From Aeromicrobium yanjiei (GTDB lineage: Bacteria; Actinomycetota; Actinomycetes; Propionibacteriales; Nocardioidaceae), in contig NZ_CP045737.1 of assembly GCF_009649075.1 (NCBI RefSeq), positions 3,162,001 through 3,226,000 of the forward strand: DNA of 64,000 nucleotides, read 5' to 3'. This document shows, piece after piece, positions 1-64,000 of the stretch (positions are counted from its first letter, which is position 1; each line of letters begins with the position of its first letter). The notes beneath the pieces are model-generated. The model saw only the letters and a list, made by a program, of their open reading frames with translations, searched no databases and was not told the DNA's origin. The translations under genes and the position numbers were made by a program.

Positions 1-164
1 GCGTGCGCGAGCACGCCGGCGCCCACGAGGGCGGCCGCGGCCGGCAGCTCCGGGCCGTTCCAGGTGCGGCGGGGGAAGAACGCGTCGACCAGCAGCGCCA
101 CGAGGGCGCCGGCCATGACGAGCACGGCAGGGGCGACGAGATGCCAGTCGACAGGAATGTTCAT
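1..164 (-). CDS. nuoN: NADH-quinone oxidoreductase subunit N, second copy (partial, N-terminus only)
   Basis: Only the first 54 codons are in the window; the gene continues past the left edge. It starts with ATG at 164, overlapping the stop of the preceding nuoM copy as ATGA, which is the coupling used throughout this operon. The visible peptide begins MNIPVDWHLVAPAVLVMAGA and gives one clear membrane helix, as expected for the antiporter-like subunit N of complex I. The full paralogue lies at 10634-12253. Position after nuoM is the standard end of a nuo operon. Whether further genes, such as a displaced nuoD, follow it cannot be seen. Confidence 0.8.
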   Translation of the reverse strand, partial: MNIPVDWHLVAPAVLVMAGALVALLVDAFFPRRTWNGPELPAAAALVGAGVLAH

Positions 165-1588
165 CGGGCGAAGGACCTCGTGAAGGGCTCGAACAGGTCA
201 AGGAGCGGCCCCGGCCACAGGCCGAGGACGACCGCGGCGACGACGAGCGTGCCGAGCACGGCCACCTCACGGCGATCCAGGTCGCGGTCGCCGTCGTGGG
301 GCACGGGCTCCCCCTGGGCCAGCAACCTGATCGCCCGCGTGAAGTACGCGGTCGTCAGCGCGATGCCGAGCAGCGCCAGGCCCAGCGCGGTCCAGGCGAC
401 CGGCCGGGTGAGCACGTCCCCGATCTCGTACGCCGCGCGCAGCGACAGCAGCTCGCCCCAGAAGCCCGCGAGCCCCGGCAGTCCCAGGCTCGCGACCGCG
501 GCCAGGACGAAGGTGACCGCGAGCCAGGGCGTACGCGCGTAGAGCCCGCGGCCGATCGCGGCCATCGAGGCCGAGCCGAAGCGGTCCTTGAGCGATCCGG
601 CCGTGAAGAACAGCAGCCCCGTCACGACACCGTGCGCGACGGAGCCGAAGACGGCCGCCGCGAGGCCCACCTGGCTCTGCGTCGAGATCGCGATGACCAC
701 GAAGCCCATGTGCCCGATGCTCGAGTACGCGATGAGGCGCTTGAGGTCGTCCTGCGCGTAGCAGGCGAGCGCGGACCACACGATGCCCAGCGCGCCCGCG
801 ATCGCGAGGTAGGGGGCGACGTCGTCGAAGCGCAGGAGCAGGGGGCTGAACAGGATCAGCCCGTACGTGCCGAGCTTGAGGAAGACCGCCGCGAGCAGCA
901 CGGAGCCGACCGTCGGGGCCGCGCTGTGGGCCCCAGGCAGCCAGGTGTGCAGCGGGACGACCGGGGTCTTGACCGCGAACCCGAGCGTCACCAGGACTGC
1001 GGCCGCCAGCGACCCCGAGGCCGCGTCGTCGACCTGCAGCGACCCGCCGTCGAGGCCGATGGCCACGATGCCCACCAGCAGCAGCCCGGAGCCGGAGACC
1101 GTGAAGAGCAGGAACCGGGTCGCAGCCGTCCTGGCCCCCGCGGCCTCGTCGCCCCACCAGGCGATGACGAACCACATGGGGATGAGCGCGAGCTCGAAGA
1201 ACACGAAGAACAGCAGCAGGTCGAGCGAGCTGAACACGCCGAGGGACGAGGCGCTGATGACGAGCACGAGCCCGACCAGCGCCGGCGCGGCGTCCCGCGC
1301 GACCAGCCACAGGCAGCACAACAGGCCGATCGCCGCGGTCATCAGCAGGAACGGCCACGAGACGGCGGTGACCCCCAGGTGCAGCCGGGCACCGACCGGC
1401 TCGATCCACGGCTCGTCGACCTCGCCGGAGACGACGTCGCGGCCCTCCCACACGAGCGCGTACAGGACGAGCGAGACGGTCATCGCCGCCGCTCCGGTCC
1501 ATGCGGCCACCGGACCTGAGAACCTGGCCCGGCCGATCAGGAGCACCAGCCCGACGACGGCGGGCACGAGAAGAGCGACGACGATCAT
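161..1588 (-). CDS. nuoM: NADH-quinone oxidoreductase subunit M, second copy
   Basis: A 475-residue, multi-helix antiporter-like subunit that carries protons across the membrane in complex I. Family landmarks are visible: FFVFFELALIPMWFVIAWWG with the buried glutamate, and FAVKTPVVPLHTWLPGAHS with the buried lysine and the HTWLP signature. ATG at 1588 was chosen over an upstream in-frame extension because it overlaps the nuoL stop as ATGA and begins directly with a membrane helix. It is somewhat shorter than the paralogue at 12253-13797 (514 residues). Fifth-last to last order K-L-M-N matches other nuo operons. Confidence 0.92.
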   Translation of the reverse strand: MIVVALLVPAVVGLVLLIGRARFSGPVAAWTGAAAMTVSLVLYALVWEGRDVVSGEVDEPWIEPVGARLHLGVTAVSWPFLLMTAAIGLLCCLWLVARDAAPALVGLVLVISASSLGVFSSLDLLLFFVFFELALIPMWFVIAWWGDEAAGARTAATRFLLFTVSGSGLLLVGIVAIGLDGGSLQVDDAASGSLAAAVLVTLGFAVKTPVVPLHTWLPGAHSAAPTVGSVLLAAVFLKLGTYGLILFSPLLLRFDDVAPYLAIAGALGIVWSALACYAQDDLKRLIAYSSIGHMGFVVIAISTQSQVGLAAAVFGSVAHGVVTGLLFFTAGSLKDRFGSASMAAIGRGLYARTPWLAVTFVLAAVASLGLPGLAGFWGELLSLRAAYEIGDVLTRPVAWTALGLALLGIALTTAYFTRAIRLLAQGEPVPHDGDRDLDRREVAVLGTLVVAAVVLGLWPGPLLDLFEPFTRSFAR

Positions 1589-3306
1589 GTCAGGACCACC
1601 CCGACGACCACGAGCACCAGCACGCCCGCAGCGACGAGCGTCGCATAGCGCTGCACGTTGCGGGACTGGGCGAGGCCGAGCACGTGGGATGCGCGTTCGG
1701 CCAGCCCCGCCCCCGCGCGGGGGTACGCGTCGACAGCCTCCTGGTCGAGGTCGACGACCGTGCGGGAGACCCCCCGCACGACCGCGGGCAGCCAGCGCGA
1801 CAAGGGCCGGTCGAGGCCGAGCTCGGCGGTCAGCGGGCCGATCTCGAGGTCGACGGACGCGCCCCTGCGCCACAGCAGCACGATCGTGCCGACGCCCGCG
1901 GCAGCGAGCGCGGTGGTCAGCAGGCCCGTCCCGAGATGGAACGGCTGGCCGATCGATAGCGCGAACGTCGCAACGGCCAATACGACCAGCGGGCCGGTCA
2001 TCGCCGATGGCGCCTCGTGGCCCGCGTGGCCGTCGGGAGCGGGACCGAAGAACGCCTTCAGCCACAACCGCGTGGCGTACGCCGCGGTGAGGAAGACAGT
2101 CACGAGCGCGGCGGCCAGCAGCGCGTACGCCGTGCCGGACGCGAGGCCACCGTCGTGGTCGGTCGCCTGCTCGATCGAGTGGAGCACCGAGTCCTTGGTG
2201 AAGAAGCCTGCCGTGGGGACGAGACCCGCGAGGGCCGTGAACCCCACGGTCGTCGACCAGAAGGTGACCGGCATCGACGCCCGCAGGCCGCCCATCGCGC
2301 TCAGCGCGCTCGAGCCGACCGCGTGCATGAGGCAGCCGCAGCCGAGGAACAGCAGGGCCTTGAAGACTCCGTGCGAGATCAGGTGGCTGAGGCCGGCGTC
2401 AGGGTCGGCCGCCGCGATCGCCCCGAGCATCAGGGCGAGCTGGCTGACGGTCGACCACGCGAGCGCCCGCTTCAGATCGGTCTGCACGAGCGCCAGGACC
2501 GCGCCCAGCAGCATCGTGATGCCGGCGACGACGGCCATCGCGGTCACGACGACGGTCGACTCGGCGTAGAGGAAGAACAGCCGTGCCGCGAGGTAGACGC
2601 CCGCCGCCACCATCGTCGCGGCGTGGATCAGCGCCGTGATGGGTGTCGGGCCGGGCATCGCGTCGGGCAGCCAGGTGTGCAGCGGGAACTGCGCAGACTT
2701 GCCGATGACCGCGACGAGGACCAGCAGGCCGATCGCGGTCGCGTGCTGCGGGCTCTGGCCGGCGGCGATCTCGACGCCGATCAGGTCGTACGTCCCGTAG
2801 GTCTCGCCGATCACCAGGATCGCGAGCACCAGGCCGAGATCGGCGACGCGGGTCATCAGGAACGCCTTCGCGGCTCCGGCGCGGGCCTCCGCGGTCTGCC
2901 ACTCGTGACCGATCAGCAGATAGGAGCACAGCCCCATGACCTCCCAGCCGACGAGCAGCACCCACAGGTTGGTCGTGCCGACCACCGCGATCATCGCGAC
3001 GAGGAACAGCACGATGACCAGCGCGTACGACCGGTAGCGCGGGTGGTGCCCGAGGTAGGCCGTCGAGTAGATCTGCACGAGCAGGCCGACGCCGACCGCG
3101 AGCAGCACGAGCTGCGCCGAGGCGGGCAGGAGGAAGAGATCGGGCGACAGCGAGGGGAACGGCGGTCGGGTGCCCCCCGGCTCCCCGTCGTAGTAGGCGA
3201 ACCACGCGGTCTCGTACAGGTGCGGGATCGCCCAGATGGCTGCGGCGATCGCGAGCGCCGCGGTCAGCGCGACGTACGCCCAGTGGCGCCCGGCGACGCG
3301 GCTCAT
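1585..3306 (-). CDS. nuoL: NADH-quinone oxidoreductase subunit L, second copy
   Basis: A 573-residue antiporter-like subunit of complex I with many membrane helices. It contains the NuoL signatures [36 protein letters not shown] and [16 protein letters not shown]-like text, with the key Lys and Glu residues retained. The C-terminus keeps a charged stretch followed by a final helix, as expected for the lateral helix anchor of NuoL. ATG at 3306 overlaps the nuoK stop as ATGA. It is about 50 residues shorter than the copy at 13794-15671, with sequence clearly diverged, so the two operons are not a recent duplication. Confidence 0.93.
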
Positions 3307-3599
3307 CGGCCCACCTCGTCGACGTCGACCGTCCGCAGGGCGCGGAACAGGGCGAGCACGATCGCGAGCCCGAGGCCGATCTCGGCGGCCGCGATCGTGA
3401 TCGTGAAGAGGGTCAGCACCTGCCCCGAGTGCAGGGCGTCGGCGAACCACGCGTCGAAGGCCACCAGGTTGAGGTTGACGGCATTGAGCATGAGCTCGAC
3501 CCCGAGCAGCATCATGACCGCGTTGCGGCGGGCCAGCACCCCGTACACGCCGATCCCGAAGAGGGCGGCCGCCAGCACCAGCGGATAGAGCAGCGGCAT
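3303..3599 (-). CDS. nuoK: NADH-quinone oxidoreductase subunit K, second copy
   Basis: A 98-residue, three-helix membrane subunit of complex I. The conserved core [18 protein letters not shown] keeps the membrane glutamate needed for coupling, and the third helix carries [19 protein letters not shown] with the second glutamate. Length is normal for NuoK. The ATG at 3599 shares bases with the nuoJ stop (TGATG), and its own stop overlaps nuoL (ATGA), so translation is probably coupled on both sides. Confidence 0.93.
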
Positions 3600-4099
3600 C
3601 AGCGATCGGATCCTGACCGGGAGAGGACGATCGCGCCGACCAGCGCGGCCAGCAGCACCCCGCTGAGGATCTCGAACGGCAGCACCCAGTCGTTGAACAG
3701 GGCGTCGCCGATCGATCCGGCGGTGCCGATCCGGCGTCCCTCGATCTGCTCGCCGCGGAACCCCACGACCATCGTGGCCCCCAGCCCGACCGCAGCGGCC
3801 AGGCCCACGAGGGCAGCGATCCAGCGGTTGCCGGTCACCTCCGCGGAGCGCGCGCCGCTCGGCTGGCGGGTCAGCATAAGGGCGAAGATCACCAGCACGA
3901 CGACCGAGCCGACGTACACGAGCACCTGCACCCACGCGACGAACTCGGCCGTCATCAGCACGAAGCAGCCGGCGACTGCGCCGAGCGTCACGACCAGCCA
4001 CAGAGCCGCGTGGACCAGCTGGCCGCTGGTCATCGACAGCAGCGCGGAGCCGACCGCGACGACGGCCAGCACGAGGAAGACGATCTCGGTGAGGCTCAT
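3599..4099 (-). CDS. nuoJ: NADH-quinone oxidoreductase subunit J, second copy
   Basis: A 166-residue membrane subunit of complex I with about five helices. The family motif [21 protein letters not shown] is represented ([18 protein letters not shown]), including the kinked third helix. It is far shorter than the NuoJ copy at 15972-16760, which has a long polar C-terminal tail, so this one is close to the minimal family length. ATG at 4099 overlaps the nuoI stop as ATGA. Confidence 0.92.
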
Positions 4100-4620
4100 G
4101 CGTCCTCCTGCGGCAGCGAGGCGCGGTACGTGTCGAGCTCCTTGCCCTGCTCGGCGCCCGGGTCGAGGGGCTGCGGCGGCGGGACGGAGTCCATCCACGT
4201 ACGCAGCCGGTTCATGTCGTGCGTGAGGTCCTTGAGGTCGCCCTCGGCGTACGCGAACTCCGGCGACCAGTGGAGCGCGTCGAACGGACAGACCTCGACG
4301 CAGATCGAGCAGTACATGCAGATCGAGTAGTCGATGTCGAAGCGGTCGAGGACGTTCTGGCTGCGGTCGCGCCCGCCCTCGGTGGTCGCCGGGATGATCT
4401 CCTTGTGCGAGTCGATCGTGATGCACCACGAGGGGCACTCACGGGCGCAGAGCATGCACGACGTGCAGTTCTCCTCCTGCAGCGCGATCACGCCCCGGCT
4501 GCGCGGCGGCAGCTCGGGCTCGACGTCCGGGTAGTGCGCCGTGACGCTGCGGTGCGTGAGATTGCGCCACGTCACGGCGAGCCCCTTCAGCAGGCCGCGG
4601 CCCCAGGTCCGGCGGGTCAT
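4096..4620 (-). CDS. nuoI: NADH-quinone oxidoreductase subunit I, second copy (2x[4Fe-4S])
   Basis: A 174-residue ferredoxin-like subunit of complex I that relays electrons through two [4Fe-4S] clusters in the peripheral arm. Both CxxCxxCxxxC motifs are intact: C52, C55, C58, C62 and C101, C104, C107, C111. This indicates the operon encodes a redox-active module rather than a pure ion channel. The ATG at 4620 overlaps the nuoH stop. The N-terminal amphipathic region ([18 protein letters not shown]) resembles the membrane-associated start of other NuoI proteins. Confidence 0.94.
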
Positions 4621-5585
4621 GCGATCACCACCAGCGTCGTGATCAGCAGCTGGGCGAGGGCAACCGGCACCAGCACCTTCCAGGCCAGCGCATTGACCTG
4701 GTCCTCGCGGAGGCGCGGGTACGCGACGCGGGCCCAGATGACCAGGAACGAGACGAGCGCGATCTTGAGCAGCGACCACACCCAGCCGAGCTGGTCGGAC
4801 CAGGGCCCGGCCCAGCCGCCGAGGAACAGCACGGTCGTCAGGGCGGCCAGCACCACGATGCCGGCGTACTCCGCGAGCAGGAACATCGCGAACCGCATGC
4901 CGCCGTACTCGGTGAGCGGTCCCATGACGAGCTCGGCATCGGCCAGCGGCGCGTCGAACGGCGGCCGCTGCAGCTCGGCCAGTCCGGCGACGAAGAAGAC
5001 GACGAGGCCGGGCAGCTGCACGAGCAGCCACCACGGCTCCCAGGCGTCCGCGATGCCGACCAGCGACAGGGTGCCGGCGGCCATCGCGACGCTCGCGGCG
5101 GTCAGGACCATCGGCAGCTCGTACGACATGAGCTGCGCCGCGACCCGCATGCCACCGATGTAGGAGTACTTGTTGCCGCTGCCGAGCCCGCCCATCAGGG
5201 TGCCGAGCACGCCGACGCTCATCGCGGCGAGGACGAAGAACAGCCCGAGGTCGAGGTCCTGGCCGATCAGGTTGCCCTGGCCGAAGAACGGTCCGAGCGG
5301 GATCGCGAGCATTGCGACGAGGTACGGCACGAGCGCGACCACAGGGGCGAGCTCGAACACGCGGCGGTCGGCCGCGACCGGGGTGATGCTCTCCTTCTGG
5401 ACGAACTTGATGCCGTCGGCGACGAGCTGGGCCCAGCCGTGGAAACCACCCGCGGCCATCGGTCCGACCCGGCTCTGCATGTGCGCCATGGTCTTGTGCT
5501 CCATCTGGCCCACCAGCAGCGGGAGGGTCAGGAACGCGACCAGGACCAGCAGGCAGCGCAGGAGGGTGTCGAGCAGCTCGCTCAT
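4617..5585 (-). CDS. nuoH: NADH-quinone oxidoreductase subunit H, second copy (divergent)
   Basis: A 322-residue membrane subunit that normally forms the quinone entry path with NuoB and NuoD. The fold is clear (about eight helices; [42 protein letters not shown]). The first loop is altered: where the main copy has [14 protein letters not shown], this one has [15 protein letters not shown], losing the usual Asn after GP. It is also nearly 100 residues shorter than the copy at 17287-18537. ATG at 5585 overlaps the nuoC stop; an in-frame ATG three codons upstream (5594) is possible. No nuoD lies next to it. Confidence 0.92.
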
Positions 5586-6106
5586 GGTCCCCACTCCCCC
5601 GGATCGGGCACGCCGGGGGGCTTGACCCGTCGGCGGCTCGGCGAGTGCGTGGAGTCGGCATCGCTCTCACCGGGCTCCTTGCCGCCCGGCCACGGCTTGG
5701 CGACGCGCGAGGCGAGCACGAACTCCTTGCGGAGCGGATGCCCCTCGAAGCCGTCGGGCAGCAGCAGTGGCTCGGTGCTGGTCGGCTCGGAGTCGGCGGT
5801 CAAGAAGGTGATGCCGAACATCTCGTGGGTCTCGCGCTCGTGCCACGAGGCGCCGGCGAACACGTCCGCGACCGAGTCGACGACCGGGTCGTCGCGATCC
5901 AGGTAGGTCACCAGGAGCACGTGGTCCAGGGGGTGGGGCCGGGCCAGGTGCACGACGAGGCGGAACCCCTCGGGGTGCTCGTCGACCGCCGAGAGCCAGT
6001 CGAAGTACGTGTGGCCGTCCCGCTTGAGCCCCGCGACGGCGTCGTGCCAGCCGCCGCGCTCCACCACCCGGTGCGGGGGGCCGAAGGCGTTGTCCTCGAT
6101 CGTCAC
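5582..6106 (-). CDS. nuoC: NADH-quinone oxidoreductase subunit C, second copy
   Basis: A 174-residue complex I 30-kDa subunit, a non-redox part of the peripheral arm. The family signature is present as [14 protein letters not shown] followed by [16 protein letters not shown]. The C-terminal third is a polar tail with [17 protein letters not shown] that the main NuoC (24352-25101) lacks. GTG at 6106 was chosen because it overlaps the nuoB stop as GTGA. The next gene downstream is nuoH, so nuoD is missing from the place it occupies in the complete operon, and this protein is too short to be a NuoC-NuoD fusion. Confidence 0.9.
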
Positions 6107-6669
6107 TGATCGTCCACCGGCGGCGCCGGGACGCGCGGACTCAGCAGGGACGTCGCCGAGCGGGTGTAGCGCTGCGAGAGGTCCTCGCCCGCGATCTTGT
6201 CCTGCAGCGTGACGATGCCGTTGAGCAGCGCCTCGGGACGCGGCGGGCACCCCGGGACGTACACGTCGACGGGGATGATCTGGTCGACGCCCTTGGTCAC
6301 CGAGTAGGAGTCCCAGTAGGGGCCGCCGGAGTTGGCGCACGAGCCGAAGCTGATGACGTACTTGGGCTCGGGCATCTGGTCGTACAGACGCTTGATGGCC
6401 GGCGCCATCTTGTCGGTGACGGTGCCCGACACGACCATGAGGTCGGCCTGGCGCGGGCCGGGCGCGAACGGGATGACCCCGAGCCTGATGAAGTCGTGGC
6501 GCGACATCGAGGCCGCGATGAACTCGATCGCGCAGCACGCGAGACCGAAGTTGAAGACCCACAGGGAGTACTTGCGACCCCAGTTGAGCAGGTAGCGGGC
6601 CGGCTTGGGGGCCATCTGCGAGCCGATGCCGAGGCTCTGCGGCGCGACGGTCGGCATCGGGAGGCTCAC
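6103..6669 (-). CDS. nuoB: NADH-quinone oxidoreductase subunit B, second copy (N2 cluster)
   Basis: A 188-residue subunit that holds the terminal [4Fe-4S] cluster N2 of complex I. All four cysteines are present: C45-C46 in [11 protein letters not shown]111 in [10 protein letters not shown] and C141 in [12 protein letters not shown]. The GTG at 6669 overlaps the nuoA stop (GTGA); an ATG four codons in is an alternative. It has a longer C-terminal tail than the main NuoB (25115-25669). An intact N2 site implies electron transfer to a quinone or other acceptor at a NuoB-NuoD-like interface, although no NuoD partner is encoded nearby. Confidence 0.94.
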
Positions 6670-7034
6670 GGGGTCCACGACAGCACCCCCTTGCGCCAGG
6701 CGTACGCGAGGCCCACGACGAGGATGCCGATGAAGATGCCCATCTCGGCGGCGGCCGCGCGACCGATGTCGTCCAGCACGACGGCCCACGGGAACAAGAA
6801 GACCGCGTCGACCGCGAAGATCACGTAGAGGAACGCATAGACGTAGTAGCGGACCGTGGACTGGGCCCAGCCCTCGCCCACGGGGTCGACACCCGACTCG
6901 TACGTCGTGGTCTTGGCGCGCGACGCGACCTGCGGCCGCATGAGCCGGTTGACCCCGAGCATCGCGGTCGCCAGCAGGACGCCGACGAGGATGATCGCGC
7001 CGACGGCGGCGTAGTCGTCCAGGTAGGCGCGCAT
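6666..7034 (-). CDS. nuoA: NADH-quinone oxidoreductase subunit A, second copy
   Basis: First gene of the second nuo operon; 122 residues, three membrane helices. The loop [20 protein letters not shown] and the helix [17 protein letters not shown] match NuoA, with the acidic residue in the second helix retained. The ATG at 7034 has a -10-like TAGAGT (7041-7046 on the complement) only 6 bases upstream, so the mRNA is probably leaderless. No Rex-type operator is present upstream, unlike the main nuo operon. Confidence 0.92.
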
Positions 7035-7040
7035 GCCCCC

Positions 7041-7046
7041 ACTCTA
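7041..7046 (-). promoter_or_regulatory. Predicted -10 element of the second nuo operon
   Basis: The minus strand reads TAGAGT (TANNNT type) followed by 6 bases and the nuoA ATG, which places the transcription start at or next to the start codon. No good -35 hexamer is seen at 17-18 bases. This is an inference from spacing only. Confidence 0.45.
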
Positions 7047-7083
7047 GGCCCGTGGCGCCCCCCGGCTGCGGAGCCCCACACGT

Positions 7084-7158
7084 CCAAGATGTGGCGGTTC
7101 GAGCCCCCCAAACCTCACGCACCGTGAGATCTGGAGGGCCCGATCCGCCACATCTTGG
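7084..7158. repeat. Long intergenic palindrome (36-bp arms, 3-base loop)
   Basis: Arms 7084-7119 and 7123-7158 around a CAC loop. The outer 14 bases (CCAAGATGTGGCGG) and the innermost 6 (CTCACG) pair perfectly; in between there are five mismatches, four of them of the kind that still allow G-U pairs in RNA. It lies between the stop of the SDR gene and the nuoA start, both on the minus strand, so it could end SDR transcription. It lacks a T-run. Length and near-perfect pairing are unusual for a simple terminator. Confidence 0.8.
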
Positions 7159-7178
7159 GTGGGGTCGGGGTCGGGGCG

Positions 7179-8006
7179 CTAGCCCTGGGCGAGCTCGGAG
7201 ACGTGGTTCCACTTCTCCCAGGTCTCGAGGCGCTTGGCGTAGTCGGCCTTGGCGATGCCCAGCGGGGCGGTGCCGAAGAAGACGCGCAGCGGCGGCTCCT
7301 GGGCGTCCACGATCTGCAGGATCGCGGCGCCCGAGGCGTGGGGGTCGCCCGGCTCGGCGTTGCGGCTCGCTCGCCCCTGCATGGTCTTCTCGCGGAATGC
7401 GTCGTACGCGGGGTTCTGCTCGGAGTGCGAGGCCGAGGCGCCGCCCCAGTCGGTGGAGAAGCCACCGGGCTCCACGAGCGTGACGTGGATGCCGAAGTCG
7501 GCGACCTCCTGGGCCAGGGCCTGCGAGAAGCCCTCGAGGCCCCACTTCGACGCGTGGTAGATGCCGACGAGGGGGAATGCCGAGATGCCGCCGATCGAGG
7601 ACACCTGGATGATGTGGCCGCTGCCCTGCTCCCGCAGGAACGGCAGCGCGGCCTGGGTGACCCAGAGCGCGCCGAACAGGTTGGTCTCGATCTGGGCGCG
7701 GGCCTCGTCCTCGGTGATCTCCTCGATGAAGCCGAAGTGGCCGTAGCCCGCGTTGTTGACGATCACGTCGAGGCGGCCGAAGTGCTCGTGCGCCTGCGCG
7801 ACCGCGGCGAAGTCCGCGTCGTGGTCGTTGACGTCGAGCTGCAGGGGCAGGATCGCGTCGCCGAACCGCTCGACGAGGTCGTCGAGGGTGGAGGTGTCGC
7901 GTGCCGTCGCGGCGACCCTGTCGCCGCGCTCCAGCGCTGCGATGCTCCACTCCCGACCGAAGCCGCGCGACGCGCCAGTGATGAACCAGATCTTGGGTGA
8001 GGTCAT
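7179..8006 (-). CDS. Short-chain dehydrogenase/reductase
   Basis: A 275-residue classical SDR. The cofactor motif [11 protein letters not shown] is at residues 10-20, NNAGYG follows, and the catalytic Ser/Tyr/Lys appear as QVSSIGG and YHASK. The arginine after the glycine motif and a basic residue downstream suggest NADP(H). The substrate cannot be told from sequence. ATG at 8006 was chosen over an extension 12 codons longer because the promoter (see 8014-8044) lies in that extension and puts the transcription start next to this ATG. The MerR-type operator suggests induction by a stress or electrophile signal. Confidence 0.9.
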
Positions 8007-8013
8007 GACCCCG

Positions 8014-8044
8014 ACGTTACGACCTGGAGCACGCTCCAGCACAA
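8014..8044 (-). promoter_or_regulatory. MerR-type promoter with 19-base spacer and palindromic operator
   Basis: On the minus strand a -35 TTGTGC (8039-8044) and a -10 TAACGT (8014-8019) are separated by 19 bases. The spacer holds most of a perfect palindrome, CTGGAGC-GT-GCTCCAG (8024-8039). Over-long 19-20 base spacers filled by a dyad are the hallmark of promoters activated by MerR-family regulators. The predicted start falls on the SDR start codon, 7 bases after the -10. No merR gene is in the window. Confidence 0.65.
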
Positions 8045-8063
8045 GTCGAGATGGCCGTGACGC

Positions 8064-8651
8064 TCACGGCACCCGCAGGAACGTGACCGCGAAGTCCGCG
8101 TCCTCGGTCCACGGCACGAGGTCCCACGTCGCGAACCGCTGCTCGTGCACGAGACCGGCCGCTGCGACGTCGGCGTCGAAGTCCGCCAGCGCGTACTCGC
8201 GATCAGTCGCGAAGCCCACGACGACCCGTCCGCCGGGACGAACGGCCGCGCGCACCGACGAGAGCACCGACTGCTCGGAGTCCGGCGCGACGAACACCAT
8301 GACGTTGCCGGCCATGACCGCGAGGTCGAACGGCTCCTCGTCCAGCGCCAGCGTGGCCAGGTCCGCGACGACCCAACGGGGCCCGGGGTGGTCCTCTTCC
8401 GCGGCGGCGATCAGGACCGGATCCGCGTCCACCCCCACCACGGTGTGCCCACGGGCGTGCAGCTCGGCGCCGACCCGGCCGGGTCCGCAGCCGGCGTCGA
8501 GGATGCGGGAGCCCGGCGCGGTCGCCGCGTCGATCAGCCGCGCCTCGCCGGCGAGGTCGACGCCCTCCGCGGCCATGGTCCTGAAGCGTTCGACGTACCA
8601 CGCGGAGTGGCCGTCCTTGGTGTCGGTGAACCAGCGGGGTCGATCAGTCAT
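8064..8651 (-). CDS. Class I SAM-dependent methyltransferase
   Basis: A 195-residue protein with the SAM-binding motif ILDAGCGPGRVGAEL, an acidic second strand end (VVGVDADPVL) and VVADLATLAL as motif II, then a GNVMVF segment. This is the standard seven-strand methyltransferase fold of the Methyltransf_11/25 type. The substrate is unknown. The ATG at 8651 has GGAGG about 4 bases upstream. It is divergent from the RarD-like gene, 45 bases away, and sits upstream of the SDR on the same strand, but the SDR appears to have its own promoter. Confidence 0.88.
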   Translation of the reverse strand: MTDRPRWFTDTKDGHSAWYVERFRTMAAEGVDLAGEARLIDAATAPGSRILDAGCGPGRVGAELHARGHTVVGVDADPVLIAAAEEDHPGPRWVVADLATLALDEEPFDLAVMAGNVMVFVAPDSEQSVLSSVRAAVRPGGRVVVGFATDREYALADFDADVAAAGLVHEQRFATWDLVPWTEDADFAVTFLRVP

Positions 8652-8696
8652 GCCTCCATCGTCGCCGACGCACCTCGGCGGGCGTACCCTCGGCTG

Positions 8697-9605
8697 GTGA
8701 ACGACTCTCAGCGCGGCGCCGCGTTCGGCATCGCCGCCTATCTCTGCTGGGGGTTCTTCCCCCTCTACTGGCCGCTGCTGGAGCCCGCCGGATCGCTCGA
8801 GATCCTCGCGCACCGCTTCGTGTGGTCGATGGTGTTCGTCCTCGTCGCGATCACCGCGATGGGCAAGTGGCGGTCGTTCATCGCGATCGCCCACGACCGC
8901 AGGATGATGCTGATCCTCGCGGCCGCCTCCGTGGTCATCGCCGGCAACTGGGGCGGCTTCATCTACGGCGTCACCAACGGGCACGTGATCGAGACGTCGC
9001 TCGGCTACTTCATCAACCCGCTCGTGACGGTGATGCTCGGCGTCTTCGTGCTCAAGGAGACGTTGCGGCCGGCGCAGTGGGTGGCCATCGCGATCGGCGC
9101 CATCGCGGTCGTCGTCCTGACCGTGGACTACGGCCGGCTCCCCTGGGTCGCGCTCCTCGTGGCGTTCTCGTTCGCGGCCTACGGCTTCTTGAAGAAGAAG
9201 GCGGACCTCGGCGCCTTCGAGGGGCTGGGCATGGAGACGGCGATCCTGTTCCCGGTCGCCCTCGCATTCCTCGTCGTGCTCCAGCTCCGTGGCGAGCTCG
9301 CGTTCGGCCACGAGGGTCCCGGCAACGTGGCCCTCCTCGTGGGGACGGGCCTGGTCACCGCGATCCCGCTGCTGCTGTTCAGCGCGGCGGCGACGCGCCT
9401 GTCGCTCACGACGATCGGGCTGCTGCAGTACCTCGGCCCCATCATCCAGTTCATCGCGGGCCTGACGATCTTCGACGAGGACATGACCGACGCCCGCTGG
9501 GTCGGCTTCGTCCTGGTGTGGACGGCGCTCGTGATCTTCACCGCGGACGCCGTGCTCAGCCGTCGGCGGGTCCTGCACCGCAGCGCGGAGTCCGCGGCGC
9601 TGTAG
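8697..9605 (+). CDS. rarD: EamA/RarD-type membrane transporter
   Basis: A 302-residue, ten-helix drug/metabolite transporter superfamily protein in two EamA halves. The start YLCWGFFPLYWPLL and the text NWGGFIYGVTNGHVIETSLGYFINPL and YLGPIIQFI are typical of the RarD subfamily. RarD is a predicted permease whose substrate is not established. GTG at 8697 is preceded by TACCCT at 8685-8690, 6 bases away, so it is probably leaderless. It converges on the polyprenyl synthase gene with 3 bases between the stops. Confidence 0.9.
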   Translation: MNDSQRGAAFGIAAYLCWGFFPLYWPLLEPAGSLEILAHRFVWSMVFVLVAITAMGKWRSFIAIAHDRRMMLILAAASVVIAGNWGGFIYGVTNGHVIETSLGYFINPLVTVMLGVFVLKETLRPAQWVAIAIGAIAVVVLTVDYGRLPWVALLVAFSFAAYGFLKKKADLGAFEGLGMETAILFPVALAFLVVLQLRGELAFGHEGPGNVALLVGTGLVTAIPLLLFSAAATRLSLTTIGLLQYLGPIIQFIAGLTIFDEDMTDARWVGFVLVWTALVIFTADAVLSRRRVLHRSAESAAL

Positions 9606-9608
9606 ACC

Positions 9609-10598
9609 TCAGCCGACGCGGGTCACGACCGTGTCGCACAGCTCCTGGAGCGCCGAGCGGGCCGACGAGTCGGGCAGCTTGGCGAGCAGGACGCCGGCGG
9701 CGTCCGCCTCGGCGCGGACGTACGAGCGGGCCTCGGCCATCGCGGGGTGGGCCCGCAGCAGCGCGAGCGCCTCGGCGTGCTCGGCGTCGTCGGTGAGGGG
9801 CCGGCCGAGCAGCGTCCGGAGCCGCTCGCTGCCGGGATCGGTCGAGCGCAGCGCGATGAGGGTCGGCAGCGTCGGGACGCCCTCACGCAGGTCGGTGCCG
9901 GGCGTCTTGCCCGAGTCGCCGGTCTCGCTGGCCACGTCGATGATGTCGTCCGCGAGCTGGAATGCGGCACCGATGCGCTCACCGAACTCGGTCAGCGTCT
10001 CCTGGACGTCTGCCGGTGCGCCGGCCATCTTGGAGCCGAACAGCGCCGCGGTCGCGATGAGCGAACCGGTCTTGTCCGCGACGACCGCGAGATAGTGCGC
10101 CAGCGCGTCCTCGTCGTCGGCCGGGCCGATCGTCTCGCGGATCTGGCCCTGGACCAGCCGCGAGAACGTGCGCGCCTGGATGCGCACCGCTTCGGTGCCG
10201 AGATCGGAGACCAGGTCGGAGGCCTGCGCGAACAGGTAGTCGCCCACGAGGATCGCGACCGAGTTGCCCCACCGGGCGTTGGCGCTGGGCGCCCCGCGCC
10301 GCACGTCGGCCTCGTCCATGACGTCGTCGTGGTAGAGCGTCGCGAGGTGGGTCAGCTCGACGACCACGGCCGACCGTGCGACGTCCGCCCGGGAGGACTC
10401 ACCGAACTCGGCCGCGAGCAGCACCAGCAGCGGGCGGAAGCGCTTGCCGCCCGCGTTGAGCAGGTGGGCGGCCGCCTCGGCGACGAGCCGGTCGGGGCTG
10501 TCGACGGCAGCCCGCAGCTGTCGCTCGACCTCCTCGACGCCCGCGAGCACGCGTGCCTCGAAGGCGGCGTCGGTGAACGAGACACCCAGAGTGGACAC
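9609..10598 (-). CDS. Long-chain polyprenyl diphosphate synthase
   Basis: A 329-residue trans-prenyltransferase that adds isopentenyl units to build the isoprenoid tail, probably of menaquinone. Both aspartate-rich Mg-binding motifs are present: DDVMD at 91-95 and DDIID at 217-221, plus GGKRFRP. The residue five before the first motif is alanine (A86), a small side chain typical of enzymes making long chains. GTG start with AGGAG about 8 bases upstream. It follows nuoN by 35 bases on the same strand and may be the last gene of the nuo transcript, which would fit quinone tail supply for complex I. Exact chain length is an inference. Confidence 0.92.
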   Translation of the reverse strand: MSTLGVSFTDAAFEARVLAGVEEVERQLRAAVDSPDRLVAEAAAHLLNAGGKRFRPLLVLLAAEFGESSRADVARSAVVVELTHLATLYHDDVMDEADVRRGAPSANARWGNSVAILVGDYLFAQASDLVSDLGTEAVRIQARTFSRLVQGQIRETIGPADDEDALAHYLAVVADKTGSLIATAALFGSKMAGAPADVQETLTEFGERIGAAFQLADDIIDVASETGDSGKTPGTDLREGVPTLPTLIALRSTDPGSERLRTLLGRPLTDDAEHAEALALLRAHPAMAEARSYVRAEADAAGVLLAKLPDSSARSALQELCDTVVTRVG

Positions 10599-10633
10599 GC
10601 ACAGCTCCTAGCACAAACAGTCCCGCGAAATGG

Positions 10634-12253
10634 TCAACGCACGAAGGCGCCCGCATGCTGCGCAAGATCCAGCACCGGTCCCGGAATGATACCGAGTCCC
10701 ACTGTGGCGACCGCAGCCACGACGATCACAGCGCTCGTCAGCGCGCTCGGGACTGCGACCGTCGGCCCGTCCCCGACCGGGTCGGTGAAGAACATCAGCA
10801 CGATGACCCGCACGTAGAAGTACGCCGCCAGCGCGCTCACCAGCACGCCGATCACGACCAGCCACCAGAACCCTCCGGCGTACGCCGCGCTGAACACGCC
10901 CCACTTGCCGATGAAGCCGCCGGTGAGCGGGATGCCCGCGAACGACAGCATGAAGAGGGCGAACGCGCCCGCGAGCCACGGCGACGTCCGGCCGAGGCCG
11001 GCCCACCTCGACAGGTGGGTGGTCTCGCCACCGGAGTCACGCACGAGCGTCACGACCGCGAACGCGCCGATCGAGGACACCCCGTAGACCGCGAGGTAGA
11101 ACAGCACGCTCGAGACCGACGTGATGCGGTCGGCCGAGGCCACGCCCGCGTACGCCCCGACGAAGCCCACGAGCAGGAAGCCCGCGTGCGCGATCGAGGA
11201 GTACGCGAGCATCCGCTTGACGTCGGTCTGCGAGATCGACACGACGGCTCCGAGGAACATCGTGATGATCGCGATCGCGACGATCGTGGGACGCCAGTCC
11301 CACTGCGAGCCGCCGAACGCGACGAAGAAGACCCGCAGGAGGGCCAGGAACGCCGCCGCCTTGGTGCCCGCGGCCATGAACGCCGTGACGGGCGTCGGCG
11401 CGCCCTGGTAGACGTCCGGCGTCCACGTGTGGAACGGGGCCGCGCCGATCTTGAACAGCAGGCCGACCGCGATGAGCGCGATCGCCGCGAGCAGCATGTT
11501 CTCGCTGCCGGCGCGGCTCGAGACCGCGGTGTCGATCGCGGACAGCTCGAAGCTGCCGGAGTAGCCGTATGCCAGCGCGATGCCGTAGAGGAAGAAGACC
11601 GACGAGAACGCACCGAGCAGGAAGTACTTGAGCGCGGCCTCCTGGCTGAGCAGCCGCCGCCGGCGGGCCAGCCCGCACAGCAGGTACAGCGGCAGGGACA
11701 GCACCTCCAGCGCCACGAACATCGTCAGCAGGTCGTTCGCGGTCGCGAACAGCATCATGCCGACCAGCGCGAACATCGCGAGCGGGAAGACCTCGGTGTG
11801 CTCGACCCGCAGCTTGACCGCCTCGGCCTCGGACGCCGAGCCGGGGGCGTCCGCCGCACGGCCGGTGAATGCGCTCAGCCCGCCCTCGAGCCTGCGCTCG
11901 GCGAACAGCAGCATGCTCAGCAGGGCGAACAGCAGCAGGATGCCCCACGCGAAGACGCCGGGGCCGTCGATCGAGAGCGCACCCTCGGCCGCGACCTTGC
12001 CGCGGGCGACGAGCCCGGACTCGACCGTGTCGAGATCGGTGTAGACCCAGACGGTGTCCGCCAGGGCGGCGACGATGCCGACCACGGCGAGGACGACCTG
12101 GGTCATGAACCGGGCCGGGCGAGGGCAGAAGGCCTCGACGAGCACTCCCACCACGGCCACGCCGGCGATGATGAACAACGGGCCGAGCAGCGCGTACTCG
12201 ATCTCGGGTGCCGCGATCGGGGGCAGGTCCGTCGCGGTGATGAGGTTCCGCAT
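10634..12253 (-). CDS. nuoN: NADH-quinone oxidoreductase subunit N
   Basis: A 539-residue antiporter-like membrane subunit of complex I. Landmarks are MFVALEVLSLPLYLLCGL with the buried Glu, KIGAAPFHTWTPDVYQGAPTPVTAFMAAGTKAAAF with the buried Lys, and AYSSIAHAGFLLVG. The ATG at 12253 shares bases with the nuoM stop (TGATG). It is the last subunit of the complete 14-gene operon that begins at 26019. Confidence 0.96.
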   Translation of the reverse strand: MRNLITATDLPPIAAPEIEYALLGPLFIIAGVAVVGVLVEAFCPRPARFMTQVVLAVVGIVAALADTVWVYTDLDTVESGLVARGKVAAEGALSIDGPGVFAWGILLLFALLSMLLFAERRLEGGLSAFTGRAADAPGSASEAEAVKLRVEHTEVFPLAMFALVGMMLFATANDLLTMFVALEVLSLPLYLLCGLARRRRLLSQEAALKYFLLGAFSSVFFLYGIALAYGYSGSFELSAIDTAVSSRAGSENMLLAAIALIAVGLLFKIGAAPFHTWTPDVYQGAPTPVTAFMAAGTKAAAFLALLRVFFVAFGGSQWDWRPTIVAIAIITMFLGAVVSISQTDVKRMLAYSSIAHAGFLLVGFVGAYAGVASADRITSVSSVLFYLAVYGVSSIGAFAVVTLVRDSGGETTHLSRWAGLGRTSPWLAGAFALFMLSFAGIPLTGGFIGKWGVFSAAYAGGFWWLVVIGVLVSALAAYFYVRVIVLMFFTDPVGDGPTVAVPSALTSAVIVVAAVATVGLGIIPGPVLDLAQHAGAFVR

Positions 12254-13797
12254 CAGTGACCTCCCTCTTCCTCGGCGGATGTGTCGATGGTCGTGGGCGT
12301 CCTCGGCGGAGGATCACCCTTGCCGACGTTGCTCATGACCGTGTCGATGGCCGGCGAGATCGCGTTGAGCATCGGCTGGGGGAAGAAGCCCAGGGCCACG
12401 ATCAGAACGATCGCCGGGGTCAGGGCCGCGATCTCGCGCGGCTCGAGGTCCGTGACGCCCTCGCTGCCGGGCTGGAGCGGCCCGGTCATCGTGCGCTGGT
12501 ACATGATCAGGATGTAGAGCGCGGCCAGCACGATGCCGAGCGTGGCCACCGCGGCCGCCGGGATCGAGCGCGTGAACGTCCCCGCCAGGACCAGGAACTC
12601 CGAGACGAACGGGGCCAGGCCCGGCAGCGACAGGCTCGACAAGCCGGCGATGAGCAGGACTCCGGACAGGATCGGCGCGATCTTCTGGACGCCGCCGAAG
12701 TCACCGATCCGGGCCGATCCACGGCGGGCGATCATGATGCCGGTGACCAGGAACAGCGCCGCGGTCGAGAGTCCGTGGTTGAACATGTAGAGGGTCGCGC
12801 CGGCCATCGACGTCGTCGTGAAGGCGAAGATGCCGAGGATGATGAAGCCGAAGTGCGACACCGAGGTGAACGCGATGAGGCGCCGGATGTCGTCCTGCCC
12901 GATCGCGAGCAGCGCACCGTAGATGATGCTGATGACGGCCAGGACGATGATGACCGGGCTGGCCCAGTCCGCGGCCTCGGGGAACAGCCCCACGCACCAG
13001 ATGATCATGCCGAACGTGCCGATCTTGTCGACCACGCTCACCATCAGCACCGAGGTGCCGGGGGTCGCCTGGCCGGCCGCGTCGGGCAGCCACGTGTGCA
13101 GCGGGAACAGCGGCGCCTTGATCGCGAACGCCGCCATGAAGCCGAGGAACAGCAGCCGCTCGGTGGTCTGGCCGAGATCGAGCCCCTGCAGGTCCGCGAG
13201 CAGGTACGACGCATCGCCCTGGCGCGAGCTGACCACGTACAGGCCCACGATCGAGGCCAGCATCAGCAGGCCGCCCACGAGGTTGTAGATCAAGAACTTC
13301 ACCGCGGCGTACGAGCGGTGGGGACCGCCGAACGAGCCGATGAGGAAGTACAGCGGGATGAGCGTGGCCTCGAACAGGACGTAGAACAAGAACGCGTCGG
13401 TCGCGGAGAAGGCCCCGATCGCGAGGCCCTCGACCGCCAGCATCCACGCGAGGTACGCGTTGGTGCTGCGCGGATCGGGCAGCCGGTCGCCGATCGCGGC
13501 CAGCAGGACGATCGGGGTCAGGATCGTCGTCAGCAGGATAAGCGTGATGCCGATGCCGTTGACGCCGACCGCGTAGTGCGCGCCGAAGGCGCTGATCCAC
13601 TCATGGGTGCTGGTCAGCTGGTAGCCACCGGACTCGGGGTCGAACTGCGCGAGGGCGACGAGCGCCAGCGCGAGGGTGATCAGCGAGACGGCGAGGGCGA
13701 TCGTCTTGGCCCGCAGCTGCGAGCCGGACTCACGGGGCAGGAGCGCAAGGATCAGCGCGCCCGCGATCGGGGTCGCGGCCAGGATCGTCAGGATCAT
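12253..13797 (-). CDS. nuoM: NADH-quinone oxidoreductase subunit M
   Basis: A 514-residue antiporter-like subunit of complex I. It contains [40 protein letters not shown] and [13 protein letters not shown], the expected Glu, Lys and His sites for proton translocation. ATG at 13797 overlaps the nuoL stop as ATGA; an eight-codon upstream extension inside nuoL is unlikely. The hydrophilic C-terminal tail (about 30 residues) is extra relative to the second copy at 161-1588. Confidence 0.96.
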
Positions 13798-15671
13798 GCG
13801 AGGGTCACCGCCAGGAGGCACAGGACGAGGATGGCGACGCCACCGAACATCGTGAGGGCATAGGAACGGACGTAGCCGGTCTGCGGCTTGCGAAGGAACT
13901 GCGAGGTGTCACCGAGCCGGTCGGCCACACCCGTGACGAAGCCGTCGATGCCCCGGCCGTCGAACCACACCAGGAACCGGGTGAGGTGGCGCATCGGGCG
14001 GACCACGACCGCGTCGTTGACCTCGTTGCCGTAGAGCTCGTGGCGGCCGGCGCGGGCCCAGATCGACACGTCCGCGTCGGGGGGTGTCTCCCCCGCGATC
14101 GGCTTGCGGCCGTAGGTGAGGAAGCCGAGTGCGACGCCCGAGGCAGCGACGAGGGTGATGATCGCCGTGAGGGCGATCGCGGGGATCGCGAGCTCCTCGT
14201 GCTCACCGTGCCCCACCACGGGCTCGAGCCAGTCCACGATCCAGTCACCGAGCAGCAGCAGGCCGCCCAGCAGGGACAGGGCACCGAGGGCGATGAGCGG
14301 GACGGTCATGACCTTGGGCGACTCGTGCGGGTGGACGCCCTCCTTCCACCGCTTGTCGCCGAAGAAGGTCATCATCATGAGGCGGGTCATGTAGAACGCG
14401 GTGACGCCGGCGCCCAGCAGTGCGCCGAGGCCCACCCAGACGTTCTCGCCGAATGCGGTCTCGATGATCTTGTCCTTGGACCAGAATCCCGAGAACCCCG
14501 GGAAGCCGATGATCGCGAGGTAGCCGAGGGCGAACGTCACGAACGTGACCGGCATGGCCTTGCGCAGCGCGCCGTAGTGGCGCATGTCGACGTCGTCGTC
14601 CATGCCGTGCATGACCGATCCGGCCCCGAGGAACATGTTGGCCTTGAAGAAGCCGTGCGTGATGAGGTGGAAGATCGCGAACGGATAGCCCGCCGGGCCG
14701 AGTCCGGCCGCGAGCATCATGTAGCCGATCTGACTCATGGTGGAGCCGGCCAGCGCCTTCTTGATGTCGTCCTTGGCGCAGCCGATCCACGCGCCGGCCA
14801 GCAGCGTGACGAGGCCGACGATCATGACCGCGGTGCGCGCCACCTCCGAGGAGTCGAACACTCCGCCGCTGCGGACGACGAGGTAGACGCCCGCGGTGAC
14901 CATGGTCGCCGCGTGGATCAGGGCCGAGACCGGGGTCGGGCCCTCCATCGCGTCGAGCAGCCAGCTCTGCAGCGGCACCTGGGCGGACTTGCCGCACGCC
15001 CCGAGCAGCAGCAGCAGGCCCAGCGCGGTCGCGACCCCGTCGCCGGCTCCCGGTGCGGCGGCGTTGACCGCGTGGATCGCCGTGGTGCCGAACTGCGCGA
15101 ACATCAGCATGATCGCGAGCGCCATGCCGATGTCACCGACGCGGTTGACCACGAACGCCTTCTTGGCCGCTGCGGCCGCGGACGGCTTGTGCTGCCAGAA
15201 GCCGATGAGCAGGTACGACGCGAGGCCGACGCCCTCCCAGCCGAGGAACAGCACGAGGTAGTCGCTCGCGAGCACGAGCGTGAGCATCGCGGCGATGAAG
15301 ATGTTGAGGTACGCGAAGAACCGGCGGCGCCGCGGGTCGTGCTCCATGTAGCCGATCGAGTAGACGTGGATCAGGGTGCCCACGCCGGTGATCAGCAGGA
15401 CGAACAGGCCCGAGAGCTGGTCGAACGTGAAGCCCATCTCGACATGGAACGTCCCGGTGTCCATCCACGTGAACAGCGACGTGGACTGCGAGCGGTCCTC
15501 GGCGTCCTTGCCCAGCAGGGACGCGAAGAGCACCGCACCGAACAGGAACGAGGCGGCCGACGCGGCCGTCCCGATGAGGTGGCCGAACCGGTCGGACTCC
15601 TTGCCCCAGACCAGGAGCAGGGCGCCGCTGGCCAGTGGGATGGCGATGAGCAGCCACTGAAGATCGAACAT
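13794..15671 (-). CDS. nuoL: NADH-quinone oxidoreductase subunit L
   Basis: A 625-residue antiporter-like subunit that carries the long lateral helix of complex I. Signatures: [38 protein letters not shown] and [16 protein letters not shown]. Length is typical for NuoL (E. coli about 613). ATG at 15671 lies 10 bases after the nuoK stop, the widest gap between adjacent genes in this part of the operon. Confidence 0.96.
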
Positions 15672-15681
15672 CGTGCTCCCC

Positions 15682-15975
15682 CTACGACTTCAGCAGGCTC
15701 GCGTCGTCGACCGAGGTCGAGCGCCGCGTGCGGTAGATGGACACGATGATGGACAGCCCGACGACGACCTCGGCCGCGGCGACGACCATCACGAAGAAGG
15801 CGGCCACCTGCCCGTCCAGGTTGCCGTGCTGGCGCGAGAAGCTCACGAACGCAAGGTTGGTCGCGTTGAGCATGAGCTCGATGCACATGAAGACGATGAT
15901 CGCGTTGCGCCGGATCAGGACGCCCACCGCGCCGATCGTGAAGAGGATCAGCGACAAGGTGATGTACTCGTTCAC
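15682..15975 (-). CDS. nuoK: NADH-quinone oxidoreductase subunit K
   Basis: A 97-residue, three-helix complex I subunit. Core helix [19 protein letters not shown] and third helix [19 protein letters not shown] keep the two coupling glutamates. GTG start at 15975 overlaps the nuoJ stop as GTGA. Confidence 0.96.
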
Positions 15976-16760
15976 TTCGGTCCTCCCAAGCCGGAGCCGG
16001 ACGAATCGGGATCGTCCTCGTGCTCGAGCTGGTCGGCCGTCCGGGCGACGTCGTCCGAGAAGCCGCTGCGGACCTGGCCGCGCTCGGCGATGCTCGGTGA
16101 CACCGATGCGTCCAGCGGCGTGCCGTCGGGCAGCAGGGCCGGGGTGTCGACCGCGTTGTGCCGAGCGAAGACGCCGGGTGTCGGAGCGTTGCCGGGGTGG
16201 CGTCCGGTCTCGGCGTACTCGCGCATGCGGCGGGCCGCGATGTCGGCCTGCGTCTGCCGCTTGGTGAGCCGCTCCTTGTGGGCCAGCACCATCGCGCCGA
16301 GAGCCGCAGTGATGAGCAGGGCGCTCGTGAACTCGAACGCCAGGACGTACTTGCCGAAGAGCAGGTCGGCCAGCCCGTACGGGTTGCCGTTCGCATTGGC
16401 GCGGTCGAGGCCGACGACGGTGCCGGTCACGGTCTGCCCGATCGCGAGCACCGCGGTCACGCCGAAGAGCAGACCGATGACGATCGCGGCGAGGCGCTGC
16501 CCCGAGATCGTCTCCCGGACGGCCTCGGAGGTCTCGACGCCCACCAGCATCAGCACGAACAGGAACAGCATCATGATCGCGCCGGTGTAGACGATGATCT
16601 GCACTGCGAACAGGAACGGCGCGCCCTGCGCGGCGTACAGGATCGCAAGGCTGATCATCACGACCGCGAGCGCGAGCGCCGCGTGCACGGCCTTGCGGGC
16701 GAACAGCAGGCCCAGGGCGGCGATCACCATGATCGGCGCGAGCAGCCAGAACGTCGTCAC
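15972..16760 (-). CDS. nuoJ: NADH-quinone oxidoreductase subunit J (with long C-terminal tail)
   Basis: A 262-residue membrane subunit of complex I. Five helices occupy roughly the first 165 residues, including [22 protein letters not shown]. The last 95 residues are polar and Pro/Arg/Asp-rich, predicted disordered and cytoplasmic or peripheral. Long NuoJ tails occur in other actinobacteria. GTG at 16760 overlaps the nuoI stop; the second nuo operon has a tail-less NuoJ (3599-4099). Confidence 0.94.
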
Positions 16761-17290
16761 GAGACCTCCACGATCGGCAGGGTCTTGCCGCGGTAGTAGT
16801 CGTGGTGGTCGTCGCTGATCATCATCTCGTGCGGCGGCTCGACCATGCCGGGCAGCAGCGGGGCGAGCAGATCGCTCTTCTCGTAGATGAGGTCCTCGCG
16901 GTTGTTGTCGGCCAGCTCGTACTCGTTGGTCATGGTCAGGGCGCGGGTCGGGCACGCCTCGATGCACAGGCCGCACAGGATGCAGCGCAGGTAGTTGATC
17001 TGGTAGACCCGTCCGTAGCGCTCGCCCGGGCTGTGCCGGTCGCCCTCGGTGTTGGACGCACCCTCGACGTAGATCGCGTCCGCGGGGCAGGCCCACGCGC
17101 ACAGCTCGCAGCCGATGCACTTCTCCAGACCGTCGGGCCAGCGGTTGAGCTGGTGACGACCGTGGAAGCGCGGTGCGGTCGGCACCTTCTCGAACGGGTA
17201 CTGCTCGGTGACGGTCTTCTTGAACATCGTCCGGAACGTGACGCCGAAACCGGCGACCGGGTCCAGGATCGTCTCTTTCGGGGAGCTCAT
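16757..17290 (-). CDS. nuoI: NADH-quinone oxidoreductase subunit I (2x[4Fe-4S])
   Basis: A 177-residue ferredoxin-like subunit that carries clusters N6a and N6b of complex I. Motifs C58-x2-C61-x2-C64-x3-C68 and C103-x2-C106-x2-C109-x3-C113 are intact. ATG at 17290 overlaps the nuoH stop (ATGA). The C-terminal tail ending [11 protein letters not shown] is longer than in proteobacterial NuoI but typical of actinobacteria. Confidence 0.96.
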
Positions 17291-18537
17291 GACGAGGTCC
17301 TCTCGGTCGAAGCGGCGGTGGTGTCGGTGTCCTGGCCGGGCATGGGCGGCACGGGATAGCCGCCGGCGAAGGCGTCCCACTCCTCGGGCTCGGGCTCCGG
17401 CTCGGGCTTGCCCTCGGGGATGAACATCGACGCGACGATCACCACGCCCGCGACGGCCGCCACGATCAGCAGCGTGCGCTGGTCGAGCATGTCCTCGCTC
17501 TTGAGCTTGCGGATGAACGCGACGGCGATGATCCAGACCAGGGAGACCGGGATGAGGATCTTCCAGCCGAAGCTCATGAACTGGTCGTAGCGCATGCGGG
17601 GCAGGGTGCCGCGGAGCCAGACGAACAAGAAGATGAAGAACAGCGTCTTGCCGAAGAACCACAGCAGCGGCCAGTAGCCGGTGTTGAAGTAGCCGTCGTT
17701 GATCTGTCCGATGCCGAACGGGGCCCGCCAGCCGCCCAGGAACAGCGTGGTGGCCAGCGCGGAGACCGTGACCATGTTGACGTACTCGGCCAGGAAGAAC
17801 AGCGCGAACTTCAGCGAGGAGTACTCGGTGTGGAAGCCGCCGACCAGCTCGCCCTCGGCCTCGGGGAGGTCGAACGGAGCGCGGTTGGTCTCGCCGACCA
17901 TCGCGATGCAGTAGATGACGAACGAGGGGAAGAGCGGGATGAAGTACCAGAGGTCGTCCTGCGCCGCGACGATCTCCGAGGTGGACATCGAGCCCGCGTA
18001 CATGAAGACCGACACGAACGACAGACCCATCGCGACCTCGTACGAGATGACCTGGGCGCTCGAGCGCAGACCGCCGAGGAGGGCGTAGATCGAGCCGGAC
18101 GCCCAGCCCGCCAGCACGATGCCGTAGACGCCGATCGAGGTCACCGCGAGGACGTACAGCACCGCGACCGGCAGGTCGGTCAGCTGCAGCACGGTCTTGG
18201 TGTCGGTGAACGGGATCGTCACCTCGGGACCGAACGGGATGACCGCCCAGGCCAGGAAGGCCGGGATCGTGGCGAGGATCGGCGCCAGGATGTAGACGAC
18301 CTTGTCGGCCGCCTTGACGACGATGTCCTCCTTCAGCGCGAGCTTGACGCCGTCGGCCAGGCTCTGCAGCAGGCCGAACGGGCCGTTGACGTTGGGGCCG
18401 ATGCGGTGCTGCATCCTGGCCACGACGCGGCGCTCGAACCAGATGTTGAACAGCGTGTAGACGAGCAGGAAGACGAAGATCAGCACCGCCTTGAGCGCGA
18501 TCACCCAGAACGGCTCGTTCCCGAACAGATCGCTCAT
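17287..18537 (-). CDS. nuoH: NADH-quinone oxidoreductase subunit H
   Basis: A 416-residue membrane subunit that forms the quinone channel. It has the canonical loop [16 protein letters not shown] and [17 protein letters not shown] plus [16 protein letters not shown]. About 50 extra C-terminal residues, rich in Pro and Glu, are cytosolic and typical of actinobacterial NuoH. ATG at 18537 overlaps the nuoG stop as ATGA. Confidence 0.96.
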
Positions 18538-20948
18538 GACGGGGCTCCGTCGGTCGGGGCGGGCGACAGGGTGACCCGGTCTGCGTAGCCCGCGCCGAGG
18601 GCGGCACGGAGGCTGACGCCGGAGTTGGACGGCGCCCACACGACGCCGTCGGGCAGGTCTGCGACCTGGGTCGGGAGGGTCACGCTGCCGACCGCGGTCG
18701 ACAGCGTTGCCGGTCCCCCGGGCTCGACGTCAAAGGCCTTGAGCGTGACCCCGCTGGCCCGCAGCACCGCCGGACGGGCCGTGGCCTTGAACGCGTCCTG
18801 GCCGTCCTGGCCGCGGGCGTCGTCGACGAGGAGCCGCCAGGTGTCGAGCACGACCGTGCGGGGATCGGGTGCCGAACGGCTCGGCTCGACCGTGGGGGTC
18901 GCCGCGCGGGCGCCGTCCCACGGGCCGAGCTCGGTCATGGCCTGCCGGGCCGCTGCGACCGTGCGGAAGCCCAGGGGCCGGCCCATCTCCTCGGCGATCC
19001 CGGCCAGCACGCGGATGTCGGTGAGCGAGCTCGGCGCGTGGAGCACCGCGTCGAACGTTCGCGCGCGGCCCTCCCAGTTGACGAACATGCCGGGTCGCTC
19101 GACCATCGGGGCGACCGGCAGGACCACGTCGGCCACGGCCGTCACGTCGCTGTGCCGCACCTCGAGGCTGACCACGAAGTCGGCGGCGGCGAGTCCTGCG
19201 CGGGCCGTCGCGGGGTCGGGCAGGTCGTCGATCTCGACGCCGCCGACCAGCAGGGCCTTGACGTCGCCGCGCTGAGCATCGGCGAGCACCTGCGAGGTGT
19301 CGCGTCCGGGCGTCGAGGGGATCGAGGTGACGCCCCAGGCGACCGCGAGATCAGTGCGCGCCTCGGCGTCCTCGAGCGGGCGGCCGCCGGGCAGCAGATG
19401 GGGCAGGCACCCGGTCTCGACCGCACCACGGTCGCCCGCACGGCGCGGGACCCACGCGAGGCGGGCGCCGGTGCGGGCTGCCGCAGCAGCAGCCGCGGAC
19501 AGTCCGCCGGGCACCGAGGCCAGCCGTTCGCCGACCAGGATGACGGATCCCTGCGGCAGATCGAGCGCCGCGAGGGCGGCCGGCTCGTCGCCGGGGACCG
19601 TGCGGATCAGCTCACCGGACATCTTGGCGAGGCCACGTGTCGTGTGGCTTGCGATCGAGACGACCGTGACGCCGTGCTGACGGGCTCCCTTGCGCAGCCG
19701 CAGGAAGATGCTGCCGTTCTCGTCCTCGGGCTCGAAGCCGACCAGGACGACCGTCGAGGCCCGCTCGAGGTCCGCGAAGCGGACGACCAGCTGGGTCGCG
19801 GCGACGTGCGAGGCCAGGAACGCGGCCTCCTCTGCCGAGTGCGCTCGGGCGCGGAAGTCGATGTCGTTGGTGCCGAGGACCGTACGGGCGAACTTGCTGT
19901 AGGCGAAGGCGTCCTCGGCGGTGAGCCGGCCCCCGGGCAGGACCCCGACCCGGCCGTTCGCTGCGGCGAGGCCGCGGGCGGCGATCGCGAGGGCCGCGGG
20001 CCACGAGGCGGGCTCGAGCTCGCCGTCGGCACCGCGGACGAGCGGGGTCGTGAGGCGGTCACCCTGCGTCGCGTACGTGAACGCGAACCGGTCCTTGTCG
20101 GTGATCCACTCCTCGTTGACCTCGGGGTCGTCACCCGCGAGGCGGCGCATGACCTTGCCGCGCCGGTGGTCCACCCGGATCGCGGAGCCACTCGCATCGT
20201 GCTCGGCGACCGAGGGCGTCGAGACCAGGTCGAACGGGCGCGAGCGGAAGCGGTAGTCCGCGCTCGTCAGGGCTCCGACGGGGCAGATCTGGATCGTGTT
20301 GCCCGAGAAGTAGGAGCTGAACGGCTCCTTCTCGTAGATGCCGACCTGCTGGCGGGCGCCGCGCTCGATCAGCGCGATGAACGGGTCGCCGGCGATCTGC
20401 TCGGAGAACCGGGTGCAACGGGCGCACAGGACGCAGCGCTCGCGATCGAGCAGCACCTGCTCGGACACCTTGACCGGCTTGGGGAACGTCCGCTTGGTCT
20501 CGGTGAAGCGGGACTCGCCCTGGCCGTGCGTCATCGCCTGGTTCTGCAGCGGGCACTCACCGCCCTTGTCGCAGACCGGGCAGTCCAGCGGGTGGTTGAT
20601 GAGCAGCAGCTCCATCGTGCCGCGCTGCGCCTTCTCGGCGACCGGCGACGTGACCTGGGTCTTGACGACCATGCCGGCGGCGACCTCGATCGTGCAGGAC
20701 GCCTGCGGCTTGGGGAAGCCGCGGCCGTTGCCCGCGTCGGTGATGTCGACGAGGCACTGCCGGCACGCGCCGACCGGGTCGAGCAACGGGTGGTCGCAGA
20801 ACCGCGGGATCTCGGTGCCGATCAGCTCGGCGGCGCGGATCACGAGCGTGCCCTTGGGGACGCTGACCTCGACGTCGTCGATCGTCAGGGTGACGAGCTC
20901 GACCGGCGCCTCGCCGGCCGATCCGGCCGGGGCCTCTTGGACGGTCAT
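18534..20948 (-). CDS. nuoG: NADH-quinone oxidoreductase subunit G
   Basis: An 804-residue peripheral-arm subunit that carries several Fe-S clusters. Visible sites are the [2Fe-2S] ligands in [16 protein letters not shown], the His/Cys set in [17 protein letters not shown], then [11 protein letters not shown] and [11 protein letters not shown] for the [4Fe-4S] clusters. The remaining two thirds is a molybdopterin-oxidoreductase-like fold without an obvious active centre, as in other NuoG. ATG at 20948 overlaps nuoF (ATGA). Only the main operon has this subunit. Confidence 0.96.
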
Positions 20949-22255
20949 GCCGTCACCTCCTGGGCGAACAGGGTGGACGCCGCCGGGGGGAACAGCTCGC
21001 GCGACGGGGTGTGCATGCCGGCCTCGAACTCGTCGCGGAAGTGCTGGATCGCGGACGTGATGGGGCTGGTCGCACCGTCGCCCAGCGCGCAGAACGACCG
21101 GCCGAGGATGTTGTCGCACAGGTCCAGCAGCAGCTCGATGTCGCCCTCGCGGCCCTGGCCCCCGTCGAGGCGCTGCAGGGTCTGCACGAGCCACCACGTG
21201 CCCTCGCGGCACGGCGTGCACTTGCCGCACGACTCGTGCTTGTAGAACTCGGTCCAGCGCAGGACGCAGCGCACGACCGAGGTGGTCTGGTCGAAGACCT
21301 GCAGGGCGCGCGTCCCGAGCATCGACCCCGCGGCGCCGACCGACTCGTAGTCGAGCGGCATGTCGAGGTGCTCGGCGGTCAGCAGCGGCGTGGAGGACCC
21401 GCCGGGGGTCCAGAACTTGAGCTCGCTCCCCTCGCGCATGCCACCCCCGAGCTCGATCAGAGTGCGCAGCGTGATGCCGAGCGGCGCCTCGTACTGTCCG
21501 GGCTTCTTGACGTGCCCGGACAGCGAGTAGATGACGTAGCCCTTGGACTTCTCGGTGCCCATCGAGGCGAACCACTCGTGGCCGCCGCGGATGATCGAGG
21601 GCACCGAGGCGATCGACTCGACGTTGTTGATGACGGTCGGGCTCGCGTAGAGGCCCTCGACCGCGGGGAACGGCGGACGCAGACGGGGCTGGCCCCGGCG
21701 GCCCTCGAGCGAGTCGAGCAGCGCCGTCTCCTCACCGCAGATGTACGCCCCCGCACCTGCGTGGATGACCAGGTCGACGTCGACGCCGCTGCCGAGGATG
21801 TCGCGGCCGAGGTAGCCGGCCTCGTACGCCTCGCGGCACGCCGCGCGCAGGCGGCGGATCACGTGCAGCACCTCACCGCGGACGTAGATGAACGCCTGCT
21901 TGGCGTTGATCGCGTGCGCCGCGATGATGACCCCCTCGATGAGGGTGTGCGGCGTGGCCATCATGAACGGGATGTCCTTGCAGGTGCCCGGCTCGGACTC
22001 GTCCGCGTTGACGACGAGGTACTTCGGCTTGGGGTTGTCCTGCGGGATGAAGCTCCACTTCATCCCGGTCGGGAAGCCGGCGCCGCCGCGACCGCGCAGG
22101 CCGGACTCCTTGACCATCTCCACGACCTCGGCGGGCTGCATCTTCAAGGCCTTGTCGAGTGCCTGGTAGCCACCTGCGCTGCGGTACGCGTCGAGCGTCC
22201 AGGCGCGGTCGGTGCCCCAGTCGGCCGTGAGCACCGGTGTGAGCGTGTCAGTCAT
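20945..22255 (-). CDS. nuoF: NADH-quinone oxidoreductase subunit F (NADH/FMN site)
   Basis: A 436-residue subunit where NADH is oxidised at FMN. The nucleotide motif [16 protein letters not shown] is at about residues 52-67, and the [4Fe-4S] ligands are in [12 protein letters not shown] with the fourth cysteine in [13 protein letters not shown] at 22255 overlaps the nuoE reading frame by 8 bases. Its presence here and absence from the second operon means only the main complex can take electrons from NADH directly. Confidence 0.97.
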
Positions 22256-23030
22256 CCTTGCCCTCCTCTGCGGTGTGCGCGGGCGATTGCTCGATCACGG
22301 TCTCGGTCTCGGCGCGCGAGGTGTCCGCCTGCGCGGCTGCACCGGCCTTGGTGTCGGCCGTCCCGTCGCTCCCCGACCCCGAGGTCTCGCCGACGTCCGG
22401 CGCCGACCACCCGTTGGCCCGCGCGATCTCGAAGCCCGCGAGGGACGCCCCGGCGGCGGTGGGTCCCTCGTCGACGAGGCCGTCCTCGAAGCCGGCGATC
22501 ACGCGCTCGGCCTCGCGCCAGCTCGTGATCGTCGCGCCGCGGGTGGCCTGGACCGGCTCGCCCGCGCGAAGCCGGTCCACGAGCTGGACCGCGGACTCGG
22601 GGGTCTGGTTGTCGAAGAACTCCCAGTTGACCGTGACCACGGGCGCGAAGTCGCACGCGGCATTGCACTCGATGTGCTCGAGCGTGACCCGTCCGTCGTC
22701 GGTCGTCTCGTCGTTGCCGACGTCGAGATGGCCCTTGAGCCGCTCGAAGATCAGGTCGCCGCCCATCACGGCGCACAACGTGTTGGTGCAGACCCCCACG
22801 TGGTGCTCGCCCATCGGCCGGCGCTTGTACATCGTGTAGAACGTCGCGACGCCCGAGACCTCGGCGGCGCTGATGCCGAGGATCGCGGCGCACACCTCGA
22901 TGCCCTCGTTGGTGACACTGCCCTCTGCGGACTGGACCAGGTGCAGCATCGGCAGCAGCGCGCTGCGGGCCTGCGGATAGCGGCCCGCCAGCTCGCGCAG
23001 CTCCGCGAGCGTCGTGTCGGACAGGCTCAT
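22248..23030 (-). CDS. nuoE: NADH-quinone oxidoreductase subunit E
   Basis: A 260-residue subunit with a thioredoxin-like [2Fe-2S] domain: [13 protein letters not shown] and [12 protein letters not shown] supply the four cysteines. The last 90 or so residues are a low-complexity Ala/Gly/Thr/Glu tail of no known function, also seen in long actinobacterial NuoE. ATG at 23030 overlaps the nuoD stop as ATGA. Confidence 0.96.
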
Positions 23031-24355
23031 CGGTCGACACCTCCCATCACGGGGTCGATGCTGGCGACCGCGACGATCACGTCCGAGAGCATGCCGCCCT
23101 CGCTCATCACGGACGTGCCCTGCAGGTTGACGAACGAGGGATCGCGGAAGTGCGCCCGGTAGGGGCGGGTGCCGCCGTCGGACACCAGGTGGCAGCCGAT
23201 CTCGCCGCGCGGCGCCTCGATCGCGGCGTATGCCTGGCCGGCCGGGACCCGGAAGCCCTCGGTCACGATCTTGAAGTGGTGGATGAGCGCTTCCATCGAC
23301 TCGCCCATGATGTGCTTGATGTGCTCGGCGGAGTTGCCCTGCCCGTCCGCGCCGACGCTGAGCTGCGCGGGCCAGGCGATCTTCTTGTCCGCGACCATGA
23401 CCGGCATGCCGTCCATGCCGGCGAGCCGGTCGATGGCCTGGTCGACGATCCGCAGGCTCTCCCACATCTCGTCCAGGCGGATGCGGAACCGTCCGTAGGC
23501 GTCGGGCTCGTTGCGGGTGACGACCTCGAAGTCGTACGTGTCGTAGCCCCAGTAGGGCTGCTTCTTGCGCAGGTCCCAGTCGTACCCGGTCGAGCGGAGC
23601 ACCGGCCCGGTCAGTCCGAGGGCCAGGCAGCCGGCGAGCTCGAGGTGTCCGACGCCCTTCAGGCGGCCCTTGAAGATCGGGTTGGCGTTGCAGAGCGCGG
23701 CGTACTCGGGCAGCCGCTTGCGCAGCAGCGCCACGGTCGAGCGGAGCTTGTCGATCGCACCCTCGGGGAGGTCCTGCGCGACACCGCCGGGGCGGAAGAA
23801 GGCGTGGTTCATGCGCAGCCCGGTGATCATCTCGAACAGGTCGAGGATGAGCTCGCGATCGCGGAAGCCGCAGGTCATGACGGTCAGCGCGCCGATCTCC
23901 ATGCCGCCGGTCGCGAGGCACACGAGGTGCGAGGAGATCCGGTTGAGCTCGAGCAGCAGGACCCGCATCGTCTGCGCCTTCTCGGGCGCCTCGATGCCCA
24001 GCAGCCGCTCGACCGCCATGACGTACGCCGCCTCGTTGGAGAACGGGGCCACGTAGTCCATGCGGGTGCAGAACGTCACGCCCTGCGTCCAGGTGCGGTA
24101 CTCCATGTTCTTCTCGATGCCGGTGTGCAGGTAGCCGATGCCCGCGCGGGCGTCGCGCACCGTCTCGCCGTCGATCTCGAGGATCAGGCGGAGCACACCG
24201 TGGGTCGAGGGGTGCTGCGGACCCATGTTGATCACGAGCCGGTCGCCCTCGACCGCCGTGGCGTCGATCGTGTCCCAGTCCTGTCCGGTGACGGTGAAGA
24301 CCGGGCCCTCGGCCGACTCGGTCGTGCCGGCGTACGGATCGGTGGTGGCGCTCAT
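23027..24355 (-). CDS. nuoD: NADH-quinone oxidoreductase subunit D
   Basis: A 442-residue 49-kDa subunit, related to hydrogenase large subunits, that forms the quinone reduction site with NuoB. It contains [22 protein letters not shown] with the conserved His pair, [13 protein letters not shown] and [18 protein letters not shown]. It is the only nuoD in the window, so if the second nuo operon needs a D subunit it may have to share this one. Start and stop overlap neighbours by ATGA. Confidence 0.97.
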
Positions 24356-25101
24356 GAGTAGCTCCTGCGCTGGTCCGGCGGCGGCACGGTCCCGCCCTTG
24401 TACTCGACCGGGATGCCGCCCAAGGGGTAGTCCTTGCGCTGCGGGTGGCCCGGCCAGTCGTCGGGCATGAGGATGCGGGTCAGCGCGGGGTGGCCGTCGA
24501 AGATGATCCCGAACATGTCCCAGGTCTCCCGCTCCTGCCAGTCCGCGGTCGGGTAGATGCTGACCACGCTGGGCACGTGCGGATCCTCTTCGGGCGCGGT
24601 GACCTCGAGCCGGATCCGGCGGTTGTGGGTCATCGAGAGCAGGTGGTACGCCACGTGCATCTCGCGCCCGGTCTCGTGCGGGAAGTGCACCCCGCTGACG
24701 CTGGAGCAGAACTCGAACCGCAGCACGGGATCGTTGCGCAGGTGGGTCACCGTCTCCAGCAGCAGCTGGCGGCGGATGTGGAAGGTGATCTCCCCGCGGT
24801 CGACCACGACCTTCTCGATCGCGTCGCCGAGTCCGGTGCCGGCCTCGAGACGCTCGGCGACCTCGTCGAACCAGCCGCCGTACGGCTTCTGGCTGGCGCC
24901 GGGCATCACGACCGGACGGGTCAGCCCGCCGAAGCCGCTGGTGTCGCCCGTGCCGTGTGCACCGAATGCGCCCTCGCGGATCTCCACGACCTCGAGCTGC
25001 GTCGTGCCGGCCCGGACCAGCTCGTCTCGTGTCTCGTGCGAGCCGTCCTGGGTCTCGGTGCCCGCGTCACGTGCGTCCCGGTCGCCCTTCGGATCGGTCA
25101 T
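24352..25101 (-). CDS. nuoC: NADH-quinone oxidoreductase subunit C
   Basis: A 249-residue 30-kDa subunit of the peripheral arm. Signature text is [42 protein letters not shown]. The first 60 residues form a polar extension (Asp, Arg, Thr-rich) that the second NuoC copy lacks. ATG at 25101 lies 13 bases after the nuoB stop. The C-terminus ends shortly after the signature ([10 protein letters not shown]). Confidence 0.96.
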
Positions 25102-25114
25102 CGCTGCTCACCCG

Positions 25115-25669
25115 TCATCGCATGAGGCCCTTCATCGCGGAGGTGGGCGTCGCGAGCAGCGCGGTGCGCTCCTCCTGCTTGATCTCGGCCAGCCGGTTGG
25201 CACCGAGCTTCTGGTGCTGGATCTGGTCGTGCAGCTTGAGGATCGCGTCGATCAGCATCTCCGGACGCGGCGGGCACCCCGGGAGGTACATGTCGACCGG
25301 GACGACGTGGTCGACGCCCTGGACGATCGCGTAGTTGTTGAACATGCCGCCCGAGCTCGCGCACACGCCCATCGCGAGGACGTACTTGGGACCGGCCATC
25401 TGGTCGTAGATCTGGCGCAGGACCGGGGCCATCTTGTTGCTGACCCGGCCCGCCACGATCATCAGGTCGGCCTGGCGCGGCGAGGGGCGGAAGACCTCCA
25501 TGCCGAAGCGCGCGGAGTCGAACCGCGGCGCGCCGAAGGTCATCATCTCGATCGCGCAGCACGCGAGACCGAACGTCGCCGGCCAGAACGAGGCCTTGCG
25601 CATGTAGCCGGCCAGTCCCTCGACGGTCGAGAGCAGGACCCCCGACGGCAGCTTCTCTTCTAGTCCCAT
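25115..25669 (-). CDS. nuoB: NADH-quinone oxidoreductase subunit B (N2 cluster)
   Basis: A 184-residue subunit with the N2 [4Fe-4S] ligands C37-C38 (GLACCAIEM), C103 (GVCASSGG) and C132 ([12 protein letters not shown]). ATG at 25669 overlaps the end of nuoA by 10 bases, with GGAGG 8 bases upstream inside nuoA. Shares about half its core residues with the second copy at 6103-6669 by eye. Confidence 0.96.
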
Positions 25670-26019
25670 TCGAGTCCTCCACGGCGCCAGACGTAGGCGT
25701 AGGCGATGAACACCGTCGCCATGAACAAGAACATCTCGATCAGGCCGAACCAGCCGAGCGCGTCGAAGGCGACCGCGAACGGGTAGAGGAAGATGATCTC
25801 GATGTCGAAGACGATGAACAGCATCGCGATGATGAAGTAGCGGATCGACACCTTGCCGCCGCCCTCGGGCAGCGGACTGGGCTCGATGCCCGACTCGTAG
25901 CGGTCCAGCTTGGCGCGGTTGTAGCGCTTGGGGCCGGTCAGCGGCGCGATCGCGATGCTGCCGATCGCGAAGAGGGCGGCGAGCCCACCCAGCACGAGGA
26001 TCGGCGTGTAAGCCGTCAC
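25660..26019 (-). CDS. nuoA: NADH-quinone oxidoreductase subunit A
   Basis: First gene of the complete nuo operon; 119 residues, three membrane helices, with [12 protein letters not shown] and [17 protein letters not shown] typical of NuoA. GTG start at 26019 with GGGAGG about 6 bases upstream. The promoter and Rex operator lie 47-108 bases upstream (26066-26127), so the whole operon, possibly including the polyprenyl synthase, should respond to the NADH/NAD+ ratio. Confidence 0.95.
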
Positions 26020-26065
26020 GACACCTCCCGGAACTCAGCTGAGCGTGGAACCTGTGATCGCGTGC

Positions 26066-26083
26066 TTGTGAATTGCTTCACAA
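26066..26083. promoter_or_regulatory. Rex operator of the nuo operon
   Basis: The sequence TTGTGAATTGCTTCACAA is a perfect 18-base palindrome with 7-base arms and matches the Streptomyces Rex consensus (TGTGAAC-N4-GTTCACA type) in both halves. It starts about 9 bases after the predicted transcription start, where bound Rex would block the polymerase. Rex control of nuoA-N is established in Streptomyces coelicolor, and rex itself is in this window (59030-59719). Confidence 0.88.
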
Positions 26084-26098
26084 CGTGATCAGGGTCTC

Positions 26099-26127
26099 AC
26101 CCTACGCCCGAGGAATGTCAGTTGTAA
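26099..26127 (-). promoter_or_regulatory. Predicted promoter of the nuo operon
   Basis: On the minus strand a -35 TTACAA (26122-26127) and a -10 TAGGGT (26099-26104) are 17 bases apart. The predicted start near 26092 gives a leader of about 70 bases that contains the Rex operator. Fits the actinobacterial TTGACN/TANNNT pattern moderately well. Confidence 0.6.
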
Positions 26128-26160
26128 CTTAGGTCACACTAACTCGCTGCGAGGAAGCTC

Positions 26161-26853
26161 TCAGGGCTTGGTGGAGCGGTGCAGCGCGACGATCCCGCCG
26201 GAGAGGTTGTGCCACTCGACCCGGCCCCAGCCGGCCTCGACCATGCGCAGGGCGAGGCCCTTCTGGTCCGGCCACGCGCGGATGGACTCCGCGAGGTAGA
26301 CGTACGACTCGGGGTTCGACGAGACCGCCCGCGCCACGGGGGGCAGGGCCCGCATGAGGTAGTTGGTGTAGACCGCGTCGAAGGGACCCCAGGTGGGGGT
26401 GCTGAACTCGCAGATCACGATGCGGCCGCCGGGCCGGGTCACGCGCCGCAGCTCCCGCAGGCCCTCGATCGGGTCGACGATGTTGCGCAGGCCGAACGAG
26501 ATCGTGACGGCGTCGAAGGTCTCGTCGCCGAACGGCAGCAGCATGCCGTCGCCGGCGGTGAACGGCAGGTGCGGGCGGGCCTGCTTGCCGACCTCGAGCA
26601 TCCCGAAGGAGAAGTCGCACGGCACGACGGTCGCGCCCGCGTCCGCGAACGGCTGGCTCGAGGTGCCGGTGCCGGCCGCGAGGTCCAGGATCACCTCGCC
26701 GGGCTGCGGTGCCAGCAGGTCGACGACGCGCTTGCGCCAACGGCGGTCCTGCCCCATCGACAGCACGTCGTTGGTCAGGTCGTACTTCTTGGCCACCTTG
26801 TCGAACATCTTCGCGACGTCGTGGGGCTCCTTGTCCAGACCGGCTCGGCTCAC
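26161..26853 (-). CDS. menG: Demethylmenaquinone methyltransferase
   Basis: A 230-residue SAM-dependent C-methyltransferase of the UbiE/MenG family that performs the last step of menaquinone synthesis. Family text: [41 protein letters not shown] (SAM motif), [16 protein letters not shown] and [17 protein letters not shown] start at 26853 was chosen because the next upstream bases reach the divergent menF promoter. It lies directly upstream of the nuo promoter on the same strand and 33 bases from menF, head to head. Confidence 0.95.
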
Positions 26854-26886
26854 CTGCCCACCATCCCACGAGTACGCTCATGGATT

Positions 26887-28149
26887 GTGAGCAACCCCGT
26901 CCTGGCCGACGTCATCGGACCCCTCCTGGTCCGATCGGCACCGATCGCCGACCCCGGAGAGCTGCTCGCGCTCCTGCCCGAGGACGATGCGTTCGCGTGG
27001 GTCCACGCAGGTGACGGGCTCGTGGGCTGGGGTCGCGCCGCCGAGCTGCGCACCTCCGGCGCCGACCGGTTCACCCATGCGGCGACGTGGTGGAGCGAGC
27101 TGGCCTCCCACGCGGTCGTGCGCGACGACGTCGACGTCCCGGGCTCGGGCCTGGTCGCCTTCGGCTCGTTCACGTTCACCGACGACGCCGAGGGCAGCGT
27201 GCTCGTCGTGCCCGAGGTCGTCGTGGGTCGGCGCGACGGCGTCACCTGGGTCACCGTGATCGACACCTCGATCAGCGCGGTGCCGCCGATCGCCCCGACG
27301 AGCGCCCCGCGCGACCCGGTCGGCACGGCGTTCGCGGACGGGCCGGTCGACAGCCTGACGTGGCAGGGTCTCGTGGCCGAGGCCGTGCGCCGCATCGTCG
27401 CGGGCGACCTGGACAAGGTCGTCCTCGCCCGCGACCTGATCGCGACGGTCGACGAGCCGCTCGACGTCCGCTCGCCACTGACCCGGCTCGCCGCCGAGTA
27501 CCCGAGCTGCTGGACGTTCCACGTCGACGGCTTCTTCGGCTCGACACCGGAGATGCTGGTCCGGCTCGAGCGCGGGCTGGTGACCTCGCGGGTGTTGGCC
27601 GGCACGATTCGCCGCACCGGGGACGATGCGCACGACCTGGCCCTCGCGGGATCGCTCGCGCGATCGAGCAAGGATCTCGAGGAGCACGAGTACGCGGTGC
27701 GATCGGTCGCCGACGCGCTCGCCCCGCACTGCACGAGCATGAACGTGCCGGAGACGCCCTTCGTGCTGCACCTGCCCAACGTCATGCACCTGGCCACCGA
27801 CGTCACCGGCGTGATGCGGAACGGCGCGAGCGCGCTGACCCTGGCGGCGTCCCTCCACCCGTCCGCGGCGGTCGGTGGCACCCCCACCGACGCGGCGGTG
27901 CGCCTGATCGAGCAGATCGAGCTGCTCGACCGCGGCCGCTACGCCGGCCCGGTCGGCTGGATCGACGCCCGGGGCGACGGCGAGTGGGGCATCGGGCTGC
28001 GGGCGGCCCAGGTCGAGGACGACGGGCGCACCGTCCGGCTGTTCGCGGGCTGCGGCATCGTCGCGGACTCCGTGCCCGCCGACGAGCTCGCGGAGTCCAA
28101 CGCCAAGCTGATCCCGGTCCGCGACGCCCTCACCCCCCGCGACGACTGA
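26887..28149 (+). CDS. menF: Isochorismate synthase
   Basis: A 420-residue chorismate-binding enzyme that converts chorismate to isochorismate, the first committed step to menaquinone. The C-terminal catalytic half has KVVLARDLIATVDEP, FFGSTPEMLVRLERG, LAGTIRRTGD, SSKDLEEHEY and the GGTPTDAAVRLIEQIE block. The first 150 residues are a less conserved N-terminal domain as usual. GTG at 26887; TACGCT at 26873-26878 suggests a short or absent leader. An alternative is salicylate or 2,3-dihydroxybenzoate synthesis, but the menaquinone context favours menF. Confidence 0.92.
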   Translation: MSNPVLADVIGPLLVRSAPIADPGELLALLPEDDAFAWVHAGDGLVGWGRAAELRTSGADRFTHAATWWSELASHAVVRDDVDVPGSGLVAFGSFTFTDDAEGSVLVVPEVVVGRRDGVTWVTVIDTSISAVPPIAPTSAPRDPVGTAFADGPVDSLTWQGLVAEAVRRIVAGDLDKVVLARDLIATVDEPLDVRSPLTRLAAEYPSCWTFHVDGFFGSTPEMLVRLERGLVTSRVLAGTIRRTGDDAHDLALAGSLARSSKDLEEHEYAVRSVADALAPHCTSMNVPETPFVLHLPNVMHLATDVTGVMRNGASALTLAASLHPSAAVGGTPTDAAVRLIEQIELLDRGRYAGPVGWIDARGDGEWGIGLRAAQVEDDGRTVRLFAGCGIVADSVPADELAESNAKLIPVRDALTPRDD

Positions 28150-28151
28150 CC

Positions 28152-28224
28152 CCCGCCCAGATTTGCGGACTCCTGCACCTTTTTGAGCCCGAATTGCGTG
28201 CAGAAGTCCGCAAATCGGGGCGGG
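28152..28224. terminator. Long hairpin between convergent genes, probable bidirectional terminator
   Basis: Arms 28152-28178 and 28198-28224 (27 bp, two mismatches) enclose a 19-base loop that contains a run of five T. It begins 2 bases after the menF stop and ends 25 bases before the stop of the converging gene, the ideal place for a terminator read from both sides. The inner arm core is GATTTGCGGACTCCTGCAC. It is much longer than an ordinary terminator stem. Confidence 0.7.
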
Positions 28225-28249
28225 GTGGGACGGGGCGGGGTGGGGCGGG

Positions 28250-28678
28250 TCAGCGCCAGACCTTGGCCTCGAGGCTCTGGCCCATGATGCGCGCGGCCAA
28301 CAGGCGGTGCAGGCCGTCGAGGTGCCACCAGCCGTGCCCCTGCCCCACGTCGTAGACCCGGGCCGCCTTGATGCTCTCGCCCGCGTCGAGCCGGGTCAGG
28401 TAGTAGTTGACCTTCGCGACGCCCACGAGCCGCTGCGGAGTCATCACCACGGTGTGCGGTCGCAGCACGACGACCTCGCCGGTGGAGCGCGGCCGGCTGT
28501 CGTCCTTGAGCTGCAACGGCCCCGCGAACACCACGGCGAGCCACAGCAGCCTGCGGGTGCTGACGACGTCCTGGTCGTCCGTCATGCGGATGAACTGGTC
28601 CAGCCGCTCCATCGAGTCGTCGTCGAGGTCCGTCGGCGGAGGCGCGAGCTTGGGGCCGAGCCGCGGCAGACGGACCAT
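28250..28678 (-). CDS. Conserved-looking protein of unknown function with ParB-like motif
   Basis: A 142-residue soluble protein I do not recognise as a named family. Residues 115-135 (HGWWHLDGLHRLLAARIMG) resemble the DGxHRxxAA motif of ParB/sulfiredoxin-type nucleotide-binding domains, preceded by a segment RLDAGESIKAARVYDVGQGH. No membrane segment or signal peptide. It begins 7 bases after the stop of the upstream GDSL gene, so the two are probably co-transcribed. A function as a small NTP-binding or DNA-binding protein is possible but not shown. Confidence 0.7.
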   Translation of the reverse strand: MVRLPRLGPKLAPPPTDLDDDSMERLDQFIRMTDDQDVVSTRRLLWLAVVFAGPLQLKDDSRPRSTGEVVVLRPHTVVMTPQRLVGVAKVNYYLTRLDAGESIKAARVYDVGQGHGWWHLDGLHRLLAARIMGQSLEAKVWR

Positions 28679-28685
28679 GACGACG

Positions 28686-29447
28686 TCAGCCGGCCGTGAC
28701 CGGTGCGAGCGCGGGCCAGCGGGGGCTCAAGTTGTCGCCCGAGGAGGTGCCGGTCAGGCGCCGCTTGACCCAGGGGGCGGCGTACGCCTTGACCCACTCG
28801 ACGTTGGCGGCGCGGCGGTCCCGGCCCGTGAGCACCGGCCGCTCGGTCAGCTCGAGCGGACGCAGGTCGTGCTCGATCCCCAGCGTGTCGAGCACCGCGA
28901 TGGCCATCCGTTGGTGACCCGCGCTCGACATGTGCATGCGGTCGACGTCCCAGAGCCGGTCGTCGCGGTAGTCGCCGAGGCGCCAGAAGTCGACGAGCGT
29001 GGTCCCGTGCCGGTCTGCGACCTCGCGGACCAGCTCGTTGTAGATCGCGAAGCGGCCCCGCAGGGCGCCGAAGACCGGCGCGTCACCCGGGTCGTACGCC
29101 GTGAACATGACGACCCGCGCGCCGGTCTCGGTGAGCCGGCCGATCGCGTGGTCGTACGACTGCATGAGCCGGTCGATGTCGACCCGGGGCCGGAGCACGT
29201 CGTTGGCACCTGCGTAGATCGTCACCAGATCGGGCTGCATCGCGATCGCCGGGTCGATCTGCTCGGCGACGATCTGCAGGAGCTTGCGGCCGCGGATCGC
29301 GAGGTTGGCGTAGGCGAAGTCGTCGCCCTTCAGCACCTCGGCGACGCGGTCGGCCCAGCCGCGCACGCCATTGGGTCGAGTGTTGTCGGGATCGCCGACG
29401 CCCTCGGTGAACGAGTCGCCGAGGGCGACGAAGCGGGAGAAAGTCAC
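28686..29447 (-). CDS. SGNH/GDSL-family hydrolase
   Basis: A 253-residue esterase/lipase-type hydrolase. Block I is VALGDSFTEG with nucleophile S12; GAND with N82 is block III; the Asp-His pair is in DVDRMHMSSAGH (D169, H172). No signal peptide, so it is probably cytoplasmic. The C-terminal 50 residues (EWVKAYAAPWVKRRLTGTSSGD) occur in a common actinobacterial subgroup. GTG start at 29447; substrate unknown. Confidence 0.88.
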   Translation of the reverse strand: MTFSRFVALGDSFTEGVGDPDNTRPNGVRGWADRVAEVLKGDDFAYANLAIRGRKLLQIVAEQIDPAIAMQPDLVTIYAGANDVLRPRVDIDRLMQSYDHAIGRLTETGARVVMFTAYDPGDAPVFGALRGRFAIYNELVREVADRHGTTLVDFWRLGDYRDDRLWDVDRMHMSSAGHQRMAIAVLDTLGIEHDLRPLELTERPVLTGRDRRAANVEWVKAYAAPWVKRRLTGTSSGDNLSPRWPALAPVTAG

Positions 29448-29484
29448 CCGCTCAGGATACGTGGGCGCCGGCCGCGGACCGGCC

Positions 29485-32373
29485 TCAGTCGAGCAGGCCC
29501 TTGCGGCGGGCGATCGCCGCGGCCTCCGTGCGCCCGGCCGCCCCGAGCTTGGCGAGGATGTTGGACACGTGGACCGAGACGGTCTTGGTGCTGATGAACA
29601 GCCGCGAGCCGATCTCACCGTTGCTGCGTCCCGCTGACACCTGCTGCAGCACCTCCAGCTCGCGAGGGGTGAGCTCGACCTCCGAACGCGCCTTGCCGCC
29701 GAGCGCCGCGATCTCGGCCAGCAGCGGCTTGGCGCCGAGGGAGCGTGCGGTCTCGCGTGCCGCGGCGAGGCACGAGCGCGCCTCCTCGTCGCGTCCGGTC
29801 GCCAGGAGCAGCGCCGCCAGCCGGGTCGCCGACCGAGCCTCTTCGAACGGCTGCCCGAACGCTGCGAACGCCGCGACCGCGTCGCGCCAGGCCCGCTCGA
29901 GCTCGTCGGCGGACGGCGCGTCAATGCCGGTCACCCAGCGCAGCCGCGCGGCCTCGGCGGTGAGGCGCAACCGCCAGGCGTGACCCTCGGGCCCCATCGT
30001 CGGATTGGCCTGCGCGACCTCCGCGGCCAGGGCCTCGAGGCCCGCGGCCTCTTCGAGCAGATCCGCGTGCTCGGAGCGGGCGAGATCGGCCGCGGCGGTC
30101 GCCATCTGTCCCACGACGAGGGCGCCGAGGCGTACGTGCGCCATGAACAGGTGACCGTCCCAGACCCGCTCGATGATCTCGGCGACGTCACGGCGCACGG
30201 CACGGGCCGCGTCGAGGTTGCCGCTGTCGCCGTGCAGATCGATCAGCGCGGCACCGCTGTGCACGGCCAGGGCGATGTCACGCTCCCAGACCCCTCGCAG
30301 TCGCGGCTCCTCGACCAGCGCGTCGACCTCCCCACGCCCCGCGGCGACCATGAGCGCCTCACCTGTGAGGATCGCGTCGGCGAGCAGGGGCGCACCCGTG
30401 CCCACGTCCTGCAGGGCGAGCGCCTCGTCCCAGCGACCACGGATGTAGCAGATCACCCCGGCGAATGCCTTGCCGTCGAAGCCGTAGGGGGCCCACGTCC
30501 GGCCGGTGGCCTGGGCGCGCGCCATGGCCGCACGGAAGGCGGCCTCGGCGGCGTCGAGGTCGCCGGCGTTGAGCAGGACGAAGGCGAGGTTGTGCAGGCC
30601 GCGCAGCTCGCCGAGGACGTTGCCGTCCTTGCGGGAGCTCTCGATCAGCTCGTCGTAGCGTTGCCGCGACTTGTCCAGATCGCTGCCGCCCGTGCGCGAC
30701 AGCACTCGCGCGAGCGTCACGGTGACCTCGGCGACGATGTCGTTCGCGCCGAGGTCCTCGGCCATCGCGACCGCGTGCTCGCCGAGCTCGAGGGCCTCGT
30801 CGTCGCGCCACGCGTCGGCGAGCACCGCGGTCCGCAGCGCCTCGGCCCGCGCCCGCAGCACCGTGCGCTCCGGCCCGACCACCTCGAGCACCTCCTGGCT
30901 GACACGTGCGGACTCGGCGTCGCGCTCGGCGATCAGCGCCATCGTGCCGATCGGGATCATCAGCCGGGCCCGGTCCTCGGCCGAGGTGGCGGCGGGCAGC
31001 GCCTCGAGGTGCTCGTTGAGCAGGGCGAGCGCGCGGAGCAGGTGTCCCGACGTCATCCACGAGTCCGCGGCGGCCACAAGCAGGCCGATGACGTCCGTGC
31101 CCTCGGGTGCGGACCCGAGCAGGTCGAGCGCCTGCTCGTAGTGCCGCGCGGCCTCGTCGTAGCCCGACAGGCGTACGGCCGACTCCCCCGCCTCGACGCT
31201 GGCGACGAACGCCCGCGTGAGCTCGCCGGCGGCAGCGGCGTGCATCGAGATCTCCGCCGCGGACCCGTGCGACCCGTCGGCGGTGAGCACGTCGAGATAG
31301 GCATGGTTGATGCGGCGGCGCTCACCGGGCAGCAGGTCGTCGCGGACCGCCTCGGCGAGCAGCGCGTGCCGGAACGCGTACGCGTCGCCGTCGACCTGGG
31401 TCATGATCTTGTGGTCGATCGCCGAGCGGATCGCCTCGTCGAACACCGGGCCGGGCAGACCCACGACCTGCGACAGCACGCGGTCGCTGACCCGTCCGCC
31501 CGAGCAGGACGCCGCCCGGACGACCTGGCGTGCCTCGTCGTCGAGCCGGTCGAGCCGGATCAGCAGCAGGTCGGCGAGCGTCTCGGGCAGCATCGCCCGG
31601 GAGTCGGCCAGGCCCGCGTCGAGGAGCTCCTCGGCGAAGAATGCGTTGCCGGCGGCGCGGCGCACGACCGCCGAGAGACCGTCGCCCGCCAGGTCGGAGG
31701 CACCGCGCGCGCGGACGAGATCGGCGACGGCGACGTCGTCGAGAGGGCTGAGCTCGACTCGCCGCACAGCGGGCAGCCGCGCCCACTCGGCGATCGCCTG
31801 GCGCAGCGGGTGCCGCCGGTGCAGGTCGTCGGCGCGGTAGCTCACGACGACGTGGACGGGGTGGGTGAACAAGTAGGACAGGGCGTACCGGATGAGGTGC
31901 CGGGTCGAGGCGTCCGCCCAGTGGGCGTCCTCGATGACCAGCAGGAGCGGCTGCTCGGCGGCCAGGAGGTCGAGTCCCGCGACGACCGACGCGAACAGCT
32001 CGGACCGATCGACACCGGCGGACTGCTCGGCGCTCGGCCACGGCAGCAGCGGGGCGAGCGCCGGGAAGCGGGCCGCGAGCTCGTCACGCTCGGCGTCGTC
32101 GATCGACGCGAACGCCTCGGCGAACGGCTGATAGGGCATCGCACTGTCGCCGAGGTCGAGGCAGTGGCCGGCCACGACGCGATGGCCGGCCGCCCGGGCC
32201 CGCTCGGCGAGCTCACGCAGCAGCCGCGTCTTGCCGATGCCCGCGTCGCCGCCGAGAAGCACCGCCGCGGGATCCCCGGCGAGCACGCCGGAGGCGACCA
32301 GGAGCTGCTCGAGCTCGGCCGCGCGGCCGAACAGGGGCGTCGAAGGGGTGCGGTCGGTCGCCATGGTGTCCAT
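29485..32373 (-). CDS. Large LuxR-family transcriptional regulator with AAA ATPase domain (LAL type)
   Basis: A 962-residue regulator. The N-terminal ATPase has LFGRAAELEQLL, Walker A GGDAGIGKTRLL and Walker B-like LLLVIEDAHWAD. The middle 500 residues are Ala/Leu-rich helical repeats of TPR type. The last 65 residues form a LuxR winged helix: LTPRELEVLQQVSAGRSNGEI then FISTKTVSVHVSNILAKLG. LAL proteins bind an inducer and activate catabolic or secondary metabolic genes. The GMC/aldehyde dehydrogenase pair is upstream on the same strand and is a plausible target. ATG at 32373 or 32364; upstream extension would run into the repeat region 32403-32534. Confidence 0.88.
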   Translation of the reverse strand: MDTMATDRTPSTPLFGRAAELEQLLVASGVLAGDPAAVLLGGDAGIGKTRLLRELAERARAAGHRVVAGHCLDLGDSAMPYQPFAEAFASIDDAERDELAARFPALAPLLPWPSAEQSAGVDRSELFASVVAGLDLLAAEQPLLLVIEDAHWADASTRHLIRYALSYLFTHPVHVVVSYRADDLHRRHPLRQAIAEWARLPAVRRVELSPLDDVAVADLVRARGASDLAGDGLSAVVRRAAGNAFFAEELLDAGLADSRAMLPETLADLLLIRLDRLDDEARQVVRAASCSGGRVSDRVLSQVVGLPGPVFDEAIRSAIDHKIMTQVDGDAYAFRHALLAEAVRDDLLPGERRRINHAYLDVLTADGSHGSAAEISMHAAAAGELTRAFVASVEAGESAVRLSGYDEAARHYEQALDLLGSAPEGTDVIGLLVAAADSWMTSGHLLRALALLNEHLEALPAATSAEDRARLMIPIGTMALIAERDAESARVSQEVLEVVGPERTVLRARAEALRTAVLADAWRDDEALELGEHAVAMAEDLGANDIVAEVTVTLARVLSRTGGSDLDKSRQRYDELIESSRKDGNVLGELRGLHNLAFVLLNAGDLDAAEAAFRAAMARAQATGRTWAPYGFDGKAFAGVICYIRGRWDEALALQDVGTGAPLLADAILTGEALMVAAGRGEVDALVEEPRLRGVWERDIALAVHSGAALIDLHGDSGNLDAARAVRRDVAEIIERVWDGHLFMAHVRLGALVVGQMATAAADLARSEHADLLEEAAGLEALAAEVAQANPTMGPEGHAWRLRLTAEAARLRWVTGIDAPSADELERAWRDAVAAFAAFGQPFEEARSATRLAALLLATGRDEEARSCLAAARETARSLGAKPLLAEIAALGGKARSEVELTPRELEVLQQVSAGRSNGEIGSRLFISTKTVSVHVSNILAKLGAAGRTEAAAIARRKGLLD

Positions 32374-32402
32374 GATGGCCGATGCCGCAGACGTTTCGGC
32401 AG

Positions 32403-32534
32403 GGACGAACGATGAGGGTTTCCGGCAGCTGGAGGTGCCCCTAACCCTCATCCTCGGTCCCCCCGGCGCCGGGCCGGGACGGACGATGAGGGCTTGGGGC
32501 AGCAACGGCTACCGCAAACCCTCATCGTTCGTCC
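32403..32534. repeat. Nested intergenic palindrome with four copies of a 19-bp unit in alternating orientation
   Basis: Outer arms 32403-32421 and 32516-32534 are a perfect 19-bp inverted repeat (GGACGAACGATGAGGGTTT and its complement). Two more imperfect copies lie inside, near 32440-32460 in reverse and 32480-32498 forward, giving the order forward-reverse-forward-reverse. The whole 132-bp block can fold as one cruciform or two smaller hairpins. It separates the aldehyde dehydrogenase stop from the LuxR start, both on the minus strand. Confidence 0.8.
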
Positions 32535-32558
32535 GCCCGTGGGCCGGGCAGTCGTGGG

Positions 32559-34076
32559 CTAGCGGAGGGTCTTCTTGCCTCCGTGCAGGAGGGTGATGAG
32601 CTGCGCGACCTTGCCGTCGGTCTTGGCGTCACGGGCGAACGACGTCAGGAGCATGGGCGGGTTGAACCGCTGCCGGGTGATGGACTTGGCGTACGTGAAC
32701 TCCTTCAGCCCCTCGGGGCCGTGGATGCGCCCGAAGCCCGACTGACCCACCCCGCCGAACGGCAGGGACGGCACGCCCGCGAAGGCGATGATCGAGTTGA
32801 CCGACGTCATGCCCGAGCGGATCTGCTTGGCCACCTCGAGGCCACGCTTCTTGGAGAACACCGCGCCTGCGAGACCGTACGACGTCGCGTTGGTCAGCCG
32901 GATCGCCTCGTCCATGTCCTTGACCGGGTTGACCGCCAAGGTGGGCCCGAAGGTCTCCTCGGTCATCTCGGTGGAGTCCTCGGGGACGTGCGTGAGGATC
33001 GTCGGCTGGACGAACCGCTCGCCGATCGCGTCGGGGCCGCCGAGGGCCACGTGGGCACCCTTGGCCACCGCGTCCTCGACGTGGCTGCGGATGACGTCGA
33101 GCTGCGACGGCATCGTGATCGGGCCGATCTTCGCGCCCGCGTCGGCACCCGCGCGCAAGCCCTTGGCCTGGTCGAGGATCTCGCTCATGAACTGGTCGAA
33201 GACGCGCTCGTGGACGTAGACGCGCTCGGTGCCGATGCAGGTCTGCCCCGCATTGGACATGCCGCCCCACAGCGCCGCCTCGGCGGCCTTGGCGATGTCG
33301 GCGTCCTCGTCGACGATGAACGAGTCCTTGCCGCCGGCCTCGATGATGACCGGCGTGAGGTTCTCGGCGCACGCCGCCATGACCTTCTTGCCCGTGCGGC
33401 CCGAGCCGGTGAACGCGAGCTTGTCGATCGCGGCCGTGCACAGCGCGTTGCCGGTCTCGCCGAGCCCCGTGACGACCTGCAGCACGGGGCGGCCCTTGAC
33501 GACCTCGGTGAACGTGTCGGCGAGCCACTGGCCCACGCCGGGGGTGTACTCGCTCGGCTTGAAGACCACGGTGTTGCCGGCAGCGAGGGCGTACGCGATC
33601 GAGCCCATCGGCGTGAAGACCGGATAGTTCCACGGGCCGATCACGCCGACCACCCCGAGCTGGCGGTACTCGACCGTCGCGGCCTGGTTGGCCATCAGCA
33701 GACCCGCGCTGACCCGGTGCGGGCCGAGGACCTTCTTGGCGTGCTTGGCGGCCCACGCGACGTGGTCGATCGCCAGGACGATCTCGAGCTGCGCATCGCT
33801 GTGCGGCTTGCCGGTCTCGCGGTGCGCGAGATCTGCGAGCTGAGCGATGCGACGGGTGATCACGCTGCGCCACGTGAGCAGGAAGTCCGCGCGCTCGTCG
33901 AACGACAGGTTGCCCCACCAGTCGGCGGCCTCACGGGCCCGGGCCACGGCCGCGTCGACCTCGGCCCCCGACGCGATCGGGTGGGTGCCGACGAGATCGC
34001 CGTTGGCCGGGTTGAACGAGTCGAACGTCGCGCGGGGAGCGTCGTTCGTCGTGGTGTTCTCGAGCGTTGCGGTCAT
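32559..34076 (-). CDS. NAD(P)+-dependent aldehyde dehydrogenase
   Basis: A 505-residue aldehyde dehydrogenase superfamily enzyme. NAD-binding text GVIGPWNYPVFTPMGSI and FTGSGRTGKKV, catalytic Glu in IIEAGGKDSFIV and catalytic Cys in SNAGQTCIGTERV are all present. The nearest family types are succinic semialdehyde or broad-range aldehyde dehydrogenases. ATG at 34076 overlaps the GMC oxidoreductase stop as ATGA, so the two enzymes are made together and likely oxidise one alcohol to its acid. The substrate is not known. Confidence 0.92.
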   Translation of the reverse strand: MTATLENTTTNDAPRATFDSFNPANGDLVGTHPIASGAEVDAAVARAREAADWWGNLSFDERADFLLTWRSVITRRIAQLADLAHRETGKPHSDAQLEIVLAIDHVAWAAKHAKKVLGPHRVSAGLLMANQAATVEYRQLGVVGVIGPWNYPVFTPMGSIAYALAAGNTVVFKPSEYTPGVGQWLADTFTEVVKGRPVLQVVTGLGETGNALCTAAIDKLAFTGSGRTGKKVMAACAENLTPVIIEAGGKDSFIVDEDADIAKAAEAALWGGMSNAGQTCIGTERVYVHERVFDQFMSEILDQAKGLRAGADAGAKIGPITMPSQLDVIRSHVEDAVAKGAHVALGGPDAIGERFVQPTILTHVPEDSTEMTEETFGPTLAVNPVKDMDEAIRLTNATSYGLAGAVFSKKRGLEVAKQIRSGMTSVNSIIAFAGVPSLPFGGVGQSGFGRIHGPEGLKEFTYAKSITRQRFNPPMLLTSFARDAKTDGKVAQLITLLHGGKKTLR

Positions 34077-35656
34077 CGTGACTCCTTGATGAGGTCGGCG
34101 CACTTCTCGCCGATCATGACGGTGGGGGCGTTGGTGTTGCCGCGCGGGACCCGCGGCATCACGGAGGCGTCGGCGACCCGAAGGCCCTCGACGCCGTGGA
34201 CGGTGAGATCGGGACCGACGACGCTGCCCTCGACCGTGCCCATCGCGCACGTGCCGACCGGGTGATAGAGCGTCTGGCCGAGAGCACCGATCGTCTCGAT
34301 GATCTCGTCGTCGGTCGGCTCGGCCGAGGACGGGAGCCACGGCTCGTCGACGTACTTGGCGATCGGCCCCTCGCGCAGGATGGCCAGCGCGGTCCGGTAG
34401 CCGCCGATGATCGCGTCCAGGTCGGCCCGGTCGTCGAAGTAGCCGGGCTCGATCTCGGGGTGCCAGCTCGGATCGGCCGAGCGGAGCCTGATGTGGCCCT
34501 TGCTCTGCACGTTGACGAGCGTCACGGCGGTCGTCAGGGCACGTCGCACGGGCTCGTGCATCCCGTTGTCGTAGAACCCGGTCGGCGCGACGTGCAGCTG
34601 GATGTCGGGCAGGTCGAGATCGTCGCGCGAGGAGTAGAACGCGCCGGTCTCGGCCACGTTGGAGCTGAGCGGCCCCTTGCCCGTGGCCTTCCACTTCACC
34701 AGGTTGCCGAGACCGAGCATCTCGGCGACGTCCGTCGTGTCCTTGGTGTAGCTGAGGATGCCGGAGACGGGGTGGTCCTGGAGGTTCTGGCCGACCCCCG
34801 CGGACTCGACCGCGACGTCGATGCCGAGCGAGCGCAGGTGCGCGCCGGGACCGATGCCCGAGAGCATGAGCAGCTGCGGGCTGTTGATCGCCCCACCGCT
34901 CAGCACGACCTCGGCGTCGGCCCGCGCGACGTACGTCTGCCCGTCGCGGGCGTACGCGACGCCGACGGCGCGGGTACCCTCCAGGACGATCCTGGTCACG
35001 AAGGCCTCGGTGAGGATCGTCAGGTTGGGCCGCCCGGCAGCGGGACGGATGTAGCCGTCCGCGACCGACCAGCGCCGGCCCTTGCGGCACGTGACCTGGT
35101 ACGACCCGATGCCCTCCTGGTCGACGCCGTTGAAGTCGTCGTTGCGCTTCAGCCCGGCCGAGACCCCGGCCTCGATGAACGCGGTGCTCAGCTCGTGGTT
35201 GTAGGTGCGGTCCTCGACGTGGAGCGGACCGCCCTGACCGTGGAACGGATCGCCCAGGCGGGTGTTGTCCTCGGCCTTCTTGAAGTAGGGCAGGACGTCG
35301 TCGTGGCCCCAACCGGTCGCACCGTACGCATCGCGCCACTCGTCGTAGTCCGCGTGGTTGCCGCGGATGTAGATCATCGCGTTCATCGAGGAGCACCCGC
35401 CGAGCGCCTTCATGCGTGGCCAGTACGCGCGCCGGCCCGCGAGGTGCTTCTGCGGGGTCGTCTCGTAGTTCCAGTCCCACTTGGTCTTGAACAGCGTCGA
35501 GAAGCCCAGCGGCATCCGGATCATGTCGTCGTCGTCTGCCGGACCGGCCTCGAGGAGCAGGACGCTGACCTGCGGATCCTCGGTGAGCCGGGACGCGACC
35601 ACGCCACCGGCGCTGCCGGAGCCGATCACGATGTAGTCGTAGCGCTCGTCGGCCAT
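34073..35656 (-). CDS. GMC-family FAD-dependent alcohol oxidoreductase (choline dehydrogenase-like)
   Basis: A 527-residue flavoenzyme. FAD motif YIVIGSGSAGGVVASRL at the N-terminus, GMC signature LGGCSSMNAMIYIRGN, second signature GGAINSPQLLMLSGIGP, active-site His in YHPVGTCAMG and the C-terminal PRGNTNAPTVMIGEK. It resembles choline and other primary-alcohol dehydrogenases. ATG at 35656 has GAGGG about 6 bases upstream; a start 6 codons earlier (35674) has no ribosome site. Paired with the aldehyde dehydrogenase it probably feeds a two-step alcohol oxidation; true choline use is unproven as no betaine genes are near. Confidence 0.9.
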   Translation of the reverse strand: MADERYDYIVIGSGSAGGVVASRLTEDPQVSVLLLEAGPADDDDMIRMPLGFSTLFKTKWDWNYETTPQKHLAGRRAYWPRMKALGGCSSMNAMIYIRGNHADYDEWRDAYGATGWGHDDVLPYFKKAEDNTRLGDPFHGQGGPLHVEDRTYNHELSTAFIEAGVSAGLKRNDDFNGVDQEGIGSYQVTCRKGRRWSVADGYIRPAAGRPNLTILTEAFVTRIVLEGTRAVGVAYARDGQTYVARADAEVVLSGGAINSPQLLMLSGIGPGAHLRSLGIDVAVESAGVGQNLQDHPVSGILSYTKDTTDVAEMLGLGNLVKWKATGKGPLSSNVAETGAFYSSRDDLDLPDIQLHVAPTGFYDNGMHEPVRRALTTAVTLVNVQSKGHIRLRSADPSWHPEIEPGYFDDRADLDAIIGGYRTALAILREGPIAKYVDEPWLPSSAEPTDDEIIETIGALGQTLYHPVGTCAMGTVEGSVVGPDLTVHGVEGLRVADASVMPRVPRGNTNAPTVMIGEKCADLIKESR

Positions 35657-35691
35657 CGCTGCCCTCGTTGTCATTGGTGACGTGGGCCACA

Positions 35692-35729
35692 AACCTACTG
35701 CGGGTATGACGATGACACAACCACTGTCA
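35692..35729 (-). promoter_or_regulatory. Predicted promoter and operator of the GMC-aldehyde dehydrogenase operon
   Basis: On the minus strand -35 TTGTGT (35715-35720) and -10 TAGGTT (35692-35697) are 17 bases apart. A palindrome TGACA-N7-TGTCA (35713-35729) covers the -35, as expected for a repressor site. Its far end overlaps the menD stop codon. Confidence 0.5.
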
Positions 35730-37289
35730 CGGTTTGAGCGCGACTTTCGCCGCGCGCGCGAGGCGCTCACCCAGCTCACGGCGACCCGAGCGGTCGACCG
35801 GGACCTCGAGCACCCGGAGGCCGGCGACGTCCTGCGCGAGCGCCTCCGCGAGCTCGCGCGGGCGGACCACCCGGTGCGACACCCCGTAGCCCGCGCACAG
35901 CGCGCCGATGTCCGCGCCGGTCGGCGTGGCGTAGATCCGCTCGAACGAGGCCGCGTAGTCGGGCCCGCCCTGCTCGAGCGTCGAGAAGATGCTGCCCCCG
36001 TCGTCGGACGCCACCACGACGGTCAGGTCGGGACGCGGCTCCTGCGGACCGATCAGCAGGCCGTTGCTGCCGTGCAGGAACGTCAGGTCGCCGACGTACG
36101 CGATCGCCCGGCTGGACGGCCTGGCGAGCGCTGCGCCGATCGCACTGGACAGGACGCCGTCGATGCCCGCGAGCCCGCGGTTGGCGATGATCAGGCGCTT
36201 CTCGCCGACCGGGTAGGGGCGGGCGACGAGGTCGAGGTCACGGATCGGGCTCGACGAGCCCACGAACAACAGGCCGCCCGGCGGGACGGCCGCGTTGACG
36301 GCCTTCGCGACGTCGTACGGCGTGGTGCCGTCGAGCTCGGCGTCGATCGCTGCGGTGGCGAGCGCGTCGGCAGCCTTCCACTCATCGAGCCACGACCGCG
36401 GCCCGGGCCCGGCGATCGTCACCCGGTCCGCGAACGTCACGTTGCCACCGGCCGGGACCGGGAACGTCGACTGGCCGCCCACGTGGACGATCTCGACGTC
36501 GGTGCGGGCCAGGAGCCGGGACACGGGCCGACTGAGGGTCGCGTGACCGAAGCTGACGACCCGCTCGATCCGGTCGGCGAGCGGCGGGTGCCCCAGCAGC
36601 AGGCGGTACGCCACGATCGCCTCGTCGCCGTTGCGCGAGCCCGAGCTCGGCTCGGCCAGCAGCGGCCAGCCGCCCTCCAGCGCCGCGATGCGAGCCGGCT
36701 GGCGGGCGTCGTCCCCCGCGACGACGACGGTGCGGGGCCCCGGGGCCAGGACGACCGGATCCGGATCGGGCCGGGCCGCGCCGACCGAGAACGCCGGTCG
36801 CAGGTCCCACTCGACCGGCTCGATCAGCGGCTCGTCGAGCTCGAGGTTGAGGTGGGCGGGCCCTCCCGCGATCTGCGTGACCCGCTCGATGAACGGCACG
36901 CCGGGGAAGATCTGCCGCTGGTCGGTCGTCTGGTTGGCGCCCGTGCCGCGCAGGCGTCCCGGCCGGTCGGCCGTGATCGCGAGCACCGGGACGTCGGCGT
37001 GGACGGCCTCGAGCATCGCGGGGTGCAGATTGGCCACCGCGGTGCCCGATGTCGTCACGACCGGCACGAGGCGATGCGACGCCTTGGCCAGGCCAAGGGC
37101 CAGGAACGCGGCCTCCCGCTCGTCGACGCGGACGTGCAGGCGGATCAGGCCCTGCTCGTCGGCGGCCGCGAGCGCCAGGGCGAGCGGCCCCGAGCGTGAG
37201 CCCGGCGCCAGCACCGCGTCGGTGACCTTCCAGCCCAGCAGGGCGTTGACGAGCCGCCGGGCGACGCCGACCGATCGCTGCTTGCTCAT
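35727..37289 (-). CDS. menD: 2-succinyl-5-enolpyruvyl-6-hydroxy-3-cyclohexene-1-carboxylate synthase
   Basis: A 520-residue thiamine diphosphate enzyme that joins isochorismate and 2-oxoglutarate in menaquinone synthesis. Markers: VLAPGSRSGPLALAL, the cofactor-activating Glu in RVDEREAAFLALGLAK, TTSGTAVANLHPAMLEA, and the ThDP/Mg site GDLTFLHGSNGLL. ATG at 37289 overlaps the menC stop as ATGA. Length is slightly below the usual 550-580. Runs with menC; the converging order is menC-menD on the minus strand. Confidence 0.94.
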   Translation of the reverse strand: MSKQRSVGVARRLVNALLGWKVTDAVLAPGSRSGPLALALAAADEQGLIRLHVRVDEREAAFLALGLAKASHRLVPVVTTSGTAVANLHPAMLEAVHADVPVLAITADRPGRLRGTGANQTTDQRQIFPGVPFIERVTQIAGGPAHLNLELDEPLIEPVEWDLRPAFSVGAARPDPDPVVLAPGPRTVVVAGDDARQPARIAALEGGWPLLAEPSSGSRNGDEAIVAYRLLLGHPPLADRIERVVSFGHATLSRPVSRLLARTDVEIVHVGGQSTFPVPAGGNVTFADRVTIAGPGPRSWLDEWKAADALATAAIDAELDGTTPYDVAKAVNAAVPPGGLLFVGSSSPIRDLDLVARPYPVGEKRLIIANRGLAGIDGVLSSAIGAALARPSSRAIAYVGDLTFLHGSNGLLIGPQEPRPDLTVVVASDDGGSIFSTLEQGGPDYAASFERIYATPTGADIGALCAGYGVSHRVVRPRELAEALAQDVAGLRVLEVPVDRSGRRELGERLARAAKVALKP

Positions 37290-38230
37290 GCGAGCACCGC
37301 CCGCACGGCCGAGAGCCTGGCCTGCCACCGCGCATCGGTCTCCCCGTCGGCGGCCACCGCCGCGTACGCCTCGAGGTCGACGGCTTGGCGGCCCACGGGC
37401 AGGTAGCCGTCGACCGGGACGAGCGGCGAGGCGACGACGTCGCCGTCCAGCAGCGAGGTCGTGCCGAGCCCGCACGCGTACGGCAGCTCCGGCAGCGCGG
37501 CGGCGAGCGCGAGCCCCGCGGCCAGCCCGATCGAGGTGTCGACCGCGCTGGAGACGACCACCGGCAGGCCGATCTGCTCCGCGATCCGCAGGGCGGCGTG
37601 GACACCCCCCAGCGGCGCCACCTTGAGCACCGCGACGTCCGCGGCCTCGAGCTCGACCACGCGGAACGGGTCCGCAGCGCGACGGATCGACTCGTCGGCC
37701 GCGATCGGCACGTCGACCCGGCGGCGCACCGCGGCGAGCTCCTCGACCGTCGCGCACGGCTGCTCGACGTACTCCAGGCCTCCGGCCGCGAGGTCGATCG
37801 CGTTGATGGCCCCGAGGGCCTCGTCGACCGACCAGCCGCCGTTCGCGTCGACCCGCACCCGGCCGGCCGCGCCGAGCGCGTCGCGGACCGCCTCGACCCG
37901 CGCGACGTCCTCGGCCAGCGACTGGCCCTTCTCGGCCACCTTGACCTTCGCGGTGCGGCAGCCGCTGTGGCGCACGATGTCCGCGGCCTGCTCCGGGCCG
38001 ACCGCGGGCACGGTGCAGTTGACCGGGATCCGGTCGCGCAGCGCAGCAGGCCACTCCCGCTCCGCGGAGTCGATCGCGGCGGCGAGCCACGGGGCGCTCT
38101 CGCGGGCGTCGTAGTCCAGGAACGGGCTGAACTCGGCCCAGCCGGCCGGGCCCTCGATCAGCATGCCCTCGCGGCGGGTGATGCCGCGGAAGCGGACCGG
38201 CATGGGGATCGCGAAGGTACGAGGCTGCAC
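37286..38230 (-). CDS. menC: o-Succinylbenzoate synthase
   Basis: A 314-residue enolase-superfamily enzyme that dehydrates SHCHC to o-succinylbenzoate. The first catalytic Lys is in AKVKVAEKG, metal ligands in RVDANGGW, YVEQPC and IAADES, and the second Lys in AVLKVAPLGG. GTG at 38230 is preferred to a TTG three codons upstream (38239). It lies head to head with the NAD-binding protein gene at 38269, 38 bases apart, and is coupled to menD. Confidence 0.92.
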   Translation of the reverse strand: MQPRTFAIPMPVRFRGITRREGMLIEGPAGWAEFSPFLDYDARESAPWLAAAIDSAEREWPAALRDRIPVNCTVPAVGPEQAADIVRHSGCRTAKVKVAEKGQSLAEDVARVEAVRDALGAAGRVRVDANGGWSVDEALGAINAIDLAAGGLEYVEQPCATVEELAAVRRRVDVPIAADESIRRAADPFRVVELEAADVAVLKVAPLGGVHAALRIAEQIGLPVVVSSAVDTSIGLAAGLALAAALPELPYACGLGTTSLLDGDVVASPLVPVDGYLPVGRQAVDLEAYAAVAADGETDARWQARLSAVRAVLA

Positions 38231-38268
38231 GACTGGCAACTTACCGTCACGACCGTAACGTGGACGGC

Positions 38269-38925
38269 ATGAGCCGAATCGCGATAGTCGGAGGCCACGG
38301 CAAGATCGCCCGCCTCCTGATCCCCCTTCTCGTCGACGGCGGGCACGTGCCCGTCGCCCTCATCCGCAACCCCGACCACACCGCCGAGCTGGAGTCGGCC
38401 GGCGCCGAGGTCACCCTCCTCGACATCGAGGCGTCCGACACCGACGACTTCGCCCGCGCCTTCGACGGCGTCGACGCCGTCGTGTTCGCCGCCGGCGGTG
38501 GCGCCGACGGCAACATCGAGCGCAAGAAGACCGTCGACCTCGGCGGCTCGCTGAAGTCGATCGACGGTGCGGCCCGCGCCGGCGTGACCCGCTTCGTGCA
38601 GATCTCCGCGATGGGCGTCGACGAGCCGCTCGCGGACGACACCGAGGACACCTGGGTCGCGTACGTCGAGGCCAAGCGCGACGCCGACGTCGCCCTCCGG
38701 GAGAGCAGCCTGGACTGGACGATCGTGCGTCCCGGCGGTCTGACCGACGACCCCGGCACGGGCTCGATCACCCTGGCCGAGAAGGTCGACCGCGGGCAGA
38801 TCCCCCGCGCCGACGTCGCAGCCCTCATCGCCGCGGTCCTGCCCGACCGCTCGACGTACGGCAAGCAGTGGGAGGTCATCAGCGGCGACACCCCGATCGC
38901 CGACGCGATCTCCTCGGCGAGCTGA
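38269..38925 (+). CDS. NAD(P)-binding protein (atypical SDR, NmrA/YwnB-like)
   Basis: A 218-residue single Rossmann-domain protein: IAIVGGHGKIARLLIPLL at the start, VVFAAGGGADG, FVQISAMG and WTIVRPGGLTDDPGTG. This is the atypical SDR group that contains NmrA-like redox sensors and flavin-reductase-like proteins; no catalytic Tyr-x3-Lys is obvious apart from YVEAKRDAD. ATG at 38269 follows TAACGT (38256-38261) by 7 bases, so translation is probably leaderless. It sits alone on the plus strand between menC and menE. Confidence 0.87.
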   Translation: MSRIAIVGGHGKIARLLIPLLVDGGHVPVALIRNPDHTAELESAGAEVTLLDIEASDTDDFARAFDGVDAVVFAAGGGADGNIERKKTVDLGGSLKSIDGAARAGVTRFVQISAMGVDEPLADDTEDTWVAYVEAKRDADVALRESSLDWTIVRPGGLTDDPGTGSITLAEKVDRGQIPRADVAALIAAVLPDRSTYGKQWEVISGDTPIADAISSAS

Positions 38926-38938
38926 GCCGCACCGACTC

Positions 38939-39973
38939 TCAGCCCGCGTCCCCCTGCAACGCCCGGCGGTCGACCTTGCCGCCGGGCAGCAGGGGCAGCT
39001 CATCCAGCAGCACGACGTCCCGAGGGGCCCAGCTCCGCGGCAGCCCGCGCTCCTGGACCGCGTCCCGCAGCGCGTCGAGGCGCAGCCCGTCGAGGCACAC
39101 CGCATCGGCCGGCACGACGTACGCCACGACCCGCGCGCCCCACTCCTCGTCCGCGGCACCCAGCGCGATCGCATCGCGCACGCCGTCGACCTCGCGCAGG
39201 GCGCGGGTGACCGCGGGCAGCGCGATGTTGACCCCGCCGCTGATGACCACGTCGTCCGACCGCCCCGTGACCCGCAGCCTGCCGTCGACGATCTCACCGA
39301 GGTCCGCGGTCGCGAACCAGCCGTCGCGCAGCACTGCGGCGGTCGCGGCGGGATCGGCATAGCCGTCGAACAGCACGGGGCCCGCGAGCAGCACCTGCCC
39401 CGTCTCGTCGACGCGCATCTGCACGCCGTCGAGCGGGACGCCGTCGTAGACGCAACCACCGCACGTCTCGCTCATGCCGTACGTCCGCACGACGTTGACG
39501 CCCTCGAGCGCGTCGAGCAGGTCCTGGGGCGCCGCGGCCCCGCCGATCAGGAGCGCGTCGAGTGACCTGAGGACATCGACTGAGCCGCTCTCGACCAGCC
39601 GGTGCGCCTGGGTCGGCACGAGCGATGCGTAGCGCCGTTCGCCGGGGATCGCGCGGATCGCGTCGGCCAGCGACGGGTGCTCCGCGGCGTGGACGGGCTC
39701 GAGGCCCGCGAGCGCCGAGCGCACCAGCACCTGCAACCCGCCCACGCCCGTCACCGGCATCGCCTGGAGCCAGCCACCCGGCCCACCGAGCCGGGCCAGG
39801 CTCGCCCGCGCCGAGGCGAGCACCGCGTCGTGGGACAGGATCACGTCCTTGGGCTCGCCCGTGCTCCCGGACGTACGGATCACGATCGGCTCCCCGCCCT
39901 CGCGGACCCACTCCTCGACCAGGGCGAACACCTCGCGCGGCTCGCCCGACACCGGACGCAGGCTCGCGCTCAC
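38939..39973 (-). CDS. menE: o-Succinylbenzoate-CoA ligase (AMP-forming)
   Basis: A 344-residue adenylate-forming ligase, short for the superfamily but usual for actinobacterial MenE. Motifs: IRTSGSTGEPKDVILSH (phosphate loop), VRTYGMSETCGG, DGYADP, FATADLGEIVDGRLRVTGRSDDVV and a C-terminal GKVDRRAL lysine. The N-terminal 100 residues of full acyl-CoA ligases are absent. GTG at 39973 overlaps the stop of the HTH protein gene. Assignment rests on the menaquinone neighbours as well as on length. Confidence 0.9.
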   Translation of the reverse strand: MSASLRPVSGEPREVFALVEEWVREGGEPIVIRTSGSTGEPKDVILSHDAVLASARASLARLGGPGGWLQAMPVTGVGGLQVLVRSALAGLEPVHAAEHPSLADAIRAIPGERRYASLVPTQAHRLVESGSVDVLRSLDALLIGGAAAPQDLLDALEGVNVVRTYGMSETCGGCVYDGVPLDGVQMRVDETGQVLLAGPVLFDGYADPAATAAVLRDGWFATADLGEIVDGRLRVTGRSDDVVISGGVNIALPAVTRALREVDGVRDAIALGAADEEWGARVVAYVVPADAVCLDGLRLDALRDAVQERGLPRSWAPRDVVLLDELPLLPGGKVDRRALQGDAG

Positions 39974-40530
39974 GCAGGCTCCCCCGGCACGGCCGGGACG
40001 TCCAGCGGACGCTTGAGGTACGTCCACGGGAACCACATCGAGCCGATGCGCTCCCAGCCCGCCGCCTCCAGGTCCTTGACCCGGCCGCTGCCCACCACGG
40101 CCCGGCAGTGCTCCCACTGGACCGGCGACTTCTCGACGTCGTGGAACAGCGGGCCGAAGCCGACCGAGTGCCAGCCGTGCCGGCCCCACTCGTTGAGCTG
40201 GTCGATCTCGGTGAACGCCGTGAGGCCGACCAGCTGGCGGTGCTCGGCGGTGCCCGGGATGACCGTGGGACGACGGCCGAAGCGCTGCTGAGCCGCCTGC
40301 CGGGACATGCCCAGAGCGGTGCCGATGGCCTCCCAGCTCAGGCCGGCCGCGCGGGCGGAGGACACCGCCGCCAGCAGCAGCGTGTTGGTCTCCTCGTGCG
40401 CGCGGCGGGTGATCACGACCAGGTCGAGGTGCGCCTCGGGCTCCTGCTCGAGGCGTTGCTCGAGGCTGGGGTCCAGCTGGGCGACCGCCCGTGCGATCAG
40501 GTCCGAGAGCTCCGCGTCGTCGATCGCCAT
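39970..40530 (-). CDS. Helix-turn-helix protein, candidate local regulator
   Basis: A 186-residue protein not assigned to a named family. Residues 63-85 (GLSWEAIGTALGMSRQAAQQ) form a clear helix-turn-helix of a type widespread in actinobacteria. The remaining C-terminal part contains EHRQLVGLTAFTEIDQLNEWG and ends in KRPLDVPAVPGEPA. ATG at 40530 lies 7 bases after a -10 TAGCGT, so the mRNA is leaderless. It precedes menE with a GTGA overlap, and its promoter region holds two identical-type palindromes (40534-40578), which suggests it binds there and controls itself and menA. Confidence 0.75.
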   Translation of the reverse strand: MAIDDAELSDLIARAVAQLDPSLEQRLEQEPEAHLDLVVITRRAHEETNTLLLAAVSSARAAGLSWEAIGTALGMSRQAAQQRFGRRPTVIPGTAEHRQLVGLTAFTEIDQLNEWGRHGWHSVGFGPLFHDVEKSPVQWEHCRAVVGSGRVKDLEAAGWERIGSMWFPWTYLKRPLDVPAVPGEPA

Positions 40531-40533
40531 GGC

Positions 40534-40578
40534 GTCAACGCTAGCTTGACACCGAAGCCGCGTCAATCGGAGGTTGAC
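40534..40578. promoter_or_regulatory. Two GTCAA-N7-TTGAC palindromes in a divergent promoter
   Basis: Copies at 40534-40550 and 40562-40578, 28 bases start to start. On the minus strand TTGACG (40561-40566) and TAGCGT (40538-40543), 17 bases apart, form a strong-looking promoter for the HTH gene; on the plus strand TTGACA (40574-40579) could be the menA -35, with a weak -10. Each palindrome therefore overlaps promoter elements, the arrangement of a repressor operator. Confidence 0.6.
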
Positions 40579-40607
40579 AGGTCGGGCGAGTGGCAGACTG
40601 GTGCGTC

Positions 40608-41492
40608 ATGACCGCCACCCACTCCCCCGCCCAGCTCTGGATCGCCGGAGCGCGGCCGCGCACCCTGCCCGCCGCGGTCGCACCCGTCCTGGCCGGCACC
40701 GGCGCGGCGGCGTACTCCGACTCCGTGGTGTGGTGGAAGGCCCTGCTGGCCCTGGGCGTCTCGCTCGCGCTCCAGGTCGGCGTCAACTACGCCAACGACT
40801 ACTCCGACGGGGTCAAGGGCACCGACGACAACCGGGTCGGTCCGCTGCGTCTCGTCGGCTCCGGGCTGGTCCCGGCCAAGCGGGTCAAGGCGGCCGCCCT
40901 CCTGTTCCTCGGCATCGGCGGCGTGCTCGGGTTCGTCCTGGCCGCGACCTCGAGCTGGTGGATGCTGCTGGTGGGCGTCGCGGCGATCGGTGCCGCGTGG
41001 ACCTACACCGGCGGCCCGTCTCCCTACGGCTACCGCGCGCTCGGCGAGGTCAGCGTGTTCGTCTTCTTCGGCCTCGTGGCGGTGCTCGGCACGGCGTACG
41101 TGCAGGTCGAGGAGATCACCGCGCCCGCGGTGGCCGCCGCGATCGGCATCGGCGCCCTCGCGTGCGCGATCCTGGTGGCCAACAACCTGCGCGACATCCC
41201 CACCGACTCGGTCACCGGCAAGCGCACGCTCGCGGTCGTCCTCGGCGACGCGGGCACCCGGAGGCTCTACGGCCTGCTCATGCTCGTCGCGATCGGCGCC
41301 CTCGTGTGGGCTGCGTTCTCGACCCCGTGGGCGCTCCTCGGCCTGCTCGCCCTGCCGCTGATCGGTCGCGCCGCGAGCATCGTGGCGTCCGGGGCGCAGG
41401 GCATGGCGCTGATCCCGGTCCTGCGCGACAGCGGGCTCATCGAGCTCGTGTACGCAGCGGGGCTCGCGATCGGCCTGGCGATCGGCGGCTGA
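40608..41492 (+). CDS. menA: 1,4-Dihydroxy-2-naphthoate polyprenyltransferase
   Basis: A 294-residue membrane prenyltransferase of the UbiA superfamily, about nine helices, that attaches the isoprenoid tail to the naphthoate ring. The first Asp-rich motif is NYANDYSDGVKGTDDNRVGP, the second NNLRDIPTDSVTGKRTLAV. ATG at 40608 was chosen over an in-frame start six codons upstream because it follows the promoter/operator region closely. Followed 1 base later by the phosphoesterase gene. Confidence 0.95.
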   Translation: MTATHSPAQLWIAGARPRTLPAAVAPVLAGTGAAAYSDSVVWWKALLALGVSLALQVGVNYANDYSDGVKGTDDNRVGPLRLVGSGLVPAKRVKAAALLFLGIGGVLGFVLAATSSWWMLLVGVAAIGAAWTYTGGPSPYGYRALGEVSVFVFFGLVAVLGTAYVQVEEITAPAVAAAIGIGALACAILVANNLRDIPTDSVTGKRTLAVVLGDAGTRRLYGLLMLVAIGALVWAAFSTPWALLGLLALPLIGRAASIVASGAQGMALIPVLRDSGLIELVYAAGLAIGLAIGG

Positions 41493-41493
41493 C

Positions 41494-41988
41494 GTGCTGC
41501 GCGTCGCGGTCGTGTCCGACACCCACGCCCCCCGGTTCTGGAAGGCGATGCCCCCCGCGGTCGCCGAGCAGCTCACCGACGTCGACGTGATCCTGCACGC
41601 GGGCGACGTGTGCGTCCCGTCGGTGCTCGACGAGCTCGCGGCGTACGCGCCCGTGCACGTCGTCGCGGGCAACAACGACGGTGCGGACGTGACCGCCTGG
41701 GGTGCGCCGGAGACGCTCGAGCTCGAGCTCGACGGCGTGCGCATCGCGATGATCCACGACTCGGGCCCCAAGCAGGGTCGTGCGGCGCGGATGCGCCGGC
41801 GCTTCCCCGACGCGGACCTGGTCGTGTTCGGCCACTCGCACATCCCGTGGGACACCGAGCAGGACGGTCAGCGGCTGCTCAACCCGGGGTCGCCGACGGA
41901 CAAGCGCCGGCAGCCGCGCGGCACGATGGCCCGCCTCGTGCTCGACGCCGGCCGGATCGTCTCGCTCGAGCTCGTCCCCACGACCTGA
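41494..41988 (+). CDS. YfcE-type metallophosphoesterase
   Basis: A 164-residue calcineurin-like phosphoesterase. All metal-binding motifs are present: VVSDTHAP, LHAGDV, GNND, HDSG and FGHSHIP. YfcE/MJ0936 relatives hydrolyse phosphodiesters in vitro; the natural substrate is unknown. GTG at 41494 begins 1 base after the menA stop, so it is co-transcribed with menA. It converges on the next gene with 4 bases between. Confidence 0.92.
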   Translation: MLRVAVVSDTHAPRFWKAMPPAVAEQLTDVDVILHAGDVCVPSVLDELAAYAPVHVVAGNNDGADVTAWGAPETLELELDGVRIAMIHDSGPKQGRAARMRRRFPDADLVVFGHSHIPWDTEQDGQRLLNPGSPTDKRRQPRGTMARLVLDAGRIVSLELVPTT

Positions 41989-41992
41989 GCCG

Positions 41993-43075
41993 CTAGACCT
42001 GCGGCAGCACCCCGGTCGCGGAGAACTCCTCGAGCGCGGCGGCGTACGGGGCGATGTCGATGCCCTTGTCGGCCAGCCACGCGTCGTCGTAGTAGGTGTG
42101 CGCATAGCGTTCGCCGCCGTCGCACAGCAGGGTGACGACGCTGCCCTCCTGGCCGTCCTCGACCATCTGCCCGATCACGCCCAGCGATGCCCACACGTTC
42201 GTGCCGGTGGACCCGCCGACCGGACGCCCGAGGATGCGCGAGACCCAGCGCATCGTGGCGAGGGACGCCGCATCGGGCACCCGGACCATGTCGTCGATGA
42301 CCCCGCCGACGAACGACGGCTCGATCCGCATGCGGCCGATGCCCTCGATGCGCGACGGGCTCGATGTCGTGACGTCGGAGCGGTCGGACTCCCAGCCCTC
42401 GAGGAATGCCGAGTTCTCCGGATCGGCCACCGCGATCCGCGTCTCGAAGCGGCGGTAGCGCACGAAGCGCCCGATCGTCGCGGACGTGCCGCCGGTGCCC
42501 GCGCTCACCACGATCCAGCTCGGGCAGGGGTGACGCTCGGCGGACATCTGCTCGTAGATCGACTCCGCGATGTTGTTGTTGCCCCGCCAGTCGGTCGCCC
42601 GCTCGGCGTACGTGAACTGGTCCATGTAGTGCCCGCCGCACGCGGTCGCGAGATCGCGGGCGACGTCGTACACGGTGCCGGGATCGTCCACGAGGTGGCA
42701 GCGCCCGCCGTAGAACTCGATCAGCGCGATCTTCTCGGTGCTCGTCGAGGCCGGCATCACGGCGACGAACGGCAGGCCGATGAGCCGCGCGAAGTACGCC
42801 TCGCTGACCGCCGTGGACCCGCTGGACGCCTCGATCACGGTCGACGACGGGTTGATCCAGCCGTTGCACAACGCGTACAGGAACAGCGACCGCGCGAGGC
42901 GGTGCTTCAGGCTGCCCGTGGGGTGGACCGACTCGTCCTTGAGGTACAGGTCGATGCCCGGGACCGGGATCGGCAGGACGTGCAGATGGGTGTCGGCGCT
43001 GCGGTTGGCGTCGGCCTCGACCCGGCGGATCGCCTCGGCGATCCAGGCCCGGCTCTCAGTCGACGTCTTCGGCAC
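41993..43075 (-). CDS. PLP-dependent cysteine synthase-family protein
   Basis: A 360-residue fold-type II PLP enzyme. The lysine that binds PLP is K57 in HPTGSLKHR; the substrate loop is [15 protein letters not shown] and the phosphate loop [14 protein letters not shown]. The family is close to cysteine synthase and cystathionine beta-synthase, but the text differs enough from CysK that substrate should be left open. GTG at 43075 overlaps the upstream DUF4229 gene by 20 bases. Confidence 0.88.
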
Positions 43076-43322
43076 GGCGGGACTCCTCCAGCCGCGACGA
43101 CATGCGCTCGGCGCGTGCGTGGACGTCCGCCGCGAGGCGCGCCCGCAAGCCTGACAGCGCGAAGATCGAGATGATCGAGGAGATCACCAGCGCGATCAGC
43201 AGCACGAAGATGTTGACGACCTCGGTCCGCTCGAAGAAGATCGGCGCCGCGAACCACACGACCGCGAACACCACCGCGAAGACCGCGAACCGAGCCAGGG
43301 TGTAGGTCCAGAATGCCTTCAT
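43056..43322 (-). CDS. DUF4229-type small membrane protein
   Basis: An 88-residue protein with two hydrophobic helices (about residues 8-28 and 36-58) and a charged C-terminus ending [12 protein letters not shown]. It matches the actinobacterial DUF4229 pattern (start [12 protein letters not shown]). Function unknown. The ATG follows TAGGCT (43329-43334) by 6 bases, consistent with a leaderless mRNA. Its 3' end overlaps the PLP enzyme gene by 20 bases. Confidence 0.82.
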
Positions 43323-43391
43323 GCTTCCAGCCTAATCGGTCGCACACGCGGTTCATCCTGCCGGTTGTGAACGCCCCGATACGGTGGGCAC

Positions 43392-43661
43392 ATGGGGAAG
43401 GCAGTTCTGGTCGTCATCGGCGTCGTCGTGTTCGTGTACGCGGTGTTCGACCTGGTGGCGACCCCCAAGTCGCGGGTCAAGCTGCTCCCCAAGATCCTGT
43501 GGTTCGTGATCCTGCTCGTGCCGATCGTCGGGCCGCTGCTGTGGATCTTCTGGGGTCACATCGGGGACGCCCCGCCCAAGCCCCGCAGCTCGGGCGGCTG
43601 GTCTCCCCCGCCGGGGCCCCGAGGACCCGACGACGACCCCGATTACCTGCGCGGACTCTGA
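43392..43661 (+). CDS. Small membrane protein with phospholipase D-nuclease N-terminal-like domain
   Basis: An 89-residue protein with two membrane helices (about 4-23 and 35-56) separated by TPKSRVKLLPKI, the layout of the PLDc_N family found ahead of cardiolipin synthases but here alone. The C-terminus is Pro/Gly/Asp-rich. The ATG follows TACGGT (43380-43385) by 6 bases. No catalytic domain is present, so this is not a phospholipase. Confidence 0.82.
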   Translation: MGKAVLVVIGVVVFVYAVFDLVATPKSRVKLLPKILWFVILLVPIVGPLLWIFWGHIGDAPPKPRSSGGWSPPPGPRGPDDDPDYLRGL

Positions 43662-43676
43662 GCGCGCCGCGGCCGC

Positions 43677-44735
43677 TCAGTCGTCCCAGCGGAAGACCCG
43701 CGCCGCGATCGCGGTGACGACGATCGCGAAGCCGAGCAGGATCGCCATGGGCACGAGCGCCGCGGACGGCCCCTCCCCACGCACCATGGTGTCGAGCATC
43801 CCGTCGTTGAGGTGCTTGAGCGGCAGCACCTTGCTCACCGCCGTGACGTAGCCGGGCGCCCCGTCGAGGGGAAAGAACGAGCCGGACAGGAACGCCATCG
43901 GCAGCACCACGAAGTTGGCGATGCCGACCGCCGCCTCCTCGGTCCGGGCCACGGCCCCTGCGAGCAGGCCGATCGCCATGAACGCCAGGGTGCCGCAGAT
44001 CAGGAGCGGCACGATCATCGGCCACGAGCCGGTCAGCCGCAGCCCGAACAGCACCATCCCCACCCCGAGGAAGATCGCGGCCTGGACCACCGCGATCGCG
44101 ATCGACACGGCGACGCGCGCCGTGACGACCGAGCTCGTCGAGATGGGCGCGAGTCGCAGCCGGCGCAGGAGCCCGTTCTTGCGCCAGACCACGAGGTTGG
44201 TCGCGGCGCCGAAGGTCGCGCCCGACGCGATCGCCCAGCCCATGAGGCCCGGCGTGTAGTACTGGATCGCCTTCAGCGACTCGTCCTCGACCTGGTCGGT
44301 CGTGAGGGTGAACTTCGGCTTCTGCCCCGTCTCGGCGATGTTGGCCGACTGGACGATCGCCTGGAACGTGCCCTGGACCGTCGCGGCCTGCACCTGGTCG
44401 GCCCGCGAGTAGCGGACGAGCAGGTCGTCGCCGTCCTGGGAGATGACCGCGTCGGCGTCCCCCTTGCGCACCTTCTCGATCGCGTCCTCCAGATCGGACG
44501 ACTTGGTGATCTCCAGGCTCTCGTCGAGGTACGTCTTGAGCTGCTTGGGCGTCTGGTCGAGGACGGACACCGGGCCGACCTGGATGATCTCGGACCGGGA
44601 CGTCCCGTCGTCGGTGAAGAGGCCGCCGAACAGCACGAGGAACATGAGCGGGAAGATCACCGCGAAGAAGAACGCCATCCGGTCGCGGAAGAAGCCCTTG
44701 AGCATCGCGCGGGCCAGGCTGCGGAAGGCGGTCAT
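43677..44735 (-). CDS. ABC-2 type transporter permease
   Basis: A 352-residue permease: one N-terminal helix (about 15-40), an extracytoplasmic domain of roughly 150 residues, then five helices at the C-terminus, the layout of DrrB/YhgE-type exporter permeases. The segment AVARTEEAAVGIANFVVLPMAFLSGSFFPLDG is typical of ABC-2 exporters. ATG at 44735 overlaps the ATPase stop (ATGA). The cargo is unknown; drug or lipid export is common for the family. Confidence 0.9.
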   Translation of the reverse strand: MTAFRSLARAMLKGFFRDRMAFFFAVIFPLMFLVLFGGLFTDDGTSRSEIIQVGPVSVLDQTPKQLKTYLDESLEITKSSDLEDAIEKVRKGDADAVISQDGDDLLVRYSRADQVQAATVQGTFQAIVQSANIAETGQKPKFTLTTDQVEDESLKAIQYYTPGLMGWAIASGATFGAATNLVVWRKNGLLRRLRLAPISTSSVVTARVAVSIAIAVVQAAIFLGVGMVLFGLRLTGSWPMIVPLLICGTLAFMAIGLLAGAVARTEEAAVGIANFVVLPMAFLSGSFFPLDGAPGYVTAVSKVLPLKHLNDGMLDTMVRGEGPSAALVPMAILLGFAIVVTAIAARVFRWDD

Positions 44736-45634
44736 GCGCGGTACTGCCGGCCGGTGAGGTCGAGGAAGACGTCCTCGAGGGAGGCGCCCTTGACGCTGAG
44801 GCCCGCGAGCGCGTCGCGGGCGGCGAGATCGCTGAGCACCCGGGAGGCGTCCCGCGTCGTGATCGTGGTGCCGGAGCCGTCGACCTCGACCACGTCGCTG
44901 CCCGCGACCGCCTGGGCGTCCTGCGCGGACAGCGTGCCCGGCGCGAGGCTGATCCGCACGGGCGCGTCGAGCCCCCTCACCAGGGCGGCCGGGGTGTCCA
45001 TCTCGAGGATCTTGCCGGCGTCCATGATCGCGACCCGGTCGCACAGCACCTCCGCCTCGTCCATGTAGTGCGTCGTCAGGATCACGGTCCTGCCGGAGGC
45101 GTTGATCGTGCGCAGCACGTCCCACAGGTTGTGCCGGGCCTGCGGGTCGAGCGCCGCGGTGGGCTCGTCGAGGAAGACGACCTCGGGGTCGTGGATGAGG
45201 GCGCACGCGATCGACAGCCGCTGCTTCTGGCCGCCGGACAGGTCCTCGGTGCGGACGTCGGCCTTGTCGACCAGGCCGACCTGCTCGAGCATCTCGTCGG
45301 TGCGTCCCGCGGGCACCCCGTAGAGCGCGCCGAACGTGTCGAGCTGCTCGCGGGCGGTCAGCCGCTCGAAGAACGAGGACGCCTGCAGCTGCACCCCCAT
45401 GCGGCGCTGCAGCTCGGGCTCGCGCTTCCACGGCTCGTGCTCGTCGATCCGCACGGTGCCACCCATCGGCTTGCGCAGCCCCTCGACCATCTCCAGCGTC
45501 GTGGTCTTGCCCGCCCCGTTGGGCCCGAGCAGCCCGAAGAACTCCCCCGGCGCGACCGTGAAGCTCACCCCGTCCACCGCCCGCACGTCCCCGTACGTCA
45601 TGACCAGCCCCTCGGCCCGAATCTCCACACCCAT
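44732..45634 (-). CDS. ABC transporter ATP-binding protein
   Basis: A 300-residue ABC ATPase: Walker A GPNGAGKTT, signature LSGGQKQRLS, Walker B VVFLDEPTAALDP and the H-loop TTHYMDEAE, followed by a 90-residue C-terminal domain typical of DrrA-type exporters. It powers the permease encoded downstream. ATG at 45634 follows TAGGGT (45641-45646) by 6 bases, a probable leaderless start; the -35 region overlaps the left inverted repeat at 45651-45684. Confidence 0.93.
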   Translation of the reverse strand: MGVEIRAEGLVMTYGDVRAVDGVSFTVAPGEFFGLLGPNGAGKTTTLEMVEGLRKPMGGTVRIDEHEPWKREPELQRRMGVQLQASSFFERLTAREQLDTFGALYGVPAGRTDEMLEQVGLVDKADVRTEDLSGGQKQRLSIACALIHDPEVVFLDEPTAALDPQARHNLWDVLRTINASGRTVILTTHYMDEAEVLCDRVAIMDAGKILEMDTPAALVRGLDAPVRISLAPGTLSAQDAQAVAGSDVVEVDGSGTTITTRDASRVLSDLAARDALAGLSVKGASLEDVFLDLTGRQYRA

Positions 45635-45650
45635 CCCCCGACCCTAAGCC

Positions 45651-45684
45651 CCGTCGTCGGTTTCCCACGGGACCGTGGGGTTTG
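45651..45684. repeat. Left inverted repeat flanking the AbiEi-like gene
   Basis: Bases 45658-45684 are the exact reverse complement of 46874-46900 (27 bp), and the match extends outward to 34 bp with two mismatches. The repeat contains its own small palindrome (CCCACGG-GA-CCGTGGG). Directly inside it, about 45685-45720, is another hairpin built from GTGCAC arms and CGCG cores. Confidence 0.85.
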
Positions 45685-45831
45685 TGCACTCCCCTCGCGT
45701 CTCAGCGCGCGGGACGTGCACAAGACGCTCGGGAAGTGCGCCCGTCCACAGGACGTCCCCGCGGCCCCGGCCGTCCACAGGCGGCCCGCGACCCCCTCCC
45801 CCAGCCTGCTCACCCTGGCGAGCATCGACGG

Positions 45832-46818
45832 ATGAACCTCGACGACCTCATCGCCACCGGCCGCGGCTACGTCACGCGTGGACAGTTCCTCGACAGCGGA
45901 TACGACGACCGCGACATCCGGGCGGCGGTCCGCACGGGTCTGCTGCGGCGACGTCGCCAGGGCGTGTACGTGCACGCCGCGACGTTCGACGTCCTCTCAC
46001 CCGAGCAGCAGCACATCATCGACGTACGATCGGTGGCCGACAAGCTCGGCCCCGCCGTCGCGATCAGCCACCAGTCGGCCTGCGCGATCCACGGGGCCGC
46101 CATGTACGGGACACCCCTGGACCGCATCCACGTGACCCGTCTCGACGGCGCGGCCGGGCGCACCGCCCACGGGATCGTGCACCACGAGGGACGCATCCTC
46201 CGTGACGACGACCTCGAGGAGATCGACGGCATGCTGGTGGTCAAGGCGCCGCGGGCGATCTTCGAGCTCAGCACGACCGGCACGGTCGAGTCGGCCATCG
46301 TCGTGATGGACTCCGGACTGCACCTCGCCCTCACGACGCCCGAGCAGCTGGCCGATCTCGGCGACCGGTTCGAGAGCTGGCCGGGAGCGCGCCGGGCCCG
46401 CTACGCCGCGTCGCTCGCGGACGGACGCGCGGAGTCACCCGGCGAGTCACGCTCGCGCTACCTGTTCCGCCGGCACAACCTGCCGACGCCCCAGCTGCAG
46501 GTCCCTGTCCACGACGAGGACGGCGAGCTGATCGGCTGGACCGACTTCGGCTGGATCGAGTACCGGCACCTCGGGGAGTTCGACGGCAAGGTCAAGTACG
46601 GCGGGCTGTCGGACGATCTGCGTACGCCGCAGGAGATCGCGTTCGCCGAGAAGAACCGCGAGGACCGGATCCGCCGCCAGCTGTTCGGGGTGAGCCGATG
46701 GACGTGGCGGGAGATCGACCCCTCACGCGAGCACGCGACGGTGCGCCGCATCGAGGGCGAGCTCCACCAGTCGCGCCGGCTCTACACCCGGAACCGCGTC
46801 ATCATCCCGCTCGACTGA
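45832..46818 (+). CDS. AbiEi-family antitoxin-like protein with DUF559-type nuclease-like C-terminus
   Basis: A 328-residue protein. The first 50 residues form a winged-helix AbiEi_4-type domain (GRGYVTRGQFLDSGYDDRDI, GLLRRRRQGVYV). The middle resembles the AbiEi core (VAISHQSACAIHG). The C-terminal third has an E205...D238...E249-D-G-K253 pattern reminiscent of PD-(D/E)xK/Vsr-like nucleases. Such proteins are abundant, often multi-copy, in Nocardioides-type genomes; their toxin partners are usually not adjacent, and none is seen here. ATG at 45832; no strong ribosome site. It is bracketed by a perfect 27-bp inverted repeat. Confidence 0.82.
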   Translation: MNLDDLIATGRGYVTRGQFLDSGYDDRDIRAAVRTGLLRRRRQGVYVHAATFDVLSPEQQHIIDVRSVADKLGPAVAISHQSACAIHGAAMYGTPLDRIHVTRLDGAAGRTAHGIVHHEGRILRDDDLEEIDGMLVVKAPRAIFELSTTGTVESAIVVMDSGLHLALTTPEQLADLGDRFESWPGARRARYAASLADGRAESPGESRSRYLFRRHNLPTPQLQVPVHDEDGELIGWTDFGWIEYRHLGEFDGKVKYGGLSDDLRTPQEIAFAEKNREDRIRRQLFGVSRWTWREIDPSREHATVRRIEGELHQSRRLYTRNRVIIPLD

Positions 46819-46873
46819 CCACTTCCCGCGCGTCCTTGTCACTTCCCTCGCGTCGTGACCCGCGGGAAGTGAC

Positions 46874-46907
46874 CAAACCCCACGGTCCCGTGGGAAACCG
46901 GCAACGG
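46874..46907. repeat. Right inverted repeat flanking the AbiEi-like gene
   Basis: Partner of the repeat at 45651-45684, in opposite orientation. Between the gene's stop (46818) and this repeat, about 46820-46873, lie two direct copies and one inverted copy of a CACTTCCC(G/T)CGCG unit, which form a hairpin like that inside the left repeat. The two ends are therefore related in both sequence and architecture. Confidence 0.85.
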
Positions 46908-46923
46908 GGGGACCGGCGCGGGG

Positions 46924-47859
46924 CTACTTGGCGTAGGAGTGGAGGCCGCCGACGAAGAGGTTGACGCCGACGAAGTTGAACACGAACGTCGCGAAGCCGA
47001 TGAGGGCGAGGATCGCGGCGGCCTTGCCCTTCCAGCCGGCGGTCGCCCGGGCGTGCAGGTAGCCCGCGTAGACGACCCAGGTGATGAACGCCCAGACCTC
47101 CTTGGGGTCCCAGCCCCAGTAGCGTCCCCACGCGTACTGCGCCCAGATCGGCCCGGCGATGAGGGCCGCGAAGGTCCAGATCGGGAAGCCGAACGCGTGC
47201 ACGCGGTACGCGAGCTGGTCGATCTTGGCAGCGGGCGGGATGCGCCACAGGAAGCCCGTGCGCTCGCCCTCGGGCGTCGTGCGCTCGGCCTTGGCCTTGA
47301 CGAGGTAGAGCACCGACGCCGCGGCGCCGACGAGGAAGGCGGCACCCGCGATCATCGCGCCGAGCACGTGGATCACGAGCCAGTACGAGTGCAGTGCGGG
47401 GACGAGCGGTCCCGCGGGCACGAAGACCAGGGCGGAGGCGCCCAGCACGACGGTGCCGGCACCCGTGATGATCGGTCCGACCCAGTCGATGTCCCAGACC
47501 CGCACCAGCACGACGTACGCGATGAGGGCGGCCAGGGTCGAGGCGCAGCCGAACTCGTACATGTTGCCCCACGGCACGCGCTCGGCCGAGAGCCCGCGCG
47601 CGACCACGCCGGCGAGCAGCACGACGGTCGCGAGCTGCGTGAGCGAGAAGCCGATGCCACCTGCCATGTTGCTGCGCTGGACCGGGTCCGACGCAGGAGC
47701 CGGAGCCGGCTCGCCGTCGGTGAGCACCAGCTCGCGGTCCGGGGCGACGCCCCGCGCGAGGCTCCACTGCAGGACGTACGCCACGAAGGCGAGGGCCAGG
47801 ATGCCGGTCGCGGAGGCGACAGCGTAGTTCGAGAACTGTTCGTACTGAGCGAGCGTCAT
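46924..47859 (-). CDS. ccsB: System II cytochrome c maturation protein CcsB (haem handling)
   Basis: A 311-residue membrane protein with about eight helices. The tryptophan-rich haem-binding WWD motif is WGRYWGWDPKEVWAF (residues 244-258), and the usual conserved His residues are present (H157, H164, H221). With ResB it carries haem across the membrane and joins it to apocytochrome c. ATG at 47859 overlaps the resB stop as ATGA; last gene of resA-ccdA-resB-ccsB. Confidence 0.95.
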   Translation of the reverse strand: MTLAQYEQFSNYAVASATGILALAFVAYVLQWSLARGVAPDRELVLTDGEPAPAPASDPVQRSNMAGGIGFSLTQLATVVLLAGVVARGLSAERVPWGNMYEFGCASTLAALIAYVVLVRVWDIDWVGPIITGAGTVVLGASALVFVPAGPLVPALHSYWLVIHVLGAMIAGAAFLVGAAASVLYLVKAKAERTTPEGERTGFLWRIPPAAKIDQLAYRVHAFGFPIWTFAALIAGPIWAQYAWGRYWGWDPKEVWAFITWVVYAGYLHARATAGWKGKAAAILALIGFATFVFNFVGVNLFVGGLHSYAK

Positions 47860-49463
47860 GCCTGCACTCTTTCGTCGGTGTGCGTGAGCGAGTCCTTCAA
47901 CCGCTCCAGGAAGTCGTCCAGGTCAGCGGGCAGGTCATCACGGGGCACACGGTCCAGGACGGCGACGTCCACCACGGTACGTGAGCCGTCCCGACGAGTG
48001 CGAATCCAGGTCCTGCGCGGCTTGACCGTCAGCGAGACCATGAGACCGATCAGGCCCGCGATGATGCCGATCAGTGGCACCTTGACCAGCGGGGCCGAGC
48101 TGATCTGGAACCGCGCGAACTGCGCGACCTCGACGAACTCGATCGTCCCGCCGTCGGGCAGGTCCGCGGTCTGACCGGGGGCCAGCGAGATCCGCAGGTT
48201 CTTGCCGTCCTCCTTGTACTGCGTCATGTCGGACTTGTCGAGGATGAAGACCGACTGCGGAGTGCCGTCGTCCAGGCCGAGATCGCCGTGCCAGACGTTG
48301 AACGACAGCAGCGGGTTGGCAGCGGCCGGGTGGACCGAGATCGAGACGCCGTTCTGCTCCGCGGCGGTCGGCAGGAAGAAGCCCTGGAAGCCGAGCTGCT
48401 CGGGCTGCGCGTCCGGCACCTTCAAGATCCCGTTGGAGGTGTACGTCGCATCGGCCGGCAGGAACGGCACCGCGTCGTCGAAGACCACGTCGCCCTTGCT
48501 GTCGGTGACCTTGAGCACCGGCGCATAGCCCTGGCCCACGAGGTAGACCGATGTGCTGCCGATCGACAGCGGGTGGTTGACCGTGATGTCGAACGGCTTC
48601 TCGGCCGAGCCGGGCTCGGAGGTGTACGTCCCCTGGGCGCGGAACTCACGCGGGGCGCCGGCCTGCTGGCTGCCGAAGGGCTGGAACCGGGCGGTCATCT
48701 TGTCGAGGGTCAGCGCGAACGGCGGCAGGTCGCCGTTGGTGAACAGGGCGCCCGCGCTGAACTCGTCGTACTGGGTCAGCGAGTTGGCGAACTGCCCGCC
48801 GTCGTCGGTCACCATGACCGAGCCGCGGTAGCCGAACAGCGTGCCGATCGCGACGCCGATCAGCACCACGACGATGCTGACGTGGAAGACCAGGTTGCCG
48901 GCCTCGCGCAGGAAGCCCTTCTCCGCGCTGACCTCGTGCACGCCGTCGCGGTCCACGACGTCGACGCGGGAGCGGCGAAGGACGCTGCGGGCGGCGGTCA
49001 CCACCTCCTCGGGCGAGCGGTCGGTCTCGAACGAGGCCGACGCCGGCAGGCGCGAGAAGTTGCGGGGCGCGCGCGGCGGACGTGCCCGCAGCGCGCGGAA
49101 GTAGACGAACGAGCGGGGCAGGATGCAGCCGATCAGCGACACCATGAGCAGCAGGTAGACCGCGCTGAACCACGGCGAGCTGTAGACGCTGAAGAAGCCG
49201 AGGTCGTCGAGGATCGGCGCACTCTTGGGGTGGTCCAGGAAGTACGCCTCGACGGCGCGCGCGTCGACCCCGCGCTGCGGCACCAGGGAGCCGGGGATCG
49301 CTGCGATGGCGAGCAGCAGGAGCAGGAACAGCGCGGTGCGCATCGACGTCAGCTGACGCCAGAACCACCGGGTGAGCTCGCGGCGGCCGAGGGCCGGGAC
49401 CGCGTTGGAGGTCCCGCCCCGGCTGGGACGGTCCTCGGTGGTGGGACGCTCGTCGACGCTCAT
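47856..49463 (-). CDS. resB: System II cytochrome c maturation protein ResB
   Basis: A 535-residue protein with three N-terminal helices (MRTALFLLLLLAIAAIPGSL near residue 41), a large extracytoplasmic domain and a last helix before the charged C-terminus. LFLLLLLAIAAIPGSLVPQ and GFFLPTAAEQNG are typical of the family. Partner of CcsB in haem ligation. ATG at 49463 overlaps the ccdA stop. Confidence 0.94.
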   Translation of the reverse strand: MSVDERPTTEDRPSRGGTSNAVPALGRRELTRWFWRQLTSMRTALFLLLLLAIAAIPGSLVPQRGVDARAVEAYFLDHPKSAPILDDLGFFSVYSSPWFSAVYLLLMVSLIGCILPRSFVYFRALRARPPRAPRNFSRLPASASFETDRSPEEVVTAARSVLRRSRVDVVDRDGVHEVSAEKGFLREAGNLVFHVSIVVVLIGVAIGTLFGYRGSVMVTDDGGQFANSLTQYDEFSAGALFTNGDLPPFALTLDKMTARFQPFGSQQAGAPREFRAQGTYTSEPGSAEKPFDITVNHPLSIGSTSVYLVGQGYAPVLKVTDSKGDVVFDDAVPFLPADATYTSNGILKVPDAQPEQLGFQGFFLPTAAEQNGVSISVHPAAANPLLSFNVWHGDLGLDDGTPQSVFILDKSDMTQYKEDGKNLRISLAPGQTADLPDGGTIEFVEVAQFARFQISSAPLVKVPLIGIIAGLIGLMVSLTVKPRRTWIRTRRDGSRTVVDVAVLDRVPRDDLPADLDDFLERLKDSLTHTDERVQA

Positions 49464-50212
49464 ACGGGAGCCTCGAATCCGCCGACCCAGGTCTGCATCT
49501 CCCCGACCAGGTCGTTCCACCAGCCGGTCACGAGCATGATCCCGACCGCGATGAGCAGGGAGCCGCCGATGATCGAGACGGCGCGTTGGTGACGGCGGAA
49601 CCACGAGAGGGCATGCATGAACTTTCCGAAGCCGAGTGCTGCCAGGACGAAGGGGATCCCGAGGCCCAGGCAGTAGGTGAATGCGAGGAAGGCGCCGCGG
49701 GCCGCGGTCGCGTCATCCGTCGCGAAGGACAGGCCGAGCACCGCGGCCAGGGTGGGCCCGATGCACGGCGTCCAGCCGAGACCGAAGAAGACGCCGAGGA
49801 CCGGCGCGATCGCCAGGCCGACGGCCGGGACGGCGTGGACGCGGCCCTCGCGCTGCAGGAACGGCACGAAGCCGATGAAGACGAGCCCCAGCAGGATCAC
49901 CAGGATGCCGGTGACGACCGCCAGCGTGTCCTGGTACTGGCGCAGCTCGAGGCCCACGGACCCGAACAGCGCTCCACCGAGGACGAACACCACCGAGAAG
50001 CCGAGGACGAACAGCAGCGCGCCCGCGAGCAGCCGCCCGCGGCGCGCCGACTCCAGGTCCTGCGCCGCGACCCCCGAGACGTACGAGAGATAGCCCGGCA
50101 GCAGCGGCACGACGCACGGGGAGAAGAACGAGACGAGCCCCGCCAGGATCGCCACTGGCGCCGCGAGGAGCAGGTTGCCGGAGGAGACGGTGTCGCTGAA
50201 CCAGTCGGTCAC
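49460..50212 (-). CDS. ccdA: Thiol-disulfide transporter CcdA
   Basis: A 250-residue, six-helix protein that passes reducing power across the membrane to ResA. The two redox cysteines are in SFFSPCVVPLLPGYLS and GLGWTPCIGPTLAAVL. GTG at 50212 overlaps the resA stop (GTGA). Length and helix number match the short CcdA family. Confidence 0.95.
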   Translation of the reverse strand: MTDWFSDTVSSGNLLLAAPVAILAGLVSFFSPCVVPLLPGYLSYVSGVAAQDLESARRGRLLAGALLFVLGFSVVFVLGGALFGSVGLELRQYQDTLAVVTGILVILLGLVFIGFVPFLQREGRVHAVPAVGLAIAPVLGVFFGLGWTPCIGPTLAAVLGLSFATDDATAARGAFLAFTYCLGLGIPFVLAALGFGKFMHALSWFRRHQRAVSIIGGSLLIAVGIMLVTGWWNDLVGEMQTWVGGFEAPV

Positions 50213-50787
50213 GCGGTGCTCTTCTGGACGTCGTCGATCAGGTCCGCGAGCGTCGAGGCGCTGACCTTGTCGAGGATCCGGGCGGCCACGCGCCCCTTGG
50301 AGTCGATGATCCACGTGGTGGGGATCGCGATGCTCGGCAGGCTGTCGTTGAAGCCGAGGTCGAGCTGACCGCCCTGGTCCTTGAAGCTCGGGTACGTGAT
50401 GCCCTTGCGGCGGTTGAACGCGATCGCGGTCGCGGGGTCCCTGGTCTTGGTCAGGACGCCGACGAACTGGACGCCCTTGTCGGCATACTGCTCGGCCACC
50501 TCGTCGAGAGCGGGCGCCTCGGCGCGGCACGGCGGGCACCACGGCCCCCAGAGGTTGACCACGATGGTCTTGCCCGCGAAGTCGGCGGTCGACAACGGCT
50601 TGCCCTCGAGGTCCTCGCCCTCGAGGACCGGCGCGTCCTTGCGGTCCGCGGGGTCGACGCGGGTGATCGAGCCGTCACCCGACACGTAGCCGTCGGTGGT
50701 GCCCCGGTTGCCGGAGCCGCCGCACGCGGCGAGCAGGGCGAGGGCCCCGATCGCCGCGACGGTCCGGGCGCGGAAGCGGTGGGTCAT
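50209..50787 (-). CDS. resA: ResA-type thiol-disulfide oxidoreductase lipoprotein
   Basis: A 192-residue exported lipoprotein. Signal peptide with lipobox LLAAC (C22), then a thioredoxin fold whose active site is W83-C84-P-P-C87. It keeps the haem-binding cysteines of apocytochrome c reduced, with electrons from CcdA. ATG at 50787; the phosphatase gene stop is 4 bases upstream, so all five genes from 51442 to 46924 may be one transcript. Confidence 0.93.
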   Translation of the reverse strand: MTHRFRARTVAAIGALALLAACGGSGNRGTTDGYVSGDGSITRVDPADRKDAPVLEGEDLEGKPLSTADFAGKTIVVNLWGPWCPPCRAEAPALDEVAEQYADKGVQFVGVLTKTRDPATAIAFNRRKGITYPSFKDQGGQLDLGFNDSLPSIAIPTTWIIDSKGRVAARILDKVSASTLADLIDDVQKSTA

Positions 50788-50791
50788 CGGA

Positions 50792-51442
50792 TCAGGCTCC
50801 GCCGACGACCTTGCCGCGCAGCGGTGCGGGCAGCAGGTCGGCCGCCGGCTCACTGTAGGTGCAGCCCACGAACTCGTCGCCGTCGAACGTGAGGCTGGTC
50901 AGGCTCGCGAGCGTGCACTGACGCTTGCGCGGATCGTGCACGAAGGTCTTCTTCTCGTACGCCCGGCGGGCGATCCAGACCGGCAGCTGGTGCGACACGA
51001 TGACCGCCTCGTGCCCGCGGGCCGCCTCACGCGCGTCGTCGACCGCGGCCGTCATGCGCGCGGCGATCTCCTTGTAGGGCTCACCCCACGACGGACGGAT
51101 CGGGTTGCGCAGCATCCACCAGTTGCGGGGGTTGGTGAACGCGCCGTTGCCGACGCCGACGGTCTTGCCCTCGAAGAGGTTGTCGGCCTCGATGACCCGA
51201 TCGTCGGTGTGGACCGGCACCTCGAGCAGCTTGGACAGCGGCTCGGCGGTCTGCTGCGCGCGCTCGAGCGGCGAGGCGACCATGTGCACGATCTCGTTCT
51301 TGGACAGGAAGTCCGCGGCCCGGGCGGCCATCTGGTGCCCGAGGTCGGACAGCACGAACTCGGGCAGCCGCCCGTAGAGGACACCCTCGGGGTTGTGGAC
51401 CTCGCCGTGGCGCATGAGGTGCACGATCGTACGTTCGGACAT
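50792..51442 (-). CDS. Histidine phosphatase family protein
   Basis: A 216-residue phosphoglycerate mutase-like phosphatase. RHGE (residues 11-14, nucleophile H12), SPLERAQQTAEPL and VSHQLPVW give the catalytic pocket. Substrate unknown; in related genomes a gene like this commonly sits between hemL and resA. ATG at 51442 lies 7 bases after the hemL stop. Confidence 0.9.
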   Translation of the reverse strand: MSERTIVHLMRHGEVHNPEGVLYGRLPEFVLSDLGHQMAARAADFLSKNEIVHMVASPLERAQQTAEPLSKLLEVPVHTDDRVIEADNLFEGKTVGVGNGAFTNPRNWWMLRNPIRPSWGEPYKEIAARMTAAVDDAREAARGHEAVIVSHQLPVWIARRAYEKKTFVHDPRKRQCTLASLTSLTFDGDEFVGCTYSEPAADLLPAPLRGKVVGGA

Positions 51443-51449
51443 GGATTTC

Positions 51450-52766
51450 CTAGCTCTCGGTCGTGGCCTGGGCAGCGGCGCGCGCGGCACCGGGCAGTGC
51501 CTCGGCAATTCTAGAGAGTGCCTCCTCGTCGTGGGCAGCCGAGACGAACCAGCACTCGAATGCGCTCGGCGGGAGATACACGCCGGCGTCCAGCATCGCG
51601 TGGAAGAACGGCTTGTAGCGCCACGCCTCCTGCGCCTGCGCACCCGCGAAGTCGGTGACCGGCGCGTCCACGCCCCAGAAGACGCTGAACATGTTGCCGG
51701 CGTTCTGCAGGACGTACGGCAGGCCGGTCGGGTCGAGCGCGTCCCGCACCAAGGACTGCAGCTGCGCCGAGACGGCGTCGAGACGCTCGTACGCCGCCGC
51801 GTCCGCGAGCCGCAGCGTCGTCAGGCCCGCAGTCGTCGCGATCGGGTTCCCGGACAGCGTGCCCGCCTGGTAGACCGGGCCGACGGGTGCGAGCTGCTCC
51901 ATGACGTCGCGCCGTCCACCGAATGCCGCGGCCGGGAAGCCGCCGCCCATGACCTTGCCGTACGTCACGAGATCGGGCGTCCAGCCCTCGCGCTGACCGT
52001 CCAGGCCCCAGTGACCCGCCCGGGTGACCCGGAAGCCGGTCATCACCTCGTCACTGATGAACAGCGCGCCGTTCTGTGCGCAGATCTGTGAGAGGAACTG
52101 GTTGAAGCCGGGCTCGGGCGGGACGACGCCCATGTTGCCGGCCGCGGCCTCGGTGATGAGGCACGCGATCTGGTCGCCGTGCTCGGCGAACGCCGCCTCG
52201 ACCGCAGCCCGGTCGTTGTAGGGCAGCACGATCGTGTCGGCGGTGACGTGGGCGGGCACGCCCGGCGTCTCCGGCAGGCCGAGCGTGACGACACCGGAGC
52301 CGGCCTGGGCCAGCAGCGCGTCGACGTGTCCGTGATAGCAGCCGGCGAACTTCACGATCTTGTTGCGCCCCGTGAAGCCACGAGCAAGACGGATCGCGGA
52401 CATCGTCGCCTCGGTGCCGGAGGAGACCATGCGGACGCTCTCGGCGGAGGTCCGGTCGACGATCTCCTCCGCCAGCAGCACCTCGGGCTCGCTGGGCGTC
52501 CCGAACGAGGTGCCGCGGGCGGCCGCCTCGCCGACCGCTGCGATCACCTCAGGGTGGGCGTGGCCCAGCAGCATGGGGCCCCACGAGCCGACGAGGTCGA
52601 CGTAGCGGCGGCCGTCGACGTCCGTGAGCCACGCACCCCGGCCGGAGGCCATGAAGATCGGGGTCCCGCCGACGGCACGGAACGCCCGGACCGGCGAGTT
52701 GACGCCGCCCGGCGAGACGGCACGGGCGCGGTCGAAGAGCTGCTGCGAGGCGGGTGTCGGGGTCAC
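51450..52766 (-). CDS. hemL: Glutamate-1-semialdehyde 2,1-aminomutase
   Basis: A 438-residue PLP enzyme that forms 5-aminolevulinate in the C5 haem pathway, following HemA. The PLP lysine is in [11 protein letters not shown], with [16 protein letters not shown] and [13 protein letters not shown] at 52766. It is the first gene of a probable hemL-phosphatase-resA-ccdA-resB-ccsB transcript, linking haem supply to cytochrome c assembly. Confidence 0.96.
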
Positions 52767-52885
52767 AGGACCATTGTCTCTCGTCGCACAATCTCCCGGA
52801 CAGGCGGCTTCTCAGGGCGTGACCCCCGGCGCGCCGGCTCGTTGAACCGGTGACTGCAGGGCTGTACGGCCGTCGGAGGCTGCTG

Positions 52886-52934
52886 TAACATCGGTTTACG
52901 CAAAGGCGCGTGGGTGGCGCCGGTCTGGGGAGGG
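52886..52934 (+). promoter_or_regulatory. Predicted -10 and ribosome site of the lytic transglycosylase gene
   Basis: TAACAT at 52886-52891 is a plausible -10 (preceded by TGCTG, extended type), and GGGGAGGG at 52927-52934 is a strong ribosome site 7 bases before the ATG. No clear -35. The rest of the 175-base gap back to hemL shows no riboswitch or operator I can recognise. Confidence 0.4.
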
Positions 52935-52941
52935 CACGATC

Positions 52942-54186
52942 ATGGGAGCTCGCACGCTGACGCGCTGGCAGAAGGCCGGCGCTCTCGCACCGATGGTGAT
53001 CCTGGTGGGAGCGTGGGGCGCAGCCCTCGGCAACTCGGGCCTGGCGACCGCCTCGGGCGGCTCGTCCGACGACGACGTGCCCGCGGTGCCCGCGACCGCA
53101 TTCGAGCAGCCCGCCAGCGTGCAGCAGACCCCCCAGGGCGTCGACCGCAAGGCGGGCACCGCCGGCACCGTCGCGACCCTGTCGACCAACGGCATCCCCG
53201 CCTCGGCGCTCTCGGCCTATCGCCGCGCCGAGACCCTCCTCGGCCGGGCCGACGACGAGTGCAAGCTGCCCTGGAACCTCGTCGCGGCGATCGGCCGCGT
53301 CGAGTCCAACCACGGCCGCACCAACGGCAATGCGCTCAGCTCCGACGGCCTCGCCGAGCCCGGCATCTACGGCGTGCCGCTCGACGGCAAGGACGGCCGG
53401 GCCCGCATCCTCGACAGCGACAGCGGCTCCCTCGACAAGAACTCGGTGTACGACCGGGCGGTCGGCCCCATGCAGTTCATCCCCGGCACCTGGAAGTCCG
53501 TGGGCGTCGACTCGGACAACGACGGCACCAAGAACCCCCAGGACATCGACGACGCAGCCACCTCGGCCGGCGTGTACCTGTGCTCCGGCGAGGGCGATCT
53601 GTCCAAGCGGGCCGACGCCGCCTCGGCGGTCAAGCGCTACAACCACTCGGACTCGTACGTCGAGCTGGTCCTGAAGATCTCGGCGGCGTACGCGGGCGGT
53701 GACTTCACCAAGTCGCCCGACGGGCTCTCGACCGCTCCCATCCTGACCTCGACGGCCTCCGACCAGACGCTGAGCGCCTCCGAGCGCAAGGCCGCGGTCA
53801 AGGCCGAGCAGAAGGCGGCCAAGAAGCCCAAGCCCCAGAAGGACCGCGGCGGGGCCGGCGGCGGCGGCTCGACCGGGGGCGGAACAGGCACCGGCACGGG
53901 TGGCGGGACCGGCACCGCGCCCGGCACCGGCGGCGGGACCGGCACCGGCGGTTCGGACGGCGGCAGTGGCGGCGGTGGCACCCCCAGCGGCGGCACGGTC
54001 GGCGGCGGCGTCCAGGACCTGGTCGAGGGCACCCCGCTGGCGCCCCTGGCCCCGGTCACCAAGCCCGTCACGGGCCTGCTGACCGCGGTCGAGGCCAACC
54101 TGCAGTGCCTCGCGACCGTCGCGACGCTGCCGGTCAGCACCTACCGAGCCCGGTTCGCAGCCTGCATGGCCGCCTTCGGCTACTGA
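52942..54186 (+). CDS. Secreted lytic transglycosylase (SLT-like) with Gly-rich tail
   Basis: A 414-residue exported protein. Signal or anchor helix about residues 12-32; catalytic Glu is E121 in GRVESNHGR, followed by [16 protein letters not shown], the usual transglycosylase fold text with a DxDNDG calcium-binding-like loop ([11 protein letters not shown]). After about residue 270 come a Lys/Ala-rich linker and a 55-residue Gly/Thr-rich low-complexity stretch, then a conserved tail with two cysteines. It cleaves peptidoglycan during growth. The 3' end overlaps hemB by 7 bases in convergent orientation. Confidence 0.9.
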
Positions 54187-55160
54187 GCGCGCAGGCGGGT
54201 GGCGACCTCGGTCGCCCAGTACGTCAGCACGACGTCGGCGCCGGCTCGACGGATCGACACGATGATCTCGTCGATCGCCCGCTCGCGGTCGATCCAGCCG
54301 TTCGCCGCCGCGGCCTCGACCATCGCGAGCTCGCCGGAGATGTTGTAGGCCGCGACGGGCACGTCGACCGCCGCACGGACGTCCGCGATGAGGTCGAGAT
54401 AGCTCAGCGCCGGCTTGACCATGACCATGTCGGCGCCCTCCTCGATGTCGAGGAGCACCTCCCTGATCGCCTCTCGGCCGTTGGCCGGGTCCTGCTGGTA
54501 GGTCTTGCGGTCGCCCTGCAGCGAGGAGTCGACGGCCTCGCGGAACGGACCGTAGAATGCGGAGGCGTACTTCGCGGCGTACGCGAGGATGACCGTCTCG
54601 TCGTGCCCCGCCTCGTCCAGCGCGGCCCGGATCACGCCGACCTGGCCGTCCATCATGCCGCTCGGCGCCACGACGTGGGCCCCGGACTCGGCCTGCACGA
54701 CACCCATCTGGGCGTACAGCCCCAGGGTCGTGTCGTTGTCGACCCGACCCCGGTCGTCCAGGACCCCGCAGTGGCCGTGGTCGGTGAACTCGTCGAGGCA
54801 CAGGTCTGCCATCACGAGCAGGTCGTCGCCGACCTCGGCGCGCGCGTCGGCCAGCGCCACGTTGAGGATGCCGTCGGGATCGAGCGCACCCGATCCCTGC
54901 GCGTCCTTGCGCTCGGGGAGGCCGAACAGCATGACGCCCCCGAGTCCCAGCTCCACCGCCTCGGCGTACGCGCGACGGGCCGAGTCACGCGTGTGCTGGA
55001 CGACGCCGGGCATGCTGCTGATCGCCCTGACCTCGGTGCGGCCCTCGGCCACGAACATCGGCAGCACCAGCTGGGACGGCTGCACGTGCGTCTCCGCCAC
55101 CAACCGTCTCATCGCCGGCGACGAGCGCAGGCGACGAGGACGGTCGGTGGGGAACGACAT
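54180..55160 (-). CDS. hemB: Delta-aminolevulinic acid dehydratase (porphobilinogen synthase)
   Basis: A 326-residue aldolase-fold enzyme. Schiff-base lysines in [16 protein letters not shown] and [12 protein letters not shown]; the metal loop reads [14 protein letters not shown], with Asp at one of the usual zinc cysteine positions, so it is likely less zinc-dependent than the human type. Last gene of rex-hemA-hemC-hemD-hemB; ATG at 55160 is 2 bases after the cobA/hemD stop. Confidence 0.96.
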
Positions 55161-55162
55161 GA

Positions 55163-56788
55163 CTAGGCCTTCCGGCGGGTCGACGGACGCTTTTGCGACG
55201 GCTTCGTGACCGGCTCCCCGGCCTCGACGAAGCCGAGGCGACGCGCGGTGCCGAACTCGGCCAGGGCGTCGGCGAGCTCCTCGACCGACGGGGACTCGGC
55301 GAGGACGTCGACCCGCAGGCCGTGCTCCTCGGCGGTCTTGGCGGTCGCCGGGCCGATGCACGCGATGATCGTCGACGTGTGCGGCTTGCCGGCGATGCCC
55401 ACGAGGTTGCGGACCGTGGACGACGAGGTGAACATGACCGCGTCGAACTTGCCGGTCTTGATCGCCTCGCGCGTCGGCGCCGGCGGCGGGGCGGCCCGGA
55501 CGGTCCGGTAGGCCGTGACGTCGTCGACCTCCCAGCCGAGATCGATCAGGCCGGCCACGAGGGTCTCGGTCGCGATGTCGGCGCGCGGCAGGAAGACCCG
55601 GTTGATCGGGTCGAGCAGCTCGTCGTACGGCGGCCAGTCCTCGAGCAGGCCGCGAGCCGACTGCTCGCCCGACGGCATGAGATCGGCGCGGATGCCCCAG
55701 GTCGCGATGGCCTCGGCGGTCTTCTGACCGACCGCGGCGATCTTCAGGCCCGAGAACGCGCGCGCGTCGAGCCCGTACTCCTCGAACTTCTCACGCACGG
55801 CCTTGACCGCGTTGACGCTCGTGAACGCGACCCACTCGTAACGACCCTCGACCAGACCGCGGACGGCCTTGTCCATCTGCTGCGGATTGCGGGGCGGCTC
55901 GACCGAGATGGTCGGGACCTCCTCGGAGATCGCGCCGAATCCGCGCAGGCGCGATGCGAGACCTGCGGACTGCTCCTTGGTGCGGGGCACCAGGATGCGC
56001 CAGCCGTAGAGCGGCTTGGTCTCGAACCACGACAGCGCCTCGCGCATCGAGACGACCTCGCCGACGACCGTGATGGCCGGGGACGTCATGCCGGCGGCCT
56101 TGGCGTCCGTGGCGATCTCGGCCAGCGTCGACACGACGGTGGTCTGCTCGGTCGTGGTGCCGACGCGGGTCATCGCCACCGGGGTGTCGGGCTTGCGCCC
56201 CGCGTCGATCAGGCCGGTGGCGACCTCACCGATGCGGGCGACGGCCGAGAGCAGGACCAGGGTGTCCTGACCTGCGTGATCGGCCCAGCTGATCGTCGCG
56301 TCCCCCACGCTGACGACCGAGTACTCACGGTGCGTGCGGTTGGTCAGCGGCACGCCGGCGTACGCCGGGACCGCCGAGATGGACGAGACGCCGGGCACGA
56401 TCTCGAAGCCGATGCCGGCCTTGCTGCACGCAGCGGCCTCCTCGGGTCCGGTCGCGTACGTGAACGGATCGCCGGCCATGAGGCGGACGACGTGTCCACC
56501 GCTCTTGGCGTGCTTGACGACGAGGCGGGCGCGAGCGGCGTGGGTGAGGAGCTCGCCGTCCTCACCGACTCCGCCGTCGACGATCTGGGCACCGTTGGTG
56601 ACGAGTGCCACCTGCTCGGGCAGCTCCGTGATGACGACGTCGGCCTGCGCGAGCAGCTCGGCCGCGCGGACCGTCAGGAGGCTTGCGTCTCCCGGTCCGG
56701 CGCCGACGAAGCTCACGTGGCCCCGCGGGGCCTTGCGGGCGGGCGGCGTCGGCGTGGGCGGTGCTTCTCGCATCGGGGTGATGGTCAC
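55163..56788 (-). CDS. hemD: Fused uroporphyrinogen-III C-methyltransferase/uroporphyrinogen-III synthase
   Basis: A 541-residue two-domain protein. Residues about 23-260 are a CobA-type methyltransferase ([54 protein letters not shown]); residues about 265-515 are HemD ([41 protein letters not shown]). It closes the tetrapyrrole ring and can also methylate it towards precorrin-2 and sirohaem. The same fusion is found in Streptomyces. GTG at 56788, 29 bases after hemC. The C-terminus is basic ([11 protein letters not shown]). Confidence 0.94.
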
Positions 56789-56817
56789 GGTGTTCCTTTT
56801 CTTGGTCTGTCAGGGGG

Positions 56818-57744
56818 TCAGGAGGCGGCGGCGGCCACGAGGGCGTCGGCACCTTCGGCGAGCATCTCGACAGCAAGACGTTCACCGACCGCGGCAGCCT
56901 CGTGAGGGAGGCCGGTCGCGGACAGTCGGATGGTGGGTGAGCCGGAGACGTCTCCGACCACGGCACGAAGCCAGAGCTCAGGGCCGTCGTCGCCGTCGGC
57001 GATCTCGGCCAGGGCTCCCACCGGGGCACTGCAGCCGGCCTCGAGTGTCGCGAGGAGGCTTCGCTCGGCAGTGACGGCAGCACGGGTGTCGCTGTCGTCG
57101 AGCTGCGCGAGCAGACGAGTGGTCGCGACGTCGTCGACGCGGCACTCGCATGCCAGCGCTCCCTGCCCGGGGGCAGGAAGCATCTGGAGAGGATCAATGA
57201 CTTCGGTGGCCTCGTCGGCACGACCGAGACGGACCAGACCGGCACGGGCCAGCAGCACGCCGTCGCACTCGCCCGAGGCGATCTTGCCGATGCGGGTGTC
57301 CACGTTGCCGCGGATCCCGACGACCTCGACCCCGAGGCCGAGGGCGTTCAGCTGGGCCTGGCGGCGGGGTGAGCCGGTGCCGACGCGCGCACCCTGCGGC
57401 AGCTCGCCGAGGGTCAGGCCGTCACGGGCGACCAGCACGTCGCGCGGGTCCTCGCGGCGCGGGATGGCCGCGACGGCGAGGCGCGGGTCGGGAGTCGTGG
57501 GCAGGTCCTTGAGCGAGTGGACGGCAAAGTCGACGTCGCCGCGCACGAGCGCCTCGCGCAGGGCCGCGACGAAGACGCCCTGGCCGCCCATCGAGGCGAG
57601 CGGGGCCGTGCTGCGGTCGCCCTCGGTCGAGATCGTCACGAGCTCGACCTCGACGCCGGTCTCCGCACGGAGCCGGTCGGCGATGTGCTGGGACTGGGTC
57701 ACCGCGAGCGCGCTGGCGCGGGTGCCGAGACGGAGTGCGGTCAT
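56818..57744 (-). CDS. hemC: Porphobilinogen deaminase (hydroxymethylbilane synthase)
   Basis: A 308-residue enzyme that polymerises four porphobilinogens. The dipyrromethane cofactor is carried by C238 (LEAGCSAPVGALA). Other family text: TRASALAVTQSQHIAD, VHSLKDLPTT and GTGSPRRQAQL. ATG at 57744 overlaps the hemA stop (ATGA). Confidence 0.96.
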   Translation of the reverse strand: MTALRLGTRASALAVTQSQHIADRLRAETGVEVELVTISTEGDRSTAPLASMGGQGVFVAALREALVRGDVDFAVHSLKDLPTTPDPRLAVAAIPRREDPRDVLVARDGLTLGELPQGARVGTGSPRRQAQLNALGLGVEVVGIRGNVDTRIGKIASGECDGVLLARAGLVRLGRADEATEVIDPLQMLPAPGQGALACECRVDDVATTRLLAQLDDSDTRAAVTAERSLLATLEAGCSAPVGALAEIADGDDGPELWLRAVVGDVSGSPTIRLSATGLPHEAAAVGERLAVEMLAEGADALVAAAAS

Positions 57745-59033
57745 GACTTGTCACCCACCTGGGTCACGGCGTCGACCGCGGACTGGTCGAGCGCGAAGAG
57801 ATCGGCCAGCGCATCGGCGTACGTCAGGCCGGCCGGTCCGTCGATGAGCTGCTGCACGCGCACGGTGGGCGAGTGGATGAGCTTCTCCGCGACGCGGTGC
57901 AGGGCCTTGCGGACGTCGGCCCGCTCGTCGTCGGTCAGATTGGGCAGCCGTGACTCGATGCGGGCCTGCTCCGAGGCCACGATGTCGGTCGCCATGGTGC
58001 GCAGCGCGACGACCGTCGGCGTGATGTGCGAGGCGGCCTTGGCCGCAAGGAACGTGCGGACCTCGGAGTCCACGATCGAGCGGACCTGGTCGACGTCGGC
58101 AGCCAGCTCGGCGTTGGCCGACAGCTGGGACAGGACGATCAGGTCGACGAGGGTGATGCCCTCGATGTCGCCCACCGCGGGGTCGACGTCGCGGGGCAGC
58201 GCCAGGTCGAGCAGCGACATGCTGCGTCCCTGCGCTGCGGCCTCGACCCGGGCCGTGTCGAACACGAAGCCGTTGGCCCCGGTGCAGCTGATCAGCACGT
58301 CGGCGCCCGCGAGCTCGACGTCGAGCGCCTGCCAGCGCACCGCGCTCACGCCGAAGGTCGCGACGAGGTTGTACGCACGCTGGTACGTGCGGTTGGCGAC
58401 CATGATGCGGTGCGGCTCGACACCGCGATCGATGAGCGTACGGACGGCGAGGCTCGCCATCGTGCCGGCACCGGCGACCAGGAATCGGGTGTCCGGGGCG
58501 TCGACGACCGCACCTGCGGCGTCGAGGCCGGCCGTGACGATCGACGGGGCGAGCCGGTCGATGCCCGTCTCGGCGTGTCCCCGCTTGCCGATGCGCAGCG
58601 CCTGCTGGAACAGGGCGTTGAGCACGGAGCCGACGGTCGACTCGGCCTGGGCGGTGTGCAGGGCGTCGCGGACCTGACCGAGGATCTGGCTCTCGCCGAG
58701 GATCATCGAGTCCATGCCCGACGCGACACCGAACAGGTGCGCGACCGCGGCCTCGTCGAAGTGGACGTAGACGTGGCGCACGAAGTCGACACGGTCCAGC
58801 CCGGCGTGCTCGGCCAGGAGCCGCGAGATCTCCTCGACGGCGCCGTGGAAGCGCTCGGCCTCGACATAGATCTCGACGCGGTTGCAGGTCGAGATCACGA
58901 CGGACTCGGAGACGAACGGGGTCTCGAGCACCAGGTGCGAGAGCTTCACCGCCGAGTCGACGTCGAGCGCCGCGTGCTCGAGCACGTCGATGGGAGCCGA
59001 CTTGTGGGACATGCCCACGACCAACACGCTCAT
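57741..59033 (-). CDS. hemA: Glutamyl-tRNA reductase
   Basis: A 430-residue enzyme that reduces glutamyl-tRNA to glutamate-1-semialdehyde with NADPH, the entry and control point of the C5 haem pathway. Catalytic C50 in ISTCNRVEIY, the GESQILGQVRDAL motif, and Rossmann text FLVAGAGTMASLAVRTL. ATG at 59033 overlaps the rex stop, so haem synthesis is transcribed with, and through, the Rex-repressed promoter. Confidence 0.96.
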   Translation of the reverse strand: MSVLVVGMSHKSAPIDVLEHAALDVDSAVKLSHLVLETPFVSESVVISTCNRVEIYVEAERFHGAVEEISRLLAEHAGLDRVDFVRHVYVHFDEAAVAHLFGVASGMDSMILGESQILGQVRDALHTAQAESTVGSVLNALFQQALRIGKRGHAETGIDRLAPSIVTAGLDAAGAVVDAPDTRFLVAGAGTMASLAVRTLIDRGVEPHRIMVANRTYQRAYNLVATFGVSAVRWQALDVELAGADVLISCTGANGFVFDTARVEAAAQGRSMSLLDLALPRDVDPAVGDIEGITLVDLIVLSQLSANAELAADVDQVRSIVDSEVRTFLAAKAASHITPTVVALRTMATDIVASEQARIESRLPNLTDDERADVRKALHRVAEKLIHSPTVRVQQLIDGPAGLTYADALADLFALDQSAVDAVTQVGDKS

Positions 59034-59719
59034 ATGCCACTCACTTTCGGCTCGATGCCCGCCTTGCGCTGCTCGTGGTACGCGAGGATCTGCAGCTCGA
59101 TCGACAGGTCGACCTTGCGGACGTCCACGCCGTCGGGCACCTGCACGAGGGCGGGCGCGAAGTTCAAGATGCTGGTGACGCCGGCGGCCACCAGGCGGTC
59201 GGCGACCTCCTGGGCCGCGGTGCCAGGGGTCGCGATGACGCCGATCGAGATCGCTCGTTCCGCCACGACGGCGGCCAGGTCGTCCATCGACGTGACGGTC
59301 AGGCCCGAGACCTCGGTGCCGACCCGCTGCGGATCGGCGTCGACGAGGGCCGCGACACGGATGCCGCGGGTGCTGAAGCCCTGGTAGGCGGAGAGGGCGG
59401 AGCCCAGGTTGCCGATGCCGACGATGACGACGTCCCAGTCCTGGGTCTGGCCGATCTCGCGGGCGATCTGGTAGCGCAGGTACTCCACGTCGTAGCCGAC
59501 GCCGCGGGTGCCGTAGGAGCCGAGATAGGACAGGTCCTTGCGCAGCTTGGCGGGGTTGACACCGGCGTTCTCGGCCAGCTCGATCGAGGAGCACGAGGCG
59601 ACGCCCTGCTCGGTCAGTGTGTTGAGTGCTCGAAGGTAGACCGGCAGACGGGCGACGGTGGCATCAGGGATGCCACGGGCGCTTCCGTCGGCGAGCCGAG
59701 GACTGCGAAGTATGGTCAC
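59030..59719 (-). CDS. rex: Redox-sensing transcriptional repressor Rex
   Basis: A 229-residue repressor. Residues 20-80 are the winged helix that binds DNA (VARLPVYLRALNTL, NPAKLRKDLSYLGSYGTRGVGY); G101-x-G103-x-x-G106 (VGIGNLGSALS) is the NAD(H) pocket. Rex releases DNA when NADH is high. GTG at 59719 with AGGAG (59724-59728) upstream. Its own promoter carries a Rex site (59791-59810), as does the nuo operon promoter, so it controls haem synthesis and complex I together. In Streptomyces rex also heads a hemACD operon. Confidence 0.96.
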   Translation of the reverse strand: MTILRSPRLADGSARGIPDATVARLPVYLRALNTLTEQGVASCSSIELAENAGVNPAKLRKDLSYLGSYGTRGVGYDVEYLRYQIAREIGQTQDWDVVIVGIGNLGSALSAYQGFSTRGIRVAALVDADPQRVGTEVSGLTVTSMDDLAAVVAERAISIGVIATPGTAAQEVADRLVAAGVTSILNFAPALVQVPDGVDVRKVDLSIELQILAYHEQRKAGIEPKVSGI

Positions 59720-59780
59720 GGTTCTCCTGCACCGGCATGCTGGGGATTATCCCTTGCAGGATGACATGCAGTGCTTCGCC

Positions 59781-59810
59781 AGTTTAAGAGTTTGTGAACG
59801 CGTTAACAAA
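59781..59810 (-). promoter_or_regulatory. rex: rex-hem promoter with overlapping Rex operator
   Basis: On the minus strand a -35 TTGTTA (59804-59809) and a -10 TAAACT (59781-59786) are exactly 17 bases apart. The Rex site TGTGAACGCGTTAACA (59793-59808) lies across the -35 and spacer and differs from the Streptomyces consensus TGTGAACGCGTTCACA at one base. A repressor bound here would exclude RNA polymerase, which predicts negative autoregulation. The leader is about 55 bases. Confidence 0.85.
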
Positions 59811-59831
59811 ATCGAGACCGGCGCCGGTGGG

Positions 59832-60104
59832 TTATGTCACACGTCGGCGACGCCTCGCCAGTGCCCTGCGGAGCCTCGCGGGGTCGACCCTCCAGAAGTC
59901 GTGCTGGGCGCCGTCGACGAACGTGACCGGGACCTGCTCGGTGAAGCGCGAGCGAAGGTCCTCGTCCCCGTCGATGTCCACCCGCAGCCACGAGTCACCG
60001 GTCTCGCGGCAGATCTCGGCGACCTGCGCCTCGGCGATCTCGCACAGGTGGCAGCCCTCCCGTCCGTAGACCACGACCCGCGCGGCGTCGGCGTGAGCGA
60101 TCAC
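59832..60104 (-). CDS. Glutaredoxin-like protein
   Basis: A 90-residue thioredoxin-fold protein with a redox pair C18-H-L-C21 (YGREGCHLCEIAEA) and the cis-Pro loop VPVTFVDG. This is the DUF836/glutaredoxin-like type often found before rex in actinobacteria. GTG at 60104 overlaps the stop of the acyl-CoA ligase (GTGA). The C-terminus is strikingly basic (RRALARRRRRVT). Confidence 0.88.
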   Translation of the reverse strand: MIAHADAARVVVYGREGCHLCEIAEAQVAEICRETGDSWLRVDIDGDEDLRSRFTEQVPVTFVDGAQHDFWRVDPARLRRALARRRRRVT

Positions 60105-61678
60105 CGCGCACCCAGACCCAGCGTCTCGCTGCGGACCAGCGACCGCAGACGCCCCTTGGCGACCTTGCCGGTCGCGGAGTGCGGCAGCCCGGTCACGACG
60201 ATCACGCGGCGGGGCTGCTTGAAGCGGGCCAGGCGCGTACGGCAGTGCTCCTCGACGGACTCCACGAGCGCGTCCTCGTCGCCGGACGCCTCCTCGGTCG
60301 GCACGACGAACGCCGCGACGGCCTCCCCCGTCTCCTCGTCGGGCAGCCCGACGACCGCGACCTGCGCGACCCCCGGGACCTCGGAGATGACGTCCTCGAC
60401 CTCGAACGGGTAGACGTTGAAGCCGGAGACGATCACGAGCTCGCGCAGGCGGTCGACGAGCGTGAGGTCACCGTCCTCGTCGAGGAAGCCGATGTCGCCC
60501 GTCGGGTACCAGCCGTCGGGGCGCGGTCCGTCCACGCCGTCCGGCCAGTAGCCCGAGAAGACGTTGTCGCCCCTGACCCAGATCTCCGCGGGATCGCCGG
60601 GAGCAGCGTCCCGGCCGTCGGCCTCGACGATCCGCACCTCGATGCCCGGCAGCGGTCGCCCGACCGATCCGGCCTTGGGCGGCGATCCGGGCTGGCGAGG
60701 CGATCCCATCGTCGTCGCGATGACGGGGGCGGTCTCGGTGAGCCCGTAGCCCTGCTCGATGTACTTGCCCGTCGACGCGTGGAACATCTCGGCCAGCTCG
60801 GGGTCGAGCGCGGAGGCGCCCGACAGGACCATCGAGACGCTGCTCAGCTGGTCGCCGAGTCCCTCACGTCCGGCCCAGGCCGCGACCACGGGGGGCGCCA
60901 GCGGGATGTTGGTGACCCCCTCGGCGCGCACGAGATCGAGGAGACCGGCGGGGTCGAAGCCGTCGACCATCACGACGCGGGCGCCCTGCCGCACGGCCTG
61001 CCCCAGCACGCAGTTGAGCCCGTAGATGTGGAACATCGGCAGCAGGCCGAGGCAGATGTCGTCGGGCGTGACCGCGGGCGGGTCGAGCTGCGCGATCTGC
61101 TCGATGTTGGCGATCAGTGCCCGGTGGGTCAGCATCGCGCCGCGCGGCTTGCCGCTCGTGCCGGACGTGTAGAGCACGACGGCGAGGGCCTCGGCGTCGG
61201 CGGGCGAGGCCGGGGGCGCCCCGGACGCGTCCTGGAGGAACGTCTCGAAGGAGGTCTCCCCCGCCACGGGCTCGGCGCCGTCGACGATCACGCTCACCTG
61301 CATGTCGTCGGTGATCGCCTCGCGCACCTGGGCGACACCGGCCTCGTCGCACAGCACGACCCGGGCGCGGGAGTCCGCGAGCATGCGGCCGATCTCGCGG
61401 GTGGTCGAGCGAGGGTTGACGGGCACCGCGACCATGCCGCCGCGCAGGATGCCGAAGTAGGCGATCGGCAGGTCGATGCGGTTGGCCATCACCACCGCGA
61501 CCCGGTGGCCCGCCACCAGGCCCCGACCGGACAGCGCACGGGCCACGGCGTCGGCCGACTCGTCGAGCTCTCGCCAGGTCACCTCGCGGCGTGCGTCGCC
61601 CCGGTGCTCGACCAGAGCCACCCTGTCCGGGGCGTTCGTGGCGGCCGTGTGGACGTACTCGCTGACATTGACTGTCAC
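60101..61678 (-). CDS. AMP-dependent acyl-CoA synthetase/ligase
   Basis: A 525-residue adenylate-forming enzyme. P-loop VLYTSGTSGKPRGAMLTH, YGLTETAPV, GWYPTGDIGFLDEDGDLTLVDR and the C-terminal lysine in HSATGKVAKGRL are complete. It most resembles fatty-acid or long-chain acyl-CoA ligases (FadD-like); menE is a separate gene at 38939-39973. GTG at 61678; divergent from the HAD gene with 51 bases between. Confidence 0.9.
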   Translation of the reverse strand: MTVNVSEYVHTAATNAPDRVALVEHRGDARREVTWRELDESADAVARALSGRGLVAGHRVAVVMANRIDLPIAYFGILRGGMVAVPVNPRSTTREIGRMLADSRARVVLCDEAGVAQVREAITDDMQVSVIVDGAEPVAGETSFETFLQDASGAPPASPADAEALAVVLYTSGTSGKPRGAMLTHRALIANIEQIAQLDPPAVTPDDICLGLLPMFHIYGLNCVLGQAVRQGARVVMVDGFDPAGLLDLVRAEGVTNIPLAPPVVAAWAGREGLGDQLSSVSMVLSGASALDPELAEMFHASTGKYIEQGYGLTETAPVIATTMGSPRQPGSPPKAGSVGRPLPGIEVRIVEADGRDAAPGDPAEIWVRGDNVFSGYWPDGVDGPRPDGWYPTGDIGFLDEDGDLTLVDRLRELVIVSGFNVYPFEVEDVISEVPGVAQVAVVGLPDEETGEAVAAFVVPTEEASGDEDALVESVEEHCRTRLARFKQPRRVIVVTGLPHSATGKVAKGRLRSLVRSETLGLGAR

Positions 61679-61729
61679 CCCTTGAGTCAACCACAGCTGG
61701 TGAGCCCGGGAGGGCGTTAGGCTCGGCAC

Positions 61730-62602
61730 ATGGCACGGGATGCAGCACCCGATCAGCCCCGCAACCTGCAGTCGCGCTCCGTCCTGGCAGGCCAGGCCGC
61801 TGCGTCCGCCACGGAGATCGAGAGCGCGTTGTCGACCGCTCCGGACCCCACCGCCGCCGCCTTCTTCGACGTCGACAACACGATCATGCAGGGCGCCTCG
61901 ATCTTCCACTTCGCGCGCGGCCTCCACCGGCGCGAGTTCTTCACGACGCGCGACATCCTGGGCGCGGCCTGGCAACAGCTCTACTTCCGGGTCGTCGGCA
62001 GCGAGGATCCCGAGCACATCGCGAAGGCACGGGCCAGCGGGCTCGCGTTCATCGCCGGCCACAGCGTCACCGAGCTCGAGGAGATCGGTGAGGAGATCTT
62101 CGACGAGCGCATGGCGGCCCGGATCTGGCCCGGCACGCGCGCGCTCGCCCAGTGGCACCTCGACCGCGGCCAGCGGGTGTGGCTCGTCACCGCGGCACCC
62201 ATCGAGATCGCGACCGTGATCGCCCGTCGGCTCGGCCTGACCGGCGCGCTGGGCACGGTCGCGGAGCACGTCGACGGCATCTACACGGGTCAGCTCGTCG
62301 GCGAGATGCTCCACGGGGCGGGCAAGGCCGTCGCCGTCCAGGGCGTCGCGGACCGCGAGGGCCTCGTCCTGGCCGACTGCTACGCGTACTCCGACTCCAG
62401 CAACGACCTGCCCATGCTCTCCCTCGTCGGCCACCCGTGCGCGATCAACCCCGACGCGAGCCTGCGCTCCCACGCGAAGACCAACGGCTGGCGGGTCCGC
62501 GACTACCGCACCGGTCGCAAGGTCTTCCTGGCCGGCGCCAAGGGCACCGTCGCGGCCGTGGCCGCAGGCACCACGTGGCGGACCCTGCGACGCCGCAGAT
62601 AG
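61730..62602 (+). CDS. HAD-IB family phosphatase
   Basis: A 290-residue hydrolase. The nucleophile motif is AFFDVDNTIMQGAS (DxDxT), motif II is LVTAAP, and the C-terminal motif is YAYSDSSNDLPML. The family includes phosphoserine phosphatase-like and lyso-lipid phosphatases; substrate unknown. Forty residues precede the domain. ATG at 61730 follows TAGGCT (61718-61723) by 6 bases, so leaderless. A hydrophobic stretch is seen near the C-terminus (GAKGTVAAVAAGTTW). Confidence 0.9.
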   Translation: MARDAAPDQPRNLQSRSVLAGQAAASATEIESALSTAPDPTAAAFFDVDNTIMQGASIFHFARGLHRREFFTTRDILGAAWQQLYFRVVGSEDPEHIAKARASGLAFIAGHSVTELEEIGEEIFDERMAARIWPGTRALAQWHLDRGQRVWLVTAAPIEIATVIARRLGLTGALGTVAEHVDGIYTGQLVGEMLHGAGKAVAVQGVADREGLVLADCYAYSDSSNDLPMLSLVGHPCAINPDASLRSHAKTNGWRVRDYRTGRKVFLAGAKGTVAAVAAGTTWRTLRRRR

Positions 62603-62655
62603 GCGACGACCGGGCCCGCCTGCGGCTACACTCGCGGCAAATCAGGGAGGCCTGG

Positions 62656-63354
62656 GTGGAGCACGTCGGAGCGCTGCGCATCGCGCTGTCGCTCGCCCTG
62701 AGGCTGCGGGACGACCGGTCGCTCCAGGTCGCCCTTGCCGTGGCGGACTCACCCGCGTACGCCGCGTCCGGCGGCCAAGGGCCGGCCCCTCACGACGACG
62801 ACCCCGAGGCCGCCCGGCTGCGGGCGCTGGTCGACCTGGCCAAGGAGGGCGACGCCGAGGCCTTCGGCCAGCTCTACGACCACTACGTCACGGGGATCTT
62901 CCGGTTCATCTACTACCGGGTCGGCTCGCGACAGCTCGCCGAGGACCTCACGAGCGAGACCTTCGTCCGGGGGCTCCGGGCGATCCAGCGCTTCAGCTGG
63001 CAGGGCAAGGACTTCGGCGCCTGGCTGACCACGATCGCCCGCAACCTCGTCGCGGACCACTTCAAGTCGAGCAGGTCGCGCCTCGAGATCGTGACCGAGA
63101 CGATCCCCGAGGGTCTGACCCCGGCCTCGGGACCCGAGCACGAGGTGCTCGCGCACGTCACCAACGAGATCCTGTTCGCGGCCGTCAGGGCCCTGCCCGA
63201 CGAGCAGCGCGACTGCATCCTGATGCGCTTCATCCAGGGACTGTCGATCGCCCAGACCGCTGCGGCCATCGGCCGCAGCGAGGGAGCGATCAAGCAGCTG
63301 CAGCTCCGGGCGATCCGCAATCTCGCCAGGTCCGTCCCGGCGGAGGTCCGATGA
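62656..63354 (+). CDS. bldN: ECF sigma factor, BldN-like
   Basis: A 232-residue sigma-70 family protein. Region 2 spans about 66-135 (FGQLYDHYVTGIFRFIYYRV, DLTSETFVRGL, WLTTIARN) and region 4 about 172-225 (LPDEQRDCILMRFIQGLS, IGRSEGAIKQLQLRA). A 55-65 residue N-terminal extension precedes region 2; Streptomyces BldN also has one, which is removed by proteolysis. GTG at 62656 with AGGGAGG (62644-62650) and a -10 TACACT at 62627-62632. The order rex - glutaredoxin - HAD - sigma - DUF5667 is like that around bldN in Streptomyces coelicolor as I recall it. Identity as BldN is an inference from context and the promoter at 63393-63421. Confidence 0.75.
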   Translation: MEHVGALRIALSLALRLRDDRSLQVALAVADSPAYAASGGQGPAPHDDDPEAARLRALVDLAKEGDAEAFGQLYDHYVTGIFRFIYYRVGSRQLAEDLTSETFVRGLRAIQRFSWQGKDFGAWLTTIARNLVADHFKSSRSRLEIVTETIPEGLTPASGPEHEVLAHVTNEILFAAVRALPDEQRDCILMRFIQGLSIAQTAAAIGRSEGAIKQLQLRAIRNLARSVPAEVR

Positions 63355-63392
63355 TGACCGCCTGGCCACCGATCGTGTCACCGTCCCGGTCC

Positions 63393-63421
63393 CGTAACCC
63401 CGGCACGCCCGGTGTCGTTGA
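63393..63421 (+). promoter_or_regulatory. Candidate BldN-type sigma promoter
   Basis: CGTAAC at 63393-63398 and CGTTGA at 63416-63421, 17 bases apart, match the -35/-10 consensus reported for Streptomyces sigma BldN (CGTAAC, about 16 bases, CGTTGA) exactly in both hexamers. The predicted start is about 30 bases before the ATG of the DUF5667 gene. Confidence 0.6.
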
Positions 63422-63457
63422 TCGTGCTGATCCCACCTCGACAGGCAGGAACCCCTC

Positions 63458-64000
63458 ATGATCGGCCGTCGCTCCCACGACGACGCCCAGTCCTTCGACG
63501 AGGCCTGGGGCGGCGCCGACCCGCGGGACGAGGAGATCGCCGCTCTCGTCGCCTTCGCCGAGGCCCTGTGCGCGGCGGCCCCGGTCGAGCCCACGGCGCA
63601 GTTCCGGTCCACGCTCCGCGCGCAGCTGATGACCGAGGCGACCACGGTCCTCGAGCCCATGCCGGGGGCCGCCCGCCCGGCCGCCACGCCCGCCCGGCCC
63701 CGCAGCACGCGGCGTCGCCTCGCGGGCCTGACCGCGGCCCTCGTCACGTCGGCCGGCGCAGTCGGCCTCGTCGCGTCCAGCGCGTCGGCGCTGCCCGGCG
63801 AGATGCTCTACCCGGTCAAGCGCACGGTCGAGTCCGTCGAGCTCACCGCGTTGCACCACGGCGACGAGTCCCGCGGCTCCTTCCAGCTCGGACAGGCCGA
63901 GGAGCGCCTCACCGAGGCTCGCCTGCTGAGCGACAAGGGCGCCTCCGACACCCTCGTGGCCGACGCCCTCGACGACTTCTCCTCCGCAGCGTCCGACGGC
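63458..64000 (+). CDS. DUF5667 membrane protein, putative anti-sigma factor (partial, 3' end outside window)
   Basis: The first 181 codons are visible. An acidic N-terminal segment (about 1-60, EEIAALVAFAEALCAAAP) may bind the sigma factor; residues 88-107 form one membrane helix; then comes ALPGEMLYPVKRTVESVELTAL, the DUF5667 signature, outside the cell. This topology matches RsbN, the anti-sigma factor of BldN in Streptomyces. GGCAGGA lies about 8 bases before the ATG. It immediately follows the sigma gene (103-base gap). Confidence 0.75.
   Translation, partial: MIGRRSHDDAQSFDEAWGGADPRDEEIAALVAFAEALCAAAPVEPTAQFRSTLRAQLMTEATTVLEPMPGAARPAATPARPRSTRRRLAGLTAALVTSAGAVGLVASSASALPGEMLYPVKRTVESVELTALHHGDESRGSFQLGQAEERLTEARLLSDKGASDTLVADALDDFSSAASDG

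Follow-up and report, generated by a model that had tools for sequence, protein, structure and literature searches.

The locus examined here, in which the gene for a putative membrane anti-sigma factor lies behind that of an ECF sigma factor in Aeromicrobium yanjiei, raises the question of which polymerase transcribes the second gene. We analysed a 64,000-base stretch of contig NZ_CP045737.1 (positions 3,162,001 to 3,226,000; hereafter the window). Between the stop codon of the sigma gene (63352-63354) and the anti-sigma ATG at 63458 are 103 bases, and this gap holds the sequence CGTAAC-N17-CGTTGA at 63393-63421, with 36 bases between the end of the -10 box and the ATG. An earlier note on this DNA had reported both hexamers as exact, with a 17-base spacer, before the ATG, and all of this can be read directly from the letters. 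The promoter is very probably read by polymerase carrying the adjacent BldN-like sigma factor, which would thereby make its own brake.

Table 1. Features of the sigma/anti-sigma locus and of candidate targets (window coordinates, except for the small RNA)
Feature	Position	Strand	Evidence or remark
BldN-like ECF sigma factor gene (232 aa, GTG start)	62656..63354	+	Pfam Sigma70_r2/r4; TIGR02952; 6dxo_A
-35 box CGTAAC, anti-sigma gene promoter	63393..63398	+	CGTAAC in 79/92, CATAAC in 13/92 orthologous sites
-10 box CGTTGA	63416..63421	+	CGTT core in 92/92 orthologous sites
Probable transcription start (G), inferred	63429	+	purine 8 nt past -10 box in 89/89 N17 sites
RsbN-like anti-sigma gene (358 aa), product probably in the membrane	63458..64000, ends 534 bases beyond window	+	DUF5667; 6dxo_D
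Second BldN-type promoter-like site, CGTGAC-N16-CGTTGA (one mismatch)	52818..52845	+	precedes lytic transglycosylase gene
Lytic transglycosylase-like gene (414 aa), probable target	52942..54186	+	Pfam SLT_2, E 1.7e-11
Small RNA, sole copy in studied genome	C2:3432224-3432322	minus	behind CGTGAC-N16-CGTTGT

The sigma protein matches TIGR02952, the NCBIfam BldN equivalog and the top of 83 families, over positions 1-169 of 170, with a score of 177.4 bits that lies under the cut-off of 206.45. Its top solved structure is 6dxo_A (E 1.5e-51; runner-up 1.2e-14), with identities at 91 of 149 aligned residues, 58/84 and 33/65 in the two aligned parts, which correspond to regions 2 and 4. The PDB listing names the 6dxo chains 'RNA polymerase ECF-subfamily sigma factor' and 'BldN'; we take the entry to be the S. 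venezuelae BldN-RsbN complex and chain 6dxo_A to be BldN. About 57 residues stand before the stretch aligned to 6dxo_A, and in Streptomyces an N-terminal extension of BldN is removed on maturation. Because the TIGR02952 score falls under the cut-off, 'BldN-like' appears a safer label than 'BldN': the sigma assignment made earlier holds as far as the closest solved relative is concerned, but not to the level of the equivalog.

The full anti-sigma protein carries a DUF5667 domain from residue 111 (E 1.3e-15) and, by eye, a hydrophobic stretch near residues 88-112, a probable membrane span between an RsbN-like N-terminal domain and the DUF5667 domain. Searched singly against the PDB, its sequence gave chance-level matches only; a profile of the N-terminal part, made from 30 sequences out of 83 ORFs, matched 6dxo_D with an E-value of 3.8e-5 (next 0.11), in support of the anti-sigma assignment proposed from the sequence at the outset. 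The PDB listing labels this chain 'BldN'; it is presumably RsbN. Of 87 loci searched, 83 have behind the sigma gene an ORF with a DUF5667-type motif; five of the 92 sigma loci considered below were skipped.

The exact motif occurs once in the window and in none of 100 dinucleotide shuffles. The whole genome (3,682,026 bases, two contigs) likewise contains a single exact CGTAAC-N16/N17-CGTTGA and no copy of the reversed pattern, where the base composition of the window predicts 0.28 copies for the genome and some 3e-6 for the gap of 103 bases. One-mismatch N16 sites number six, versus three for the reversed control, and because they barely exceed this control, single-genome counts prove little; the genome count was rejected as too weak to serve as the main test of the motif. 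The earlier note had proposed a check against chance frequency and a genome search for the regulon. The first came out divided, with the exact copy unique and the one-mismatch sites near control, and the second, yielding one exact copy, was informative solely when done comparatively. Since counts within one genome prove so little, the weight of the case rests on conservation.

We compared 92 sigma loci, 80 from one search for relatives and 12 more from a search of the genus, the locus studied here included; a further 18 of the 30 loci of the genus search were excluded, their contigs being already represented. Within 220 bases past the sigma match, the best site has 0, 1, 2 and 3 mismatches in 31, 42, 18 and 1 of these loci, against 3-5 in same-length upstream stretches and 2-5 in shuffled sequence; the loci are related, some near-identical, and the counts are non-independent trials. 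The spacer is N17 in 89 loci and N16 in three, so that of the two lengths allowed in the earlier note it is 17, not 16, that applies here. Spacer letters drift while both boxes are kept, the exceptions being a T before CGTT (at 63415 in A. yanjiei, and in 87 of the 89 N17 sites) and a pyrimidine after the -35 box (88/89). The two boxes thus look like a genuine, evolutionarily conserved promoter. Because a purine is conserved eight bases past the -10 box throughout the N17 sites, with a pyrimidine directly before it in 78 of 89, we suggest that it marks the start site, which would place +1 at 63429, one base on from the 63428 named previously.

These comparisons bear on the possibility that the boxes are a chance match and that the anti-sigma gene shares the transcript of the sigma gene, begun at a promoter further upstream. 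The two genes do run in the same direction with merely the short gap between them, and one-mismatch sites in this genome are close to the control level; however, a chance match would have to account for two boxes kept around a drifting spacer in 92 loci, for a conserved initiator and for a motif that tracks sigma-gene presence across genomes, and we regard this reading as very improbable. Co-transcription with the sigma gene may well occur in addition to transcription from the promoter of the anti-sigma gene itself.

Among 49 genomes of the genus, the exact motif occurs 74 times, versus five for the reversed pattern. Of these genomes, 37 give a strong match to the sigma gene and 12 show none, and the exact motif is present in 33 of the 37 and in one of the 12 (Fisher p 5e-7, relatedness ignored; the genomes are related, and co-occurrence tests overstate their independence). 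The exact motif is absent from four sigma-bearing genomes (G002, G031, G039 and G041). The draft genome G027 (220 contigs) shows no sigma gene, yet holds exact motifs, the transglycosylase gene, the small RNA and an Mce site with two mismatches, the last three of which are described below. The adjacent HAD gene was searched in seven sigma-less genomes, and in the six loci inspected (L198-L203) its neighbourhood contains no sigma or anti-sigma ORF; an MMPL-like ORF follows the HAD gene in all six, and a TetR-like ORF lies between the two in the printed list for five, both labels being assigned by eye.

Sites of the same type also precede genes of the cell envelope. The second site in the window ends 96 bases upstream of the lytic transglycosylase-like gene. 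At 24 readable loci of 30 for this gene, our own included, the best site shows 0, 1 and 3 mismatches in 10, 13 and 1, and in 23 of the 24 a site with at most one mismatch lies 65-107 bases before the start; controls gave 4-5 mismatches in within-gene stretches and 2-5 in shuffled sequence. Six of the 30 transglycosylase loci, and one of 30 for the Mce operon, were omitted because their start pattern was unrecognised. The transglycosylase gene is present in 37/37 sigma-bearing genomes of the genus and in 2/12 sigma-less ones (G027 and G033). Between the BldN-type site and the transglycosylase start, at 52885-52900, we also found GTAACATCGGTTTACG, which recurs in the upstream regions of L168-L191, with its first 15 letters exact in 16 of the 24 readable loci; it is perhaps the operator of another regulator.

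Outside the window, CGTAAC-N16-CGTTGC stands before the gene of an ATPase, behind which come two permease-like genes and four Mce-like ones; the best match of the ATPase is MlaF, under the cut-off, and the permease-like and Mce-like labels were given by eye. At 29 readable loci of the ATPase gene, the site has 0, 1 and 2 mismatches in 4, 6 and 17, and 4 and 5 in the remaining two, whereas two of 29 shuffled sequences reached two mismatches; at one locus (L269), an N15 placement ties with a CGTAAC-N16-CGTTAG site. In two more genomes with the sigma gene, the site has one and two mismatches. In seven of seven sigma-less genomes inspected, the best placement before this gene has 3-4 mismatches; one row of this check (G022) was a partial match to another copy and had no site. 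For the Mce site, the sigma-less genomes act as a natural control, to which G027, with its two mismatches, is an exception. A TGTG...TCACA palindrome, which resembles a CRP-type site, recurs just past the Mce -10 box (L254-L283) and overlaps the presumed start region.

The Mce data also bear on whether the promoter, though genuine, serves a different ECF sigma factor with overlapping specificity instead of the adjacent one. Searched with the sigma protein, the genome gives ten matches at E 0.001 or better, one being the protein itself, which means that further ECF factors are present, and cross-recognition is conceivable from sequence; we give this alternative very little credence, since in the 12 sigma-less genomes other sigma matches persist and yet the exact motif survives in one, and the Mce gene is without its site in all seven of those inspected.

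Eight exact sites precede not a convincing gene but hairpins with CUCCCUCC loops. A covariance model (R1), built from seven such elements with the promoter left out, found 43 copies in 34 of 41 genomes of the genus. The motif precedes all 43, with 11 exact and 14 and 18 at one and two mismatches (seven copies being the seeds, and the count standing without a shuffled control), and ends 3-4 bases before the start of the model. Seven genomes of the genus lack a match to R1: in six no sigma gene is seen and one (G039) is 58% complete. Some genomes carry two copies (L239, L241-L243, L246, L249 and L250 versus L208-L232), seemingly of two sequence types, and the studied genome has the second type only.

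The small RNA, which is unannotated, comprises three helices, with CUCCCUCC in two of the loops. Covariation was assessed on 42 of 50 copies (43 from the genus and seven from other genera), in an alignment fitted to the structure; among 40 distinct sequences, 96.5% of pair cells are paired, and both sides have changed in 227 cells, versus a shuffle mean of 52.5 (none of 500 reached 227) and no more than 49 on sliding the structure. In a family-wide draw, R1 matched 9 of 41 genomes, seven from other genera, with the motif at 0-1 mismatch in 7/7 copies. Across the class, a second covariance model matched 9 of 148 genomes, all within the same family, under strict filters that distant copies may escape; the motif precedes five of its six new copies and is absent at L308 (genome G175). 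A purine stands at base 8 past the -10 box in 26 of 26 small-RNA promoters tabulated (four of 30 were left out), which adds little, as the neighbouring bases are equally conserved.

No Rfam family reached its cut-off for the copies searched (11 loci, plus L238, L211 and L309 singly). The top match of the three copies tested singly is the alphaproteobacterial ar14 RNA (RF02344), at 22.5, 24.2 and 30.5 bits (E 0.017, 0.0066 and 0.00028; cut-off 58.8), with weak matches also in L116 and L136, every score being under the cut-off; Aeromicrobium belongs to an unrelated bacterial class, and the resemblance is likely one of design. The small RNA shares with 6C RNA (RF01066), or mycobacterial 6C/B11, an actinobacterial origin and C-rich loops, as these are described in PMC6582537. 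We rejected identity with 6C: RF01066 scored 18.1 bits on L211 against a gathering score of 47, was unlisted for L238, L309 and 11 further loci, and gave three matches elsewhere that are also under the cut-off; the three helices with CUCCCUCC in two loops set the new RNA apart as well. In M. marinum, B11 is preceded by a -10 of the housekeeping type (PMC12395582), unlike the Aeromicrobium small RNA. For a small RNA controlled by a single alternative sigma factor there is a parallel, by description alone, in SfdS/F6 of Mycobacterium tuberculosis, where the sigma factor is SigF (PMC8557902). The CUCCCUCC loops are complementary to GGGAGGG-type ribosome-binding sites. Ranking 51 start regions by loop-duplex energy gave no discrimination (transglycosylase 11, Mce 5, anti-sigma gene 49); among 50 window ORFs, selected by a rough G+C rule, the transglycosylase alone has GGGAGGG before its start.

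Taken as a circuit, RNA polymerase with the BldN-like sigma factor would read the promoter just downstream of the sigma gene, with active sigma starting the anti-sigma transcript near 63429. The product, with its RsbN-like domain, probable membrane span and DUF5667 domain, would then hold the sigma factor at the membrane and stop its activity, forming a homeostatic negative-feedback loop from which an envelope-sensed signal could release sigma. The same sigma probably drives the lytic transglycosylase gene, the Mce transport operon and the structured small RNA, whose loops could occlude ribosome-binding sites. The motif, its conservation, the kinship of the partners, the further conserved sites and the covariation of the small RNA are what the DNA itself offers; what we infer beyond this is transcription and its dependence on sigma, the binding and the release at the membrane, and the way in which the small RNA acts and on which targets.

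The circuit resembles BldN-RsbN of Streptomyces venezuelae and S. coelicolor in pairing an ECF sigma factor with an adjoining gene for an anti-sigma factor, probably membrane-bound here too, in its hexamers and in the match of both proteins to 6dxo chains. In S. venezuelae, rsbN is transcribed from a promoter of its own that depends on BldN (PMC4255298), and PMC8103513 describes RsbN as barring region 4 of BldN from the -35 box and tethering BldN at the membrane. With this precedent, the conserved motif and the two structural matches, the negative feedback suggested in the earlier note is supported as a reading. The systems differ in the spacer, N17 at the Aeromicrobium site versus N16 in the motif printed as CGTAACN16CGTTGA (PMC2375139), in the sub-cut-off equivalog score and in their targets: the candidates here are the transglycosylase, the Mce operon and the small RNA, whereas those named for Streptomyces in PMC4125116 are bldM, chaplins and rodlins. 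Negative feedback on BldN by way of rsbN is already published for Streptomyces, and Aeromicrobium is a further case in a simpler genus.

Aeromicrobium is a simple non-sporing rod, and despite this morphology it keeps the sigma factor, the anti-sigma factor and the promoter that joins them. A 2013 review places convincing BldN orthologues in morphologically complex genera only, and counts Nocardioides as mycelial and sporulating (PMC4255298). Circuits like the local sigma/anti-sigma pair are known; what looks new is the wider regulon, and the small RNA most of all. Our literature search found neither the envelope targets nor the small RNA reported; for Streptomyces, a small RNA that depends on BldN may be in print. 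Same-type sites before cell-wall genes and the small RNA hint that the role of the switch is wider, perhaps older. We would put at about even the chance that the whole of a broader picture is right: a BldN-RsbN switch that controls envelope remodelling, through the transglycosylase and Mce, together with a new sigma-dependent small-RNA family with anti-Shine-Dalgarno loops that reaches other Nocardioidaceae, the sigma factor activating some genes and repressing others through the RNA, and an envelope switch older than the role in aerial growth of Streptomyces. The further conserved sites form a short, testable list of targets for such a switch outside spore-forming hyphae, and the small RNA is a possible repressive arm of the sigma factor.

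Genes downstream of the exact motif were inspected for 49 of the 74 sites in the genus, with labels given by eye. Secreted S15/X-Pro-peptidase-like genes follow it at L118, L126, L129, L138, L140 and L152, and at such genes of relatives a GTAACT..AGTTAC-like inverted repeat overlaps the -35 box. Other relatives have behind it a surface-protein-like gene (L122, L123, L157 and L164), S8-peptidase-like genes (L134 and L142) or a glycosyltransferase-like gene (L141, L158 and L160).
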